A stretch of 64,000 bases of DNA. It comes from Eximiradius sp. GTDB lineage: Bacteria > Bacteroidota > Ignavibacteria > Kapaibacteriales > UBA2268. The notes below the pieces were generated by a model, which was not told the origin of the DNA, ran no database searches, and saw only the letters and a list, made by a program, of their open reading frames with translations. The position numbers and the translations under genes were made by a program. Position 1 is the first letter of the stretch; each line of letters opens with the position of its first letter. Below are positions 1-64,000 of the stretch, in pieces. Where the stretch lies: NCBI GenBank assembly GCA_937127445.1, contig CAKZLY010000018.1:124001-188000 (forward strand), in the 5' to 3' direction.

Positions 1-1205
1 CAAGTGTAAATGAGCAAATGGATGTTATTCGAGATGGAGCAATTGAGGTGCTTCCCGAAGACGAACTTGTACGCAAAATAGAGAATTCAATTAAAAACAA
101 TAAACCATTAAATATAAAATTAGGAGCAGACCCGAGCCGTCCCGATTTACATATCGGACACGCCGTAGTATTGCACAAACTGCGTCAATTTCAGGATTTA
201 GGGCATAAAGCAATACTTATTATTGGAGATTTTACTGCAATGATTGGCGACCCGACTGGAAAATCCAAAACCCGTCCTCAATTAACGCTGGAAGAAACTC
301 GTATTAACGGACAAAGTTATCTTGAACAAGCAACAATTATATTGAAAAAAGAGAATTTGGAAGTTGTGTATAATTCTGATTGGCTTGGGAAAATGAATTT
401 TAGTGATGTTATTCAGCTTGCTGCTCGATACACTGTTGCTCAGCTGCTCGAACGAGATGATTTTTCGAAGCGTTTTAAGTCAGGTATTCCAATTAGCGTT
501 CACGAGTTGCTTTACCCACTGGCACAAGCAATGGATTCGGCTCAAATAAAAGCAGACGTCGAATTAGGCGGGACTGACCAAAAATTCAATTTAATTGTAG
601 GGCGTGAAATTCAGAAAGCATATGGAATAGAACCGCAATGTATTGTTACGATGCCACTTCTGGAAGGAACAGATGGAGTTGAGAAGATGAGCAAATCGCT
701 TGATAATTATATTGCGCTGACTGACACACCAAAAGAAATGTTCGGTAAAGTAATGTCAATTCCTGATGCATTAATAACCCGATATATGAGATATGCTGCA
801 TTTTCCCCGGAAAATCAAGCAGTTGCTGTTGAAAAAGGGCTTGCCAATGGCACAGTTCATCCAAGAAATGCGAAAGTGGAAACTGCTATGAAAATAGTTG
901 AGTTATATCATAGCAAACAAGCTGCTGAAGCTGCTTTCGAGGAATTTGAAAGAATATTCAAAAATAAAGAACTTCCCGATGAAATTGAAGAAATGCAAAT
1001 TGACAATTCAGAAATGGGACTGATGGATTTGCTTGTTGCTACTGGGCTTGCACCATCGAAGAAAGAAGCCAAGCGATTAATTGAGCAAGGTGGTGTGTTT
1101 GTCGACCAGAACAAAGTAGATGACCCTTTTCAAAAAATAGATTTAAAAAGCAAAAGATTGCTGAAAGTAGGAAAGCGAAAGTTTTTGTATGTATTAGCAA
1201 AATAA
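1..1205 (+). CDS. tyrS: Tyrosyl-tRNA synthetase, 5' end outside window
   Basis: Charges tRNA-Tyr with tyrosine in the cytoplasm. The class I signatures are both visible: HIGH in the context LHIGHAVV (about residue 46 counted from the ATG at 18) and KMSKS in EKMSKSLDN (about residue 223). The last 60 residues form an S4 RNA-binding domain (LVATGLAPSKKEAKRLIEQG). The first in-window ATG is at 18, but the frame is open back to position 3 and the residues before it (SVNEQ) fit the usual start of the TyrZ-type family, where an E-Q-hydrophobic segment precedes the first helix. I therefore think the true start lies a few codons upstream of the window. Family is certain; the start is not visible. The next gene is convergent. 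Confidence 0.95.
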   Translation, partial: SVNEQMDVIRDGAIEVLPEDELVRKIENSIKNNKPLNIKLGADPSRPDLHIGHAVVLHKLRQFQDLGHKAILIIGDFTAMIGDPTGKSKTRPQLTLEETRINGQSYLEQATIILKKENLEVVYNSDWLGKMNFSDVIQLAARYTVAQLLERDDFSKRFKSGIPISVHELLYPLAQAMDSAQIKADVELGGTDQKFNLIVGREIQKAYGIEPQCIVTMPLLEGTDGVEKMSKSLDNYIALTDTPKEMFGKVMSIPDALITRYMRYAAFSPENQAVAVEKGLANGTVHPRNAKVETAMKIVELYHSKQAAEAAFEEFERIFKNKELPDEIEEMQIDNSEMGLMDLLVATGLAPSKKEAKRLIEQGGVFVDQNKVDDPFQKIDLKSKRLLKVGKRKFLYVLAK

Positions 1206-1343
1206 AAAATGGCTGATTAATAAATGTGACTAGTGTATTTATATCTATCTTAGTTAAAAATGAACAATTTTATGATTTTTCAGGTTAATAACTCATTTTT
1301 TTGACTTCAAGAAACTTTTCTAAGGAATTTTATGAAATCATAT

Positions 1344-1361
1344 AAAAAAGACAAGGTCTTA
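1344..1361 (-). terminator. Weak candidate terminator after addA-like gene
   Basis: On the minus strand a five-pair stem (AAGAC/GTCTT) with a three-base loop is followed by a run of six T. It lies about 60 nt past the stop of the helicase-nuclease gene. The stem is short, so this is only a weak candidate. Confidence 0.25.
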
Positions 1362-1418
1362 CTATTGAAACAGTTCCAACTATTTTGTATTTCTAATAAT
1401 GAAACAAATTTTAATTTT

Positions 1419-4400
1419 TTATTGCAAGTGAACGTCTGTCCTATCCATTAATTCTTTGATTTCTTGGTGAATGCGTTCTAATTTGTTTCGTGAGAATTCG
1501 AAAGATACAATCCAATCCTCATCGTTTTCTTTTGATGAGGAGCGGATAAAAAATAGACGGCAAATAATTGAATTAGCCTTATGAAATAAATGAAAAGTGA
1601 TAAAAGCATATATTTTCATTTGCAATTCATATTTTTCACATAGAATGGATAAATCGCTTTTTTGTCGAATAAAGTTTGTTTTCCAGTCCCAAACTTCGAT
1701 TTTGCCATTATTTTTTTCAACAAGGCAGTCGATCACACCACCAATGAAATGGCTTTCGAATGGCATGACAAGATGAAATTCACGTTTAGATGAGAGCAAA
1801 ATATCTTTACATTTAGTGATAAACGGAGAATTGTAAAAATTGGTTGCTAGTTCAATTAGATAATTCATTTCTGCGGAATTATTATAATAATTCAAAGTAA
1901 TAGATTGCGCTATTTCAGTTAAAGCGTCGAGATTAATACTAAAATCGGGATTAATCCATACATCAAGTTTCTCAATTAGTTCGTGGAAAGCGCTACCCAA
2001 AGAAAGAGCAGCTTCGCGGGAAATATTTTCTTCCAAAACATATTCATCGAAGCCAAATTCTTTTTTTATTATGAAATTTTCTTCACTTTCAAGCACTTTT
2101 TCAAGCTGAGTGGGATAGAAAAATTTGTTTTTAGGAATAGAGACTATTTCACCAATGGATAAATGATTGTTGGCTTTATTTGTAATAGTTACTTCATAAG
2201 ATGGAGTATTATTAACTATAAAGCAATAATTTGAGAACAAATTAATAGGTATTTTCAAAAATCTTGGACTAGGAGAATTATTTATCGTATATATCATTAA
2301 ATCTGTCGTTATATTTTCAGAAATACTTTCTGTTTCGAAGTCCTGTTCCGCATAATCAAGATCGAGTGCATCAAAAAGCAACTCTGCAAAGCCGTTTACT
2401 TTTTCGAAACCACCTCCTAATTTTCTTGTTAGTGAAGAGGAAATAATCAAATGATCTTTTGCACGGGTACAAGCAACGTAAAATAGTCGAATTTCTTCAT
2501 TATTTTCATTGGATTTATTATAATGTTTTACAACATTTCTAATTATAAAATCAGTCTCAGAAGTTTCGCCATCGACAATTTGCTTCAACTTGAACAAAAG
2601 CCCAAAATCATTGTCAATGAGGAAACTGTATGCAGGCTTTGTAATATAGTTAGAATTGTAAAGATAGACAATAGGGAATTCCGCACCTTTCGCCCCGTGA
2701 ACAGTAGAAATTATAACAGCATTTTCATTAGAATAAGCAATGGCTTCGGGTTCTTTTGAGTTTTCGGAAAGATAGTGAAGTTCTTCAACAAAATCGTATA
2801 AAGAACGGAAGCCACGAGCTTCAAATTTGCGGGCATAGTCAATTAATTTATCAAAATTTGATCTTATTTGATTTCCGGAAGGAGTTTTTGAAACATAGAA
2901 ATTATAACCGTCGAGACTTACTATTTTGCTGATAAGGCTTGAAACATTGATACGTGTGGAATAGAAAATCAAGTCTTCCAATACATTTTTTATTTTATCA
3001 AACTTTGCAAAATTTATATTATTTTTAAGATTTTTCAGATAATTATGATACTCAGTAAATTGGTGATAAAGCGAATAGTGATAAGTATTATTTTGCTTAT
3101 TGTAAGCAATAATTTCGAACAAGTCTGCCGAGGTTAGCCCAATAAAAGGAGATTTTAAGACACAAGCAAAAGCATAATCATCGTTTTTATCAGCAAAAAA
3201 ATTGAGAAACTCGCGGATATCTTGAATTTCAGGTGTCGCAAAGAAGCCCGAACCGCTCGCAAGAACATAAGGTATATTGTTGGCAATTAGTTCTTTTATC
3301 AATTTGCCGAACCCTGATTTTTTTCTTGCAAGAATTGCAATATCACTATACTCTGGTTTTCTAAAATCGTTAATTTCACTATCGAAAACTTTGTAATCTA
3401 AATTTCCCGCGATTACTGCTTTTATGTGTTTGACAATTAATTTTTCTTCGGTAGAATTTTCAACTTCGTAACTATTCTTTGAATTCACAGTCTCATTGTT
3501 TTTAATTTTTTGTTCGATTTTTAATTGCTGTTTACCTTGCGATATTGTGAGATTTAGCGTCAAATCTTTAGTGATTTTATTATCAACATTCAAGATAAAA
3601 GAAATTGACCCGAGAGGTTTCTCGGTAGAAACATCTTCAGTAAAATTATTAATAAATTTTGTGGTAGAACGCCCGCAGACAATAGGTTCATACTTAATAT
3701 TGTTTTCTAAATCTTTAATTTCAAATAATTTTTGGACGGGTTCCCCAATTAGTTTGGAAAAGATTACATTAACAAAGCCAGCAATATTCGGGGACATACG
3801 AAAAGATGTAGTAAGAGAGAGAAGGCCAAACTTATTATCATCATTTAAATTATGTTGGGAATATTGAGAGCTATCAAGGTAGTCGATTTTTGTAGGAATA
3901 AATGACTTGTCCTGGTCAATATTAGGATTAGCTCTGTTTTTCTCGGCTAATGATGAAGTTGCTCTCTGGAAGACTTCGACTTCGGCACCTTGAAAGCTGT
4001 AAATGCTTTGTTTGGGGTCACCCACGATGAAAAGTTTATTATCTTGACTTGGAGAGTTATTATCGAAACACAATTTGCTGATAATATCAAACTGTTCGCT
4101 ATTTGTATCCTGAAATTCATCAACAAGAATATAATCGTATTGATTTCTAATTTTCTTTGCAAAATCTTTGTTTTCGAGCATTTGGCGAACAAGAAAAATC
4201 ATATCGTCGAAATCTATTGCAAACATATCTTGCTTTAGATTTTGGTAGTTCTCAAATACTTTTGAAGCGATGTCGATAATCAGCCTTGCATCAGAAATTT
4301 GTTGAAGCAGCAAAGAATGATATTGGTCATTATTTAATTCCAGAATGTCTTTATTAAAGAGAATTTTGAAACTTGTAGATAAAAGGTCAGTTTCTTGTAG

Positions 4401-5303
4401 AAACTTTTTAATAAGATAATTAATGAATTTAGGATTTCTTTTTGCCTTTGTTTTTTCCTGGAAGATTTCGAAAATTAGACGTATTGAGTTTATGTCAAAA
4501 ATTTGAGGTGCCTTATAGAAGGATTGATTGAATTGTCTGAAAATTGATTTCATTCTTGAATGTTTTTCGCAAATGTCGTCAGTTATTTCGCTATTGTGTT
4601 CAATTTTGAGGAACTCATCGATAATAATATCAAATTTTGTGAAAAAATTCTCATAGCATTCTAACAATTTATAATTATAATAAATTAGAATTTTGTCATC
4701 CCTATTTTTGTAGAACTCGACTAAAGCAAATAGTTTTCTTCTAAAACGAATCAATTCTTTGATAACAGAAATAATATTTTTCTTGCCATGACGAACTAAT
4801 AAGTCAATAAAATCAGAACTATTTGGTGAATTCTTAAAATCAAGGAAAACATCTTGGATGGCATCTTCGAGCAAAGCAAGAGCATCGAATTCGGAAAGTT
4901 CGTAAAAATTAGGAGCGATACCAGCTTCGATTGGATAATCACGCAAAAGTGAGTTGCAGAAGCTATGAATAGTAGCGATATTAGCATACTGGATACGGTC
5001 GCGGAGAATTTTTAATTTGCGAATTTTTTCGGCATTATAATATTTTTTTTCAATTTCTTTGCTAAGGAGTTCATCGATTTTTTTAGCGACGCGAGATTTC
5101 ATTTCTGAAGCAGCTACCTTTGTAAAGGTAATAGCTAATATGCGTCTTACATCGCTTTGAACAGGTGGGTAATTGAGCAAAATATCGATATATTTATTAA
5201 CCAGGACGGTTGTTTTGCCCGAACCAGCATTTGCAGTAAGAGAGATGTGCCTATCTCGCATAAGAGCGAGCTGTTGTTCATCCGTTAGATTATGTGACGA
5301 CAT
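1419..5303 (-). CDS. addA: UvrD/RecB-family helicase-nuclease (AddA-like)
   Basis: ATP-dependent DNA helicase with a fused nuclease, expected in double-strand break repair. Superfamily 1 motifs are clear in the 1294 residues: Walker A AGSGKT at 26-31, motif Ia ITFTKVAASEM near 58-68, Walker B ILVDEFQDT at 392-400, then GDPKQSIYSFQGA. Near the C-terminus is a RecB-type nuclease site: GGVID (D1192), WDWK (D1206, K1208) and QMKIY (Q1228, Y1232). Helicase plus C-terminal nuclease in one chain is the AddA/RecB plan. No AddB or RecC partner is adjacent; the gene follows the response regulator by 3 nt, so it is probably the last gene of that operon. The first ATG gives a helicase N-terminus of normal length. 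AddA versus a general RecB-like helicase is not settled. Confidence 0.88.
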   Translation of the reverse strand: MSSHNLTDEQQLALMRDRHISLTANAGSGKTTVLVNKYIDILLNYPPVQSDVRRILAITFTKVAASEMKSRVAKKIDELLSKEIEKKYYNAEKIRKLKILRDRIQYANIATIHSFCNSLLRDYPIEAGIAPNFYELSEFDALALLEDAIQDVFLDFKNSPNSSDFIDLLVRHGKKNIISVIKELIRFRRKLFALVEFYKNRDDKILIYYNYKLLECYENFFTKFDIIIDEFLKIEHNSEITDDICEKHSRMKSIFRQFNQSFYKAPQIFDINSIRLIFEIFQEKTKAKRNPKFINYLIKKFLQETDLLSTSFKILFNKDILELNNDQYHSLLLQQISDARLIIDIASKVFENYQNLKQDMFAIDFDDMIFLVRQMLENKDFAKKIRNQYDYILVDEFQDTNSEQFDIISKLCFDNNSPSQDNKLFIVGDPKQSIYSFQGAEVEVFQRATSSLAEKNRANPNIDQDKSFIPTKIDYLDSSQYSQHNLNDDNKFGLLSLTTSFRMSPNIAGFVNVIFSKLIGEPVQKLFEIKDLENNIKYEPIVCGRSTTKFINNFTEDVSTEKPLGSISFILNVDNKITKDLTLNLTISQGKQQLKIEQKIKNNETVNSKNSYEVENSTEEKLIVKHIKAVIAGNLDYKVFDSEINDFRKPEYSDIAILARKKSGFGKLIKELIANNIPYVLASGSGFFATPEIQDIREFLNFFADKNDDYAFACVLKSPFIGLTSADLFEIIAYNKQNNTYHYSLYHQFTEYHNYLKNLKNNINFAKFDKIKNVLEDLIFYSTRINVSSLISKIVSLDGYNFYVSKTPSGNQIRSNFDKLIDYARKFEARGFRSLYDFVEELHYLSENSKEPEAIAYSNENAVIISTVHGAKGAEFPIVYLYNSNYITKPAYSFLIDNDFGLLFKLKQIVDGETSETDFIIRNVVKHYNKSNENNEEIRLFYVACTRAKDHLIISSSLTRKLGGGFEKVNGFAELLFDALDLDYAEQDFETESISENITTDLMIYTINNSPSPRFLKIPINLFSNYCFIVNNTPSYEVTITNKANNHLSIGEIVSIPKNKFFYPTQLEKVLESEENFIIKKEFGFDEYVLEENISREAALSLGSAFHELIEKLDVWINPDFSINLDALTEIAQSITLNYYNNSAEMNYLIELATNFYNSPFITKCKDILLSSKREFHLVMPFESHFIGGVIDCLVEKNNGKIEVWDWKTNFIRQKSDLSILCEKYELQMKIYAFITFHLFHKANSIICRLFFIRSSSKENDEDWIVSFEFSRNKLERIHQEIKELMDRTDVHLQ

Positions 5304-5306
5304 AGA

Positions 5307-6707
5307 TTAATTTTTTTTACGAAAGAAAGAAACATCAATATTATAGCGTCTAATTTTATTATGAAGTGTTTCGCGACTTATACCAAGCAAAGCAGCGCTT
5401 TTGCTTACATTCCCATTGCACTGAGCTAAGGTTGCTTCGATTTTCTTTTTATCAACTTCCGCTAAATCTTCTTTTAATGTTCTATCTGCTGCAAAAACGG
5501 GTATCTGATATTGGACGCTATTATTATGATTATTGCCTAAAACTTTTTTAACATCGGAAATCTCTATTTTGTCTTTTTGTGTAGTTTGGAGAATAAGTTT
5601 CAAAAAATTGACAAGTTCGCGAACATTTCCACGCCAGTTATAATCAGTAAGGAATTCAATAGTATCATTAGAGAAAAATTTATATTCAGAGAAATCATTA
5701 TTATGCTTTTGACAGTAATGATTTATAATTTCAGAAATATCTTCGCGACGCTCAGAAAGTGGCGGGATATAAATTTCGCATTCACGCAAACGGTGATATA
5801 GTTGCTCGCGGAAGCGCCCTTCACGCATCAGAACAATTAAATCTTTGTCGGTAGCTGAGATAAAGCGAATATCGACTTCTTCGTTTTGCAAAGAACCAAC
5901 TTTTCGCACAATTTTTTCTTCAATTGGGATGAGCAGATTTGATTGCAATTCAATAAGCAAGTCACCAATTTCATCAAGGAACAAAGTGCCTTTGTTTGCT
6001 TCTTGAAATAACCCGCGTTTAGTTTCCATAGCACCGCTAAAAGCACCTTTAATATGCCCATAAAGTTCGCTCTGGAACAGTTCTTTAGGAATGTTAGGGA
6101 TATCAACAGTAACAAAAGGAAATTTTGAGCGGCGGCTAATAGCGTGAAGAGCTTTAGCAACAAGTTTTTTGCCAGTGCCCGTTTGCCCTGTGATAAGAAC
6201 ATTCAGGTCGGTGCGGCCATAACGGATAATACTATCGCCAACCTGAATTATTTGTTTGCTTTTTCCAATAATTCCGCAAGAAGCGAGGAATTTTTGAACT
6301 TCGAGTTCTTCGGAAAATGCAGATATGTGGCGAGCTGAGCTATCGAGAACAGCTTTAATTTTATCTTTGGAAATAATACTTTTCTCGATGAAATTAGAAG
6401 CACCCAGTTTAGTAGCTCGTACAGCTGCTTCAATAGTGCCTTTGCCGGAAATCATCACAACAGGAATTTGAATATAATTTTTGCGGATAATTTCAAGCAA
6501 GTCGAGACCGTTTATTTTTTCGCCGGGGGTAAATTCAATATCTAAAAGAATAATGCCGACAAATCTGTGTTTCTCATCCAGAAACGAAAGTGCCTGTGAA
6601 GGTGAATAGGCCACTTCTGTTTCATAGCCGGAAGACTGAACAATATCAGCCATTGTTGAGGCGAAATCATGATCATCATCCACTATTAGAGCAATTACTT
6701 TCATCAT
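5307..6707 (-). CDS. Sigma-54-dependent NtrC-family response regulator
   Basis: Two-component transcription activator that remodels RNA polymerase with sigma-54. The receiver domain (about 1-120) has the acidic pocket D10-D12, phospho-acceptor D56 (ILLDIEF), S87 and K109. The AAA+ domain follows: Walker A GQTGTGKK (174-181), the sigma-54 contact loop GAFSGA (221-226; the commoner form is GAFTGA) and Walker B TLFLDEIGD (241-249). The C-terminus is a Fis-type helix-turn-helix (NVSKSAALLGISRETLHNKI). No histidine kinase is nearby, so its signal is unknown. The start ATGATGAAA overlaps the TGA of the upstream lipoprotein gene; the second ATG (6704) is an equally good start. The helicase gene follows 3 nt downstream. 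Confidence 0.93.
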   Translation of the reverse strand: MMKVIALIVDDDHDFASTMADIVQSSGYETEVAYSPSQALSFLDEKHRFVGIILLDIEFTPGEKINGLDLLEIIRKNYIQIPVVMISGKGTIEAAVRATKLGASNFIEKSIISKDKIKAVLDSSARHISAFSEELEVQKFLASCGIIGKSKQIIQVGDSIIRYGRTDLNVLITGQTGTGKKLVAKALHAISRRSKFPFVTVDIPNIPKELFQSELYGHIKGAFSGAMETKRGLFQEANKGTLFLDEIGDLLIELQSNLLIPIEEKIVRKVGSLQNEEVDIRFISATDKDLIVLMREGRFREQLYHRLRECEIYIPPLSERREDISEIINHYCQKHNNDFSEYKFFSNDTIEFLTDYNWRGNVRELVNFLKLILQTTQKDKIEISDVKKVLGNNHNNSVQYQIPVFAADRTLKEDLAEVDKKKIEATLAQCNGNVSKSAALLGISRETLHNKIRRYNIDVSFFRKKN

Positions 6708-7195
6708 CTATTTCTTATTTCTCGAATACTTGGTACTAAACTATTAAGTGAATCAAAAAGTTCACGAAACTGGCGAGAACCTTTATTTTGAAATTCTGGG
6801 TTCCATACGGCAAGCATATTAAGATTTTGGTCGGGATTTGAGAACTCAACAAATCTTGCTTTACTCTCGGCGGGTGAGAACAAAGTTTGGGTTTTCAAGA
6901 TAGTTGTTTGAGCAAGTTTTAATTTACTGCAAAAATCTTTATGGTCCAAATCAACTATTTTATCTTTTTTAATTTCTGGATTTTTATTGCTTTTTGAAAA
7001 AATAAAGAGCTCACCGTAAGCATTAATCTCATATCCAAAAAAAGCGTTATCCTTCGGGAAGAAATCACCCCAACGAAGAACAAGATTTTTCTCGTTTTCA
7101 TTTAAGCATTTAGCTAATTGTGGCTTATTGCCTTTAAACAATGAACAAGAAAACAGCAATAAAAGTAACAATATTGAAAGAGTACTTATTCTCAT
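6704..7195 (-). CDS. Small lipoprotein of unknown function
   Basis: A 163-residue protein that I do not recognise. The N-terminus is a hydrophobic leucine-rich segment ending in the lipobox LFSC (Cys17), so it should be a lipid-anchored envelope protein. The mature part is soluble-looking, rich in Lys, Asn and Phe, and has two further cysteines (in AKCLNE and DFCSKL). Its stop codon overlaps the start of the sigma-54 response regulator, so the two are translationally coupled; a sensory or accessory role for the regulator is possible but not shown. Confidence 0.7.
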   Translation of the reverse strand: MRISTLSILLLLLLFSCSLFKGNKPQLAKCLNENEKNLVLRWGDFFPKDNAFFGYEINAYGELFIFSKSNKNPEIKKDKIVDLDHKDFCSKLKLAQTTILKTQTLFSPAESKARFVEFSNPDQNLNMLAVWNPEFQNKGSRQFRELFDSLNSLVPSIREIRNR

Positions 7196-7256
7196 TTCGA
7201 GAAATAACAGTTGAACATAATTAACAAATATAATAAAAAGACAAATAATAAAAAAT

Positions 7257-8045
7257 TTAGTAATGATTAGTATTATTTTTATATCTATCGAGAAATTCTT
7301 TTACTATGGGGTCATTGGTTTTGTTTAAATCATCAGGCGTGCCTTCGAACTGCACCAAACCATCGTTGAGCATAACAACGCGGTCAGCAATTTTATAGAC
7401 AGAGAACATATCGTGAGTAATGATTATCGATGTTACTTTGAGCTTATGGGAAAGCTCGGCAATCAGGTCGTCAATTTGTTCAGAGGTAACTGGGTCTAAT
7501 CCAGTAGTAGGCTCGTCATAAAAAATGTATTCGGGATTTCCTACCAGAGCACGAGCAACTCCAACACGTTTTTTCATACCACCGGATAAATCAGATGGCA
7601 ATTTATCTTTTAATATTTTCCATTCATTAATAAATGAAGTGTCATTTTCATCTGTTTGTGGGAGTAATCCGACGGCTTTAAGCACTCTAATTGCTTCTTG
7701 TTCGAGATATTTAATATTTCTTTGACCGTGTTCGTAAAGTCCTAAAACAACATTCTCGAAAACAGTAAGCGAATCAAAAAGGGCGGCGCTTTGAAATACA
7801 AAGCCGAATTTTTGCCTCAATTTATACAAAGATTTTCTATCTAACTGTGAAACTATGTTACCATCAATTGAAACTGTTCCCAAGTCGGGTTCGAGCAGCC
7901 CAACGATGATTTTGATTAAAACACTTTTGCCACAACCGGATTTTCCGATAATACAAAGAATATCATTATCAGGAATACTAATATTGATACCCTTCAAAAC
8001 GTTTTTGGGACCGAAAGATTTATGGATATTAGTAATATTTATCAT
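7257..8045 (-). CDS. mlaF: ABC transporter ATPase, MlaF-like
   Basis: ATP-binding subunit of an ABC transporter, most like MlaF/MkL, which powers phospholipid movement between inner and outer membrane. Visible motifs are Walker A GKSGCGKS, signature LSGGMKKRVGVARAL, Walker B IFYDEPTTGLDP and the switch histidine in IITHDM. The phrase SGGMKKRVGVARAL and a length of 262 residues are typical of the Mla group. The permease MlaE and substrate-binding MlaD are not adjacent in this window: the neighbours are a murein hydrolase upstream and a lipoprotein downstream. The partner permease must be elsewhere, or the gene serves another transporter. Confidence 0.82.
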   Translation of the reverse strand: MINITNIHKSFGPKNVLKGINISIPDNDILCIIGKSGCGKSVLIKIIVGLLEPDLGTVSIDGNIVSQLDRKSLYKLRQKFGFVFQSAALFDSLTVFENVVLGLYEHGQRNIKYLEQEAIRVLKAVGLLPQTDENDTSFINEWKILKDKLPSDLSGGMKKRVGVARALVGNPEYIFYDEPTTGLDPVTSEQIDDLIAELSHKLKVTSIIITHDMFSVYKIADRVVMLNDGLVQFEGTPDDLNKTNDPIVKEFLDRYKNNTNHY

Positions 8046-8066
8046 ATTTTCAACAAATAGAAAAAC

Positions 8067-8100
8067 AAAAAGACATCGCTATGGGTGGCGAATGTCTTTT
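8067..8100 (-). terminator. Intrinsic terminator after mltD-like gene
   Basis: Minus-strand hairpin with arms AAAGACATTCGC and GCGATGTCTTT (one bulged base), loop of about eight bases, then TTTTTGTTTTT. It sits just after the murein hydrolase stop at 8120 and before the MlaF-like start at 8045, so these two genes are probably separate transcripts. Confidence 0.75.
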
Positions 8101-8119
8101 CAAAAATAATAAAAACAAA

Positions 8120-10531
8120 TTATTTAATTCTAATTTTTTGTCCAATTTGAAGTCTTGTTTCTTTAACTTCTCTATTCAAGTTTTTAATATCATCAATTGA
8201 TACGTTATATTTGCCAGCAATTCGTTCCAAAGTATCACCAGATTTAACAGTATGATAAATAGGCTTATTATTTTTGTTAGATAATTTTGTAGGATTATTA
8301 TTCGCTTCAGGTTTGTTCGATTGATAAATTTTTAGACGAGAACCTGCGATAATCAAATCACCTTTTATATCGTTTTTGTTCCATTCTCGGATTTGATCTT
8401 CGGAGACACCATATTTACGAGCAATAGAAGCAAGATTATCACCTTTTTCTACTGTATAAACAACAACTTTTTGCTGAGGTTGCTGAACAGAAGTAGGTTG
8501 AGAATTAGAAATTGGTTGTTCAATTTTGAGAACCTGTCCGACTTTGATTGAAGATTTCTTCAAATGATTAAGGGAAATAATATTATCGACTGTTGTAGAA
8601 TATTTTTCTGCGATTTTAGCAAGAGTTTCACCTTTTCGAACCTTGTGTTTAACAATTTTATTTTTTGTAGAAGGGTTTTGGGATAAGTTGTGATTTAAAG
8701 TGGAGTTGTTATTGATTGAATTTCGAGCAACAATTAGTTTTTGCCCAACTTGAAGATTGTCAATATCGAATGGTAAATTATTCAAGTTTCGCAGTTCAGC
8801 TGGACGAATACCATAAAGTTTTGAAATGCTGTAGATGGTTTCTCCAGGTTGAACAATATGAGAAATAATTTGACCGACGTTTGTGTTTTCTACGTTAGGA
8901 TTTTGAACAACATTAGGTTTAAGAGTATCTATTTTAGTAGGAGTACGAACAATACTACTTGAATCGAAAGGTTCAGAACCAACCGGGATGCGTAATGAAT
9001 CACCTTTTTTTATCTTTGCATTATATCCACTTAAATTGTTAATAGCAATAAGGTTATCAACAGAGACATTATACTTCCTGGCAATATCTGTAAGGGATTC
9101 GTTTTGACTTACAGTATGAGAAATAAAAGGTTGTTTTTCTTCTTTAGGTATATCTTCGAAATTTTTAGTAAAAGTCTGGTATGAGTTATAAGGTATTTTA
9201 ATATAATAAGTTTTCTTATCAGGAGGAGTAACGTTTTGCAAGAGTTCTGGATTGAGTTCCTTGAGTTCTTCCAAACTAATTCCGGCAGCTTTAGCAATAG
9301 CGGAGAGATTAGTTGGCTCTTTTATTTCGAAAATGTCATATTTATATTCACTTTGATAAGAGACTTCCTTTTCGTCAAATCCATACAGTTCAGGATTCAT
9401 CATCACTTTTGCGGTTGCAATAAAATTGGGGACATAGATAGCGGTTTCGTTAGGAAGAAATTTTAAGATATCCCAATAAGAAGGTTTATCCTGTTTAGAT
9501 TTTTTAATTGAGCGTCGTATGCAACCAGTTCCGCAGTTGTAGGCAGCAAGAGCAAGATGCCAGTCGCCAAATTCATTATAGAGGTCGCGAAGATGGCGCA
9601 TTGCTGCATAAGTAGATTTTTCTGGGTCGCGTCTTTCATCTACCCAGAAAGATTCGTTTTTATTAAGATTATAATCTTGACCGGTTGCGCGCATAAATTG
9701 CCACAATCCGACAGCACTTGCACGAGAAACAGCATTAGGATTGAGTCCCGATTCTATCATAGATAAATAGACGATTTCTTCGGGCATTCCTTCTGCTTCG
9801 GCAATACGTTTCATCATAGGGAACCATTTGCCAGCACGTTCCATACACTGGCGAACAAAATGTTGCCCACGTTTGTTTTTAGTAAGGAATGTAATACTAC
9901 GATTAACAAGGTCGTGGTCAATTAGAGGGATTACAAGGCTGTCTGGTTTAGTGTGTCTATTAGGGTACTTTTGGCTTGAATATGTTGAATTAAATGGTTT
10001 TTGAACCACTGGTGTGGGGGTTGCAGGTATTTTTTCGATTTCCTGGAATAATTTATCACGAATAATGAACAGAGGGGCATTCTCATCGAGGTTGTCTATA
10101 TTAGTAATGTAGTTTTCGTAATCTTCAACAATAGATTGGGATAAATCATTAAACTCTGAGTTGTATTCGATATTTGGATAACTTACGAGTTTATTCAAGT
10201 TATCAATCGCTTGTTGAAAATAACGAGCAGCACTAATAGTATCACCTTTTTTGATAAGAATCAATGCTTGCAAATAGTATTGACGAGATTTTTCGAGTGT
10301 TGCAGAGACAAAATCGTCGGTTTCGATTTTGACTTTTCTATTTTTGTCTAAATCTGAATACTCGTCTTTGAATTTTTGTCTATCTTTGTAAATTTTCTCT
10401 AAATGTTCAGCTCTTTTGCGGGTTATTTGGGAAAAGGAATATTCTGGCTCAGGAAGGAAAAGAAAAAAACAGAACATAAAAAACAACAGTTCCTTCCACG
10501 CTCGATATTTTATAAATTTCTTTACTTTCAT
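8120..10531 (-). CDS. mltD: MltD-like lytic transglycosylase with LysM repeats
   Basis: Cleaves the glycan strands of peptidoglycan in the periplasm. After a hydrophobic N-terminal signal or anchor (about residues 10-30) and a helical region comes a lytic transglycosylase (SLT) domain: catalytic glutamate about E260 in MIESGLNP, then AVGLWQFMRATG and LALAAYNCGTG. The C-terminal 330 residues carry five good LysM modules, each opening with H/Y-T/I/K-V and a G-[DE]-[TN] or similar turn, plus a degenerate one before them (EPTNLSAIAKAAGI). MltD usually has two or three. Start chosen at the ATG at 10531, which has GGAG five bases upstream; an upstream TTG in frame (10546) has no such signal. Length 803 aa. 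Confidence 0.9.
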   Translation of the reverse strand: MKVKKFIKYRAWKELLFFMFCFFLFLPEPEYSFSQITRKRAEHLEKIYKDRQKFKDEYSDLDKNRKVKIETDDFVSATLEKSRQYYLQALILIKKGDTISAARYFQQAIDNLNKLVSYPNIEYNSEFNDLSQSIVEDYENYITNIDNLDENAPLFIIRDKLFQEIEKIPATPTPVVQKPFNSTYSSQKYPNRHTKPDSLVIPLIDHDLVNRSITFLTKNKRGQHFVRQCMERAGKWFPMMKRIAEAEGMPEEIVYLSMIESGLNPNAVSRASAVGLWQFMRATGQDYNLNKNESFWVDERRDPEKSTYAAMRHLRDLYNEFGDWHLALAAYNCGTGCIRRSIKKSKQDKPSYWDILKFLPNETAIYVPNFIATAKVMMNPELYGFDEKEVSYQSEYKYDIFEIKEPTNLSAIAKAAGISLEELKELNPELLQNVTPPDKKTYYIKIPYNSYQTFTKNFEDIPKEEKQPFISHTVSQNESLTDIARKYNVSVDNLIAINNLSGYNAKIKKGDSLRIPVGSEPFDSSSIVRTPTKIDTLKPNVVQNPNVENTNVGQIISHIVQPGETIYSISKLYGIRPAELRNLNNLPFDIDNLQVGQKLIVARNSINNNSTLNHNLSQNPSTKNKIVKHKVRKGETLAKIAEKYSTTVDNIISLNHLKKSSIKVGQVLKIEQPISNSQPTSVQQPQQKVVVYTVEKGDNLASIARKYGVSEDQIREWNKNDIKGDLIIAGSRLKIYQSNKPEANNNPTKLSNKNNKPIYHTVKSGDTLERIAGKYNVSIDDIKNLNREVKETRLQIGQKIRIK

Positions 10532-10689
10532 ATCAACTCCGATCAAAAATACTCTTCATTTATGCTGCTTCAACAGACAACAAAAGAAAACTTACAAAAA
10601 ATAAGTTTCTTGATTTACTAATAATTATAAATGTAATAATTTTTTTTGACAAAAATATTAAAAAATAATTAAAAATTTATCATAATTCA

Positions 10690-12141
10690 CTAATCGTTAG
10701 AGTAAATTTCTTGATTGCTGCGTTCACCACTTCTGTCAATAGCAATAATTTTGAAGGAAAATGGTTTATTTGGGTCGCGAGGGGTAATTTCAAAAAATTG
10801 TGACCAAATTAATTTTTCTCTATCAGGTTTATATTGTCCAATTCTCTCTTTGTAGGTTGCATTTCCTTGAATATCAAGAGATAAAATTGTATTTTCTCTG
10901 TTTTTGAATAGTCCGAATGAATTAGTCTGGACAAGAACAGTTTTATTATCAATTTTTGATAATTTGACAATAACAGGTGGTGGAAACTTTTTGATATTTA
11001 GTTTAATTCTTTGCCCTAAAAGCTTATTGTTTAAATATCTTTCGAAGAATATATTGTCCGAGGTATCTTCATAATCAGGTGTGAAGCTGATTACTTCATC
11101 AGAAAATTGCTGGTAGCGGATATTATTATTGTCTCTAATAAGGACTTTGGCTTCGTAACCGGGAAGCATTGGCAAGTTGGGCTTGATTTTATAAGTAAGT
11201 CCGGGATATAACTCGTTTGGAATTTCAGGATTTGCAATAGGTTCAGCAATTATTGGGAACGAAATCTGGTATTCTTTGTTGTCTACTCTGCGTTTCAACA
11301 AAAGGGTAACGACTATGTTACCATAATTAGGCGAAGTGCCTTTAATCGAAATACTATTTGACGAGATGTTGCTAATAAAAGCTGAACCGCCATTGCCTTC
11401 GGGGTAGTGCTTAATACTTACTTCAATATTCTTTTGTAAATCAAGCAAAGGATTAAGCCCGCCAAGCACAAAAAGAGTATTTTGCCAATCGAATGACGAG
11501 ATGGTGCGGATTCTATCATACTGAAGCGAAAAACTAACGTCTGAAAGAACAATTTGAGGTTGCTGAACAGCTTGAACTATTTGTTCAGTTGGTTGTTCCT
11601 GAACAGCAGGCAAACCTGTTTTTCTATCATAAAAGTTAATGACAAGAGCGAACTGTGCTTTTGCAACAAGTTCGTTGCCTGTTTTTAGATCATTAGCTTT
11701 AGCAGTGATATAGACAATATATGATTTGTTAATTCTGTCGAATGTAGGTGGCTTCCAAACAAAATAGGCTATCTTTTTTTCTAATTTATCAATCAACCGG
11801 AAATAGATGCTTTGGTTTTCGACGTTTGAAACCAATTTTAGTTTACTTTTGTAAACCTGATCTTCGATCATTGCTTCGTATCTGATATTCTTAACGTCGC
11901 CAGTAAAATAAATTGTATTTAAGCTATCGAGATGAAGTAAAAACGGAATGGAATCAATTGCCATTTTACAGAATAGAGCGGATTTTTCGAGTTTGATTAC
12001 AAAAGGTGTTTCTATGGAAATACGTTTAGCAGTTTCGATTTCTCTTTCCTTTTGCGATGGAATGAGAAAAATTAGAGCTGCAAGGTAAAGTACAAAGTAT
12101 ATTTCGATAGTTTTACGATATTTGTATCTACTATTTTTCAT
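10690..12141 (-). CDS. GldM-like periplasmic protein of T9SS motor (putative)
   Basis: A 483-residue protein with one membrane helix at the extreme N-terminus (about 12-28, after a basic YKYRKT segment) and a long, beta-rich periplasmic part with Ig-like repeats and Pro-rich linkers. This is the architecture of GldM/PorM, the rod of the T9SS motor, whose helix packs inside a GldL pentamer. It directly follows the GldL-like gene with an 11-nt overlap, the order seen for gldL-gldM. I cannot confirm homology by eye because GldM sequences diverge strongly, so the call rests on architecture, gene order and the presence of T9SS cargo in this window. It could otherwise be an unrelated single-pass envelope protein. 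Confidence 0.5.
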   Translation of the reverse strand: MKNSRYKYRKTIEIYFVLYLAALIFLIPSQKEREIETAKRISIETPFVIKLEKSALFCKMAIDSIPFLLHLDSLNTIYFTGDVKNIRYEAMIEDQVYKSKLKLVSNVENQSIYFRLIDKLEKKIAYFVWKPPTFDRINKSYIVYITAKANDLKTGNELVAKAQFALVINFYDRKTGLPAVQEQPTEQIVQAVQQPQIVLSDVSFSLQYDRIRTISSFDWQNTLFVLGGLNPLLDLQKNIEVSIKHYPEGNGGSAFISNISSNSISIKGTSPNYGNIVVTLLLKRRVDNKEYQISFPIIAEPIANPEIPNELYPGLTYKIKPNLPMLPGYEAKVLIRDNNNIRYQQFSDEVISFTPDYEDTSDNIFFERYLNNKLLGQRIKLNIKKFPPPVIVKLSKIDNKTVLVQTNSFGLFKNRENTILSLDIQGNATYKERIGQYKPDREKLIWSQFFEITPRDPNKPFSFKIIAIDRSGERSNQEIYSND

Positions 12142-12925
12142 TACGGACTATTTTGTTGGATAATATTTGTTCGAGTTCGTTTCGAATAGCAATTTTAATT
12201 TCTTCTTGTTTAATTTGAGCGACGGATTCGGTTAGAATTTTGATTTTATCATTGAAATCTAACAAAGTATTATTAGTTTGTTGTAAGATACTTACAAATT
12301 GAGGATTAGGCTGAGAAATATCCATAAAAGATTTAGCAATAACAAATATTTGAGATAATGATTCATTTTGAAGGGAAATAAGAGCATTTAATTTTTCTAT
12401 AAGATTTTCTAATTGCATAGTTGTTGCAGCAAAATCTCGGCTAATTTCACCAACTTCGTTTAGGAGCTCTTTCTGAAAATCAATCTCTTCTTTTTGATTA
12501 TTCGAAGTTATTTCTTCGTTTGGAGTAAAAAGCATAATAAAGAATAAGAATAGGAGCAAAGCAGCTTCGAAAATAATACCTGCAATAACAATATCATCAC
12601 TTACGTGATCTGAAAAGCGTCTAACTCCAACAAGCACAAGCAGAATAGCAGCCCCAAAATAAGCAAAAGAATTAATTGTTGAAAAATAGAAACGGTTAAC
12701 AATTTCTTCGAGCCATATCGCTGTACCTCTCCAGAAACCAAGACTATGGATGATTTGAATATCGTCGCCGGTGTATTGCTCGAGCTCTATCTCGCTGGTT
12801 GCAATCCGCCAGGTAGCAAATAGAGCAGCGAATGAACTCCATTGCTTTTCATAACGAAGACTTTTAAAAATATCTTGCAGCAGATGGCGCCCCGATATTG
12901 AACCAAAGTTGTCAATTTTTTTCAT
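12131..12925 (-). CDS. GldL-like T9SS motor protein (putative)
   Basis: A 264-residue inner-membrane protein. Residues 86-101 (SFAYFGAAILLVLVG) and 111-133 form two adjacent helices; the second has a membrane-embedded glutamate, E120, in AGIIFEAALLL. After it comes a hydrophilic tail of about 120 residues with heptad-like spacing, likely coiled coil. GldL/PorL of the T9SS motor is known for exactly this plan: an FAY-type first helix, a glutamate in the second helix used for proton coupling, and a cytoplasmic coiled coil. Unlike the usual GldL, about 80 residues precede the first helix. The gene starts 1 nt after the LptG-like stop and overlaps the GldM-like gene. Confidence 0.6.
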   Translation of the reverse strand: MKKIDNFGSISGRHLLQDIFKSLRYEKQWSSFAALFATWRIATSEIELEQYTGDDIQIIHSLGFWRGTAIWLEEIVNRFYFSTINSFAYFGAAILLVLVGVRRFSDHVSDDIVIAGIIFEAALLLFLFFIMLFTPNEEITSNNQKEEIDFQKELLNEVGEISRDFAATTMQLENLIEKLNALISLQNESLSQIFVIAKSFMDISQPNPQFVSILQQTNNTLLDFNDKIKILTESVAQIKQEEIKIAIRNELEQILSNKIVRNEK

Positions 12926-12926
12926 A

Positions 12927-14006
12927 TTATTTTTGTGTTTTTATAAGAACAACAATACTTGCTAAAAAGAAAATAATATTAGCACTCCATCCAACAAACA
13001 TTGGGTTAATATTCATCGAGAAGCCAATTGTTTTGCTAATTTCCGTAAATATCAGGTAAGAAAAAGCAATTACCATTGCGGCGGTTATTTGTATAGCAAT
13101 ACCACCACGCTTTTTAACAGAAGCAAATGGAACGCCAAAAAGCATAACTATTAAATTCGAAAATGGAAAAGCAAACCCCGCATAATAGTCAATAAGATTT
13201 TTGCGAATATCTTTGCCACCCATTTTAAGAACATTTATATAGTCCCGTTTTTCGTCGAAATTCATTTCGTCTGGGAGCATCTGAAGCTTGATAAGTTGTT
13301 CGTGTTTTATATTAAGACTAATATTCATAGAGTCAAAGCTATTGACAAAGACGGAATTATCAGAAAAAGTTCGAACCATTACATTTTCGAGTTTCCATTT
13401 ACCATCGTTCCAGATAATTCTGTCGGCTTCAATCCTTGAGCGCAGGCGAGGAACGAGCTCATCCGAATAATCTTCGATAGCAACTTGATATCCTGTTTGT
13501 TCGGTAGGATGATAATATTGCATCATTACGTGTTTGGTAGGTGTATCACGGAAGAAAAGATTAAAAAGAGTACCGCCTTGGGCTTTTGCTTTTTTTAGAT
13601 AAACTCTTTCAATTTCTAATTTAGTTTTGTTGGCAACTGGGACAATCCAACCGTTAAAATATAGTTGCCCCAGACTCAGCAGGACAGCAAAAACAACCAT
13701 TGGAAGCATTAATCGGTATAAGCTAAGTCCCCCGGATTTCATTGCTGTTGTTTCATTGTTGGTTGATAGCCTACCAATAGAAAATAAGGTTGCAATTAAT
13801 ACTGAAATTGGTGTAAGAATTTTCAGTATTTCAGGAAAAAATGAGATATAGTATTTGAAAATTATCGGATTTGGAACATTTTTGTCAATAAAATCATCCA
13901 GATTTTCCATTAGATTAACTACTAAAAAAATCAAGCATAATGAAATAATAGCAAAGAAAAGTGTGCTAATAAACTGGCGAAGTATATATCTATCTAAAAT
14001 ATTCAT
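12927..14006 (-). CDS. lptG: LptG/LptF-family permease (YjgP/YjgQ)
   Basis: Inner-membrane permease of the lipopolysaccharide export ABC transporter. Predicted helices lie near the N-terminus (after MNILDRYILRQF), around residues 50-75 and 90-115, and three more in the last 110 residues; between them is a beta-rich periplasmic domain of about 150 residues, which is the LptF/LptG plan. The opening ILDRYI and the AFPFSNLIVMLFGVPFA segment in the C-terminal part are typical. Start set at ATG 14006 to match the family N-terminus; an in-frame TTG at 14027 adds seven poorly fitting residues. Whether it is LptF or LptG cannot be told from this copy alone. First gene of an operon with the GldL/GldM-like pair. 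Confidence 0.88.
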   Translation of the reverse strand: MNILDRYILRQFISTLFFAIISLCLIFLVVNLMENLDDFIDKNVPNPIIFKYYISFFPEILKILTPISVLIATLFSIGRLSTNNETTAMKSGGLSLYRLMLPMVVFAVLLSLGQLYFNGWIVPVANKTKLEIERVYLKKAKAQGGTLFNLFFRDTPTKHVMMQYYHPTEQTGYQVAIEDYSDELVPRLRSRIEADRIIWNDGKWKLENVMVRTFSDNSVFVNSFDSMNISLNIKHEQLIKLQMLPDEMNFDEKRDYINVLKMGGKDIRKNLIDYYAGFAFPFSNLIVMLFGVPFASVKKRGGIAIQITAAMVIAFSYLIFTEISKTIGFSMNINPMFVGWSANIIFFLASIVVLIKTQK

Positions 14007-14081
14007 AATCAATTCATTAAAAATCAATATCTTACAATATTAACAAAAATAAAATAAAATTAAGAGAAAAAAATGTAATTG

Positions 14082-15434
14082 CTAATCTTTAATGAATTTT
14101 TCAGTATAATCATCAATAGTGATAAAATATATATCTCTTGGATATTTAGAAATATTAATTACTGAATTGAGAGAACGAATAGTACCTTTATCAACAGTTG
14201 AGCCATAAATATTTCTTACATAGAAGTCGATAGGAAGTAAATTTTGGCAAAAATCAGGGAGTTTGATAACAATTTCTGTTCGTGCAGGATTAGGAAAAAG
14301 GTCGAAATAAAGATCTTGCTTTTTAAGTGTATTGGTATTGGTATCATTTTTCGAAATATTTGTTTGAATGTTGAAAATTCGTTTATAGTTTTCTGCAAAC
14401 TCGTATGGATATGAGCAAGAATCGGTCGCATCCCAATTAATTGACCACGTCATCATACCACGAATATTTGGGTAACCATTTTTTTCGAGTAAAACATAAG
14501 AGCCCGTGAAATAATCTGATTTACCTAATAAATAATTCATGGCCATAAGAACACTATCTGTGTGCATATAGCCATTGCTTGCAGCAAGATTGCAAGCGGG
14601 AAGTCCTATTGTAATTTTTTCTGGTGGGAATCCCTGGAAGAAGCCACCTTTAGTATTAAATCCTTGGATTAGTTTTTCCGTCATAGCGACAATAAAGTCA
14701 GGAGTAGCCTGAGTATAGATTTTCCAGTCTAAGCCATACATACCGCCACTATTATAGAGCTGCACATTTACTAAATCTATCGAATCTCGTAAAGCATCCA
14801 AAATTGGCAAATAAGCTCCCCAAACGCCACCATAGCCACTTTGCCCACCCTGAACATAAGCAGTTTCAGGAGAAATAGACAAAATCGCCTTTTTCCCAAA
14901 TACTTCGGAATACTCTTTCATTATTTCTTTGATTGCATCAATAAGCAAAACAATGCAAGAATCAACAGGTTGTGAAATTGTGCCACCCGAAATTCTTATT
15001 GAGTTGCCCTCGAAATCAATATCAATCCCATCGAATTCGTAATCGAAAAGAAGCCTAAGCACAGATTGAATAAAGACGTCGCGTTCCATTGCACTATCGA
15101 GTTTGATTGTTGTATTGCCACCTCCAATGGAAAGCAAAACTTTTTTACCTTGCGATTGAATAGTCTTAATTCTCGATTTGAAATCATCTTTTTTAATAAT
15201 CAACGGATGAAAATATATATCATAATCTGTTCCAGCACGTGGAGTAGCAAAAGCAATATTTATTACGTTATAGGCAGGATGTACTTTTTCAGGACCAATC
15301 ATAGGGGCAAGCGGATTATCCCAATTGTGCCAATAGCCAACAAGAACTTTTTGGGGCAAACTATAAGAATAAATTGTATTTATATTAATTAGCGAAAATG
15401 CAATTGTAATAAGCAAAATGTAATATTTATTCAC
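14082..15434 (-). CDS. Secreted GH18 chitinase-like hydrolase with T9SS tail
   Basis: Glycoside hydrolase family 18, expected to cut chitin or another GlcNAc polymer outside the cell. Signal peptide about residues 1-24. The barrel carries LSIGGG (101-106) and the catalytic DGxDxDxE motif as DGIDIDFE (135-142), so E142 is the acid catalyst. Further signature stretches are VNVQLYNS and MMTWSINWD. The last 75 residues form a T9SS type A sorting domain (DLFPNPARTEIVIKL, then a terminal FIKD), so it is probably exported by the T9SS and surface-attached or released. Start is a GTG with AAGGTG seven bases upstream. It stands alone, followed by the lptG operon in the same direction. Confidence 0.92.
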   Translation of the reverse strand: MNKYYILLITIAFSLININTIYSYSLPQKVLVGYWHNWDNPLAPMIGPEKVHPAYNVINIAFATPRAGTDYDIYFHPLIIKKDDFKSRIKTIQSQGKKVLLSIGGGNTTIKLDSAMERDVFIQSVLRLLFDYEFDGIDIDFEGNSIRISGGTISQPVDSCIVLLIDAIKEIMKEYSEVFGKKAILSISPETAYVQGGQSGYGGVWGAYLPILDALRDSIDLVNVQLYNSGGMYGLDWKIYTQATPDFIVAMTEKLIQGFNTKGGFFQGFPPEKITIGLPACNLAASNGYMHTDSVLMAMNYLLGKSDYFTGSYVLLEKNGYPNIRGMMTWSINWDATDSCSYPYEFAENYKRIFNIQTNISKNDTNTNTLKKQDLYFDLFPNPARTEIVIKLPDFCQNLLPIDFYVRNIYGSTVDKGTIRSLNSVINISKYPRDIYFITIDDYTEKFIKD

Positions 15435-15571
15435 GTTGTTTCACCTTAATTCATAATTCATTAATTCATATTTTGCTAAAATCAATAATAATGCCGATTT
15501 TTTGAAACAATATATTTTTTTTAAAAAAGTCTAATAATTTTGTTTAAATGTAGAATTTGGAGAATAAAAAC

Positions 15572-16144
15572 ATGCGTTTTCTGTTGTCAGTATTATTAGT
15601 AGTAACAATTTTTTCTACAAATATTTTATTTTCAGAGGGAAAAATGGATAGACCAAAGTATCTAATTACAACATATCAGAAAGGTGAAGAGCTTGGTAAA
15701 ATAAAGATTGAGCTCTATAATGATGTTGCTGCGAAGCACGTTGCAAATTTCGATAGTCTTGTATCAATAGGTTTTTACGATGGCACTGCTTTTCATAGAG
15801 TAATTCCGGGATTTATGATACAAGGAGGCGACCCAAATTCGAAAGATAAGCCACGCGAAATGTGGGGGTTTGGCGACCCGAGCCAAACAACGGTTCCTGC
15901 CGAATTCAGCAATTTGAAGCACAAACGTGGTATTATTTCTGCTGCAAGAAAGCCTGACCCAAATAGTGCAACTTCCCAATTTTTTATTTGTGTTGCCGAT
16001 GCACCCCATTTGAACGGACAGTATTCGATATTTGGTGAAGTGATTGAAGGAATGGAAGTTGTTGATAAAATTGTAAATATGCCAAGAGACAGTAGAGATA
16101 ATCCAATTGACAAAGTAGAGATGAAAATTGAAAAGATAAAATAA
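15572..16144 (+). CDS. Secreted cyclophilin-type peptidyl-prolyl isomerase
   Basis: Cyclophilin that speeds proline cis-trans isomerisation during folding, here probably in the periplasm because residues 1-21 are a signal peptide. Core motifs: FHRVIPGFMIQGGDP, then SATSQFFICVADAPHLNG and YSIFGEV. Start chosen at ATG 15572, with GGAG about nine bases upstream; a TTG at 15557 is in frame but without a signal. Length 190 aa. A TAnnTTTG element (15535-15542) lies 30 bases upstream. The stop overlaps the ATG of the next gene by one base. Confidence 0.93.
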   Translation: MRFLLSVLLVVTIFSTNILFSEGKMDRPKYLITTYQKGEELGKIKIELYNDVAAKHVANFDSLVSIGFYDGTAFHRVIPGFMIQGGDPNSKDKPREMWGFGDPSQTTVPAEFSNLKHKRGIISAARKPDPNSATSQFFICVADAPHLNGQYSIFGEVIEGMEVVDKIVNMPRDSRDNPIDKVEMKIEKIK

Positions 16145-16680
16145 TGAAACGAGCTGTATTTTTTGACAGAGATGGCATAGTAAATATTAGAATAGTTGGT
16201 GATTACGTAAAAAAAATTGAAGAATTTATCTTTATTGAGGATTTTTTTGAATTATTTTCGATCGTAAAAAAGCTTGGTTATTTGGCAATTTTGGTAACAA
16301 ATCAGCAAGGAATAGGCAAAGGATTAATGACAAGCAATGATTTAGAACGAGTGCATAATTATATGGACGAAAAGCTGCAAGAAAGGACAAATTACAAATT
16401 CGATGCGATTTATTTTTGCCCAGACCTTGCTAAATCAGGAAGCAAAAGGCGGAAGCCAAATCCAGGAATGTTTAATGAAGCTATTGAGCATTTCGGAATT
16501 GATGCTGCAAATTCTTGGACTATTGGTGATAGCATAACAGATATTGAAGCTGGCAAAAAAATTGGGACAAAAACAATACTTGTAGGTTTGCACTTAAAAA
16601 ATGATTTAGCCGATTATATTTTCCCATCGATAAAGGAAGTAAAGCAATTTTTTGAAAATATGGAAAATTCAAAGGAATAA
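16144..16680 (+). CDS. gmhB: HAD phosphatase, GmhB-like
   Basis: HAD-IIIA phosphatase most like D-glycero-D-manno-heptose 1,7-bisphosphate 7-phosphatase, a step in ADP-heptose supply for LPS core. Motif I is FFDRDGIVN, motif II VTNQQGIGKG, a metal- or substrate-loop CPDLAKSGSKRRKPNPGM, and motif III/IV IGDSITDIEAGKKIG. GmhB usually has a zinc loop with three cysteines and a histidine; here only the single Cys of CPD remains, so the zinc site seems reduced. Histidinol-phosphate phosphatase is the main alternative. Start overlaps the cyclophilin stop by one base. Confidence 0.82.
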   Translation: MKRAVFFDRDGIVNIRIVGDYVKKIEEFIFIEDFFELFSIVKKLGYLAILVTNQQGIGKGLMTSNDLERVHNYMDEKLQERTNYKFDAIYFCPDLAKSGSKRRKPNPGMFNEAIEHFGIDAANSWTIGDSITDIEAGKKIGTKTILVGLHLKNDLADYIFPSIKEVKQFFENMENSKE

Positions 16681-16682
16681 AT

Positions 16683-17213
16683 ATGAACAAGCGTTTTGAA
16701 AAAATAATCGAGTTCGTAAAAAAAATTGTCCCAGAAGCAAGCGAATACATTTTTCAGAAACAGTTGAGTATAAAAGTCCCGAAAGAAAGACTTGTCGAGG
16801 TAGCGGAAAAATTAAAAACCGACCCAGAAATGTCTTTCGATATGTGTATTGACGTAACTGCAATTGATTGGCTCGACAAAAAAGAAAAACGTTTTGAAGT
16901 TGTATATTTTCTATACTCGAATAAATTCAAAAGCCGAGTAAGAATTAAAACTGAGATAGATGAAAATGATTGCACTTGTCCGACATTGACAGTAGTGTGG
17001 GCTTCGGCAAATTGGTATGAAAGAGAAACTTATGATATGTATGGGATTAAATTTGATGGGCATCCTGATTTGCGGCGTTTTTATATGCCCGAAGATTATG
17101 TAAATCCAGAAACTGGGGAACCGATTTATCCTTTAAGGAAAGATTTTCCGTTGATGGGAATACCTGACTCATTGCCGCTTCCACCCTATCCTGAAAAATA
17201 TGGTGGGAAATAG
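16683..17213 (+). CDS. nuoC: NADH-quinone oxidoreductase subunit C
   Basis: Peripheral-arm subunit of respiratory complex I. The family signature is intact: WYERETYDMYGIKFDGHP followed by LRRFYMPEDY and a C-terminal YPLRKDFP. The length of 176 residues is normal for an unfused NuoC. It lies 2 nt after the GmhB-like gene and is followed by a terminator and an unrelated MATE gene, so it is cut off from nuoA, nuoB and nuoD, which normally flank it. The other subunits must lie elsewhere in the genome, or this copy is a stranded one. Confidence 0.93.
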   Translation: MNKRFEKIIEFVKKIVPEASEYIFQKQLSIKVPKERLVEVAEKLKTDPEMSFDMCIDVTAIDWLDKKEKRFEVVYFLYSNKFKSRVRIKTEIDENDCTCPTLTVVWASANWYERETYDMYGIKFDGHPDLRRFYMPEDYVNPETGEPIYPLRKDFPLMGIPDSLPLPPYPEKYGGK

Positions 17214-17242
17214 TTAAGTTCTACTTTTTTGAATATAAACTG

Positions 17243-17274
17243 AAATGTGGTTTGTAAAAACCACATTTTTATTT
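17243..17274 (+). terminator. Intrinsic terminator after nuoC
   Basis: Perfect 11-bp stem (AAATGTGGTTT/AAACCACATTT) with loop GTAA and a T-rich tail. It ends the cyclophilin-gmhB-nuoC transcript 30 nt after nuoC. The ATG at 17245 that opens the longest MATE reading frame lies inside the left arm, which argues against that start. Confidence 0.85.
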
Positions 17275-17280
17275 CGTAAA

Positions 17281-18645
17281 ATGTTAAGTAAAGAATATAA
17301 AATACATTACAAAATAAATTGGAGAATAGCTTATCCATTAGTGCTTGGGCAAGCTGGGCATATGATTACTTCAATTGCCGATACAATAATGGTGGGGCAA
17401 TTGGGTTCGTTGCAGCTTGCGGCAGCATCGGTTGCACATAATGTTTTTATTCTAGTGTTTGTATTTGGGTTGGGCATTTCTTATGCAACTACTACGATAG
17501 TAGGAAAAGCATACGGCGAGCGAAACACCGAACTACTTCAAAGCATATTTTTTAATGGACTTTGGACAACGATTGGCTTTGGAGCGTTACTTACGACTCT
17601 AATGTATTTGATAACATATTTATTTCCATATTTACAACAAAAGCAAGAAGTAATTGAGCTGGCGATCCCATATTACAAGATATTAGTTTTATCGTGGCTG
17701 CCTTATTTTATTTTTATGCATTACAAGCAATTTGTTGACGGGCTGACCAAAACAAAACCTGGAATGATTATAATATTGGTATGTAATGTTGTAAATGTAA
17801 TTTTGAACTATGGATTAATTTTTGGGAAGCTTGGGATGCCAGAAATGGGTCTAAATGGGGCTGCTGTTGCAACTGTTATTTCAAGATGTTTGATGGCAAT
17901 TTGTTTTATATTTTTAATGAAATACAGCAAGTCTTTAAGTATATATTTGGAAAAAGTATCTTTCAAATATTTGTTGTTTGATAGGATAAAGGAATTTTTC
18001 AGATTGGGATTACTGATTGGTGTGCAGCATATACTGGAAGTTGGTGCATTTGTAGTTGGAGCATTGATGACGGGGTGGCTGGGAGCAAAGCAATTAGCAG
18101 CATATCAAATTGTAATCAGCCTTGCATCACTCACATTTCTTATGTCGAGTGGAGTGTCGTCAACTGCTACAATCAGAATAAGCAATTTGCTTGGCGAACG
18201 AAAATATCATAGATTGAAAGTAGCTGGATTTTCTTCGTTTTATATGGTATTGGCTTTTATGTTGATTTGTGGAGTATTGTTCATCATCGGGAGATACGCA
18301 ATACCCTCGATTTATATTAATGAACCTGATGTAATAGAGATTGCTGCACAACTTATGATTATCGCCGGATTATTTCAAATTATGGATGGGACTCAGGTTA
18401 CAGCACTTGGTGCATTACGAGGGCTACAAGATGTAAATTATCCAACATTAATTTCTTTGCTATCGTATTGGATAATTATGCTGCCGTGTGCGTATTTGCT
18501 GGGAATATATTTAAATTTTGGTGTAAAAGGAATTTGGTGGGGATATTTGATAGGATTGTTTTTTGCGGCAATTATATTAACAGGTAGATTTTTATATTTA
18601 TTGAAAAGAATTTTCAGACAATTGAATTTAAATCAATCGTCATAG
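17281..18645 (+). CDS. MATE-family multidrug exporter
   Basis: Twelve-helix cation antiporter of the MATE/MatE family, 454 residues from the ATG at 17281. Two homologous halves are visible, each opening with the usual pattern: PLVLGQAGHMITSIADTIMVG in the first and GVQHILEVGAFVVGALMTG in the second (each a single helix, quoted in part). The longer frame from ATG 17245 would start inside a terminator hairpin, so I take the later start, which also gives the normal family N-terminus. Substrate unknown. DUF454 gene follows after 6 nt. Confidence 0.9.
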   Translation: MLSKEYKIHYKINWRIAYPLVLGQAGHMITSIADTIMVGQLGSLQLAAASVAHNVFILVFVFGLGISYATTTIVGKAYGERNTELLQSIFFNGLWTTIGFGALLTTLMYLITYLFPYLQQKQEVIELAIPYYKILVLSWLPYFIFMHYKQFVDGLTKTKPGMIIILVCNVVNVILNYGLIFGKLGMPEMGLNGAAVATVISRCLMAICFIFLMKYSKSLSIYLEKVSFKYLLFDRIKEFFRLGLLIGVQHILEVGAFVVGALMTGWLGAKQLAAYQIVISLASLTFLMSSGVSSTATIRISNLLGERKYHRLKVAGFSSFYMVLAFMLICGVLFIIGRYAIPSIYINEPDVIEIAAQLMIIAGLFQIMDGTQVTALGALRGLQDVNYPTLISLLSYWIIMLPCAYLLGIYLNFGVKGIWWGYLIGLFFAAIILTGRFLYLLKRIFRQLNLNQSS

Positions 18646-18651
18646 TAAATT

Positions 18652-19065
18652 ATGACAAAAGCCATATATATCATTTTAGGTTTTATTTCGCTTGGATGTG
18701 GAATTTTTGGTATTTTCATTCCTATTCTTCCAACAACACCATTTTTGTTATTAACAGCATATCTGTTTGTAAAAAGCTCACCGAAACTTTATAATTGGCT
18801 AATAAACAACTCATTTTTTGGTTCTTATATAAGAAATTATAAAGAGCACAATGGAATGTTGTTAATACATAAAATTGTTGTGATTGTATTGCTCTGGTCT
18901 GTGATTATTACGACGATGATTTATACAGCGAAAGAATTATGGGTTAGACTATTACTTGCAGTAGTTGCTATTGCGGTGTCCACACACATACTAATGATAA
19001 AAACACTGAAACAGGAAATTTATGAAGAAAGTAGAGTTAAATCAGCTGAGCAAGAAACAAATTGA
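18652..19065 (+). CDS. DUF454 (YbaN-like) inner-membrane protein
   Basis: A 137-residue membrane protein of the DUF454/YbaN family, whose function is not established. The family signature is present: GCGIFGIFIPILPTTPFLLL, then KLYNWLINNSFFG and a pair of helices near 85-120. Its last 44 bases overlap the cytidine deaminase start in another frame, an unusually long same-strand overlap, so the two are likely translated from one message. Confidence 0.85.
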   Translation: MTKAIYIILGFISLGCGIFGIFIPILPTTPFLLLTAYLFVKSSPKLYNWLINNSFFGSYIRNYKEHNGMLLIHKIVVIVLLWSVIITTMIYTAKELWVRLLLAVVAIAVSTHILMIKTLKQEIYEESRVKSAEQETN

Positions 19066-19453
19066 ACTGATAGAAGCAGCTATTGAGATAAGGGGAAATG
19101 CATATGCACCGTATTCAAATTTTAAAGTTGGAGCTGCCTTGTTGGATGAGTTAGGCAATATCCATACGGGTTGTAACATTGAATCTATAGATTTTACACT
19201 TACTTCACACGCCGAGATGGTAGCGATTGATTCGATGGTAAAATCTGGATGCAGGAACATGAAAGAAATCGCAATTGTATTAAAGTCATCAACTTATTCT
19301 GTTCCTTGCGGATTATGCAGGCAAAAAATGGTAGAATTTTCAACTGACGATGTAAGCATTATCTGCATAAATTTAGACAGCAATGAGCAAATACAAGAAA
19401 TATATACAACTTCGCTAAGCGAGTTGCTTCCCTATGCTTTCAATCAATTATAG
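19022..19453 (+). CDS. cdd: Cytidine deaminase
   Basis: Deaminates cytidine and deoxycytidine in pyrimidine salvage. Zinc-site motifs: HAEM (in TLTSHAEMVAI) gives the first ligand and the catalytic Glu, and PCGLCRQ gives the two cysteines. Substrate-loop residues YAPYSNFKVGAAL are standard. Small tetrameric cytidine deaminases usually have Cys-Ala-Glu; a His in that position is more like the larger dimeric enzymes, although the length (143 aa) is that of the small type. Its TAG lies inside the left arm of a 13-bp hairpin shared with the convergent gene. Confidence 0.92.
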   Translation: MKKVELNQLSKKQIELIEAAIEIRGNAYAPYSNFKVGAALLDELGNIHTGCNIESIDFTLTSHAEMVAIDSMVKSGCRNMKEIAIVLKSSTYSVPCGLCRQKMVEFSTDDVSIICINLDSNEQIQEIYTTSLSELLPYAFNQL

Positions 19454-19480
19454 AAGAAGCAGCTTACGCTGCTTCTTCTA
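19451..19480. terminator. Hairpin holding both convergent stop codons
   Basis: Perfect 13-bp inverted repeat (TAGAAGAAGCAGC/GCTGCTTCTTCTA) with a four-base loop. It contains the TAG of cytidine deaminase at one end and the TAA of the minus-strand gene in its loop. No T-run follows on either strand, so it may stop or stabilise transcripts rather than act as a classical terminator. Confidence 0.6.
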
Positions 19481-19829
19481 TGAATAACGATAAGACATCT
19501 TCTGTTTTAATATTGGCTTGTGCGCCTAATGCTTCTTTTGCGTAAACATCTGTATTTAAGAAGCGAAGCTCGAGTAGTGCCTCTTCGAAAGTTTCAATAG
19601 GGCGATTTTCTACTTTGTCAAGCGGGTAACTTGCATCTGGTTGGACCTTATTTTCAATTAACTCTAACGCTGAAAGCAAAATGTCCTTTTGCCAATTCAT
19701 ACTTTCGGCAGAAATTTCAACTTTGTCCTTGATAGTATTGCTCTCAGCTTTTTTTTCAACTTTTTCAGGTTGAAATGATTTTACATCAACTGCTTGAATG
19801 CCTGATGCACGGATTTCTGTAACTTTCAT
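19464..19829 (-). CDS. Small hypothetical protein
   Basis: A 121-residue acidic, soluble protein without signal peptide or membrane segment. The segment TIKDKVEISAESMNWQ resembles the DKVxxS motif of the anti-sigma factor FlgM, and the rest is predicted helical (ILLSALELIENKV, FEEALLELRFLN), but there are no flagellar genes here, so I do not assign it. A good ribosome site (GAGAGG) lies eight bases before the ATG, which supports it as a real gene. It ends in the convergent hairpin with cdd. Confidence 0.7.
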   Translation of the reverse strand: MKVTEIRASGIQAVDVKSFQPEKVEKKAESNTIKDKVEISAESMNWQKDILLSALELIENKVQPDASYPLDKVENRPIETFEEALLELRFLNTDVYAKEALGAQANIKTEDVLSLFIEEAA

Positions 19830-20109
19830 TTGAAACCTCTCTATAGTTTGAACATTTTTTCAGAAGCATATTTGAATAATTAAATTCAAGAATAATGCCA
19901 TATCAGTAAACAATAAAACAAAATCTATATATGTTACTGAAAAATAGACATTTATTACGTTGCACCTTTAACTCTCTTCATTATTTATTTGAACATTATT
20001 GACCATTTCAAAAAAATGGAAGAATAATATTATTAAATTGTAATTATACAGTTAAATATTCGTCAAACATTTGTCAAAAATATAAAGTATAATATTACAG
20101 AAAGAAAGT

Positions 20110-22839
20110 ATGATAAAAGAAAACAATTTTTACAAATTGAGTATTGATGAGACATTAAAATTACTAAGTACTGAAATTAATGGCCTCACAGAAGAAGAAG
20201 TAAAATCAAGACATGAAAAATTTGGAGCTAATGAGCTTCGAGAAAAAGAAAAAGAACCTGTATGGAAACTATTACTTTCACAATTTAATAATTTACTTAT
20301 CTATGTATTAATTTTATCTGCAATCATTTCAATTTTATTAGGCAAAACAGTCGAGCCGATAGCAATTATTGTCATAGTAGTATTGGCAGGGATAACTGGC
20401 TTTGTGCAAGAATATCAAGCAGGAAAAGCTATAGAATCGCTTCGCAAAATGGCATCTTCAACTGCAAAGGTCCGTCGTAATAGTAAAATTATGGAAATAC
20501 CTGCAAAAGAGCTTGTTCCCGGCGATATTATTTTGCTTACTGCAGGGGACAAGGTCCCGGCAGATGCAAGAATTACCACAGCTTATTTACTGCGCGTTGA
20601 TGAAGCAGCATTAACAGGAGAGTCGGTTCCAGTAAGCAAGCATAGTAATCCAATTTCTGGAGACAATATTCCGCTCGGCGATAGAAAAAATATGCTTTAT
20701 AAAGGAACTGCAATTGTATATGGACGTGCTGAAGCAGTGGTTGTTTATACTGGGATGCAAACAGAATTTGGTAAAATTGCAGCATTACTGGACGAAACAC
20801 AAACAGAACGCACACCATTGCAAAAAAATTTAGATAAATTAGGCAAGCAATTGGGTATTTTTTCAATCGTTCTGGCAACTTTGGTAAGTATTCTCGATTT
20901 TTTGAGAGGCTCCCCATTAGCGGAAGTATTCGTTTGGGGAGTTGCTTTGGCAGTTGCCATAATCCCCGAAGCATTGCCCGCAGTAGTAACAATCACTCTT
21001 GCATTAGGCGTAAAACGTATGGTTAAGCGCAAAGCATTGATTAGAAAACTGCCAGCAGTTGAGACGCTTGGTTCAACTAACATAATTTGTTCAGATAAAA
21101 CTGGTACTTTAACACAAGATGAAATGACAATTAAAAAAGTATATGTTTTTGATAGATTGCTTGATGTTACAGGTTCGGGTTATGCTCCCGAGGGCAAGAT
21201 ATTGGAAAATGGTGTTGAGATTAATCCACTAAACGACAAACAAATATTTGAAGTCGTAATAAGCGGAATATTATGCAACGATGCGAGTTTGTCGTATGCG
21301 GAAAACGAATGGCAAATAGTCGGGGATCCAACCGAAGGTTCAATTGTTGTGCTTGCAAAGAAAATAGGCATCGAACCGGATAATATCAAAAGTGTTTATC
21401 CACGCATTACTGAAATACCTTTCTCGTCTGAAACGAAAAAAATGACAACTGTAAATCAATTTAACGACAAAAAGATAGCTATTTCGAAAGGTGCGCCAGA
21501 AATTATTCTTGGACAATGTAATTATTATTACAATGGAGAAGAGAAGAAACAATTGACGGAAGAGATAAGAAATAGGATATTGCAAGTTTATCGGGAAATG
21601 GCAGAAAGTGCGTTGCGTGCAATTGCTGTTGCAAAGAAAGAAATAATAAATGAAGAAAATGATTATGAAAGTAATCAAACTTTTTTAGGGATATTTGGGA
21701 TGATAGACCCACCACGTGAAGAAGTAAAAGATGCAATTAAAATTTGCGAAACCGCTGGAATAAAGCCAATAATGATTACTGGGGACCATAAAATTACTGC
21801 CGTTGCAATTGCAAAAGAACTTGGAATAATGAAAGATGGGATTGCAATTGCTGGGCATGAATTAGAAATGATGAAAGATGGTGAATTAGAAAATGTAATT
21901 GATAATGTTGAAGTTTTTGCTCGAATTTCTCCTGTGCACAAGCAAAAAATAGTAGATGCCTTGATCAAAAAAGGGAACATTGTTGCAATGACGGGTGATG
22001 GAGTAAATGACGCACCTTCTTTAAAGCGTGCAGATATTGGAGTTGCAATGGGAATTACAGGTACCGAAGTTAGCAAGGAAGCCTCTGATATGATACTTAC
22101 GGATGATAATTTTGCATCAATTGTGTCAGCAGTCGAAGAAGGACGCAGTATATTTGAGAATATACGAAAGTATCTTGTATACTTGTTAAGTGGAAATATG
22201 GGAACTGTATTTGGATTGGTTACAGCATTATTAGCTGGGTTTGCTACTCCGCTCACAGCAGTTCAAATTTTGTTTATAAATTTTGTAATGGATGGTATTT
22301 TAGCAATCACATTAGGTGTAGAACCTCCAGAAAAAGGCATTATGCAACGTAAGCCACGTCCCAAAAGCGAAGGAATACTTAATAAATCATCTGTTGCATA
22401 CATAGGCGTCATAGGAGTTTGGATTGGAGTAATCTGCCTTGTAGCGTTCGCATTCTACATAAATTCGGATATTTTACAAAATACATTGAATAGGATAGGA
22501 ATTGTAATTCAGGATTCAAATGAACTGCATAAGTATGCAATGACAATGTTTTTTGCTACATTAATTTTTGCACGAATATTTAATGTATTTGCAACACGTT
22601 CACTCACTGAATCGTTTCTCAGATATGGCTTAAAAAACAATAACACACTGCTTGCAGGAGTAGCAGCCACAATATTATTAAGCGTACTGGCAATAAACTG
22701 GCAGCCTATGAATAAGGTATTTTCAACTGTTCCACTTACAATTCAAGATTGGGCGATAGCATTGATTTTAGGACTGTCTGTTCTATTTATTGCTGAAATT
22801 TTCAAAATTGCATCGAAAAGATTTCGAACAGGGCATTAG
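20110..22839 (+). CDS. Calcium-transporting-type P-ATPase
   Basis: P2-type cation pump of the inner membrane, 909 residues. Present in order: N-terminal cation-ATPase domain ([13 protein letters not shown]), TGES (169-172), the fourth-helix motif PEALP (286-290, most calcium pumps have PEGLP), phosphorylation site DKTGT (D329), nucleotide-binding domain, [18 protein letters not shown], and a sixth-helix stretch [13 protein letters not shown] that keeps the Asn and Asp used for calcium. The last six helices are complete. Calcium is the likeliest cargo; manganese cannot be excluded. Divergent from the small gene upstream; its stop overlaps dnaG by 4 nt at the 3' ends. Confidence 0.9.
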
Positions 22840-24686
22840 GACATCATTTTTTGCGAAAGAGCATTTCTTTTGTGTGTGAGTTCTGCTTGTCTTTGTAATA
22901 ATCTATCCAAAATCTCGCTATCAGCATTGGCAATACGAGATTTAATTTCGTCAATTTCGTTGTTGATAATTCGAAGTTCTAATTTGATAAGAGCATCGGA
23001 GATGATTTTTCTGACGTCTATATTTTCCACTGTTTCATCAATTTCTTTCCATCGTTCGCTGGGAGCTTCTTCTTCCATCATCAAAAAAATTAGAGAATTT
23101 TTGACATTAGAAGGGTAGCTTTCGTCTTCGATGATACTTTGTAAAATGTTCAATTCATTCGAATATTCGTGAACAATTGAGTAAACTGTTTTTGCAGAGG
23201 CAGAGATAAAAGTTGCTTCTGTAACACCCATTTCATCAATGATTTTGAAATATTTGGGCAATTTCATAGCTAATTTAAGAATTATTTTTTCTTCTGGAAA
23301 AATTTCATTGATATTGAAATGGATAGAATTGTCGAATTCTTCATCGGTGTATTGGTCTTTATCGGTTACTTCAGTTTCACTCTTTTGAGAGCTGGATGCG
23401 AGGTTTTTATTTCGTTCAGAATAAAGCAGGCGAACTTGATTTTCTGTTAAATCGAGCAAACTTGCCAGCTCGGTTATGAGAAAATCGTGCTGGAAAGTAT
23501 CTTGGATTTTGCTGATTAAAGCAAGCATTTCACGAGCAAAGTTAGATTTAGCCAGAGCAGTTGGTTCGCTTCGAGCAAGGAACATATCCACTGAGTATTT
23601 AAGAAAAGTTTTGCTATCGCGGAGTTTCGCCTCGAAAAGTGCCTTTCCGTGATTATTTACCAAGCTATCTGGATCTTCGCCATCAGGTAGTGTTATTATT
23701 TTTAGATCGAAACCCTTTGACAATCCAAGTTCAATTGCTCGATGAGTTGCTTTTTGCCCGGCTTCGTCGGCATCGAACACAAGGAATAGATTTTTACTAT
23801 ATCTACCGAGCAAATCAAGTTGTTGAGAAGTGAGAGCGGTACCAGAAGAAGCCACAACATTTTTGACACCTGATTGATGAAGAGAGATAACATCAACGTA
23901 ACCTTCTACAATTATTGCTTTATCTTGATTGCGAATTTCGTTTCTGGCTTCAAATATACCATAGAGAATTTTGCTTTTGTCGTAAATTTTTGTTTGTGGA
24001 GAATTGACATATTTTGCTACATTATCACGCCCCGAAATATCACGTCCACCAAAACCCACTACACGCCCAAGGAAATCGCGAATAGTAAAGATTACTCGTC
24101 CAGCAAAACGGTCGTAAAGGGTTCTATCGTTGCGGCGTCCTACTATTCCTGCATCTATAATTGCTTTTTCATCAAATCCGAGCTTTTTCAGTTCGTAAAC
24201 AACATTATCATAATTTATAGAATATCCTAAAAGAAACTCTTTAATGGTATTTTGCGTAAAGTTGCGTTTGTAGAAGTAATCTAAAGCGGCGGAACACTCT
24301 TTTTTAAATAAATTAGAGTGATAAATATTGGCTGCCGATTGAAGCACATTGAAAAGAGTATCAATTTCGTCGTTTGATTTTTTGTCCGCGACTGCTTTTA
24401 AATTAACGTTATATTTTTTGGCTAAAAACTCAATTGCTTCGGCGTAAGTCATTCCTAAATAATCAGAAATAAACTTGAAAGCATCACCTGAACGCTTGCA
24501 ACCGAAACAATGATATAATCCTAATTCAGGAGAAATGGAAAACGATGGTGTTTTTTTATCATCGTGGAATGGACAGAAAGCAACATAGCGTTTGCCAACG
24601 CGTTTAAGTCGGAGGTGTTCGCCAATAACATCGAGGATATCGGCTCTAAGTCTTAGTTCTTCAATTGTTTCTTTTGAATATTTCAT
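22836..24686 (-). CDS. dnaG: DNA primase
   Basis: Makes RNA primers at the replication fork. Zinc-binding CHC2 domain with C38, H41, C60 and C63 (FCPFHDDK and YHCFGCKRSGD), RNA polymerase core with the Toprim glutamate in AIIVEGYVDVI and the acidic VFDADEAGQKA, and a C-terminal helicase-interacting region of about 170 residues. Length 616 aa is normal. Last gene of folB-folK-dnaG; folK ends 1 nt before its start. In many bacteria dnaG sits with rpsU and rpoD, which are not here. Confidence 0.96.
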   Translation of the reverse strand: MKYSKETIEELRLRADILDVIGEHLRLKRVGKRYVAFCPFHDDKKTPSFSISPELGLYHCFGCKRSGDAFKFISDYLGMTYAEAIEFLAKKYNVNLKAVADKKSNDEIDTLFNVLQSAANIYHSNLFKKECSAALDYFYKRNFTQNTIKEFLLGYSINYDNVVYELKKLGFDEKAIIDAGIVGRRNDRTLYDRFAGRVIFTIRDFLGRVVGFGGRDISGRDNVAKYVNSPQTKIYDKSKILYGIFEARNEIRNQDKAIIVEGYVDVISLHQSGVKNVVASSGTALTSQQLDLLGRYSKNLFLVFDADEAGQKATHRAIELGLSKGFDLKIITLPDGEDPDSLVNNHGKALFEAKLRDSKTFLKYSVDMFLARSEPTALAKSNFAREMLALISKIQDTFQHDFLITELASLLDLTENQVRLLYSERNKNLASSSQKSETEVTDKDQYTDEEFDNSIHFNINEIFPEEKIILKLAMKLPKYFKIIDEMGVTEATFISASAKTVYSIVHEYSNELNILQSIIEDESYPSNVKNSLIFLMMEEEAPSERWKEIDETVENIDVRKIISDALIKLELRIINNEIDEIKSRIANADSEILDRLLQRQAELTHKRNALSQKMMS

Positions 24687-24687
24687 A

Positions 24688-25191
24688 TTAGTTAGAAAAC
24701 TCTTTCACGACTGAGCTATCGGTACAAACATTTAGTAGTTCTGATATTGTGTGTTTATAGACGGGATGAACCAGCTCGGCGGCAATTTCTGCTGCTGGAA
24801 TAAGTACAAATCGCCGTTCTTGCATACGTGGATGAGGAATTTGCAGATGTTCGCTTTCAATGATGTTGTTGCCGTAAATTAAGATGTCAATATCAATTTC
24901 GCGCTCAGTCCACTTTTTCCGTATTTTTCGACCGAGCAAATATTCAATAGATTTGCAAAGCTGGATTAATCGGTTAAGTTCGAGAGTTGTTTCGGCAGCA
25001 ACTACAATGTTAAGGAACCAAGGTTGGTCTTTATAACCAACAGGCTCAGTTTCATAAATTGAAGATGTTTTAATTATACGTATTTCTTGGTGTTCGGAAA
25101 GCAAACGGATTGCTTTTTCTATGGTGTCTTTTCTATTACCAAGATTAGCACCAATCGATAGCAATATGAAGTTAGAATTATTTTTCATCAA
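24688..25191 (-). CDS. folK: HPPK, 6-hydroxymethyl-dihydropterin pyrophosphokinase
   Basis: Transfers pyrophosphate to hydroxymethyl-dihydropterin in folate synthesis. Motifs: LSIGANLGNR at the N-terminus, SSIYETEPVGYKDQPWFLN (substrate loop) and the signature WTEREIDIDILIYG with HPRMQERRFVLIP. 167 residues. Translationally coupled to folB through an ATGA overlap. Either of the first two Met codons could be used. Confidence 0.95.
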   Translation of the reverse strand: MMKNNSNFILLSIGANLGNRKDTIEKAIRLLSEHQEIRIIKTSSIYETEPVGYKDQPWFLNIVVAAETTLELNRLIQLCKSIEYLLGRKIRKKWTEREIDIDILIYGNNIIESEHLQIPHPRMQERRFVLIPAAEIAAELVHPVYKHTISELLNVCTDSSVVKEFSN

Positions 25192-25571
25192 TTATTTTTT
25201 CTTTCGATAGTATGTTCAGCTTCAACGTAATCGGTATAATTTTTAATAGGAACAGAAATTTTACGAATTTTAATTGTAGCTTTTTGAAGATGTTCAAATT
25301 TTTCCATAAGCAAGTTCAAGATTTCACTTGCTAAAGTTTCAATCAAATTGTAGTTTTCTTCGGAAATAACATCAGAAATAATATCGACAGCTTCTTCGTA
25401 GTTGACTGCAAATTTCACGTCGTCGTGAATAATTGCATTGGTGGCATCATAATATAAATCTAAATCAACTTCGTATTTACCACCAACATCTTTTTCTGAT
25501 TTTTTGACACCGTGATAAGCGTAGAATTTAATTCCACGCAAGCTCAATTTTGTAGGATGAGTTACTTTCAT
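25188..25571 (-). CDS. folB: Dihydroneopterin aldolase
   Basis: Cleaves dihydroneopterin, the step before FolK. Family motifs: LRGIKFYAYHGV with the conserved YHGV, FAVNYEEAVDII and ETLASEILNLLM with the catalytic-region Glu, and KIRKISVPI near the end. Start taken at ATG 25571, giving 127 residues, the usual size; the longer frame begins at a TTG with 11 residues that do not fit the family. First gene of the folB-folK-dnaG operon, divergent from the glycosyltransferase. Confidence 0.92.
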   Translation of the reverse strand: MKVTHPTKLSLRGIKFYAYHGVKKSEKDVGGKYEVDLDLYYDATNAIIHDDVKFAVNYEEAVDIISDVISEENYNLIETLASEILNLLMEKFEHLQKATIKIRKISVPIKNYTDYVEAEHTIERKNN

Positions 25572-25597
25572 AATTAAGCAACCATATATTAAAGAAA

Positions 25598-25628
25598 ATT
25601 GCAAATTAACAGTTTTTTGCTATCTTTG
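25598..25628 (+). promoter_or_regulatory. Bacteroidota-type promoter for glycosyltransferase
   Basis: ATTG at 25598-25601, a 19-base spacer, then TATCTTTG at 25621-25628. This matches the Bacteroidota consensus TTTG-N19/21-TAnnTTTG at eleven of twelve positions if the two free ones are counted. It lies 28 bases before the glycosyltransferase ATG. Confidence 0.7.
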
Positions 25629-25656
25629 CAAATTATTAAAGATTAATAAATAGTAT

Positions 25657-26775
25657 ATGAAAATTCTTGCAATAAATTGGCAGTGCATAAAGAATCCTTA
25701 TGGTGGCGGTGCAGAAGTTCATTTTCACGAAATTTTTTCGAGAATTGCAAGCAAAGGACACAAAGTAGTATTGCTTGCCTGCAAATTTGAGGGTGCAAGC
25801 GAATACGAAGTGATCGATGGCATAGAAATATATCGCACCGGAAGCAGAAGTTTATTTAATTTTTATGTTCCAAAGCAATTAAAGCAATTAGATAAAAAAT
25901 ATAATTTCGATATAATAATTGATGACATTAATAAAATACCCTTTTACACACCTTTATACGTAAAGAAACCTATTCTTGCGATAAGTCATCATTTTTTTGG
26001 ACGCAGCATATTTAGAGAGGCATCTATTCCAGCAGGTTTATATGTTGTTATAGGTGAATATTTGATGAGGTTTGTTTACAAGCACACTCCATTTAGTGTT
26101 GTTTCGCAGAGCACGCTTGATGAATTTATCAGAATGGGATATGATAAACGATATTTTACGATAATTTATAATGCCATCGACCAAAATCGTTTTCCATTTT
26201 CTATTGGTGAGAAAGAAGAAGAGCCAACTGTATCGTATTTTGGGCGACTGAAAAAGTATAAAAGCGTTGACCATTTATTGAGAGCATTTGCAATTGTGAA
26301 GAAGAAGCATCCTCAAGCAAAGCTTCATATTTTAGGACGAGGAGATTTCCGCAGCGAACTTGAAAAATTGGCAAATCAACTTAAAATTAAAAAAGATACA
26401 ATATTTTTTGGATTTGTTACGGAAAAAGAAAAGGTAAAGCTTTTATCGCGCGCTTGGTGCGTAGTAAATACATCTATGAAAGAAGGCTGGGGAATAACCA
26501 ATTTAGAGGCAAATGCAGCAGGGACACCTGTTATTTCTGCAAATTCGCCGGGCTTGCGTGACTCGGTAGCGGTCGGGAAATCAGGATTACTTTATGAATA
26601 TGGCAATATCGAAGAACTTGCTGAAAAAATTGAGATAATTATTTCTGATGCCGAATTACGTGATAAATTATCTGAAGGAGCAATAGATTGGGCAAAACAG
26701 TTCAGTTGGGATAAATCTGCTGATGAAATGCTTATTTTAATCGAGAAAGTAATAAAAAGCGAGTTTAAATTTTAG
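25657..26775 (+). CDS. Glycosyltransferase, GT4 family
   Basis: Retaining GT-B glycosyltransferase that adds a sugar from a nucleotide or lipid-linked donor. N-terminal acceptor domain opens with the glycine-rich YGGGAEVHFHEI; the C-terminal donor domain has VSYFGRLKKYKSVDHLLRAF, LHILGRGDFR and the GT4 signature EGWGITNLEANAAGTPVI with the E-x7-E pair. 372 residues, no signal peptide. Acceptor and pathway cannot be read from the sequence and there are no other sugar genes beside it. The 3' end overlaps the convergent AraC gene by 11 nt. Confidence 0.9.
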   Translation: MKILAINWQCIKNPYGGGAEVHFHEIFSRIASKGHKVVLLACKFEGASEYEVIDGIEIYRTGSRSLFNFYVPKQLKQLDKKYNFDIIIDDINKIPFYTPLYVKKPILAISHHFFGRSIFREASIPAGLYVVIGEYLMRFVYKHTPFSVVSQSTLDEFIRMGYDKRYFTIIYNAIDQNRFPFSIGEKEEEPTVSYFGRLKKYKSVDHLLRAFAIVKKKHPQAKLHILGRGDFRSELEKLANQLKIKKDTIFFGFVTEKEKVKLLSRAWCVVNTSMKEGWGITNLEANAAGTPVISANSPGLRDSVAVGKSGLLYEYGNIEELAEKIEIIISDAELRDKLSEGAIDWAKQFSWDKSADEMLILIEKVIKSEFKF

Positions 26776-27730
26776 CAAATTTTTGAAATTTTTTGGGACT
26801 AATTCCAAATTTTTTAGCAAATTCACGGGAGAGGTGTGCGGGACTGCTAAAACCAAGTTCATAAGCGACTTTAGTTACATTTTGTCCGTTTTCGAGCATT
26901 TGTCTGGCAACTTCCAATCGTTTATTACGAAGGTAATCGAAAACAGTAAGCCCGAACTCTTGTTTAAAAGCTTTGTTAAGCCGGGTGTGAGTAATATCGG
27001 CAACTCTACAAAGTTCTGCGAGTGGCGGCACATCGGCAATATTTTCGAGAATTAATTTTTCGACAAGTTTAGCTTTTTCTAAATCAGCATCTGAGATGTG
27101 AGGAGAGGTGCCTCGAAAATTATCGCTGATTTGATTAATAAGAAGCGTCATAAGTTCAAGCGATTTTGCTTCGAGAAACATTTTACGAGGGACAGTTGAG
27201 TAATTATCAGTTATTTGAGTGCAGGCAATTTTCATCAATGGATTGATTTTACTTGTAATAACAAAAGGATTACCTGCCTTTGAAAAAATTAATTCTTTAA
27301 GATTTTCAGGAAAATTTTCAATTTCGTTTTCAATAAATTTTCTTAGATAATCAACAGAAGTATGTAGCGAGAGAACTAAAATTTTTTCTGAGCCATTGAG
27401 AAATAATCTTCCTTTCGAATTAGGGAGGTAAAACACGGCGCAAGTGCCAGCAGAAATTTCAAGAAAGTTGCTGAAACTATTTGCAGAATTAATTTCAACG
27501 GACATACTGCCGGAAAGGCAGAAGGCAAATTCGAGAGGAGCCTGCTCAATTGAGAAATCAACGCTAATATTTTTTTTTAGTTTATACTCTGTTACGACAA
27601 GTTTAAGACCGTCACGCAATTCAATTTCTTCTTTGAAAGCTTTTTTCAATTTATTGGAAATAGAAAAAAGCGGCAATTTGAGAAAGCGTTTGCCAAGAGT
27701 GATACTTACCGAAAAATTATAATCATCCAT
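26765..27730 (-). CDS. AraC-family transcriptional regulator
   Basis: DNA-binding regulator. The last 100 residues hold two helix-turn-helix units ([19 protein letters not shown] and [20 protein letters not shown]) ending in [11 protein letters not shown]. The N-terminal 210 residues should bind an effector; the layout is like PchR-type regulators but I cannot name a ligand. Start at ATG 27730, overlapping the amino-acid permease stop by 8 nt, so it is co-transcribed with that permease and may regulate it. The longer frame from 27775 would overlap the permease further. Confidence 0.9.
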
Positions 27731-29162
27731 TTTTGCTACGTTTTTTGTTGAAATAATAATAAAGAGGAATTCCAATTAAGCATAGAAAAATACCGAACAG
27801 AGAATTAATAAGATGAGTACGACCTTCAATAAACATTTGAATATCGTTATATAAAGTAAAGACGACATAAATTATTGAAAAGGAAATAAAAAGCAAAGGT
27901 ATAACAGGATAGCCCCAAACACGATAGGAGCGTTTAACATCGGGATATTTGCGACGCAGGACAAACACCCCAGCAGCACCGGCAGCATAAAAAATCCAGC
28001 TGACAAAAATTAACATATCAGTTAGAATATCGAATGTACCGCTAAGGACAAGCGCAGAAGCCCACACTGCTTGCAAAATGAGAGAGCTTGATGGAGTATG
28101 CCATTTGGGGTGCACCTTTGCAATAGATTTGAAGAATAAATTATCGCTTGCCATTGCAAAATGGACACGGGCGCTTGCTAAAATAGTTCCATTAGCAGTG
28201 CCGAAAGTTGAAATCATAACAGCAGCAGCAACGAAAGCCCCACCAATTGCACCCATAGAAATAGTTGCTGCATCAGCAGCAACAAGCGATGACTGAGCCA
28301 TTTGTTCAATTGGCATAACGTAAATAAAAGCAATATTAATCAGGACGTAAACAGTGATGATTATCAAAGTGCCAACTCCGAGAGCAAGCGGTATATTTCG
28401 GCTCGGATTGCGAACTTCACCTGCAATGTATGTAATATTATTCCAGCCGTCGTATGCCCAGAAAGCACCAGCAAGAGCAACCATAAATCCTGAGAAAAAG
28501 CTAATTTCGCCCGACAAATATGCAGACGAAGGCTTACTGAGATTTTCGAAGCTCCCACCGCTGAAAGAAAAACAGAAAAGCACAAGCAGCAATATTGCTG
28601 CAACTTTCATAAAAGTAAAGGAGGCTGAAACAGTACCGCTGAATTTAACGCCATAATAGTTGACTGCAGTTAGCCCAGAAATAACAAAAATTGTAAGAAA
28701 TTTGACGCCGATATTTTCAAGCGGATAGATATATCCAATGGCTGGAAGGAATACACGCCAGGTTTGCTCAATTTCTGTGCTAAAACGTGGCAACTGTATG
28801 AAAAACTGTGTATATTCAGAAAACACATAAGTTATGGAAGCGATAGAGCCTGTTTGAATAACAGCAAAAATTGCCCAGCCATAAAGATAAGCAACCAAAT
28901 CACCATACATACGCTGAAAAAACACATATTGTCCGCCAGTAGCGGTAATCATACTTGCAATTTCTGCATTTGTAAGAGCACCAAAGAGAGTAAGAAGTCC
29001 TGCTATTACCCAAATTGCAATCAGCCATTCAGGCGAACCAAGATGAACTGCCATAAATGCAGGTTTCTTGAAAATACCAGAACCGATAACAGCTCCGACG
29101 ACAATAGCAAGTGTAGTTACAAAACCAAGTTGAGGAATTAATTTAGGAAATTTATCACTCAA
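27723..29162 (-). CDS. APC-superfamily amino-acid permease
   Basis: Inner-membrane amino-acid transporter of the APC superfamily, about twelve helices in 479 residues. The first helix carries the substrate-binding [15 protein letters not shown], the hallmark of the family, and helix 3 [12 protein letters not shown]. It is most like the LAT/SteT-type exchangers of bacteria. The substrate is not readable. A promoter-like element lies 30 bases upstream. The AraC gene overlaps its 3' end. Confidence 0.92.
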
Positions 29163-29191
29163 AATGACTCCATACCAATATTGAAACTTTG

Positions 29192-29220
29192 CAAATATAA
29201 TTAAAAAAATGCAAGTGCAA
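29192..29220 (-). promoter_or_regulatory. Bacteroidota-type promoter for APC permease
   Basis: On the minus strand, CTTG, an 18-base spacer and TATATTTG, close to the TTTG-N19/21-TAnnTTTG pattern. The inferred start would leave a leader of about 25 bases before the permease ATG at 29162. Confidence 0.45.
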
Positions 29221-29278
29221 GTATTGTAAAATATACATATGATATAAATATGGATTTTTCAATTCGCACTAATGAATG

Positions 29279-29309
29279 CAAAAAAAGCAGCCAAATATAT
29301 TGGCTGCTC
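29279..29309 (-). terminator. Intrinsic terminator of the envelope operon
   Basis: Minus-strand hairpin AGCAGCCAA/TTGGCTGCT (nine pairs, five-base loop) followed by seven T. It lies 25 nt after the stop of the large lipoprotein gene and closes the four-gene operon. Confidence 0.85.
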
Positions 29310-29332
29310 AGAAACAATGATTTATTTAATCA

Positions 29333-32107
29333 CTATTCGTTACAACAATCGGCAGAAATAACAAATTTATCTGAAAATTTAATAAGTTGAATAAACAGAT
29401 TTAAGCGGCGAATAGCATCATATTCCTTATCGTTTTCTTTAATAATAGGGTCGAATTTTTTCCCTTCTGCAATAATTATTATTTTGGCGTTGCGTAATGC
29501 TTCATACATTTTTTCCGGGGTATCGAATTTCTGAGTAGGTAAGAAAACAAGACCTTGATTTAGATATTTTCGGAATCTTTCATCTTTTCGCAGCAAAGCT
29601 ATAAGTTCGCTGAAGCCGTAGTAGGCACGAAGTTTTGAAAGGTTGTCATTGTCGGAGTTTAGATTATCACCGTTTTTGATAACAACTTTATCTAAAACAA
29701 TCTGGGAATTTTCATTGATTCTACCTTGAATGTAACTTACAGTTTCGCCGAAATAATTACAGGGTCCAGCATCGCGAATATCACTATATGCTTCAAGCTT
29801 AATAATTAATTTAGTTTGTGGCGATAGTTGAGAAATTTCTTCGAATGCAGGAATGAAGTGGTCAGTAATTTCAGTTTTCATACCAAGAAGATTTTTATCA
29901 ACAGTTTGAGCATATCTGCGGTATTCATTCAAACGAGTTTCACGATTGATACCTGTCCAAACACCATAGCGGGTATTTCGAGGATGAAGTTCAATACACG
30001 TAGCATTTTCAAGTGGGTTTCCACGCTGCATAAGAAGGATATGACGTGGAAGGTTAGCTGATGTATTGACTTCCCAGAATGCAGTCTGGTAATAAGGCAC
30101 ATTTTTGTAATAATCGTCCAAAAGATCAACGAATTTAGCAGAGCATTTTGGCTTCACAAAATATTCTGGTTCAAGGAGAATTTCATCGTTGATAAGTGTA
30201 TCTCGTTCAAAATGAAGGTCGATAGGCTTTAGCATTGTCTTTTCAGAACGGGCGAGCGGACCGATAACGATTTTATTAAGAGTATCAAGTTGAGGAATTG
30301 TATCATATTCGATTAATTTCAGAGTCTTTTTCTGAACGCGACCACCTTCAAAAACAAGACGTTTATTAATAACTTGCTTGGTTACCTCAACAAGAGATGT
30401 GCGAGTTTGAGTAATGATTTCGGTTGTAACTTCAGATTTCATTTCACTTTTTTGAATAACTCCTGATTCAACTGGCTTCACATTTCGAGACGGACAACGA
30501 ACATAACGAATATTAGTAACCATTTCTTTTTTCTGGACTTCATTGCTTGTTTTATTATCGGAATCAGAAACGAATTCTTTTTCGACACGAATCGAATCTA
30601 AAAGTGAAATGGGAATTAATTCAGTAACATAAGTTGTATCGTAAACAAATTTAGGTGTGGGATTAATAATTGTGTCGTATTCAATAATCTTTTCTTTTGG
30701 AAGAATTTTAGGTGCAGTGAAGAAAATCTCGTTATATTTATAATATTTTAAAATAGTTTCTTGATGGGGGTCGCCACAATCAAGAGTATTATGAGCAGAA
30801 CCACCCCAAATTTCGTATTTATGTCCGTTAATTAGAGAAAAAGAAGCTTCATTTGCGTTTTTTTCTTGGGCATTACCTGTTGTCAAATCAACAAGTTTAA
30901 TAATTGGAAGTAAAACCCTGTCGGAAGGATTATGTTTATTGACAACTCTAATATTAATTGTAGCGGCAGGAGGTGGAGGCGGAGGCGGTTCTTTGCACTC
31001 AAATGAGTAAGGAAACATATAAATATCGAATTTCCCTTTGTTAGCAACAATAGTATCGCTTTTAGGTTTCAACGGCTTATGTGCAATATTTCTATTAGAA
31101 GAAATAAATAATTCTTTTTGATTTTCATTATAGTATGGGAATGCAACAACCGGGAACAATTCATCAGCGTTAGTATTTATGAATTGATTTTCAAAATCGA
31201 ATTGGCTACCTTTTGCTAATTGGCGGGCTGTACCAATTGGTCTAATTGTCTGAGATTTGAAATCAATTTCAATATCGGCTTCGTAAATATCATAATCTTT
31301 GTCCCGATTTGAAGCAAAAAGAATCTTTGGTGAAATTTTCGAGCAGGCTACAAATGGAGCTATTTCATTGTATTCATCAGTGTTAATCAAGCTCAATCTA
31401 TCGAATTTTTGTGGAGAGGACCAGACACCTTCAATTCGGAAGGCATAGAATAAATCGGAGTTCCCTTTTTTGATGATCTGCTTATCAAGCGAAGTAACAA
31501 CTGAATATGGATTATCCCTATCCGAAGCCCATATAAGGACTAAATTGCAGAGAGAATCAATTCCTACCCAGGGATGAGAATCCCAAAAAACCGAATTAAT
31601 TGGTTCGGGAAGGGAACGGAAGACGTAGCGACCGTTTTCTTGCTGAAAGAAGTAAATATCGGTTCCACCAACAAATCCAACGAAAGGGAGTTCCATAATT
31701 CGAGTGTAATTTGCATCTGGACCGTGAGCAAGAGAGACGAAACCGCTATTGTTAGTAATGAACGAAACACTTTCGAGTTGTTTTGTAAGGTAGTCAATAA
31801 CTTTTCTGTTTTTAGTAACAAAATCTTCGCCTAACAAATCACGGAAAAATGTATTAGATGGTTTAATTCTTGAAGTAGCTGGTTCGATATACAGGTTTGA
31901 ATTTTCTTTACAATAAGCGTTGAAACAGTTTGTTTCGAGGACGCGTTGATATGGGGCAGTTTCATCAAACGAAGAATTAATAGAATCGGACGGGCTCGAC
32001 TGTCGCACTAAATCAAGATTGCCTTTTGGTAAAACATAGTATTTAGGCGAACAACAAGAACAAGTTAACAAAGCTAAAAATAACCAGAGAAATATATTTT
32101 TCTTCAT
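29333..32107 (-). CDS. Large lipoprotein: propeller-like repeats, OmpA-like end
   Basis: A 924-residue envelope protein. The N-terminus is a signal peptide with cysteines at 16 and 18-19 suited to lipidation. Residues about 150-370 contain repeats like PD40 propeller blades (FASNRDKDYDIYEAD, FISSNRNIAHK, GKFDIYMFPY). A run of seven prolines then separates a middle region rich in charged and Thr residues. The last 230 residues include TKLIIKLEAYSDIRDAG, which resembles the peptidoglycan-binding core of OmpA, though the rest of that fold is hard to see. Propeller plus OmpA-like end in a lipoprotein recalls PorE of the T9SS, but the TPR part is missing. Last gene of the operon. Confidence 0.6.
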   Translation of the reverse strand: MKKNIFLWLFLALLTCSCCSPKYYVLPKGNLDLVRQSSPSDSINSSFDETAPYQRVLETNCFNAYCKENSNLYIEPATSRIKPSNTFFRDLLGEDFVTKNRKVIDYLTKQLESVSFITNNSGFVSLAHGPDANYTRIMELPFVGFVGGTDIYFFQQENGRYVFRSLPEPINSVFWDSHPWVGIDSLCNLVLIWASDRDNPYSVVTSLDKQIIKKGNSDLFYAFRIEGVWSSPQKFDRLSLINTDEYNEIAPFVACSKISPKILFASNRDKDYDIYEADIEIDFKSQTIRPIGTARQLAKGSQFDFENQFINTNADELFPVVAFPYYNENQKELFISSNRNIAHKPLKPKSDTIVANKGKFDIYMFPYSFECKEPPPPPPPAATINIRVVNKHNPSDRVLLPIIKLVDLTTGNAQEKNANEASFSLINGHKYEIWGGSAHNTLDCGDPHQETILKYYKYNEIFFTAPKILPKEKIIEYDTIINPTPKFVYDTTYVTELIPISLLDSIRVEKEFVSDSDNKTSNEVQKKEMVTNIRYVRCPSRNVKPVESGVIQKSEMKSEVTTEIITQTRTSLVEVTKQVINKRLVFEGGRVQKKTLKLIEYDTIPQLDTLNKIVIGPLARSEKTMLKPIDLHFERDTLINDEILLEPEYFVKPKCSAKFVDLLDDYYKNVPYYQTAFWEVNTSANLPRHILLMQRGNPLENATCIELHPRNTRYGVWTGINRETRLNEYRRYAQTVDKNLLGMKTEITDHFIPAFEEISQLSPQTKLIIKLEAYSDIRDAGPCNYFGETVSYIQGRINENSQIVLDKVVIKNGDNLNSDNDNLSKLRAYYGFSELIALLRKDERFRKYLNQGLVFLPTQKFDTPEKMYEALRNAKIIIIAEGKKFDPIIKENDKEYDAIRRLNLFIQLIKFSDKFVISADCCNE

Positions 32108-32119
32108 AAATTTGCTCTC

Positions 32120-32995
32120 CTATTTATCCAAAGGATAAAACATAATAGTAACACGTTTTCTGTTAGGTGGAACGTTTGTTTGACGAATTTCACTAACAAA
32201 GAACACGAAGCGTTTCCCATTTTTTGCGATGTAAGTATAAACATTTCCGGGCACAACAGTTAAATCCACAGCGATGCGAGAAGCGGCTTGCGAGCGAAGG
32301 TCGTTGATAATATTTGCGGGCGGTGTTGGAACATTTGGTGCACCAACAGTTCCAACAATTCTGCCGTTTTGGTCAATTACGACAACGCTGGCAGCATCGA
32401 AGCGAACAATGGAAGCGCCGGGCTGGTTCTGACCAAAACGATTAGAGGCATTGTAGTTAGCGAAAGACTGAACTATTGTCGGCAAAATACTATTTACATA
32501 ATTGCAGAAAGCCTGGGCATCTTCATTTAAATAATTTTGGTCAATTTGGTCGATGCTACCAAACATTCTCAGTGTGGCTCTTTGGGCAGCAGCATCAACA
32601 TCACGAACAAGTATATCGCCAGGCAGTTCGCCATTAATAGGATAGTTGTCAACAATACCAGCGTAGTAGATTTGATTATCCACGACAAAAGGCAGTGAAA
32701 AAATTGGTATTTGAACTTTATTGACAAAACGATTATCATTAGGGAAGCTACCCGAAGAATTGGCATTGATTGGGAATTCGTAAGTGCCGATATTATAGTC
32801 GGGGTCTAAAATAGTTTGTTCTTGCCCTGAGTTTGGGTCTGTAACAATTGTGAAATTAGAATTAAATTGTTCGATAGTAACAATTCTTGTCTGGCAAATT
32901 GTAACAGGATTAGCATTTTCGAGGGGACAATCGTTACAAGCAGCAAGAAGGATACTAAAAATTAAAGATATTAAGAAAATTAATTTATTTTTCAT
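32120..32995 (-). CDS. Lipoprotein of unknown function
   Basis: A 291-residue lipoprotein I do not recognise. Signal peptide ends in the lipobox LAAC (Cys20), followed by a second Cys three residues on. The mature part is Asn- and Pro-rich, beta-predicted, with no membrane helix, and ends in a strand-like KRVTIMFYPLDK. It lies between the lipoprotein-barrel gene (11 nt upstream) and the large propeller lipoprotein (12 nt downstream), so it probably works in the same envelope complex. Confidence 0.65.
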   Translation of the reverse strand: MKNKLIFLISLIFSILLAACNDCPLENANPVTICQTRIVTIEQFNSNFTIVTDPNSGQEQTILDPDYNIGTYEFPINANSSGSFPNDNRFVNKVQIPIFSLPFVVDNQIYYAGIVDNYPINGELPGDILVRDVDAAAQRATLRMFGSIDQIDQNYLNEDAQAFCNYVNSILPTIVQSFANYNASNRFGQNQPGASIVRFDAASVVVIDQNGRIVGTVGAPNVPTPPANIINDLRSQAASRIAVDLTVVPGNVYTYIAKNGKRFVFFVSEIRQTNVPPNRKRVTIMFYPLDK

Positions 32996-33006
32996 AATAA
33001 TTCCCT

Positions 33007-34302
33007 TTATATTGTTATTCCAATTCTGAAAATTAAAGAATTGATGCGTTTGCGAGTAGGTGAAACAAAGCCTAAATTATAAGTTTTGTCGGCATAAGAA
33101 ATAGAACGGAAGCCTAAATCGGTAGAAAAATCAATTTTTCGGGTAATTGGGACTTCAAATCCAATGCCAAATCCAATATTTAGAGGTAGAGAAATGTCTA
33201 AATCGGGTGCCTTTGCATCTAATTTCTTTTTGCAGTCGTTATTGAAGCTCAATTGCATTAATTCCACTGAAAATTTATCGATGCTAAAACCAAACAAACC
33301 ATAAACGAAAGGCACAAAGCAAGGTCGTTTTTCGTATTCTTCGACTATTTGGCGATTTTTAACTTCAACAAGATAATCCGGATTAATCTTTTGTATAATT
33401 ATCAAAGAATCGCCTTCTTCGGGACATTCGCAACTTTTTGGGACAACGATTGTATCGTATGTAAACATTTCAGCAGTAGTAACAGCAGTGTCGGAAATGT
33501 TAATACTTCTGGTGAAGTGGTCCCTTACGAGTTCATATCTACCATATAAATTTAGAGAAAATCTGCGGGTAAGCGTACTATCAAATTTATTGAAAGCGTG
33601 AACACCGGTAGACGCAATTAGCCCTATCCCCCATCTGCGTGAACTTCCGAAGCGGTAGCCAAAAGCAATATCGGCAGTCCAGTCATCACGTCCAATTTTT
33701 TTAGAAAAGGCATTAAAATCATTGTAAAGAGAGTAGCCTGGCTTGATTTCTAAGAAATATTTTTGAAGTTCTCTATCGGGACATTCAAGGCACAGTATAC
33801 AAGGAACTTCGAAATCGAAATCAAGAGATAAAGGTTTGCAATTACAAGGCGTCGAGCAAGTATCTTTATACAGAGTATCAACAGGAACTTCCCTGAGCAT
33901 TCTTGGCAGAAGTGGGTCATTGTAATTTTCGAAATAATTAATATTTTGATATTGATTTAAAGGTAGATTGAGTTTCAGTCCAACTAAGTCTACATCTTCG
34001 AGAGGGATACGTTCTTTGATATTTCTTTTTTTCACGGACGAATCAACAAAAACGACAAAGCTTTTATAAACCCAATTATTCATTGGACATGAGTCTGGAT
34101 AGCCAATGACTTCGATTTTTTTAACTTCTCCACGAAGGGTGGCACCGGAACGGAAATTTTTTGTTTTTGGATGAGTTATGTATTTATAAGTAGAATCTTT
34201 CTTAATTCTAACAGCGTCGTCCCAGGAAACCTTAGCAGAGCAAGAGAAAAGCATTAGAAAAGCAATGCTTGCAATAGACATAATAAGTAAATTGTTTTTC
34301 AT
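33007..34302 (-). CDS. Lipoprotein with outer-membrane barrel-like domain
   Basis: A 431-residue protein from ATG 34302. It has a lipobox (LFSC, Cys21), a mid region with a cluster of cysteines (CSTPCNCKPL, CILCLEC) and a C-terminal half with alternating, aromatic-ended strands typical of outer-membrane barrels (DIAFGYRFGSSRRWGIG, FSLNLYGRYEL, IDFSTDLGFRS, final LIFRIGITI). A lipid anchor together with a barrel-like half is unusual. The ATG overlaps the TGA of the small barrel gene upstream. Not recognised beyond this; the cysteine cluster could be disulfides or a metal site. Confidence 0.6.
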   Translation of the reverse strand: MKNNLLIMSIASIAFLMLFSCSAKVSWDDAVRIKKDSTYKYITHPKTKNFRSGATLRGEVKKIEVIGYPDSCPMNNWVYKSFVVFVDSSVKKRNIKERIPLEDVDLVGLKLNLPLNQYQNINYFENYNDPLLPRMLREVPVDTLYKDTCSTPCNCKPLSLDFDFEVPCILCLECPDRELQKYFLEIKPGYSLYNDFNAFSKKIGRDDWTADIAFGYRFGSSRRWGIGLIASTGVHAFNKFDSTLTRRFSLNLYGRYELVRDHFTRSINISDTAVTTAEMFTYDTIVVPKSCECPEEGDSLIIIQKINPDYLVEVKNRQIVEEYEKRPCFVPFVYGLFGFSIDKFSVELMQLSFNNDCKKKLDAKAPDLDISLPLNIGFGIGFEVPITRKIDFSTDLGFRSISYADKTYNLGFVSPTRKRINSLIFRIGITI

Positions 34303-34850
34303 AGGCTTACACTCAAAGATAATCCACAATTAATAGATTTAAGGTTTTCGCGTTTATCAGCTCTGTGAATAAAATTTGGTGCTGAATAAATTGCTTGCAC
34401 GTCAATCATCCAGCATTTTTTAAATATTACAAAATTATATGCAAGACCAAGACCTAACCCTCCACCTACACCAAGTTTTGAAAGGTTATCTGTTCCGGAA
34501 ATAGAGCTCAGGTTAATTTGTCCTTCAATGTAGGGAAGAAACTTGTTGTTGAAGCAATCTCGGACAAATGGGGAATACTTTACAACTGGTGAAATAAGCG
34601 TTTCTTTCTTGTAATAACTTATTTCATTTTTCTTTTTAAGATTGAATTGGTCAATTCTCAATCCATACCACAAGCGGCAGTAATTTTTGCTTATAACCTC
34701 AAGTTTTATACCTATTGAATTTTTATTTGCATCTTTAAACTTTTCAGTAGGTATAAGGTAATTTACTCCCACGGAATAGTAAATGCTACTGACTAATTTG
34801 AGCGGTAGAAATAATATCAAAAAAGTTAGCAAAACAAGGCATTTTCTCAT
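34299..34850 (-). CDS. Small outer-membrane beta-barrel protein
   Basis: A 183-residue protein with a clean signal peptide (MRKCLVLLTFLILFLPLKLV) and then mostly alternating strands (YYSVGVNYLIP, IGIKLEVIS, GLGLGLAYNFVIF, CGLSLSVSL at the end), the pattern of a small eight-strand barrel. No family name is supported. It is the first gene of the four-gene envelope operon and its stop codon overlaps the start of the next gene. Confidence 0.6.
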   Translation of the reverse strand: MRKCLVLLTFLILFLPLKLVSSIYYSVGVNYLIPTEKFKDANKNSIGIKLEVISKNYCRLWYGLRIDQFNLKKKNEISYYKKETLISPVVKYSPFVRDCFNNKFLPYIEGQINLSSISGTDNLSKLGVGGGLGLGLAYNFVIFKKCWMIDVQAIYSAPNFIHRADKRENLKSINCGLSLSVSL

Positions 34851-35080
34851 AAAACCCCCAATAATTATATACCACGATAGGCTGCTTGAAATAAATTATT
34901 TAAACTATTTAAATTATTTATACTTACACAAAAACATCACAAATGAAAATGCAATTACCGATAATATAAGATAAATCAAGTTTAAAAACAAGAAAAAAAT
35001 GAAAAATTACAGGATATTAATAATTAAATAATGAGGCATTAATCAAAAATAAATAGATGGTTTATTATCTATTTTCAAAA

Positions 35081-35617
35081 TTAGATAATAGTATATTTAG
35101 GGCCGGAAGGAGTTAAACTACTTTCAATGAGTTCAATACGAAAGTTTGTGAGTGTTCCGAAGTATTCATTTGAGTATTTATCTAGATAGCGATAGAAGCT
35201 ATTCGAAACGCTTTTCATTCGAAGTAGAGTAAGATGCGGTTTAAATTCTCTGCTTTCTTTCTTAATACAGAAATCTGAGCAGATATCATCAATAATTATA
35301 AATTTTTCGAGTAACAAATTTGTTTCTGTTTGGATATCAATATATAACACACGAGGTGTTTTGCGATTAGGTAGAACGGATACACCAGAAAAGACAAGAT
35401 TTTCTTGGTAATCAGTGAGATGCTCTGATAGAGCGGATTTCAATTCAGAAATTTGATTGATAGGAAAATCCCCTATAAATTTCAAGGTAAAATGAAGATT
35501 ATAATCTTCGACCCACTTCCCTATTGTAACTCTATCAAAATCTTTTTTCAATTGAATTAGTTTGTTGTCGAATATCGAACTATTTATAAAAACACCGACA
35601 AATAATCTTTTATTCAT
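35081..35617 (-). CDS. thpR: RNA 2',3'-cyclic phosphodiesterase
   Basis: 2H-family phosphoesterase (formerly LigT) that opens 2',3'-cyclic phosphates on RNA ends. Both catalytic HxTx motifs are present: HFTLKF (near residue 44) and HLTLLR (near residue 130). 178 residues from ATG 35617, which has GAGAG six bases upstream; the longer frame adds 36 hydrophobic residues that are not part of the family. Stands alone downstream of glyS. Confidence 0.88.
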   Translation of the reverse strand: MNKRLFVGVFINSSIFDNKLIQLKKDFDRVTIGKWVEDYNLHFTLKFIGDFPINQISELKSALSEHLTDYQENLVFSGVSVLPNRKTPRVLYIDIQTETNLLLEKFIIIDDICSDFCIKKESREFKPHLTLLRMKSVSNSFYRYLDKYSNEYFGTLTNFRIELIESSLTPSGPKYTII

Positions 35618-35770
35618 AACTCTCAAAAATATTATAAGACTAAAAATGTTGATTATAAAATAATATAAGCAAAAATATTTAGATAATACCAAAATAATTA
35701 AATAATCACACAAAGAATTATGCAAGCATTTAAGAAAATTCGAATAATTGCAGCAAAAATATTATAGTGA

Positions 35771-35815
35771 AAAAATGTCTGCTCTTTCAAAAAAAACTTG
35801 AAGAGCAGACATTTT
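35771..35815 (-). terminator. Intrinsic terminator after glyS
   Basis: Minus-strand hairpin with a 15-bp perfect stem (AAAATGTCTGCTCTT and its complement), a 14-base loop and a T-run. It begins 13 nt after the glyS stop. Confidence 0.85.
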
Positions 35816-35827
35816 ACGAGCATAGAA

Positions 35828-37246
35828 TTATATTAAATTGTCTATGAGGTAATTTTTCAAGTTATCAGCATTAATTCTAACTTGCTGCATTGAATCGCGC
35901 TGACGAACAGTAACAGTATTGTCTTCTAATGTTTGACCATCGATAGTGATACAGAATGGGGTTCCGATTTCATCTTGACGGCGGTAGCGGCGACCAATAG
36001 CACCAGATGTATCATATTGGACTTTGAAGTATTTCTGCAAATCTCTGTAAATTACTTCAGATTTTTCGGGCATACCATCTTTGTTGACAAGTGGGAGAAC
36101 TGCTGCTTTGATAGGAGCTAGCACATTAGCAAAGCGAAGAACAGTTCGTTTTTCTGATTTCCCGTTGTCGGAAGATACTTCTTCTTCGTCGTAAGCATTG
36201 CAAAGGAAAGCCATAAACGAACGAGAAACACCGCCGGAAGTTTCAATTACATAGGGGATATAACGCTCGTTGTTCACAGCATCAACGTACTCCATTTTTT
36301 TACCGGAAAATTCCTGGTGATTACGGAGGTCGAAATCAGTGCGAGAGTGAATACCCTCGATTTCACCGAAGCCAAACGGAAATTCGAATTCAATATCAAC
36401 TGCATAATTAGCGTAGTGAGCAAGTTTTTCGTGAACTTTCCAACGTAGTTTTTCTTGTTTCATACCTAATCGACGGTACCAATTCCAGCGTTGTTCTTTC
36501 CAGTAATCGAACCATTCTTTTTCGGAGCCGGGTTTAACGAAAAATTGCATTTCCATTTGTTCAAATTCGCGAGTACGGAAGAGGAAATTTTTGGTATTAA
36601 TTTCATTGCGGAAAGCTTTACCGATTTGAGCAATACCAAATGGAATTTTTTGGCGAGCAGTATCAAGAACATTTTTGAAATTAACGAATATACCTTGTGC
36701 AGTTTCGGGACGTAAATAAACAATAGAGCTATCGTCTTCGACTGGACCGATAAATGTTTTGAACATAAGATTGAAATTGCGGACTGGTGTCCAATCGGTA
36801 GTACCCGAAACTGGATCAGGAATTTGATATTTTATAATAATATCATAAAAATCGTTGGGTTCTTTGGTTTGATTAAGAGCAATTTCGATTTCGTTTGCAA
36901 GTTCGGTTTTATTCTTTTTTCTCATTTTTTCGATAAAATCTTCAATTAGATTGTCGGCACGATGGCGGGCTTTACTTGTTTTGTTATCAATCATTGGGTC
37001 GCTGAATTGCGAGGTATGCCCACTTGCGTCCCAGGTGCGAGGGTGCATAAGAATAGCAGCATCGAGACCTTCAATATTATCGCGAAAAGTCATTTCTTTC
37101 CACCAAGCATTTTTAATATTAGCAAGAAGTTCAACTCCTAATGGACCATAGTCCCAGCAACCATTGAGCCCACCATAAATTTCAGAGGACTGGAATACAA
37201 ATCCGCGCCTTTTCGCAAGAGAAGTAATTGCATCAAGTGAAAACAT
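35828..37246 (-). CDS. glyS: Glycyl-tRNA synthetase, single-chain type
   Basis: Charges tRNA-Gly. This is the homodimeric class II enzyme, not the two-subunit alpha/beta type. Motif 2 is FRNEIN, followed by FLFRTREFEQMEMQFF; YLRPETAQGIF is the substrate loop; the C-terminal part has an anticodon-binding domain. Residues 40-110 include the insertion DNIEGLDAAILMHPRTW seen in this family. Start at ATG 37246 gives MFSLDAITSLAKRRGF, the usual N-terminus; a longer frame begins at 37291 without support. 472 residues. Confidence 0.95.
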   Translation of the reverse strand: MFSLDAITSLAKRRGFVFQSSEIYGGLNGCWDYGPLGVELLANIKNAWWKEMTFRDNIEGLDAAILMHPRTWDASGHTSQFSDPMIDNKTSKARHRADNLIEDFIEKMRKKNKTELANEIEIALNQTKEPNDFYDIIIKYQIPDPVSGTTDWTPVRNFNLMFKTFIGPVEDDSSIVYLRPETAQGIFVNFKNVLDTARQKIPFGIAQIGKAFRNEINTKNFLFRTREFEQMEMQFFVKPGSEKEWFDYWKEQRWNWYRRLGMKQEKLRWKVHEKLAHYANYAVDIEFEFPFGFGEIEGIHSRTDFDLRNHQEFSGKKMEYVDAVNNERYIPYVIETSGGVSRSFMAFLCNAYDEEEVSSDNGKSEKRTVLRFANVLAPIKAAVLPLVNKDGMPEKSEVIYRDLQKYFKVQYDTSGAIGRRYRRQDEIGTPFCITIDGQTLEDNTVTVRQRDSMQQVRINADNLKNYLIDNLI

Positions 37247-37335
37247 ATTTCGAACCACAAAGTGAAACTTACAAATTTTCAAAAATAACAAAAAGGTAGA
37301 TAAGAAATAAGAAAAATTAAATGTGGATAATTTTA

Positions 37336-37367
37336 TTTGGATAATATTTGTAATTTTAATAATTTTG
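37336..37367 (+). promoter_or_regulatory. Bacteroidota-type promoter for rplS
   Basis: TTTG at 37336-37339, a 20-base spacer, and TAATTTTG at 37360-37367, an exact fit to TTTG-N19/21-TAnnTTTG. It lies 30 bases before the rplS start. Confidence 0.7.
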
Positions 37368-37396
37368 TGTTTTATATGTAACTAAGGAGCGTAAAA

Positions 37397-37783
37397 GTGA
37401 ATACTTTAGATTATGTAAATCAAATACTGCTTGAAAAAACAATTGAGGCCCGTAAAAATAAGGACGGCGAAAATTTTGCAGAAATACCTGATTTCAAGCC
37501 GGGCGATACAGTAAATGTAGCAGTTCGAGTAGTTGAAGGCGAAAAAGAGCGTATTCAAAATTTCAAAGGGATTGTGCTTTCACGTCGTGGTTCTGGTATC
37601 AACGAAACTTTTTTAGTAAGAAAGATTTCCAACGGAGTTGGTGTCGAAAGAATTTTCCCATTGTATTCGCCAATGATACAAAGCATAAAAGTAGAGCGCA
37701 CAGGGCGTGCTCGCCGTGCTAAATTATATTATCTAAGAGGAATGAGCGAAAGAAAGATACGCGCTAAAACGTCGAATAATTGA
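37397..37783 (+). CDS. rplS: Ribosomal protein bL19
   Basis: Large-subunit ribosomal protein at the 30S interface. Recognised by [32 protein letters not shown] and [20 protein letters not shown], then the basic tail [10 protein letters not shown]. 128 residues. The start is GTG with AAGGAG eight bases upstream. It stands alone between its own promoter and terminator, away from the usual rpsP-rimM-trmD partners. Confidence 0.97.
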
Positions 37784-37802
37784 TCATAATCAATAAAAAT
37801 TT

Positions 37803-37837
37803 AAAAAATGCCTTTCACTTACGAAAGGCATTTTTTA
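37803..37837 (+). terminator. Intrinsic terminator after rplS
   Basis: 14-bp perfect stem (AAAAAATGCCTTTC/GAAAGGCATTTTTT) with a six-base loop, 20 nt after rplS; the right arm ends in a T-run. Confidence 0.88.
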
Positions 37838-38087
37838 ATTATAAAATATTTATTTTGTTTTTTCGTTTTATTATTTGTATATTTATTTTAACAGTTTCAA
37901 GTAAGTTAGCACCGATTAAAAAATAATTTAATATAGAAAAAAAAACTAATCAATTGTTAATTTTCTTGTGATTTTTATAAAAAATAGATATTTTGCAACA
38001 TAGAAGCTTGCAGATATGCAATTTTGTTTTCAGCAAAAAACAAAAATATAGAATTAATCGAATATTGTTAATTATAAAAGATATATT
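37838..38087. other. AT-rich spacer before M29-like gene
   Basis: 250 bases without a credible gene on either strand. It should hold the promoter of the aminopeptidase gene, but I could not find a good match to the promoter pattern seen elsewhere in the window, nor a clear ribosome-binding site. Confidence 0.5.
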
Positions 38088-39053
38088 ATGGCTACACTTA
38101 AATTAAAAAAAACAGCACAAACTGCTTTAAAGGACTATATGGGTGTTTCAGAAGATGAGACATTGCTTGTTTTGTCTGATGAGCCTATGCGCGAAATCGG
38201 AATGGCGCTGTTCGAATCTGGGAAAAGCCTCTGCTACGAAGCATTTTACTTAGAAATGTGTCCGAGAAAACTAAATGGAGAAGAACCACCTGACCAAATC
38301 GCTGAATTTATGAAGAATGTAGATGTTGTTATTGCACCGACTTCCAAATCGATTACGCATACAAACGCACGTAGAGAGGCATCCAAGCAGGGAGTGCGAA
38401 TTGGGACAATGCCAGGGATATCAATAGAATCAATGACACGCTGTTTGTCTGCTAATCCAGATGAAATAATCGAAATTAATGAGAAACTTTCTACAATTCT
38501 TAAGAATACAAAAGAAATTCGTATTACCACAAAGCTGGGAACAGACTTACTAATCCCAATAAAACAAAGAAAAATAATATCATCAACAGGTGTGCTGAGA
38601 AATATTGGTGATAGCGGGAATATTCCGTCTGGTGAGGTATATGTAGCTCCAATAGAGGGAAAAACAAACGGAGTAGTAGTGATCGATGGGTCGATTGCAG
38701 GATTTGGGCTTGTTACTTCTCCTGTAACAATTGAGATTAACGATGGATTTGCAGAAAAGTTCTACGGCAAAACAGAGGAAGCACGTCAACTGGAAAAAAC
38801 ATTACAAGATGTGGGTAAGTATGCACGTGCAGTTGGTGAGTTTGGGATTGGCACAAATCCAAAGGCAAAAATTTCGGGTGATATTCTTGAAGACGAAAAA
38901 GTATTAGGAACTGTTCACATCGCGTTTGGAAATAATTTATCAATGGGTGGGAAAATTAGCGTCCCAATACACATAGACTGTATAATCAAAAAGCCAACAG
39001 TATATGCTGATGATGAGAAAATAATATCTGCTGGGAAACTAATATTAGATTAA
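38088..39053 (+). CDS. M29-like aminopeptidase
   Basis: Metal-dependent aminopeptidase similar to family M29 (aminopeptidase T type), 321 residues, shorter than classic members at about 410. Candidate metal ligands line up with the family: Glu in NIPSGEVYVAP, Glu in AVGEFGIGTNP, His in GTVHIAFGNN and His-x-Asp in IHIDCII. Cytoplasmic; no signal peptide. The substrate is unknown. Its 3' end overlaps pdxA by 9 nt on the other strand. Confidence 0.8.
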   Translation: MATLKLKKTAQTALKDYMGVSEDETLLVLSDEPMREIGMALFESGKSLCYEAFYLEMCPRKLNGEEPPDQIAEFMKNVDVVIAPTSKSITHTNARREASKQGVRIGTMPGISIESMTRCLSANPDEIIEINEKLSTILKNTKEIRITTKLGTDLLIPIKQRKIISSTGVLRNIGDSGNIPSGEVYVAPIEGKTNGVVVIDGSIAGFGLVTSPVTIEINDGFAEKFYGKTEEARQLEKTLQDVGKYARAVGEFGIGTNPKAKISGDILEDEKVLGTVHIAFGNNLSMGGKISVPIHIDCIIKKPTVYADDEKIISAGKLILD

Positions 39054-40040
39054 TTTTCTTCTGTTCTCATAAATTTGGTAAGCGGATTTAAAAGCTTCGA
39101 TTGTGCTTTGAGGGTTTGCTATTGACTTCCCAGCAATTTCGAACGCGGTACCGTGGTCAGGCGAAGTTCTTACAATCGGCAAATTAGCAGTAAAATTCAC
39201 TCCATTGCCTTGAGCCAGAAGTTTTAGAGGTATAAGACCTTGGTCGTGATACATTGCTAATATGCCATCATATTTTTTATATTCACCGAAACCAAAGAAG
39301 CCATCAGCTGAAAAAGGGCCACTTACGTTTATTCCACGTTCTTGAAGTTTGTGCATTGCAGGAATAACTATTTCAAGTTCTTCACGACCGATATTTCCAC
39401 TTTCGCCAGCGTGAGGATTAAGTCCGAGCACAGCAATATTAGGCTTTTCAATGCCAAAATCAATTTGCAAAGAATTATTAAATACAGAACCAATATGAAT
39501 AATTCGATTATAGGAAATTTCAAAGGGTAGTTCTTTGATAGGTGTGTGAAAAGTAACAAGAGCCACACGAATTTTATCGTGAAAGAGTATCATTAGAGGA
39601 TGTTTGACACCAAGAGCATTAGATATCATTTCTGTATGACCGGGGAATTTCCATCCTGCAAGTTTAGTTGCTTCCTTAGAAATTGGCATTGTGATTAGAA
39701 TATCGTAATTACCTTTAACAAGTTCTGAAACAGAAAATTCGAGAGAATGAGCAGCTACCAAACCAGAATTCTGGTTAATCTTACCAAATTCAATATCAAT
39801 ATCGTCAGTAGCGGAAAGAATTTGATATTTCCTCCCATTTAAAATAAGATAATCATCAACAATTATATAAGGATAATTAATACGCTTTAGATATTTATCG
39901 ATTAAATTAACATTACCAGCTATATCAAGCTGAATATTTAGAAACCAGCTGCAATTATCATTTAGATAATCCAAAGCCTTCACCAGACATTCAATCCCAA
40001 TGCCATTAGGATCCCCGATAGTAGAGATAATTTTTATCAT
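39045..40040 (-). CDS. pdxA: 4-hydroxythreonine-4-phosphate dehydrogenase
   Basis: Oxidises 4-phosphohydroxythreonine in pyridoxal phosphate synthesis. Motifs: STIGDPNGIGIE at the start, PGHTEM and VALVTFHTPIKELP, LGLNPHAGESGNIGREE, AMYHDQGLIPLK with metal-site His, and RTSPDHGTAFEIAGK. 331 residues. Start overlaps the rodA stop by 4 nt, so it follows the PASTA and rodA genes in one operon. Confidence 0.95.
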   Translation of the reverse strand: MIKIISTIGDPNGIGIECLVKALDYLNDNCSWFLNIQLDIAGNVNLIDKYLKRINYPYIIVDDYLILNGRKYQILSATDDIDIEFGKINQNSGLVAAHSLEFSVSELVKGNYDILITMPISKEATKLAGWKFPGHTEMISNALGVKHPLMILFHDKIRVALVTFHTPIKELPFEISYNRIIHIGSVFNNSLQIDFGIEKPNIAVLGLNPHAGESGNIGREELEIVIPAMHKLQERGINVSGPFSADGFFGFGEYKKYDGILAMYHDQGLIPLKLLAQGNGVNFTANLPIVRTSPDHGTAFEIAGKSIANPQSTIEAFKSAYQIYENRRKLI

Positions 40041-41287
40041 ATTGACCTCTTTAAATAGTGGGTTCTATGAACATTCATTACCAAACCAACAAGAATTAAA
40101 TTAGAAATAACAAAAGTGCCGCCGTAACTCATAAATGGGAGAGGAATTCCCATCACAGGCATAACGCCAATTGCCATTCCAATATTAATAAATGAGTGAT
40201 AGAATAAAATTGAAACAGCACCAATACAAACAACGCTATGAAATTTATCGTGAACAATAGCAGATATGTTAATCATTCTCCAAATCATTGAGAATAAGAG
40301 TAAAATAACAACCACTCCTCCTATGAAACCGAACTCTTCGGTAGGAACAGAATAAATAAAATCTGTCCATTGCATAGGGATATAACGGAGTTGAGTTTGA
40401 GTACCTTGAAGAAATCCTTTGCCAGTAAGCCCACCACTACCGACAGCCATAACAGATTGAATAACATTATAGCCAGCACCAAGAGGATTTGCCTCAGGTT
40501 CGACAAAAGTCTGAATGCGTAACTTTTGATGCGGAGAAAGTTTATCGTAAACGTTGTCAGAAATAAAATTGATAGAAAAGAAAACTAAAATTAGTCCAAT
40601 TGTTAGAATGAAATTCTTTCGGAATGCAAAAAGAGAAATTGATAACAAAGTTGCCAAAGAATAGAACCAAATATCACCTTTGAAAGAAAATAAGATAAGA
40701 AAAGGTATGCTGATTAAGGTAAAAAGAATAAAAGGATTAAACCCAATCCACAGTAAGACCCCATAAAGCATAGCAAAAATAACAGTTGCAGTACCGAAGT
40801 CAGGTTGCTTCAAGATCAAGAAAGATGGGATAGCAATAATGAGCAGAACCAAAGATAAATCTCGCCAGGTATGGATGTTCATACCTTTTCTTGAAACAAC
40901 AGAAGCAATAGCAAGTAATACGCCAATTTTAGCAAATTCTGCTGGTTGCAAAGAAAAGCCACCGAACCGTAGCCATCCTTTTGTACCATTGATTTCAACA
41001 CCAGCAAAAGCAACAACAACAAGTAACATCAAACTGATAATATATACGGTCCAACTATTGAATTTTATCCAACTATCGGGCAAATATGCAATAATAAACA
41101 TCAGAATTAAACCAATACTGATAGAGATGATTTGTTTATAAAAAAAACTGCTCATATTGGAATCGTATGTAGCGCTATATAAAGAAATAAGACCGATTAG
41201 AAGAATAGAGATAGTTGTCAAAAACAGTATCCAATCGAAATGTATTTTACGACGAGCATCAATAAGTATGTTCTTATCGAGTTTCAT
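40037..41287 (-). CDS. rodA: Rod-shape peptidoglycan polymerase RodA
   Basis: SEDS-family glycosyltransferase that builds the lateral wall with a class B penicillin-binding protein. About ten helices in 416 residues. SEDS signatures: LQPAEFAKIGVLLAIA, GLTGKGFLQGTQTQLRYIP with the FIYSVPTEEFGF that follows, and PLPFMSYGGTFVISN at the end. No PBP2 or mreBCD genes are adjacent here. Starts 3 nt after the PASTA gene. Confidence 0.94.
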   Translation of the reverse strand: MKLDKNILIDARRKIHFDWILFLTTISILLIGLISLYSATYDSNMSSFFYKQIISISIGLILMFIIAYLPDSWIKFNSWTVYIISLMLLVVVAFAGVEINGTKGWLRFGGFSLQPAEFAKIGVLLAIASVVSRKGMNIHTWRDLSLVLLIIAIPSFLILKQPDFGTATVIFAMLYGVLLWIGFNPFILFTLISIPFLILFSFKGDIWFYSLATLLSISLFAFRKNFILTIGLILVFFSINFISDNVYDKLSPHQKLRIQTFVEPEANPLGAGYNVIQSVMAVGSGGLTGKGFLQGTQTQLRYIPMQWTDFIYSVPTEEFGFIGGVVVILLLFSMIWRMINISAIVHDKFHSVVCIGAVSILFYHSFINIGMAIGVMPVMGIPLPFMSYGGTFVISNLILVGLVMNVHRTHYLKRSI

Positions 41288-41290
41288 AGG

Positions 41291-42025
41291 TTATTTTGCA
41301 ATTATTACATTAATTATAGCACCGGGCGAAACCATTTCGTTGGGTTTTGGGTATTGGTCTATGACAGTATTCGGTAAATAAGTTTCGCTGACTTTATATT
41401 GCACAGAACCCAAAATAAATCCGGATTCTTCGATGATTAATTTCACTTCATCGAAGCTATAGCCAATTAAAGATGGAATTAATGTTTGATTAATTGGTCC
41501 TTTGCTGATAGTAATATTTACCTTGCTACCGAAAGGTACCATTGTGCCTGTTGAAATGGATTGATTGCAAATAGTATCTTTTGGGTAAAAATCATTAAAC
41601 TCATAATTAATATTCCCGAGTTCCAGACCGCGTTGCATCAAAGCAAGTCTTGCTGAACGAGCGCTTGAACCAATTAAATAAGGTACGGCAACTTTTTCTT
41701 GTCCCTTGCTAACAGTAAGTAGAATTGGTCTGGAAGACTTGACAAATATATTCGGTGCTGGTGTTTGAGAAATAATTGTGCCAGATGGGAATTTTTCAGA
41801 ATAAGCTTCTTTGGTGGTTTTCCAGCTCAATCCAATTTTATCTAATTCAATTTTAGCTTTTTCTAATGGTTTACCAATTAAATAAGGAACTTTGACTTTT
41901 TCGCCTGAATTAATCACAGCAGGCATAATCAGATTATCGAAAACCAATAGAAAGAACAGCAGAATTGCTAAGTAAATAGCAAGAATAATAGCATACTTCC
42001 TATATTTGTAAAGATTAGCGTTCAC
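41291..42025 (-). CDS. Membrane-anchored triple-PASTA protein
   Basis: A 244-residue protein with a short cytoplasmic start, one membrane helix (about 11-35) and three PASTA domains outside (about 42-105, 111-177 and 180-244), each opening with VPYLIG, VPYLIG or IPSLIG. PASTA units bind peptidoglycan fragments or pair with wall enzymes. They are normally joined to Ser/Thr kinases or penicillin-binding proteins; here they stand alone next to rodA, so a role in steering wall growth is plausible. The start codon is GTG with only a weak ribosome site; no in-frame ATG is near. Confidence 0.85.
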   Translation of the reverse strand: MNANLYKYRKYAIILAIYLAILLFFLLVFDNLIMPAVINSGEKVKVPYLIGKPLEKAKIELDKIGLSWKTTKEAYSEKFPSGTIISQTPAPNIFVKSSRPILLTVSKGQEKVAVPYLIGSSARSARLALMQRGLELGNINYEFNDFYPKDTICNQSISTGTMVPFGSKVNITISKGPINQTLIPSLIGYSFDEVKLIIEESGFILGSVQYKVSETYLPNTVIDQYPKPNEMVSPGAIINVIIAK

Positions 42026-42450
42026 CTACATTAACAATCATAGCGTAATTAACAAAAAATTAGAAAACTAATTTAATAATAAATTGTTAATTATTAGAAA
42101 CAAAAAGGCAAAAATAAAAATAAGGTTGTATTTTATTTTAGTTACAAAAATAAAAGTTTGTTCAAAAACGTTAAGAAAATATTAAAAATTGACTAATAAA
42201 AGTATTTTTTTAGGGAAAAACTCATTTTTTTTTTGCTTTATAAAATAATTTTTTCTAAATTTAGCATAGAGTTTAGATTTCAAGTGCTTTTAGCAGATTT
42301 CATAAATTACTAACAAAGCAAGGGGGATTATAAACAATAAATTAACTTACTCATTTCAAAAAGATTTATAGCGTTGTTATTAGTTCCATTTTGTTTCTTT
42401 TACAGTTTATTACATTTTTTTACTTTTTTCACAAACAAAGGGTAGTGCCT
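42026..42450. other. Intergenic control region upstream of susC
   Basis: 425 AT-rich bases between the divergent PASTA and SusC genes. It contains the susC promoter candidate and a long leader of about 180 bases. I saw no clear hairpin-rich riboswitch fold in that leader and no small gene. Confidence 0.5.
42232..42263 (+). promoter_or_regulatory. Bacteroidota-type promoter for susC
   Basis: TTTG at 42232-42235, a 20-base spacer, then TAAATTTA at 42256-42263: one mismatch to TAnnTTTG. It would start a message with a leader of about 180 bases before the SusC ATG. Confidence 0.55.
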
Positions 42451-45400
42451 ATGCTAAAACTTGCATGCTTTAAGCTACCACGGAAATCATCGAGTATGAT
42501 TTTCAGAGGTATCTTTTTGACGGTTTTGATTGGAGTACTGTCGCTTTCGTTGCTCAATGAAAGCGCAATAGCTCAATCAAAACGTGCTACTATTAAGGGT
42601 ATTGTATACGACGCTGAAACAAAAGCTCCACTCCCAAGGGCTTCTGTTTCGATACCTGCATTGCGTGTTGGCGCAGTTACAGATGCAAAGGGTGCATTTT
42701 CTTTTGAAGCACCTGCTGGAACACACACAATAGAAGTACGATTTGTCGGCTACGAATCACAAACAACAAAAATCACATTAAAAGAAGGCGAGACAAGAAA
42801 CCTGGACATTGGCCTGAAGACTCAAAGCATATTAACAAGTCAAATTGTTGTAGTTGGGTTAACAGGTGAAGTAGATAGAAATACACTTGGTAACACAATT
42901 GCCTCAGTAAGCGGAAGAGATGTAGCCAATGTTGTTTCACCATCAGCAATCGATGCAATAAGTGGACGAGTACCTGGCGTCTTTGTAACAAGAAACTCGG
43001 GAACACCTGGTGCCGGTACTTATATTACTATGAGAGGACGCAAGTCAATTCTTGGTTCATCAGAGCCTCTCTATGTTGTTGATGGTATTGTAATAGATAA
43101 TACTTCGCTCTATGATGGAAGTGGTACAGTCCAGTTTTCTAACCGTGCAGTAGATATTAACCCGCAAGATATTGAATCCATTGAAATTTTGAAAGGTGCT
43201 TCAGCTGCTGCAATTTATGGCTCGCAAGCAGCAAATGGAGTTATTTTGATAACAACAAAGCGCGGGAAATTACAATCAATGGATAAACCTGCGCAAATTA
43301 TTTACACCAGCTCATATACATTCGACAAACAAGCCGGTGAAGTGCCGCTGCAGAGAGAATATGGTCAGAGAGTAAAATTCCAGGAAGGCAAACCTGGTAG
43401 CAACGACTCCTGGGGAGCAAAGTTACCGGACAGTATTAAAACATACGACCATTCATCCGAACCATTTCGAACTGCATTCTCATATGAGCAATCACTTACA
43501 ATTTCGGGAGGTGTTCCACAGTTTGATTATTTAATTAATGGAACATATGCCAAAAACGAAGGGTATGTTATTGGTTCATTATTAGAAAGAACAAGTGTAA
43601 GAGCAAATATTGGGGCACAAATTCTTCCAGGGTTTAATATTAAAACTAGTAATAACTATATTATTACAAACAATGATTTGCCACAAGATGGTTCAAATAC
43701 ATCAGGTATCTTGTTAGGAGCATTGCGTACTCCTCCCGAGTTCAACAATAAGAATTATTTGTACCCTGATGGCACGATGCGTCGATATGGAACTTATGAT
43801 AATCCAATCTGGACACAACATTTCAACAAATTCAACTCCAAAATCACTCGCTTCTTACACTCAACAGATGCAAAATTGCAAGTTTTCGATTGGATGAGTT
43901 TAAATGGTCGAGTAGGATACGATAGATATTATTATCAGAATAACGAAAGGTTAGCTGTTGGAAGTGCTGCCTCAAATAATCGTCAGGGATACATTTCTGA
44001 CCAGAGAATAGACAATGAAAAAACAAATCTTGATTTTACAGCAAACTTCCAGACTTATTGGCTTGATAATCAATTCTTTACAACATTTGTAACAGGTAGT
44101 CAGATTATTTGGGATTATCGTACTGCCAATTTTGGTGATGCAACAAGCACTATTCCATTCTTTGATATGCTTGCAGCTGGAGCAACAAGAGATGCTGGGT
44201 CAAACAAATATGAAAAGAAAACGGTCGGTACGTTTGCTCAATTGACAAATACCTGGCTTGAAAAATTATCATTAACGTTGGCTATGCGTCGTGATGGAAG
44301 CTCTACATTTGGCGAGTCTGATAAATTCCATTACTATCCAAAAGTTAGTTTCTCATATGTGTTGAGCAATGAAAGCTTCTGGGAAGCATTGAAACCAGCA
44401 TTTTCAAACGTTCGTTTGCGTGCATCTTGGGGTGAAGCTGGTTCGCCATCACTTCCTGATGTGTATGCAACTAACTTTTTATATGGTGTTGCAGGATTTT
44501 TTGACCCATGGGGACGCTCGACAACTGCATCACGTTCGGGATATATTGGTATTAAACCAGGTGGTGGAACAAGTGCTGCATCATATGTCGTGGCAGGTGC
44601 AAAAGATATAAAACCAGAATTGACAATTGAACGCGAGTATGGTTTGGATATTACTTTGTTTGATAATTTGTTCAACATTGAAGTTACTTACTACAAGCAA
44701 AATGTATTTGATATGATTCTGAATGTCCCAGTTCCTACTTCAACGGGTTACGACCAACAGCTTCGGAATGCTGCTGAGATGTGGAACGAAGGGTTGGAAT
44801 TCTCACTCAAAGCAAATCCAATTACATCATTTGATTTCAATTGGGTAACTACTTTCAACTATTCACACAACCGTAACAAAGTAACCAAGATGATTATTAG
44901 CCCAGTACAAAAACCAACAGATGTAATCACATTAGGTGGCGGATTTGTTGGTATTCAAAACGTAGCAATGGTTGGTCATCCACTGGGTGTATTTTATGGT
45001 TATGGATGGTTGCGTGATGTAAACGGCAAAATTGTTTACTCTGGAGAATATATTAAGCTCAACAACGACGGTTCGATAATGCGTGATAAATATGGTCGAG
45101 TAACTAAAACAGATGCGAATGATCCGAACGGATTGTTAATGGAAGACGACTATGGAAATCCATATATTAATACTCCAATTCAAGACCCCGATCAAAAAAT
45201 AATAGGTAATTCCAATCCAAAATTTCAATTTAGTTGGAGGAACGACTTTACAATAATGCAGAATTTAACAGTTGGCTTTTTGTTTGATGCAGCAATCGGG
45301 TTGGATGTTTGGAATGGTACTCGTGGTGCATTATATAATTTTGGAACTGCAGGTGATACTAAGGATCGCGATGAGCCTTGGATTAATTTCGATGGTAAAC

Positions 45401-45744
45401 CTGTGTTAGATGTTACAGATCCTAACAATCCAAAGCAAGTTACAAAAACTCCTTTCTACCGTATGTACAGCAATGGATTCTATATTAACGAACCATTCAT
45501 AGAAGATGCTTCCTATATAAAGCTTAGAGAATTTTCTATAGAATACCGTTGGAATGGCTTAAAGGATTGGAACATACAAACTGTTGCCTTCACTTTCTCT
45601 GCTCGTAACTTGTTAACAATTACTGATTACAAAGGCTACGATCCTGAAGTTAACACATTCTCGTTAGCAGAAGGTCGTGGATTTGACTACTTTACATTGC
45701 CACAAGTACGCTCCTATCGTTTTGGTATTTCAATAATGTATTAA
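42451..45744 (+). CDS. SusC/RagA-family TonB-dependent transporter
   Basis: Outer-membrane, TonB-driven importer that works with the SusD-like lid encoded next. Signal peptide about 1-42, then a carboxypeptidase-regulatory-like domain (IKGIVYDAETKAPLPRASV), a plug with YITMRGRKSILGSSEPLYVV and AAIYGSQAANGVILITTKRG, and a 22-strand barrel ending in VRSYRFGISIMY. 1097 residues from ATG 42451; a TTG at 42391 extends the frame but lacks support. Cargo is unknown; the downstream cyanophycinase and protease suggest peptides rather than glycans. Confidence 0.95.
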   Translation: MLKLACFKLPRKSSSMIFRGIFLTVLIGVLSLSLLNESAIAQSKRATIKGIVYDAETKAPLPRASVSIPALRVGAVTDAKGAFSFEAPAGTHTIEVRFVGYESQTTKITLKEGETRNLDIGLKTQSILTSQIVVVGLTGEVDRNTLGNTIASVSGRDVANVVSPSAIDAISGRVPGVFVTRNSGTPGAGTYITMRGRKSILGSSEPLYVVDGIVIDNTSLYDGSGTVQFSNRAVDINPQDIESIEILKGASAAAIYGSQAANGVILITTKRGKLQSMDKPAQIIYTSSYTFDKQAGEVPLQREYGQRVKFQEGKPGSNDSWGAKLPDSIKTYDHSSEPFRTAFSYEQSLTISGGVPQFDYLINGTYAKNEGYVIGSLLERTSVRANIGAQILPGFNIKTSNNYIITNNDLPQDGSNTSGILLGALRTPPEFNNKNYLYPDGTMRRYGTYDNPIWTQHFNKFNSKITRFLHSTDAKLQVFDWMSLNGRVGYDRYYYQNNERLAVGSAASNNRQGYISDQRIDNEKTNLDFTANFQTYWLDNQFFTTFVTGSQIIWDYRTANFGDATSTIPFFDMLAAGATRDAGSNKYEKKTVGTFAQLTNTWLEKLSLTLAMRRDGSSTFGESDKFHYYPKVSFSYVLSNESFWEALKPAFSNVRLRASWGEAGSPSLPDVYATNFLYGVAGFFDPWGRSTTASRSGYIGIKPGGGTSAASYVVAGAKDIKPELTIEREYGLDITLFDNLFNIEVTYYKQNVFDMILNVPVPTSTGYDQQLRNAAEMWNEGLEFSLKANPITSFDFNWVTTFNYSHNRNKVTKMIISPVQKPTDVITLGGGFVGIQNVAMVGHPLGVFYGYGWLRDVNGKIVYSGEYIKLNNDGSIMRDKYGRVTKTDANDPNGLLMEDDYGNPYINTPIQDPDQKIIGNSNPKFQFSWRNDFTIMQNLTVGFLFDAAIGLDVWNGTRGALYNFGTAGDTKDRDEPWINFDGKPVLDVTDPNNPKQVTKTPFYRMYSNGFYINEPFIEDASYIKLREFSIEYRWNGLKDWNIQTVAFTFSARNLLTITDYKGYDPEVNTFSLAEGRGFDYFTLPQVRSYRFGISIMY

Positions 45745-45758
45745 TCGGGGGATAGAAT

Positions 45759-47132
45759 ATGAAAAAATCAAATAAAAAAGTATTTAGCCTCTTGATGATG
45801 CTTCCATTGTTTGCTTTGATAGCAATAACAATATCGAGTTGCGATATTGATGATAGCATCAATCAATCACCTAATGCGATTAACGAATCAAATGTAAAGA
45901 CTGCAACAGGAATTAAAGGCTTATTAATTTCGATGCAAGTTGCAGCAGGCGATTTTTATTCAGGCGATCGCTCACGTATTGCTTCGATGTGGTCTCGTCA
46001 AATGTGTGCTCCTCCGGGATTGGGACGTCCGCAACCGGTAAGCTGGAATTCATACCAAATGCAAACAGACGGGTTTGTCGATGATATGTGGAAGCTCGGT
46101 TATAGAGGTGTTCGTATAGCAAACGACATAATTAATTATTCACCAGAAGTTACTTTTGGTGCTAATAATCAAGCTTTGCAGAACACATTTATTGGGATTG
46201 CAAAAGTGTACAAAGCTTTATTCCTTGGTGAACTTGCAGCATTTTATGGTTCTATTCCAGTAGATATTCAAGGATTGCAGGCACCTACCTTTGTATCGCA
46301 AGCTCAAGCATATGACAAAGTCCAACAATTACTAACCGAAGCAATAACGCATTTTGCAAATACTGCTGCTGTCCCACAAGACTTGAACTTTGGTGGCGAT
46401 GGTGCAAAATGGACAAAGGTAGCTCATTCACTCAAAGCTCGCTATTACTTGCATGCAATGAATTATCAAAAAGCAGCCGAAGAAGCAGCATTAGGTATTG
46501 ATGCACCTAATATTGTGCTTCTTGGAATATATAATGAAGCTGCTGGAGAATACTCTGTCTGGGGACACTGGGCATTGACTGAAGTTGGCGAACCAATTCG
46601 TGCGACTCATACTTTTGTACGTGCTCTTCAAGCAGAAGTTGGTGACAAACGTTTGAGTGAATATTTCTCCCCAAATTCTGATGGAAATTTTGTTGGATAT
46701 GCTTATTTCGACGAACAAGGTATTACTCCAACAAATGATGAGAAAAACATCACCAAACTTGTCTCTTTGAAAAAATATGGTAAATATGCAGACGATTTCC
46801 CATTAATTTCTTATCAGGAAACTGTTCTTATCCTTGCTGAAGCACTTGCTCGGACAGGAAGAGAAGGTGAGGCTTTAACTAAGCTAAACATAATCAGAAA
46901 TGCTGCTGGTTTGGCTGATTTCTCGGGTTCTGGTACAGCGTTAATTGATGAAATATTAAAACAGAAATTTTTGCAGTTGTTCTTAGAAGGACAGGCTTAT
47001 ACTGATATGCGCCGCACTGGTAAGAAACCTGCTGCTAATTTGCCAATGCGATTTATTTATCCAATAACTGAAAAGAACGCAAATCCAAATGTTCCAGCTG
47101 ATAGCGACGGCTTGGTAATGTGGCAGAAGTAG
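45759..47132 (+). CDS. SusD/RagB-family nutrient-binding lipoprotein
   Basis: Surface lipoprotein that forms the lid over the SusC-type barrel. Signal peptide with lipobox ISSC (Cys28), helical TPR-like body with SLKARYYLHAMNYQKAAEEA, and the family's closing pattern of QETVLILAEALARTGREGEAL, then FLEGQAYTDMRRTGK and FIYPITEKNANPN. 457 residues, 14 nt after SusC, and closed by a terminator. The ligand is not readable from the sequence. Confidence 0.93.
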   Translation: MKKSNKKVFSLLMMLPLFALIAITISSCDIDDSINQSPNAINESNVKTATGIKGLLISMQVAAGDFYSGDRSRIASMWSRQMCAPPGLGRPQPVSWNSYQMQTDGFVDDMWKLGYRGVRIANDIINYSPEVTFGANNQALQNTFIGIAKVYKALFLGELAAFYGSIPVDIQGLQAPTFVSQAQAYDKVQQLLTEAITHFANTAAVPQDLNFGGDGAKWTKVAHSLKARYYLHAMNYQKAAEEAALGIDAPNIVLLGIYNEAAGEYSVWGHWALTEVGEPIRATHTFVRALQAEVGDKRLSEYFSPNSDGNFVGYAYFDEQGITPTNDEKNITKLVSLKKYGKYADDFPLISYQETVLILAEALARTGREGEALTKLNIIRNAAGLADFSGSGTALIDEILKQKFLQLFLEGQAYTDMRRTGKKPAANLPMRFIYPITEKNANPNVPADSDGLVMWQK

Positions 47133-47152
47133 AATAGTATTTTTATACAAAT

Positions 47153-47186
47153 TGGCTGTCCCTATCATTTGGGACAGCTTTTTTTA
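47153..47186 (+). terminator. Intrinsic terminator after SusD
   Basis: Hairpin GCTGTCCC/GGGACAGC (extended by weaker pairs) with an eight-base loop and a run of eight T, 20 nt after the SusD stop. It makes SusC-SusD a separate transcript from the cyanophycinase gene. Confidence 0.85.
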
Positions 47187-47389
47187 TTAATATAATATAA
47201 TAATTATTCATTCTCAAATTATTATAAATCTAATTATATTTTATATAGGAATAAAATCGTGATTGGAGGTATTAAGTTGTTATTGAAGTTTAAAATGATA
47301 TTTTCTATATTCAATATATTTTTTTATATAAATATTTAATTAAAAGTGTAAAAAATAATTAACATTATAAATTAAGGTATTGATAGATT

Positions 47390-48715
47390 ATGAATATTAT
47401 AACATTTAATAACTTACTAATCCTAATAATTTCAGTTGTACCCTGTTTATGTTTCGGGGGAAATTATACATCCTATTTGACTGGGAATAATACTGATATA
47501 ATTACAAAACCTTCAGGCGGAATATGTTTAATGGGAGGATCTCGGGAAGATGATAATGCAATGAGATGGTTTTTACAAAAGGCAAATGGCGGAGATGTTT
47601 TAGTGTTGAGGACCTCTGGGGCAGATGGTTATAATTCATATCTATATTCTGAATTAGGCGTTCCAATAAATTCTGTTGAGAGTATTGTTTGTCATAACAA
47701 ATTAGCAAGTTATGAACCATATATAATTCAAAGAATTCAGCAAGCAGAAGCTATTTGGTTCGCTGGCGGGGACCAATGGACATACATTAGTTATTGGAGA
47801 AATACACCAATTGATAGTGTAATTAACTCCGCTATTAAACAGAGAAACATAGTAGTTGGTGGAACAAGTGCAGGAATGGCAATACAAGGTCAGTATTATT
47901 TTTCGGCACAAAATGGAACAGTAACATCAGCTCAGGCCCTTTCAGATCCATTTAATAACCGAGTTACTATCGATACATCATCATTTATAAAGCACAATTT
48001 ATTATATAATACTATTACAGAAACGCATTTCGATAACCCTGATAGGAAAGGAAGACTTGTGGCATTTTTAGCAAGAATAATTACAGATTATGGAGTTTTT
48101 GCAAGAGCAATAGCGTGCGATGAATATACAGCTGTTTGCATTGACACGAATGGTATTGCACGCGTTTTTGGGGGGCATCCAAATTATGACGATAATGCAT
48201 ATTTCATCCAATCCAACTGTGAACTGAAAATTAAAACACCAGAAAAATGTTCTGTGGGAAATCCTTTAACTTGGGATTTAGATGGTTTAGCAATTAAAAC
48301 TTATAAGATTAAAGGAGATGAAAAAGGTAGTGGAACATTTGATTTAAATACCTGGCAATCTGGCACTAATGGCATTTGGTATAAATGGTATGTCTCTGAT
48401 GGAATATTTTTTGAACAACCTGGAACTGCTATTAATTGTTCACCTTTGTCGATAAAAGATAATTCTAATTTTTCAGAAATCAATATTTTCCCAAATCCAA
48501 TTGCAGATAAATTAACAATAAAATCAAGTAACTCAACAATTGATGAATACAATATATACATATTCAATAGTCTTGGAAAGAAATTACAAGTAAAGATAAT
48601 TCAAATGGGTAATGAATACACTCTTGATTTAAGTAATCTCACAAATGGGCATTACTATTTGATAATCGCAAAAAATAATGGCAAAATCTATACAAGAAAA
48701 ATAATAAAAGACTGA
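47390..48715 (+). CDS. Secreted cyanophycinase-like peptidase with T9SS tail
   Basis: Family S51 peptidase related to cyanophycinase, which cuts the Asp-Arg storage polymer cyanophycin. Signal peptide about 1-22. Catalytic serine S160 in GTSAGM (158-163), with the glycine-rich FAGGDQ (124-129) and ICLMGGSREDD before it. After the peptidase core comes a linker and a T9SS type A sorting domain of about 80 residues (INIFPNPIADKLTIK, final RKIIKD). Intracellular cyanophycinases lack such a tail; this one should act outside the cell. Substrate could be cyanophycin or another beta-linked aspartyl peptide. Confidence 0.88.
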   Translation: MNIITFNNLLILIISVVPCLCFGGNYTSYLTGNNTDIITKPSGGICLMGGSREDDNAMRWFLQKANGGDVLVLRTSGADGYNSYLYSELGVPINSVESIVCHNKLASYEPYIIQRIQQAEAIWFAGGDQWTYISYWRNTPIDSVINSAIKQRNIVVGGTSAGMAIQGQYYFSAQNGTVTSAQALSDPFNNRVTIDTSSFIKHNLLYNTITETHFDNPDRKGRLVAFLARIITDYGVFARAIACDEYTAVCIDTNGIARVFGGHPNYDDNAYFIQSNCELKIKTPEKCSVGNPLTWDLDGLAIKTYKIKGDEKGSGTFDLNTWQSGTNGIWYKWYVSDGIFFEQPGTAINCSPLSIKDNSNFSEINIFPNPIADKLTIKSSNSTIDEYNIYIFNSLGKKLQVKIIQMGNEYTLDLSNLTNGHYYLIIAKNNGKIYTRKIIKD

Positions 48716-48858
48716 TAGTAGCATTTCATATTGGTTTTTAACACATTATAAATAGAAACAAGAAATCTTAACAAAAATTAATTAATTTGAAACAAAAAGC
48801 GATTTAATTCGTAAATCATAAGTAGTTCATTTTTTATTAACATTGTGGAGATAACCAG

Positions 48859-51297
48859 ATGAAGATAATTATTAGTCTCAATTCCGTGTTTTTTGCTATA
48901 ATACTTGTTTTGTTTAGTTTAACGCAGGTTTTTGCGCAAGCTCCCGATATAAAAATAGTTGGTGGAGTGCCTGCAAATATTGAAGATTATCCTTACCAAG
49001 TAGCGCTATTTTCGATTGATGAAGAGGGCAACATTAATGAATTTATGTGTGGCGGTTCAATAATTGATAGATATTGGGTGATAACAGCAGCACATTGTGT
49101 CCTGCAGAATTCGCACAAAAAACAAAGAATATTAGCAGCATTTTCTAAATTAAGTGAAATGAGTGAAGCAGTAGTTTATGAAATTTCCGATTATATTATC
49201 CATCCTGAATATGATATGAACACAGTCGTAAACGATATAGCGTTGTTGCGGTTAGCATATCCAATAGATACAGCAAACCTCAGTAGCAAAATAATAAGAT
49301 TAGTAACACCTGAAGAAGAGCAATCAGGGCTAATTTCTCCTGGAACAATGGCAACAATAACTGGATGGGGAACAACTCAGTACATGGGCGAACAACCAGA
49401 CCAATTACAGGTTGGTGTTTTACCAATAATTTCGGTGGAAACGGCGAACCAATGGTTTGCAGAATCTACACAAGGAATGAATACAGTTCTTGAAAGTATG
49501 TTACCAGCAGGTTACGAAGAAGGTGGAGTAAGCGGCTGCCACGGCGATAGCGGAGGGCCACTCGCGGTAAAAGACTCTATAAATAATTTCGTTTTAGCAG
49601 GCATAACTTCGTGGGGAAACATTTGTGGAGCACCAAAACAACCAGCTGTTTATACTCGCGTGCCTTATTTTTACGATTGGATTATGGACAACTCAAAAAT
49701 CAATGTTATTTTTGAGCCTACAAACGATAATTTCATCGATCTGGATAAAATATATATAAAAGACAAAGTATATTCTTGCGGAGAAGTCCCACAAATTGGC
49801 GAATATTTAGTTGTTAATACGGGAAAAGAGCCATTAGAAAAATTCGACGTAACAATAAAAATCGGAACTGACCCAAATAATATATTAAACTCTATTACTC
49901 AAACGATACTGATTGATAATCCATTATTAACAGGTGGAAGTAAAAGATTTCCCATTGAATTGAGTGGAACTATTGAAAATTATGGGATGTACTGGATAGA
50001 AGTAACTATTTCAAAACCAAACGGGTATGAAACTGAGCTCGAAAAGTATACAGATAACAAGTATTTTGAGTTAGCAAAACCAAATACACTTACATTATCT
50101 CTTGATTTTGGAAATATCTTTTCTGTTGGTTGGGCGATATTAAATGCAGGAACAATGGAACAAATTGAGACAAAAGATTATAATTTTGCTTCATCCGGCA
50201 AGAAAGTGGAAGAACAAATATGTCTTGGCGAAGGTAATTATATGTTCTTTATCGGTGGAATGGGTGAATATGATTTTAATTTATCTGTTGATGTAGATGA
50301 CAAAAAATACGACTTGCTATGGAACGAAGAGCAATCTTTCTTCCATATGACATCGTTCTCTATTCCATTTGAACCAAATTATAATATAACTGTTATGAAG
50401 AATGATATGACAGATTATGTAATAGTTTGTGATTTAAATGAAGTTAGCGAAAACTTAAACCTGACTTTGAATAATACCGGGACATTACCGATTAAGAATT
50501 TGAAATATAAAATAACTTATGAGAACAGTCAAAGCTCGGAAACCAAAACATTATCGAACACAATTTTCGCTGGTTCGGCTTATCCAATCGAACTAAATCT
50601 TGATGAATTATCTGTCGGAAACAACAAAATAAAAGTCGAGATCATTTCGTATGATAATTACGAAGAAGAGATAAACCTCGATGATAATATATTAAATGCA
50701 GAATTTCAAGTTGAATTACTTCCAAAATTTGCTACTTTGAGCATACAAACAGATGAAAACTTCTGGGTATATGGTTGGGAAATCAGAAACGAAGAAGGAC
50801 ATATAGTAATGAGTAGAAATGTGGAAAGTCCTTACACAACTGAATATGATTTATGTCTGCCAGAAGGATGTTATTATTTGGTCCCAATTAATAGTTCGGA
50901 AGGTGGAGTAAATGTAGATACAGCAGTTGTTATACGAGACTTCGCTGGACAAATAATATTAGTAGTTACAGGTAAAGAATTTATTAATGAAAACCAATTC
51001 AAATTCTGTAATGAATTTTCATCAGTCAAAGATGATATAAAAGTTGATAATCTATCGTTATATCCTAATCCAGTTTCAAATTCTATAAATCTGTCATTCG
51101 CGACAAGTAACATTTCAAGAGCAGAAGTATCAATTACAAGCACATTAGGTAATGTCCTTTACTTGAATGAAATCCAGACAACTATTGGACAGAACAACAA
51201 AACAATTGATACTAGTAGACTGCCTATTGGTGTTTATTCTCTGAATGTCAAAATAAATAACCAAATCTTGAGTAAACAATTCGTTGTAGTCAAATAA
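48859..51297 (+). CDS. Secreted chymotrypsin-like serine protease with T9SS tail
   Basis: Family S1 protease, 812 residues. Signal peptide to about A26, then a short propeptide; the mature chain would start at I33 (IVGG). Triad: H79 (TAAHC), D126 (NDIALL), S231 (GDSGGP). Cysteines 64-80 and 227-256 fit conserved S1 disulfides. The residue equivalent to 189 at the base of the specificity pocket is Ser225, as in chymotrypsin, not Asp as in trypsin. After the protease come about 450 residues of beta-rich, CARDB-like repeats and a T9SS type A sorting domain (LSLYPNPVSNSINLSF, final KQFVVVK). A ribosome site GTGGAG precedes the ATG. Confidence 0.92.
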   Translation: MKIIISLNSVFFAIILVLFSLTQVFAQAPDIKIVGGVPANIEDYPYQVALFSIDEEGNINEFMCGGSIIDRYWVITAAHCVLQNSHKKQRILAAFSKLSEMSEAVVYEISDYIIHPEYDMNTVVNDIALLRLAYPIDTANLSSKIIRLVTPEEEQSGLISPGTMATITGWGTTQYMGEQPDQLQVGVLPIISVETANQWFAESTQGMNTVLESMLPAGYEEGGVSGCHGDSGGPLAVKDSINNFVLAGITSWGNICGAPKQPAVYTRVPYFYDWIMDNSKINVIFEPTNDNFIDLDKIYIKDKVYSCGEVPQIGEYLVVNTGKEPLEKFDVTIKIGTDPNNILNSITQTILIDNPLLTGGSKRFPIELSGTIENYGMYWIEVTISKPNGYETELEKYTDNKYFELAKPNTLTLSLDFGNIFSVGWAILNAGTMEQIETKDYNFASSGKKVEEQICLGEGNYMFFIGGMGEYDFNLSVDVDDKKYDLLWNEEQSFFHMTSFSIPFEPNYNITVMKNDMTDYVIVCDLNEVSENLNLTLNNTGTLPIKNLKYKITYENSQSSETKTLSNTIFAGSAYPIELNLDELSVGNNKIKVEIISYDNYEEEINLDDNILNAEFQVELLPKFATLSIQTDENFWVYGWEIRNEEGHIVMSRNVESPYTTEYDLCLPEGCYYLVPINSSEGGVNVDTAVVIRDFAGQIILVVTGKEFINENQFKFCNEFSSVKDDIKVDNLSLYPNPVSNSINLSFATSNISRAEVSITSTLGNVLYLNEIQTTIGQNNKTIDTSRLPIGVYSLNVKINNQILSKQFVVVK

Positions 51298-51318
51298 TAT
51301 CGATTTGTTAAACAATAA

Positions 51319-51355
51319 AAACTGCTCTCCAAAATTATAGGAGAGCAGTTTTTTT
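51319..51355 (+). terminator. Intrinsic terminator after S1 protease
   Basis: 12-bp stem (AAACTGCTCTCC/GGAGAGCAGTTT) with a nine-base loop and seven T, 22 nt after the protease stop. Confidence 0.88.
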
Positions 51356-51456
51356 ATAAAAATTTTCATTTTTAAAATATCAATAATGTTCATATATTAA
51401 AAAAGATTTTTTTCACAAAAAGGGTAGTATATAAATCAATTTTACGAGGTAACCTA

Positions 51457-52800
51457 ATGGAAACACAAAGAGGACAATGGAGTTCTAAAATTGGTTTTAT
51501 TTTAGCCGGAGCAGGAGCAGCAATAGGTTTGGGAAATATTTGGCGATTTTCGTATGTAGCCGGTGAAAATGGTGGTGCAGCTTTTGTTCTAACATATTTG
51601 ATATTTGTAATATTCTTTGGAATACCTTTAATGATTGCAGAAATTGCGATAGGTAGAAAAACACAGAAAAATCCAGTTGGCGCATTTACAAGTATCAGAA
51701 GTTCTTCATTCTGGAAGTTCGTTGGTTATTTTGCCATTCTAACAAATCTTGGTATTTTAGCTTTTTATTCAGTGATTGCTGGATGGACATTCGGTTATAT
51801 TTTCAAAATGTTGAGTGGAGACGCCTTTGGCTATCAGACTTTTATATCTAACCCATTTTTTGAAATTGGTCTGTTTGCATTGTTTTTAATTTTTACTGCC
51901 GGAATAGTTTATGGAGGAGTAGAAAAAGGGATAGAGAAGTGGTCTAAAATATTAATGCCACTACTAATACTGATAATGATTTTTCTAATAATATATGCTA
52001 ATCTTTTAGAAGGTTCATCGAAAGGTTTAGAATTTTATTTGAAACCAGATTTCTCTAAAATTACTCCTAAGGTAATTCTTTCGGCAATTGGGCAAGCAAT
52101 GTTCTCGTTAAGTCTTGGGATGGGATTAATGATTACCTACGGAAGTTATTTATCGAAAAAAGAAAACATATTTGTCAGCGGGATAACCATCGCAATACTG
52201 GATACGACAGTAGCAATTATGGCAGGCTTCATTATTTTCCCTGCTTTATTTGCAATGGGCGGCAATCCTCAGGCTGGACCAGCACTTGTTTTCGAAGTAT
52301 TGCCAAAATTATTTATGGGAATGGTCGGCGGACAAATAGTTGGTGCATTTTTCTTTGTATTGCTTTCAATAGCAGCGCTGACCTCGACTATTTCTATGTT
52401 AGAAGTTCCAGTTTCATTTTTCGTTGATGAGAAGAAAATAAATAGGAAGAGAATTGTGATTTATGCGACAATATTTACATTTTTTATGGGACTGCCGTCG
52501 GCATTATCACAAGGAACAGTTGACTTCTTTACAAACTTTGGCTTGTTGCCTAAATCCATTTGTTCAGCAGATTTTTTATCACATATGAATTTTATTTTTG
52601 GTGATTTTGCTGTTGTATTAGGAGCATTGTTTGCATCTGTATTTGTTGGATGGATATGGGGCACAAAACCGGCGATTGAGGAAATTTTGCAAGGATCGAA
52701 ATATTTCAAAAAAATTGCATTTTTATGGAGCTTTTTTATAAAATATATTATTCCAGCTATAATTACTTTGATTTTGCTAAGTTTATTCGGTATTATTTAA
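51457..52800 (+). CDS. SNF-family sodium-dependent symporter
   Basis: LeuT-fold sodium symporter of the neurotransmitter:sodium family. The first helix shows GAAIGLGNIWRFSYV followed by ENGGAAFVLTY, the sodium- and substrate-binding signature. About eleven helices, 447 residues. Bacterial members usually carry amino acids such as leucine, tryptophan or tyrosine; the exact cargo is unknown. GAGG lies nine bases before the ATG. Overlaps aroA by 8 nt at the 3' ends. Confidence 0.92.
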   Translation: METQRGQWSSKIGFILAGAGAAIGLGNIWRFSYVAGENGGAAFVLTYLIFVIFFGIPLMIAEIAIGRKTQKNPVGAFTSIRSSSFWKFVGYFAILTNLGILAFYSVIAGWTFGYIFKMLSGDAFGYQTFISNPFFEIGLFALFLIFTAGIVYGGVEKGIEKWSKILMPLLILIMIFLIIYANLLEGSSKGLEFYLKPDFSKITPKVILSAIGQAMFSLSLGMGLMITYGSYLSKKENIFVSGITIAILDTTVAIMAGFIIFPALFAMGGNPQAGPALVFEVLPKLFMGMVGGQIVGAFFFVLLSIAALTSTISMLEVPVSFFVDEKKINRKRIVIYATIFTFFMGLPSALSQGTVDFFTNFGLLPKSICSADFLSHMNFIFGDFAVVLGALFASVFVGWIWGTKPAIEEILQGSKYFKKIAFLWSFFIKYIIPAIITLILLSLFGII

Positions 52801-54016
52801 ACAATTTCCAGAAATCTGGAAAAGATTTATTGACTGAAGCGGGATTGTCTAGAACAATTCCGCTTTTTGAATTAAGGGCAGCAACAGCAAGAGCCATAGC
52901 AATTCGATGGTCGTTTCTGGAAGACACCTCTCCCCCAATCATTTGAGAATTCCCATCAATAAGAAAACTATCATCGTCAATAACGATATTTGCGCCAATC
53001 TTTGTGAATTCATCCAGCAAAGACAAAATTCTGTTGCTTTCTTTATTCACAAGGCGATGAATACCTTTAATTAAAGATTTCCCTTTTGCATTTATGGCAA
53101 GCACTACAAGCGGAGGAACTAAATCGGGATAATCAGTCGCATCAAACTCAAATGGAGGAATAATTGACTTTTCGCAAATTAATTTATATGAGTTTGAATG
53201 AATAGAAGAACAATTTAGCCCGATTTTTTTGATAAAGTCAACAAAAATACAGTCGGGTTGAAACGATGTTGGATCTAAGTTCAAAATTTCTACTTTACCA
53301 GAGATAAGCCCAGCAACCATTAAAAAAGCTGCGGCACTCCAATCACCTTTAATAGTGATTTCATTATTAGAAATAATAGGATTATTTGCAAGATAGAATG
53401 CATTCCCCGAATAATTATAAATTATTCCAATTTTTTCAAGCATATTTAAGGTAAGAGCCACATATCCTTTGCTGACAATATGAGGACATTGAATAGTAAA
53501 ATTATTTTCAGCAAAGGCATTTCCAATCAGCAGACCGGAAAGCAATTGAGAAGATTGAGAAGCGTCCAGCTCAATTGGATTTTGTATATCGCTTTTGGAG
53601 AGAGTTAATGGTAGAAATGGAGAATTTCCTTCAAATTTTATGTTATTACGCACGAAAAAATCGAAAATATCAGAAAGATTACGAGTAACAAGGGACCCGG
53701 AAGCAGTAATTTTAGTGTTCCAGCCCATTACTGCCGATATTGCCACAAGACTTCGGGCAAGAAAAGCCGATTCGCCACAATGGAAATGAAAGTTATTTTT
53801 TCTTTTGATTTTTTCAACAAGTAACTTATTGTTGTTACAAGTGCAGTTTGAATACTCTTTTAAAATATTAACTGCCGCGGTAGCATCTTCTGAATTTGGT
53901 GTATTTTCTATAGTAAATTTGTTATTCAACAAAGCAATTAAGCAAGCTCGCAGGAACTCGCTCTTTGAAAATGGTGCAGCAATTTGTTTGTCGATGGTTT
54001 GAGGATTAATCTGCAT
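52793..54016 (-). CDS. aroA: EPSP synthase
   Basis: 5-enolpyruvylshikimate-3-phosphate synthase, sixth step of the shikimate pathway. Divergent but with the key parts: APFSKSEFLRACL (phosphate loop, SKS), DASQSSQLLSGLL, the catalytic-region DYPDLVPPL, VNKESNRI (usually KESDR) and SRNDHRIAMALAVAAL. 407 residues, about 20 short of the usual length. Start overlaps the aroE-aroK stop by 11 nt on the same strand. Confidence 0.92.
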   Translation of the reverse strand: MQINPQTIDKQIAAPFSKSEFLRACLIALLNNKFTIENTPNSEDATAAVNILKEYSNCTCNNNKLLVEKIKRKNNFHFHCGESAFLARSLVAISAVMGWNTKITASGSLVTRNLSDIFDFFVRNNIKFEGNSPFLPLTLSKSDIQNPIELDASQSSQLLSGLLIGNAFAENNFTIQCPHIVSKGYVALTLNMLEKIGIIYNYSGNAFYLANNPIISNNEITIKGDWSAAAFLMVAGLISGKVEILNLDPTSFQPDCIFVDFIKKIGLNCSSIHSNSYKLICEKSIIPPFEFDATDYPDLVPPLVVLAINAKGKSLIKGIHRLVNKESNRILSLLDEFTKIGANIVIDDDSFLIDGNSQMIGGEVSSRNDHRIAMALAVAALNSKSGIVLDNPASVNKSFPDFWKLFK

Positions 54017-55301
54017 TTAAGTAATTACATAATTCGTTTTTCAATACCTGGAAAGCAGTATCAAATTTAGCAAAAGAATAAATTAAATCTGAGCATTTAA
54101 AATAATTATCAAGTCTTCGGTTGAAAATACTAAGAAACTCCTCGTAATTAGCGTGTTTTAAAATTGGACGATTATCGGTTTTAACATCGTTCCAGATATG
54201 CTCAGGTTTTCGGGCAAGGAACACAACAAAGGAGTGAGATTTAAGCATTTCAATATTTTCATTGAAGATGCAAGAACCGCCACCAGTATCGATAATCGAA
54301 TTTTTGAGTGAACTAATTTGCTTTATCACATTTGCTTCAATTTTTCTGAATTCAGATTCGCCTTGCTCTTCGAATATTTTCGCAATAGATTTACCGGCAT
54401 ATTTTTCAATAAATTCATCGACTGAGAAATAATCCATATTAAGTTCACGGGCAAGAGAGCGAGCAAATTCAGTTTTACCGACGCTCGTCATACCAATTAG
54501 AGAAAAGTTACTTTTTTTGCTTTTCTTTTGTCTTAAAAGTTCAGAGATATTTTCATCTTCAAAAAGAACGTTTTTTGAATGAAAAATATCATCTGCGAAA
54601 TGATTGAAAGCATAAAATGCTTGATTTTTAAGTATTTCGAAGCCATCAATCAAGTATTGGTAATTAGGAAAAAGCTTGCAGAGTTGATTTTTCATATAGT
54701 TAAAATCGAATAATATTTTAGCGTTTGTCAATTTTGAGTAGTGTTTGAAAAAAGACAAATCAGAAGCAGTATTGGTTATCAGGTCGTAACTCTCTTTTAC
54801 TGTATCTTCGTTAATAACACGAACATTATCATAAAAGCTGCTGATAATATTAACATTTTCTCTTGTTCTATTGATAATGTCGATTTGTTTATTTAGTTTT
54901 TTTAAAATATCAACAACGGTTATTGCTGTGCTACCGGCTCCAATAACAAGGATATCAGAGAGCGAATCGACTTTGATTTTATGAAGTACATCGTAAGTAG
55001 CTTTGTAATCAGTGTTATATCCAAAAATCTGTTCCTTGAAAATTAGTGTGTTACAAGTTTCGGTAATTTTTGAAATTTCGTCAGGGTAATCAACCCAACC
55101 ATAGACAAGTTGTTTGTAAGGCATAGTTACATTAACTGCATCCAGCTTAAGCAAATGAAAAGTATCTAGTCCATTTTTAATATCAGTAACAAGCAATCTT
55201 GAATAGTAAGCATCTAAATTATTTATTTTGAATAAATAGTTATAAATTATAGGGCTTGCACTATTAATTATAGGATTACCAATAACAGCGAATTTTTTCA
55301 T
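54006..55301 (-). CDS. aroE-aroK: Fused shikimate dehydrogenase / shikimate kinase
   Basis: Two consecutive shikimate-pathway enzymes in one 431-residue chain. Residues 1-245 are AroE: SASP (14-17), NVTMPYK with catalytic K63, GYNTD (D98), a Rossmann GAGST (121-125) and LIDGFEILKNQA (217-228). Residues 264-431 are AroK: Walker A GMTSVGKT (270-277), D295 (SVDEFIEK), EEQGESEFRKIE (311-322) and DTGGGS (338-343), NRPIL. Start set at ATG 55301, one base after the aroD stop; the longer frame from 55355 would overlap aroD. The AroE nucleotide loop is GAGST rather than GAGGA, and the whole enzyme is divergent. Fusion has no visible break or frameshift. Confidence 0.9.
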   Translation of the reverse strand: MKKFAVIGNPIINSASPIIYNYLFKINNLDAYYSRLLVTDIKNGLDTFHLLKLDAVNVTMPYKQLVYGWVDYPDEISKITETCNTLIFKEQIFGYNTDYKATYDVLHKIKVDSLSDILVIGAGSTAITVVDILKKLNKQIDIINRTRENVNIISSFYDNVRVINEDTVKESYDLITNTASDLSFFKHYSKLTNAKILFDFNYMKNQLCKLFPNYQYLIDGFEILKNQAFYAFNHFADDIFHSKNVLFEDENISELLRQKKSKKSNFSLIGMTSVGKTEFARSLARELNMDYFSVDEFIEKYAGKSIAKIFEEQGESEFRKIEANVIKQISSLKNSIIDTGGGSCIFNENIEMLKSHSFVVFLARKPEHIWNDVKTDNRPILKHANYEEFLSIFNRRLDNYFKCSDLIYSFAKFDTAFQVLKNELCNYLNAD

Positions 55302-55302
55302 A

Positions 55303-55926
55303 TCACACCTCTTGAATCTCGTCAAGCGAAAATTGCCCTTCGGCAGTTTCGCCAAATGAAGAATGGGCTACATACATCAATGGAGAACCTTTTTTGATTG
55401 CTTCCAAACGGGTAAATTTTAGTTCTTTTCCCATCCCAAAAAGCAGTAATCTATGACTTGGAAAAATATCGTATAAACTTAATACTTGATTAATATCCAG
55501 TGAGTTCTCATCATTAAACACAAGTTTTACATAATTAGGACTGAAACTCAACATTTTTTTTATCAAAAGTTGGATATCTTCAACACTAATTTTTTCTTCT
55601 GACAAATGATATGAAACAATTGTTTTGACGTTATACATTACTGAATAGTTTATTAATTCAGAAAGATTACTTTCAAATTTTAGAAAATCAATGTCTATAT
55701 ATTTGGGCGACAGTTCAATGATTTTTTTTATTTCATTATAGATAATATTTATTTTTGGTGCAATAATACAATTATAATTGTATATCATATTCTTAATATC
55801 ATTAAGCGAATATGGGATATCGAGCCTATATTCAATAAAGCTTCCTTTTGGAATATTATTTTCTATTTTTGTAATAGAGTGTTTATTCGAGATGCTAACA
55901 CAGTATGTTATTTTTTGTTCAGGCAT
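55303..55926 (-). CDS. aroD: Type I 3-dehydroquinate dehydratase
   Basis: Third step of the shikimate pathway, by the Schiff-base mechanism. Divergent but with the catalytic set: EYRLD (E32-D36), the catalytic His in IVSYHLSEE, the Schiff-base Lys in NYVKLVF, and the C-terminal substrate loop SFGETAEGQFSLDEI. 207 residues, slightly below the common 220-250. It sits 7 nt after the HpnE-like gene and 1 nt before aroE-aroK. Confidence 0.85.
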   Translation of the reverse strand: MPEQKITYCVSISNKHSITKIENNIPKGSFIEYRLDIPYSLNDIKNMIYNYNCIIAPKINIIYNEIKKIIELSPKYIDIDFLKFESNLSELINYSVMYNVKTIVSYHLSEEKISVEDIQLLIKKMLSFSPNYVKLVFNDENSLDINQVLSLYDIFPSHRLLLFGMGKELKFTRLEAIKKGSPLMYVAHSSFGETAEGQFSLDEIQEV

Positions 55927-55933
55927 GATAATT

Positions 55934-57253
55934 TCAAATACCTTTTAAATAATTAATTACTTTTTCAGCAGCAAGCTTGCCGCTTAGGGCAGCGCTTTCG
56001 ACAGTTGCAGGCAAAGAAGTATCTACCCAGTCGCCGCAAAGAAACAGATTGTCATAATCAGTATCAATTGGTAATCTTTTTCTCGAATTGTTAATATCTA
56101 TTGAAATTGTTGCTTTTTTATCGAAGATTATCTTTGAATGAATAATGCCTGTTGAATTTCTAATAAGTCCAAGATAAATTAGTTCGTCAGTAATTATTTT
56201 TGCAATCTCATAATGGCTCATTTTATACATTTCTAAAGCATTACTAATAGTTACTGTGTAGAGATAATACTTGGGATTGTGTAAATTTGATATTTTAGAT
56301 AAGTTGAAAAGCCAATGAGATTTAGTTCCAAGCAAAGCATTTATCTCATCACAATCAATTTTTTTTCTTGACCAAAAATAAAACGATAGAATTGGAGAAA
56401 AATCGAAATTTTTTTTAAAATCATCACAAATTCCGCTATTGCTGAACACTCGGGCTAACCTATCGAAAGGAAGAGCAAGAATGAACGCATCAGCATAATA
56501 AATATTTCCTGCTTTATCATAACAACTTGCAATTTTATTATTTATGACAGATAATTTGTTAATCTCAGTATTTTTTACAACTTCAGAATTATAAGATTTT
56601 AAAATAGTATCGATGTGCTCAAACAAATTGCTTAAAGGAACAGTAGAAAAAAATATTTTAGCATTGTGGACACTTTTGAACATAATTTTTATTACTTCTG
56701 TGAAAACACTTGCTGGCGATTTTTCGACAGATTGATTCAATGTGGCTAAAATTAAAGGTTCCCAAAAATATTTAACGGCTAAATCAGTTTGCGCATTTTG
56801 CTTTAAGAAATCGTGGCAACTAATTTCAGAAGGCAATTGAATGTTTTTTATTTTTAGAATAAGTTTAACAATAGAAATTTTCGACTTGAAGTCAAGCATT
56901 CGGAAATTAAACAATGCAATCGCTAATGGTAATTTCCCACCAGACAAGCGAGTCGATAATTTCGTGGAACCTTTATTATCGAAATAGTTAATTCCGAAAT
57001 GAGGTTGTTTTTTTATATAGTTAATAGTATTTAAGTTTCGCAACAAATCAAAAAAATTTTCATAAGCACCAATAAATATATGCTGTCCGTTGTCAATTAT
57101 GTCCCCTGTTGAATTATCTGTGAAAGAGAAACATCTACCACCAATATTTTTCTTTGTTTCAAATAATTGAACTTCAATTCCAGCTTTTGCAAGCTGTATG
57201 GCAGCATTGATACCAGCAATCCCAGCACCGACGATGATTACTTTTCTTTTCAT
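55934..57253 (-). CDS. hpnE: HpnE-like FAD-dependent desaturase
   Basis: Flavin enzyme of the phytoene desaturase/HpnE group. FAD-binding GxGxxG at the N-terminus (VIIVGAGIAGINAAIQLA) and the family pattern DNGQHIFIGAYENF, FWEPLILATLN and the C-terminal LFLCGDWVDTSLPATVESA. The DNGQH-GAY form fits HpnE (hydroxysqualene dehydroxylase, making squalene) better than carotenoid desaturases. No other hpn or crt genes are in this window. It is the first gene of the operon with aroD, aroE-aroK and aroA; the link is not obvious functionally. Confidence 0.82.
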   Translation of the reverse strand: MKRKVIIVGAGIAGINAAIQLAKAGIEVQLFETKKNIGGRCFSFTDNSTGDIIDNGQHIFIGAYENFFDLLRNLNTINYIKKQPHFGINYFDNKGSTKLSTRLSGGKLPLAIALFNFRMLDFKSKISIVKLILKIKNIQLPSEISCHDFLKQNAQTDLAVKYFWEPLILATLNQSVEKSPASVFTEVIKIMFKSVHNAKIFFSTVPLSNLFEHIDTILKSYNSEVVKNTEINKLSVINNKIASCYDKAGNIYYADAFILALPFDRLARVFSNSGICDDFKKNFDFSPILSFYFWSRKKIDCDEINALLGTKSHWLFNLSKISNLHNPKYYLYTVTISNALEMYKMSHYEIAKIITDELIYLGLIRNSTGIIHSKIIFDKKATISIDINNSRKRLPIDTDYDNLFLCGDWVDTSLPATVESAALSGKLAAEKVINYLKGI

Positions 57254-57313
57254 AAAAATTGGTATAAACTTTGTTATAAAAATAGTGATTTTTGAATTAA
57301 ATGGAAAGTAGTA

Positions 57314-57859
57314 ATGAAAAAAGTATTATTCGTAATATTGCATATATTGCTATTTATTTGTATTTATAGCAAATTATATACACAGGATAATTGGTTCGCG
57401 GGAATAGAAGAAGAAGAAATAGTAGAGCAACATAATTATAACCATCACTTAGGTTTATTTTTAGGAGCTTCCTCGAGTCTAAGCAAGGGCAAAATAAGCT
57501 TCTCTCCGGGAATCGACTATATTTATTATTTCAATAATGCTGAACCAATAATTGGAGTAGGAGGATATATAGAAGGTGCATTCGGCAAGCATACAGAGGC
57601 AATTTTCGGAGGTATGCTAAGCATCAAGCCGTGGCAGGAAGTTCAATTTCACATGGCTCCATCAATTATTTATAGAGATTTGCATACAAATATTATTGAT
57701 GAAGTTCATTCAACAAGCAAAGTGAAATTTTTGTTGAGGTTTGGTGGGAATTACTCAATTCACATAGAAAATTTCTCAATTTCGCCTACTATTAATGCAG
57801 ATATTGTTGGCAGCAAAGTTGGATTAGTATATGGGATTGGATTTGGTGTTGGGATATAA
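57314..57859 (+). CDS. Small outer-membrane beta-barrel-like protein
   Basis: A 181-residue protein with a signal peptide (about 1-23), an acidic stretch (EEEEIVEQ) and then alternating strands (HLGLFLGASSS, GVGGYIEGAFG, FLLRFGGNYSIHI, GLVYGIGFGVGI at the end), the pattern of a small eight-strand barrel. No family can be named. It stands alone, divergent from the hpnE operon, and ends in a terminator shared with rplY. Confidence 0.6.
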   Translation: MKKVLFVILHILLFICIYSKLYTQDNWFAGIEEEEIVEQHNYNHHLGLFLGASSSLSKGKISFSPGIDYIYYFNNAEPIIGVGGYIEGAFGKHTEAIFGGMLSIKPWQEVQFHMAPSIIYRDLHTNIIDEVHSTSKVKFLLRFGGNYSIHIENFSISPTINADIVGSKVGLVYGIGFGVGI

Positions 57860-57895
57860 AAAAACGCCTTGAAAAACAATCAAGGCGTTTTTTTA
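57857..57895. terminator. Bidirectional terminator between barrel gene and rplY
   Basis: 11-bp stem (AAAACGCCTTG/CAAGGCGTTTT), nine-base loop, with A-run on the left and T-run on the right, so it works for both converging genes. Confidence 0.85.
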
Positions 57896-57909
57896 TCGAA
57901 AAAGTTTAA

Positions 57910-58488
57910 TTAGGCATTTGCTTCTGCGCTGATTTGAACACCACGAGGTACTTTGCAAACAACAATAATAGTGTCGCCTGGAACGACAAATTCAATTCCT
58001 TCCAAAGACAAATCACGAATATGAAGTGATTTTCCTAAGTCAAGATTAGTTACATCAACTTCGAGAGCATCTACTAAGTACTGCGGCAAGCATTTAATAG
58101 TAACTTTATGTAAGGATTGTTGTAATTTGCCACCTTTACGAACACCAACGGACTGACCTTTGACAACAACAGGAACTTCGACAGTAAGTTTTCTTTCCGT
58201 ATTAAGTCCAAGAAGATCGAAATGAAGAATTTGGTCGGTAACAGGATGGAATTTTACATCTTTAAGAACGCAGTCTTTTGCTTGCTCTTCGCCCTCAATT
58301 TGAAGTTTAATCAATTTAGTCGATGAAGTATAAACAATATTGCGAAGTGAGAGAAAATCAGTAGCAACAGGAATGCCTGGTTCTCCATTGATATAATAAA
58401 CGCCAGGAATAAGACCTTCTTTGCGGATTTTATTAAGGCTTTGCTTCCCAACTTCTCTTTTTTTAACTTTAAGAACAACTTCTTTCAT
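57910..58488 (-). CDS. rplY: Ribosomal protein bL25, long (Ctc) form
   Basis: 5S rRNA-binding ribosomal protein, with the extra C-terminal TL5 domain of the Ctc type. Recognised by GLIPGVYYINGE, VLKDVKFHPVTDQILHFDLL and VPVVVKGQSVGVRKGGKLQQ. Start at ATG 58488, since GAGG lies about seven bases before it; an in-frame ATG at 58500 uses that GAGG as its own second codon and is unlikely. 192 residues. Follows prs by about 20 nt. Confidence 0.94.
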   Translation of the reverse strand: MKEVVLKVKKREVGKQSLNKIRKEGLIPGVYYINGEPGIPVATDFLSLRNIVYTSSTKLIKLQIEGEEQAKDCVLKDVKFHPVTDQILHFDLLGLNTERKLTVEVPVVVKGQSVGVRKGGKLQQSLHKVTIKCLPQYLVDALEVDVTNLDLGKSLHIRDLSLEGIEFVVPGDTIIVVCKVPRGVQISAEANA

Positions 58489-58509
58489 AATGAACCTCAT
58501 TTATAAAAC

Positions 58510-59448
58510 TTATCTTTCAATTTCAAACAGTGAGCTAATGGAACGGTTGTCGTGAGTTCTAATGATAGCTTCGGCAAGCAGTTCAGCAACAGATACTATT
58601 TCAATTTTATCAGAATGTCGTTTGAGCGGAATAGTATCTGTAACTAACACTTTCGAAACAGCGTTTGATGCATCAATTTTATCCAAAGCATTACCTGAAA
58701 GAACAGGATGGACGCAGACGCCAATAATATGTAGCGCACCTTTATCCATAAGAGCTTCTGCACAGTTGACAAAAGTGGTGCCAGTATCAATCATATCATC
58801 AACAATCACAACATTTTTATCTTTGACATCACCAATAATGTGCATAATCTCAGCAACATTATGCTGAGGACGTCTTTTATCCACAAGGACCAAATCGCCA
58901 CCGAAACGTTTTGCATAGGAACGAGCAGTTTTTGCACCACCAACATCAGGAGCAGCGAAAGTAACATTTTCGAGCCCGATTTTTTTGAGCTGACGAATAA
59001 GAACAGGCGAAGCATAAAGATGGTCCATTGGAATATCGAAAAAGCCCTGTATTTGCGAAGAATGCAGGTCAATAGTGATTATCCTATCTGCACCAGCACG
59101 TTCGAGCAAGTTTGCAATAAGCTTAGCAGTCAAAGCGACACGGGGCTGGTCTTTTCTATCTTGTCGCGCATATCCGAAATAAGGAATAACAGCAGTAACG
59201 CGTTTAGCGGAAGCACGTTTAGCTGCATCGATTAACATTAGAAGTTCGAGAACATTATCGGCTGGGGCGAAAGTAGATTGAATAATAAAAAGATCTACAC
59301 CACGGACGTTATCGTTGAATTTAACCCAGATTTCGCCGTCGCTAAAATTACGCACAAGAGTTTCAGAGAGCTCCAATCCGAGATGGTTTGCAACTTTATC
59401 AGCTAACAACTTGTTAGAACGTCCCGATGCTATTTTAAAATCGTGCAT
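58510..59448 (-). CDS. prs: Ribose-phosphate pyrophosphokinase
   Basis: Makes PRPP from ribose 5-phosphate and ATP for nucleotide, His and Trp synthesis. Full class I motifs: FSDGEIWVKFNDNVRG, STFAPADNVLELLMLIDA, YFGYARQDRKD, TIDLHSSQIQGFF, and the PRPP loop VVIVDDMIDTGTT. 312 residues, the standard size. First gene of prs-rplY, with two tRNA genes upstream on the same strand. Confidence 0.97.
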   Translation of the reverse strand: MHDFKIASGRSNKLLADKVANHLGLELSETLVRNFSDGEIWVKFNDNVRGVDLFIIQSTFAPADNVLELLMLIDAAKRASAKRVTAVIPYFGYARQDRKDQPRVALTAKLIANLLERAGADRIITIDLHSSQIQGFFDIPMDHLYASPVLIRQLKKIGLENVTFAAPDVGGAKTARSYAKRFGGDLVLVDKRRPQHNVAEIMHIIGDVKDKNVVIVDDMIDTGTTFVNCAEALMDKGALHIIGVCVHPVLSGNALDKIDASNAVSKVLVTDTIPLKRHSDKIEIVSVAELLAEAIIRTHDNRSISSLFEIER

Positions 59449-59472
59449 AAAACACAGTTTAAATTAAAAATG

Positions 59473-59544
59473 CTGGGACGGCAGGATTCGAACCTACGAA
59501 TGCCGGAACCAAAATCCGGTGCCTTACCGCTTGGCGACGTCCCA
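59473..59544 (-). tRNA. tRNA-Gln (UUG)
   Basis: 72-nt cloverleaf on the minus strand. Acceptor TGGGACG/CGTCCCA with discriminator G, anticodon stem CCGGA/TCCGG, loop TTTTGGT so the anticodon is TTG, and T-loop TTCGAAT. No encoded CCA. It lies between tRNA-Lys and prs. Confidence 0.96.
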
Positions 59545-59636
59545 GTCATACATCAAGTTAGGAATACAAAATTATCGTTTTTTTTTATTTTATGCAAATA
59601 AAAATTTCACACAAATTATCAATAAACGATTTCATC

Positions 59637-59663
59637 AAAAAAGCCTTGCGACAGTCAAGGCTT
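59637..59663 (-). terminator. Terminator after tRNA-Lys
   Basis: Minus-strand hairpin AAGCCTTG/CAAGGCTT with a seven-base loop and a T-run, six bases after the tRNA-Lys 3' end. It separates tRNA-Lys from tRNA-Gln. Confidence 0.8.
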
Positions 59664-59668
59664 CTCTG

Positions 59669-59741
59669 TGACCCCGGCGCGACTCGAACGCGCGACCCTT
59701 TGATTAAAAGTCAAATGCTCTACCGCCTGAGCTACGGGGTC
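59669..59741 (-). tRNA. tRNA-Lys (UUU)
   Basis: 73-nt cloverleaf on the minus strand. Acceptor GACCCCG/CGGGGTC with discriminator A, anticodon stem TTTGA/TCAAA, loop CTTTTAA so the anticodon is TTT, and T-loop TTCGAGT. No encoded CCA. Confidence 0.97.
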
Positions 59742-59746
59742 ATTTT

Positions 59747-59779
59747 TTCTATTTTATTGTTGCTCACAATAAAATAGAA
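59747..59779. repeat. Perfect 14-bp inverted repeat between dxs and tRNA-Lys
   Basis: Arms TTCTATTTTATTGT and ACAATAAAATAGAA around a five-base loop. It starts six bases before the tRNA-Lys 5' end and ends 42 bases after dxs. Only A residues follow on the minus strand, so it is not a standard terminator for dxs; it may act in tRNA processing or as a binding site. Confidence 0.6.
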
Positions 59780-59820
59780 TACAAAATTAAAGAATAAATA
59801 TAAAATAGCAAAACATTTTT

Positions 59821-61749
59821 TTATTTTTGATAGAAATAATATTTTTCGTTTTGAGCATATAGATGATTTTGCTCTAAAAAATCAACTACTTGCTTGAAAA
59901 TTCCTTTTTCGTCGAGACCGATTTCTTCTAATAATTCTTCCTGAGTTCCGTGCTCAATAAATTTATCTTCTATTCCCAGCACCAGAATATTGGGTTTTAA
60001 GCCAATACTGTTAGCAAATTCAAGTATAGCAGAACCAAAACCACCGATTTTTTGTCCTTCTTCCACTGTAACAACATATTCAAATCTGCTGAAAACATCT
60101 TTTAGCATATCTTCGTCGAGAGGTTTAGCAAAGCGAGCATTTATTACGGTTGCAGAAATTTCTTGTTTTTCAAGCATTTCAGCAACTTTAATTGAATATC
60201 CTACCATTTTCCCAAACGCGATAATTGCTAAATGGTTCCCAATTTTTAATGTTTCAGATTTACCGAGCGGAATATGTTTCATTGAAGTAATCGGGACACC
60301 TTGTGCAAACCCACGTGGATAACGGATGGCAATTGGAGCATTAGGATAGTGGTAAACAGACGAAAAAAGCAAATCGCGAAGTTCTTGTTCATCTTTTGGA
60401 GCAGCAATAATTTGATTAGGGATTGTTCGCAAGTAAGAAATATCAAACACACCGTGATGAGTTGGTCCATCAGCACCGACAAGACCAGCTCTATCGATAG
60501 CAAAAATAACTTTCAAATTTTGGAGAGCAACATCGTGAATAATATTGTCGTAAGCACGTTGCAAGAAAGAAGAATATATAGCGACAACTGGAAGAACGCC
60601 TTGTATAGCCAATCCCGCAGCAAAAGTAACTGCGTGCCCTTCGGCAATACCCACGTCAATAACACGTTCGGGCATAACATCTTTGAGTTTGTCAAGACCA
60701 GTTCCTTCGCACATTGCAGCAGTTATGGCAATAATATTATCGTTTTGCTGACACAGTTCAACAATAGCGTCGCCAAAGACATCCTGGTAAAGTGGAATAT
60801 TTGGCTTTTCAGAAAGGGATTTTCCTGTTTCTTTGTCTATTTTGCCGATAGCGTGCAAATTATGAATATCACATTCTGCGGGACCATATCCTTTTCCTTT
60901 TTGTGTCATAACGTGTAGAAATATAGGGCCTTTAAGGTCCTTAATTAATCTCAGTATTTTTACCAATTTAATAACATTATGACCATTGAATGGACCAAAG
61001 TAAGTAAAACCGAATGCTTCGAACAAAGCGCCCGGAGTAATGATAGCTTTCATACCTTCTTCGATACGTCCAGCCAATTTACGAAGCCTATCACCGAAGG
61101 TATCGAGTTTTCCTGCCAAATCCCAAACATTTTTACGAATAGATTGAACAGTAGAAGAAGCAAAAATTTCATTAAAATAATTAGAAAATGCCGAAACATT
61201 AGCATCAATAGACATATTATTATCATTGAGAATGACAATAATATCTCTTTTTTGGACGCCAGCATTATTCATTGCTTCAAATGCAAGTCCGCCAGTCATA
61301 GAGCCATCACCGATGACAGCAGTAACTTTGAAATTATCACCCTTTAAATCGCGAGCAGTTGCCATTCCTAATGCAGCAGAGATACTTGTGCTTGCATGAC
61401 CAACACCGAAAGCATCATATTCAGACTCAGATGGTTTCAAAAAACCCGAGAGACCACCTTTTTGGCGAATTGTGTGAAGAGCATCTCTACGACCAGTGAG
61501 AATTTTATGCGGATAGCCCTGATGACCAACATCAAAAACAATTTTGTCCGATGGGGTATCAAAAACGTAATGAAGTGCAACCGTGAGTTCCACAACTCCA
61601 AGGCCAGCACCGAAATGCCCGCCAGTTTTGGTAATGGTATCTATCATAAAATCACGAACTTCATCGCATACCGTTGGAAGTTCTTCCAACGGTATCTTTT
61701 TGAGATCCACTGGTGAATTTATTTTCAATAGATATTTATAATCTTTCAT
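59821..61749 (-). CDS. dxs: 1-deoxy-D-xylulose-5-phosphate synthase
   Basis: First enzyme of the MEP isoprenoid pathway, thiamine-dependent. Motifs: TGGHFGAGLGVVELTVALHY, FDVGHQGYPHKILTGR, GFLKPSESEYDAFGVGHAST, thiamine site GDGSMTGG followed by LNDNNMSID, and in the second half GLVGADGPTHHGVFDISYLR. 642 residues, the normal length. Supplies precursors that an HpnE-like enzyme in this window would use downstream, though the two are not linked in an operon. Confidence 0.97.
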   Translation of the reverse strand: MKDYKYLLKINSPVDLKKIPLEELPTVCDEVRDFMIDTITKTGGHFGAGLGVVELTVALHYVFDTPSDKIVFDVGHQGYPHKILTGRRDALHTIRQKGGLSGFLKPSESEYDAFGVGHASTSISAALGMATARDLKGDNFKVTAVIGDGSMTGGLAFEAMNNAGVQKRDIIVILNDNNMSIDANVSAFSNYFNEIFASSTVQSIRKNVWDLAGKLDTFGDRLRKLAGRIEEGMKAIITPGALFEAFGFTYFGPFNGHNVIKLVKILRLIKDLKGPIFLHVMTQKGKGYGPAECDIHNLHAIGKIDKETGKSLSEKPNIPLYQDVFGDAIVELCQQNDNIIAITAAMCEGTGLDKLKDVMPERVIDVGIAEGHAVTFAAGLAIQGVLPVVAIYSSFLQRAYDNIIHDVALQNLKVIFAIDRAGLVGADGPTHHGVFDISYLRTIPNQIIAAPKDEQELRDLLFSSVYHYPNAPIAIRYPRGFAQGVPITSMKHIPLGKSETLKIGNHLAIIAFGKMVGYSIKVAEMLEKQEISATVINARFAKPLDEDMLKDVFSRFEYVVTVEEGQKIGGFGSAILEFANSIGLKPNILVLGIEDKFIEHGTQEELLEEIGLDEKGIFKQVVDFLEQNHLYAQNEKYYFYQK

Positions 61750-61812
61750 TTTTCTTAAACAAACTTTAACAAAACTTTAAATATGACGATTAATTAAAAA
61801 GTTAGTTTTAAT

Positions 61813-62253
61813 TTATTCTAAAATAGTGCATTCAACATCAGTAACACCATCCTGCAGCATATCAAGTTGGCGAGCGGCTTCGTAAGATAAGTCTATAATT
61901 CTGCCTTCAACAAAAGGACCTCTGTCGTTTATAATTACTACAATTGAGCGATTATTCTTTAAATTCTTGACTTTTAGTTTAGTTCCAAATGGCAAGGAAC
62001 GATGAGCTGCAGTCAGCTTATTTTGGTCAAAAACTTCACCGCTTGCAGTAGAGCGACCGTGGAATTTATCTGCGTAGTATGATGCTTTTCCTCTGAAAGT
62101 GTAACCACTTTGAAATTCTTCGCTTTTCGTATTAGAGGAAGAATTAATTTGAGAATTGTTATTGCTATAATTGTTGTTATCTGTGAATCGAACAGTCGAG
62201 GCACACGAGACAAGTAAAATTGAGGTAGCAATAAACAATAATAATAATTTCAT
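61813..62253 (-). CDS. rlpA: RlpA-family septal lipoprotein
   Basis: Rare lipoprotein A, a lytic transglycosylase acting on glycan strands without peptides. Lipobox LVSC (Cys17), an Asn/Ser-rich linker (about 25-45) and the double-psi beta-barrel: [35 protein letters not shown] and [15 protein letters not shown]. 146 residues; the SPOR domain found in many RlpA proteins is missing. A TAAATTTG element lies upstream (62284-62291). Confidence 0.93.
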
Positions 62254-62406
62254 ACAAATTCGTTTGTGGTTTTAAAATACATACAAATTTAAACGATATT
62301 CTATTGTTAAAAAATACTTTTGAATTATTTATGATATTTTTATAAATTAAATTTAATTATTAATCAACTTTAATCGCAATAAAATTATCAATAACGAGGG
62401 GAGAGA

Positions 62407-63405
62407 ATGGCAGATCAAGCACAGAGGATAGTTTTTTTATTAAAAAAACTTCAGATGGGAAATAAATACACGACTTCAGAAGCGTATGAAATGATTTGCA
62501 AGGAATTTGGACCGCATTCGTTAAGGACGGTGCAACGAGATATGTTGCTTCTGCAAAAATGCGAGCCAACAATCAATGCAACACGTGTTGGGAAAGAGCA
62601 TTTGTGGTTTATCCCAAAGGAAATTCGTAAAGCCGAAGCAATGATGAGAATTGATAATAATGAGATACTATCGTTTTATATTTTGAAAGCGCATTTAAAA
62701 ACATTTAGCGGGACGGTAATTGAAGATGACATTAATAGGTTAATTAATAAGTTGGAAAAATTTGCTCCCGAAGAGATATATGCGCCAGAAAGTTTGTTTT
62801 GGGACCAAAATATTGGATATTTTGATTACTCAAAGTATAATGAGAGATTAAAAGAAATAATTGATGCAATTGTTAATAAAAAATGGGTAAATATTGATTA
62901 TAATACGTCAAGCAAAGGCATAATAAACAAGATATTGATTAATTTGCGGTGCCTATTTACATACAGTGGGGCATTATATGCGGTGGCATTTGTTCCAAAA
63001 CACGACTCACATATAGCACTTGCAATACACAACATATTAGAAATAGAGGAAGTTCCAAACTTTAAGAAGAAATTGCATGAATTCAGTTTCAAGGAATGGA
63101 CGAAAAATAGATTTGGTGTGTTTTATGGCGAGCCAAAACGAATTGTTTTAACGATTAAACCAGAGTTTAAGCACTATTTTATGAACAGGAAATGGCACCA
63201 ATCTCAAAATTTAATTGAAGAAGAAGATGGAAGTTTAACAATGGAACTGAAAGTTCCAATTGGACCTGATTTTATTAGTTGGGTGATGAGTTGGAGCTCA
63301 GCAATAATCATCAAAAAGCCCAAAGAATTAAGAAAAGCAATAATTGAAAAACTTGAAAAAGCTTTGATAGATTATGAATATAAAGAAATAGAAGGAAATG
63401 AATAA
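62407..63405 (+). CDS. WYL-domain transcriptional regulator
   Basis: Helix-turn-helix regulator of the DeoR-like/WYL type, 332 residues. The N-terminal 65 residues are a winged helix (TTSEAYEMICKEFGPHSLRT, VQRDMLLLQ); residues about 155-235 form the WYL ligand-binding part (KKWVNIDYNTSS, LINLRCLFTYSGALYAVAF), and a C-terminal domain follows. The canonical Trp-Tyr-Leu is partly altered. Ribosome site GGGGAGAG. Its stop overlaps the ATG of the ferritin-like gene, so it probably controls, or responds with, that operon. Confidence 0.88.
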   Translation: MADQAQRIVFLLKKLQMGNKYTTSEAYEMICKEFGPHSLRTVQRDMLLLQKCEPTINATRVGKEHLWFIPKEIRKAEAMMRIDNNEILSFYILKAHLKTFSGTVIEDDINRLINKLEKFAPEEIYAPESLFWDQNIGYFDYSKYNERLKEIIDAIVNKKWVNIDYNTSSKGIINKILINLRCLFTYSGALYAVAFVPKHDSHIALAIHNILEIEEVPNFKKKLHEFSFKEWTKNRFGVFYGEPKRIVLTIKPEFKHYFMNRKWHQSQNLIEEEDGSLTMELKVPIGPDFISWVMSWSSAIIIKKPKELRKAIIEKLEKALIDYEYKEIEGNE

Positions 63406-63845
63406 TGAAAGTAAAAGAAATTATCGAATTTGCGATCGACAAAGAAATTGAAGCAATTGAGTTTTATAAAAAGCTCCAAAATATCGCAAAGCTCCAATCG
63501 AGCAAAGCATTTTTGAAAGAGTTAGAAGAAATGGAAGTATCTCATAAAAACATTCTTCAAAATTATTTGGATAATCCAGCGGGAATTAGCTTGATTGAGC
63601 AACCTACAAATTTGCAGATAAGTGATTATATGGATGATGTGGAAGCTGAAAGCGATATAACATTCCAGCAAATACTAATTATTGCGATGAAAAGAGAAGA
63701 ACGGGCAATGAGTTTGTACCAGAAATTAGCAGAGCAAGTCGAAGGCGATACTCGAAATGTGTTTATTCGTTTGTCGCAAGAGGAAGCAAAGCATAAACTT
63801 CAACTTGAAACTATTTATGATGAAGAAATTTTAAAAGAAAATTAG
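63405..63845 (+). CDS. Rubrerythrin/ferritin-like diiron protein
   Basis: A four-helix-bundle protein of 146 residues with the spacing of a diiron site: Glu in KEIEAIEFY, ExxxxxxH in ELEEMEVSHK, Glu in KREERAMSLY and ExxxH in SQEEAKHK. There is no rubredoxin domain, so it is the short erythrin-like form. Likely roles are peroxide reduction or iron handling. Coupled to the WYL regulator upstream and followed 7 nt later by a carbonic anhydrase gene. Confidence 0.85.
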   Translation: MKVKEIIEFAIDKEIEAIEFYKKLQNIAKLQSSKAFLKELEEMEVSHKNILQNYLDNPAGISLIEQPTNLQISDYMDDVEAESDITFQQILIIAMKREERAMSLYQKLAEQVEGDTRNVFIRLSQEEAKHKLQLETIYDEEILKEN

Positions 63846-63852
63846 AATAAAC

Positions 63853-64000
63853 ATGAAGAGAAAAATTTACTTATTAATTGCTGTTACCTTTTTAGGTATG
63901 GTTGATAACATTAACGCTAACCCGTGGGAAATCTCGTTGCAGCGGCTTCGAGAAGGCAATGAGCGATTCGTTGCAGGGCAAGCCACTCATCCAAATCAAA
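63853..64000 (+). CDS. Beta-carbonic anhydrase, secreted, 3' end outside window
   Basis: Only the first 49 codons are present. They encode a signal peptide of about 24 residues (MKRKIYLLIAVTFLGMVDN and on) and then PWEISLQRLREGNERFVAGQ and ATHPN, which is the N-terminal pattern of bacterial beta-carbonic anhydrases (L-x-x-G-N-x-R-F-V). The zinc ligands lie beyond the window. With a signal peptide it should interconvert CO2 and bicarbonate in the periplasm. The family call rests on this short segment only. Confidence 0.65.
   Translation, partial: MKRKIYLLIAVTFLGMVDNINANPWEISLQRLREGNERFVAGQATHPNQ

Follow-up and report, generated by a model that had tools for sequence, protein, structure and literature searches.

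A probable, strongly diverged GldLM-type motor pair in Ignavibacteria/Kapabacteria-like Bacteroidota

The closest described counterparts of the gene pair reported here are the motor subunits of type 9 secretion. GldL/PorL (TIGR03513, PF22827) has a two-helix hairpin with the motif GA[AS], a basic residue at +11, a glycine at +25 and an invariant glutamate at +29, followed by a cytoplasmic coiled-coil tail, and the next gene encodes a one-helix periplasmic partner. This partner, GldM/PorM (TIGR03517), consists of one N-terminal transmembrane helix and a long beta-rich periplasmic part; in canonical GldM a domain of five helices, D1, stands ahead of the beta domains (PMC5790014). Secretion in F. 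johnsoniae requires the hairpin glutamate of GldL (E49, the equivalent of E120 below; PMC8986121). With the models of its time, a 2016 survey detected type 9 secretion in Bacteroidetes alone (PMC4793230), and a review called GldLM exclusive to Bacteroidetes (PMC9389320); for Ignavibacteriota, a 2024 paper states that a type 9 system “may also be present” (PMC11285876). Our literature search, with most subscription papers and preprints outside its coverage, found no paper on the motor variant described here.

The window, by which we mean the whole stretch of 64,000 nucleotides that was analysed, contains three genes transcribed from the minus strand in the order lptG, a 264-aa ORF (GldL_A) and a 483-aa ORF (GldM_A):

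12927..14027, minus strand: LptG, LPS permease (PF03739, E=1.6e-78; ATG at 14006)
12131..12925, minus strand: GldL_A, GldL-like protein of 264 aa (ORF list, hairpin profile comparison)
10690..12141, minus strand: GldM_A, GldM-like partner of 483 aa (ORF list, AlphaFold2, gene position)
GldL_A parts: N-terminal extension of about 80 aa; hairpin at about 82-132; cytoplasmic coiled-coil tail (conservation, AlphaFold2)
GldL_A hairpin residues: GAA 91-93; Arg102/Arg103; Gly116; Glu120 (E120)

The identity of the first ORF as LptG is certain from its sequence. It lies 5' of GldL_A on the same strand with a gap of 1 nt, while GldL_A and GldM_A overlap by 11 nt (12131-12141); ORFs, coordinates and overlap agree with the original prediction, which had read the two genes as a GldL/GldM-like pair. 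Neither protein has a Pfam or NCBIfam match above cut-off, and the Pfam, NCBIfam and PDB sequence matches that were returned for them are due to chance or to coiled coil only. Downstream of the pair in the window there is a lytic transglycosylase gene, and in this genome no type 9 machinery gene lies directly beside the pair. Unlike GldL/PorL, GldL_A is encoded outside a gldK-gldL-gldM-gldN cluster, with lptG or unrelated genes upstream.

Of 60 related genomes, the window's own included, 58 contain a member of the GldL_A family, usually 37-56% identical; in the remaining two the search recovered nothing but a second hairpin protein, to which we return below. In an alignment of 36 family members R13, G63, G67, G91, A92, E120 and L124 are invariant, and M1, G12, W71, E74 and R78 nearly so. 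Because residues of the extension of about 80 amino acids are kept across the family, we regard it as a genuine, conserved part of the protein, and the conservation of M1, G12, R13, G63, G67, W71, E74 and R78 rules out a wrong start codon as its source. The AlphaFold2 model predicts helices at residues 64-104 and 110-132, followed by long helices of the coiled-coil type at 141-204 and 208-263. All the features that had been claimed for the protein are therefore present in sequence and model: two adjacent helices, the motif FAYFGAA (residues 87-93), E120, the coiled-coil tail and the long stretch ahead of the hairpin, which begins near residue 82 as against about residue 10 in canonical GldL.

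To compare GldL_A with canonical GldL we took as reference those sequences that stand in a gldK-gldL-gldM setting, collected from 148 genomes of the phylum by means of the curated GldL_N model. An hhalign comparison of the whole families gave E=2.4e-7 and placed E120 on the canonical glutamate. Since coiled coils can inflate profile-profile scores, the hairpins were also compared alone, which gave a score of 31.8 (E=1.9e-6); reversed profiles scored about 10, and 96 decoy windows from LptG and ExbB, taken forward and reversed, reached 13.7 at most. The hairpin cores align without gaps. With GAA set to position 0, the glutamate at +29, which is E120, is found in 21/21 canonical GldL sequences and 36/36 members of the GldL_A family, and the glycine at +25 in 21/21 and 32/36, respectively. 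At +11 canonical GldL has lysine (21/21), where 26 of the 36 family members have arginine; a further arginine occupies +12 in 32/36. By these profile comparisons the GldL_A hairpin is homologous to that of GldL, and the check for which the original prediction had named HMM-HMM comparison came out in its favour on the GldL side. GldL_A shares with GldL/PorL the hairpin with its GA[AS] motif, basic residue, glycine and glutamate, as well as the coiled-coil tail and the one-helix partner encoded next; it differs in the arginine for lysine at +11 and in the 80 conserved residues ahead of the hairpin. It also falls outside the curated GldL families: neither TIGR03513 nor PF22827 matches it, PF22827 matching 37 other genomes of the phylum, and HMMER searches of whole genomes with canonical GldL do not reach the GldL_A family.

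Structural databases added little to this comparison. The monomer model of GldL_A gave 21 weak Foldseek matches, none of them significant, among which were 7sat and 7sax, chains of PorL/GldL complexes, at E of about 7-9. A PDB profile match of the GldL_A family to the GldL entry 7sax (E 0.0026) covers the coiled coil only and is not usable. The 5:2 motors of the MotA/ExbB/TolQ type (PF01618), in which an ion-driven ring surrounds two helices, may share this general principle with the proposed pair. Their profiles, on the other hand, show no similarity to the hairpin (hhalign score 12.8, no Pfam match to PF01618), and separate PF01618 members are encoded in the same genome; kinship of the GldL_A hairpin with MotA/ExbB was therefore rejected.

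The partner protein presents a different picture. GldM_A was modelled by AlphaFold2 with a mean pLDDT of 83 as an N-terminal helix (14-25), which carries the motif YFVLY in its single transmembrane segment, followed by beta strands in Ig-like domains; after residue 49 the model is all beta save for a helical turn of four residues at 357-360. The expected single N-terminal helix, beta-rich part and gene position are thus there, as in GldM/PorM. Because the model has no helical D1, its Ig-like domains beginning soon after the helix, the architecture is unlike that of canonical GldM, and sequence homology was not detectable: neither the whole profile of GldM_A nor its N-terminal helix aligned with GldM above reversed controls in hhalign, TIGR03517 does not match it, and Foldseek returned generic Ig strings, GldM being absent from the 50 best fold matches. 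A motif common to the N-terminal helices of GldM_A and canonical GldM, suspected by eye, likewise did not exceed the reversed controls. What GldM_A has in common with GldM is consequently its place in the gene order and its topology, and the name “GldM-like” should be read as going no further than that; here the profile check failed the original prediction.

Such a partner invites the question of whether the two proteins form a motor at all. They could be an inner-membrane scaffold pair, one member a two-helix anchor and the other a periplasmic Ig-like protein, as one might suspect from the lack of homology between GldM_A and GldM, from the generic Ig fold matches and from the fact that coiled-coil tails are common. 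For a mere anchor, however, it is hard to explain why a buried glutamate is invariant in 36/36 family members and throughout the four hairpin groups, accompanied at the same spacing by a basic residue on helix 1. We regard the scaffold as quite improbable.

Does the organism have a type 9 system to be powered? The genome encodes SprA on the same contig as the window, as well as PorU (840 bits, cut-off 420) and PorV (266 bits, cut-off 250). The PorU and PorV genes are also on this contig, approximately 12-17 kb from the pair, ending just beyond the left edge of the window. The three enzymes with type 9 sorting tails that had been reported for the window were recovered as candidate cargo, the tail of the first lying just below the cut-off:

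14082..15434, minus strand: GH18 enzyme (Por_Secre_tail PF18962, 26.7 bits, just under the 27-bit cut-off)
47390..48715, plus strand: peptidase S51/cyanophycinase-like protein (T9SS type A sorting tail)
48859..51297, plus strand: trypsin-family protein (T9SS type A sorting tail)

A second, canonical gldKLMN set elsewhere in the genome would have spoken against a divergent motor; of its components GldL (GldL_N), GldM and GldN were searched with curated models, and none matched. In 23 of 23 sampled genomes of the class, this one included, the GldM (TIGR03517) and GldN models found no match and SprA was present. The same models match Bacteroidia control genomes, TIGR03517 three of them. Across the 148-genome sample of the phylum, SprA occurs in 117 genomes. 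Canonical GldL matches 37 genomes, none of which belongs to this class, and the GldL-like hairpin profile matches 20, all of them SprA-positive and all within it. Since only one clade shows this co-occurrence, it counts as one evolutionary event at best. Moreover, 61 SprA-positive genomes match neither GldL_N nor the hairpin profile, so the absence of a profile match is weak evidence, and GldL probably diverges beyond the reach of profiles in other clades too. Those 61 genomes may hold further divergent motors or use another energy source. One genome (G061) is the opposite case to that of the window: it has canonical GldL, GldM and GldN and no SprA match.

We therefore think it likely that GldL_A and GldM_A constitute a strongly diverged proton motor of the GldLM type and supply the energy for type 9 secretion in this Ignavibacteria/Kapabacteria-like class of Bacteroidota. 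The hairpin homology, the conserved charged residues, the gene pair and a type 9 translocon in a genome where canonical GldL, GldM and GldN models find no match are all observed. The “divergent motor class” of the original prediction is supported in these respects, and for its GldM half no homology was detected. As to stoichiometry, proton use, rotation and coupling to secretion, we infer a scheme by analogy with GldLM. Five copies of GldL_A would surround the N-terminal helices of two GldM_A molecules, and the helix pair would be turned as E120, close to the arginine or arginine pair with which helix 1 ends, takes up and releases protons. The one-helix protein GldM_A would then be the axle, its Ig-like periplasmic part acting as a shaft that transmits movement towards the SprA/PorV/PorU translocon of the outer membrane. 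If so, the pair is a concrete candidate for the missing type 9 engine in Ignavibacteriota, it would indicate which motor residues survive extreme divergence, namely the glutamate and its basic neighbour, and it would provide a natural test of whether proton flow can be coupled to secretion without the D1 domain of GldM and the ring part GldN.

A GldM_A-like gene lies directly 3' of GldL_A, often with an overlap of a few bases, in 42 of 48 genomes (those with enough downstream sequence, each counted once), and in the remaining 6 no GldM-like gene follows. In comparison, lptG is upstream of GldL_A on the same strand in only 21 of about 48 loci. It is therefore the two genes that form the unit, with lptG as a frequent neighbour that can be missing; attachment to lptG in place of gldK/gldN, which had been put forward as a mark of this motor, is true of the window locus and does not define the family.

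The picture is complicated by a second hairpin protein, GldL_B, of about 450 aa, whose hairpin lies near the C-terminus and matches the GldL_A family at E=1.6e-11 in hhalign. Almost every genome of the order has an ORF of this type, by a count on size 57/60. In 6 of 9 sampled loci GldL_B is directly upstream of a PorU-related C25 peptidase of 1800-1930 aa (loci L034, L036, L039, L042, L044 and L049). These neighbours are PorU2-like (NF052324), with the two scanned ones at 235.6 and 214.7 bits, below the cut-off of 450; full-length PorU has a gene of its own. In the genome of the window, GldL_B (L033:9255-10595, contig C13) is unlinked to GldL_A and does not adjoin a C25 peptidase.

It is therefore conceivable that GldL_B serves type 9 secretion and that GldL_A/GldM_A is a GldLM-like proton motor for some other envelope task, e.g. 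LPS transport or cell-wall work. The frequent lptG upstream and the lytic transglycosylase downstream would suit such a role, it is GldL_B and not GldL_A that adjoins the C25 peptidase in six genomes, and hardly any genome of the order lacks either protein. Against this, the pair is intact in loci without lptG, GldL_B has no adjoining GldM-like gene except in one genome (G040), where it directly follows GldM_A, and short GldL-like proteins of sister families are likewise paired with a YFVLY partner. Taken together, we consider this division of labour unlikely.

The exception just mentioned, G040, has lptG, GldL_A, GldM_A, GldL_B and a PorU-like peptidase in one run, both hairpin proteins thus being contiguous with its single GldM-like gene. 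With the homology of the two hairpins and their nearly equal distribution (57/60 and 58/60 genomes), this tentatively suggests that GldL_A and GldL_B are two subunits of one ring, or form two ring types with a common GldM-like shaft, which would refine the type 9 motor proposed above and not compete with it. The contiguous order is seen in one genome only, and the two genes are unlinked in the window's genome. Extended to the whole class, one may speculate about a rebuilt type 9 motor in which GldL_A (264 aa) and GldL_B (about 450 aa) would be ring subunits, with one common Ig-domain shaft without D1 and no GldN; the two might share a ring, or there might be two motors, one of which is tied to the second PorU-like peptidase.

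In sister families of the class the GldL-like protein is shorter, mostly 173-230 aa, and the gene after it encodes a protein of about 205 aa with a YFVLY N-terminal helix. Their hairpins match the GldL_A family at E=6.6e-15, and the N-terminal helices of their partners match GldM_A at E=2.8e-7 (reversed control 1.6e-3). At six loci (L111-L115 and L122) this short pair is followed by a protein of about 365 aa and then by alternating secreted proteins of about 510 and 460 aa, which have barrel-like C-termini; none of those scanned reached the cut-off of any Pfam or NCBIfam family. Judged by sequence, this gene set is a candidate for a new outer-membrane module. Some genomes possess a third GldL-like type, mostly of about 310-370 aa (L124:7088-11018, L043:9083-10018 and L052:8762-9736). 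At the first of these loci, L124, a larger hairpin protein (466 aa) precedes a 744-aa protein that opens with a YFVLY helix.
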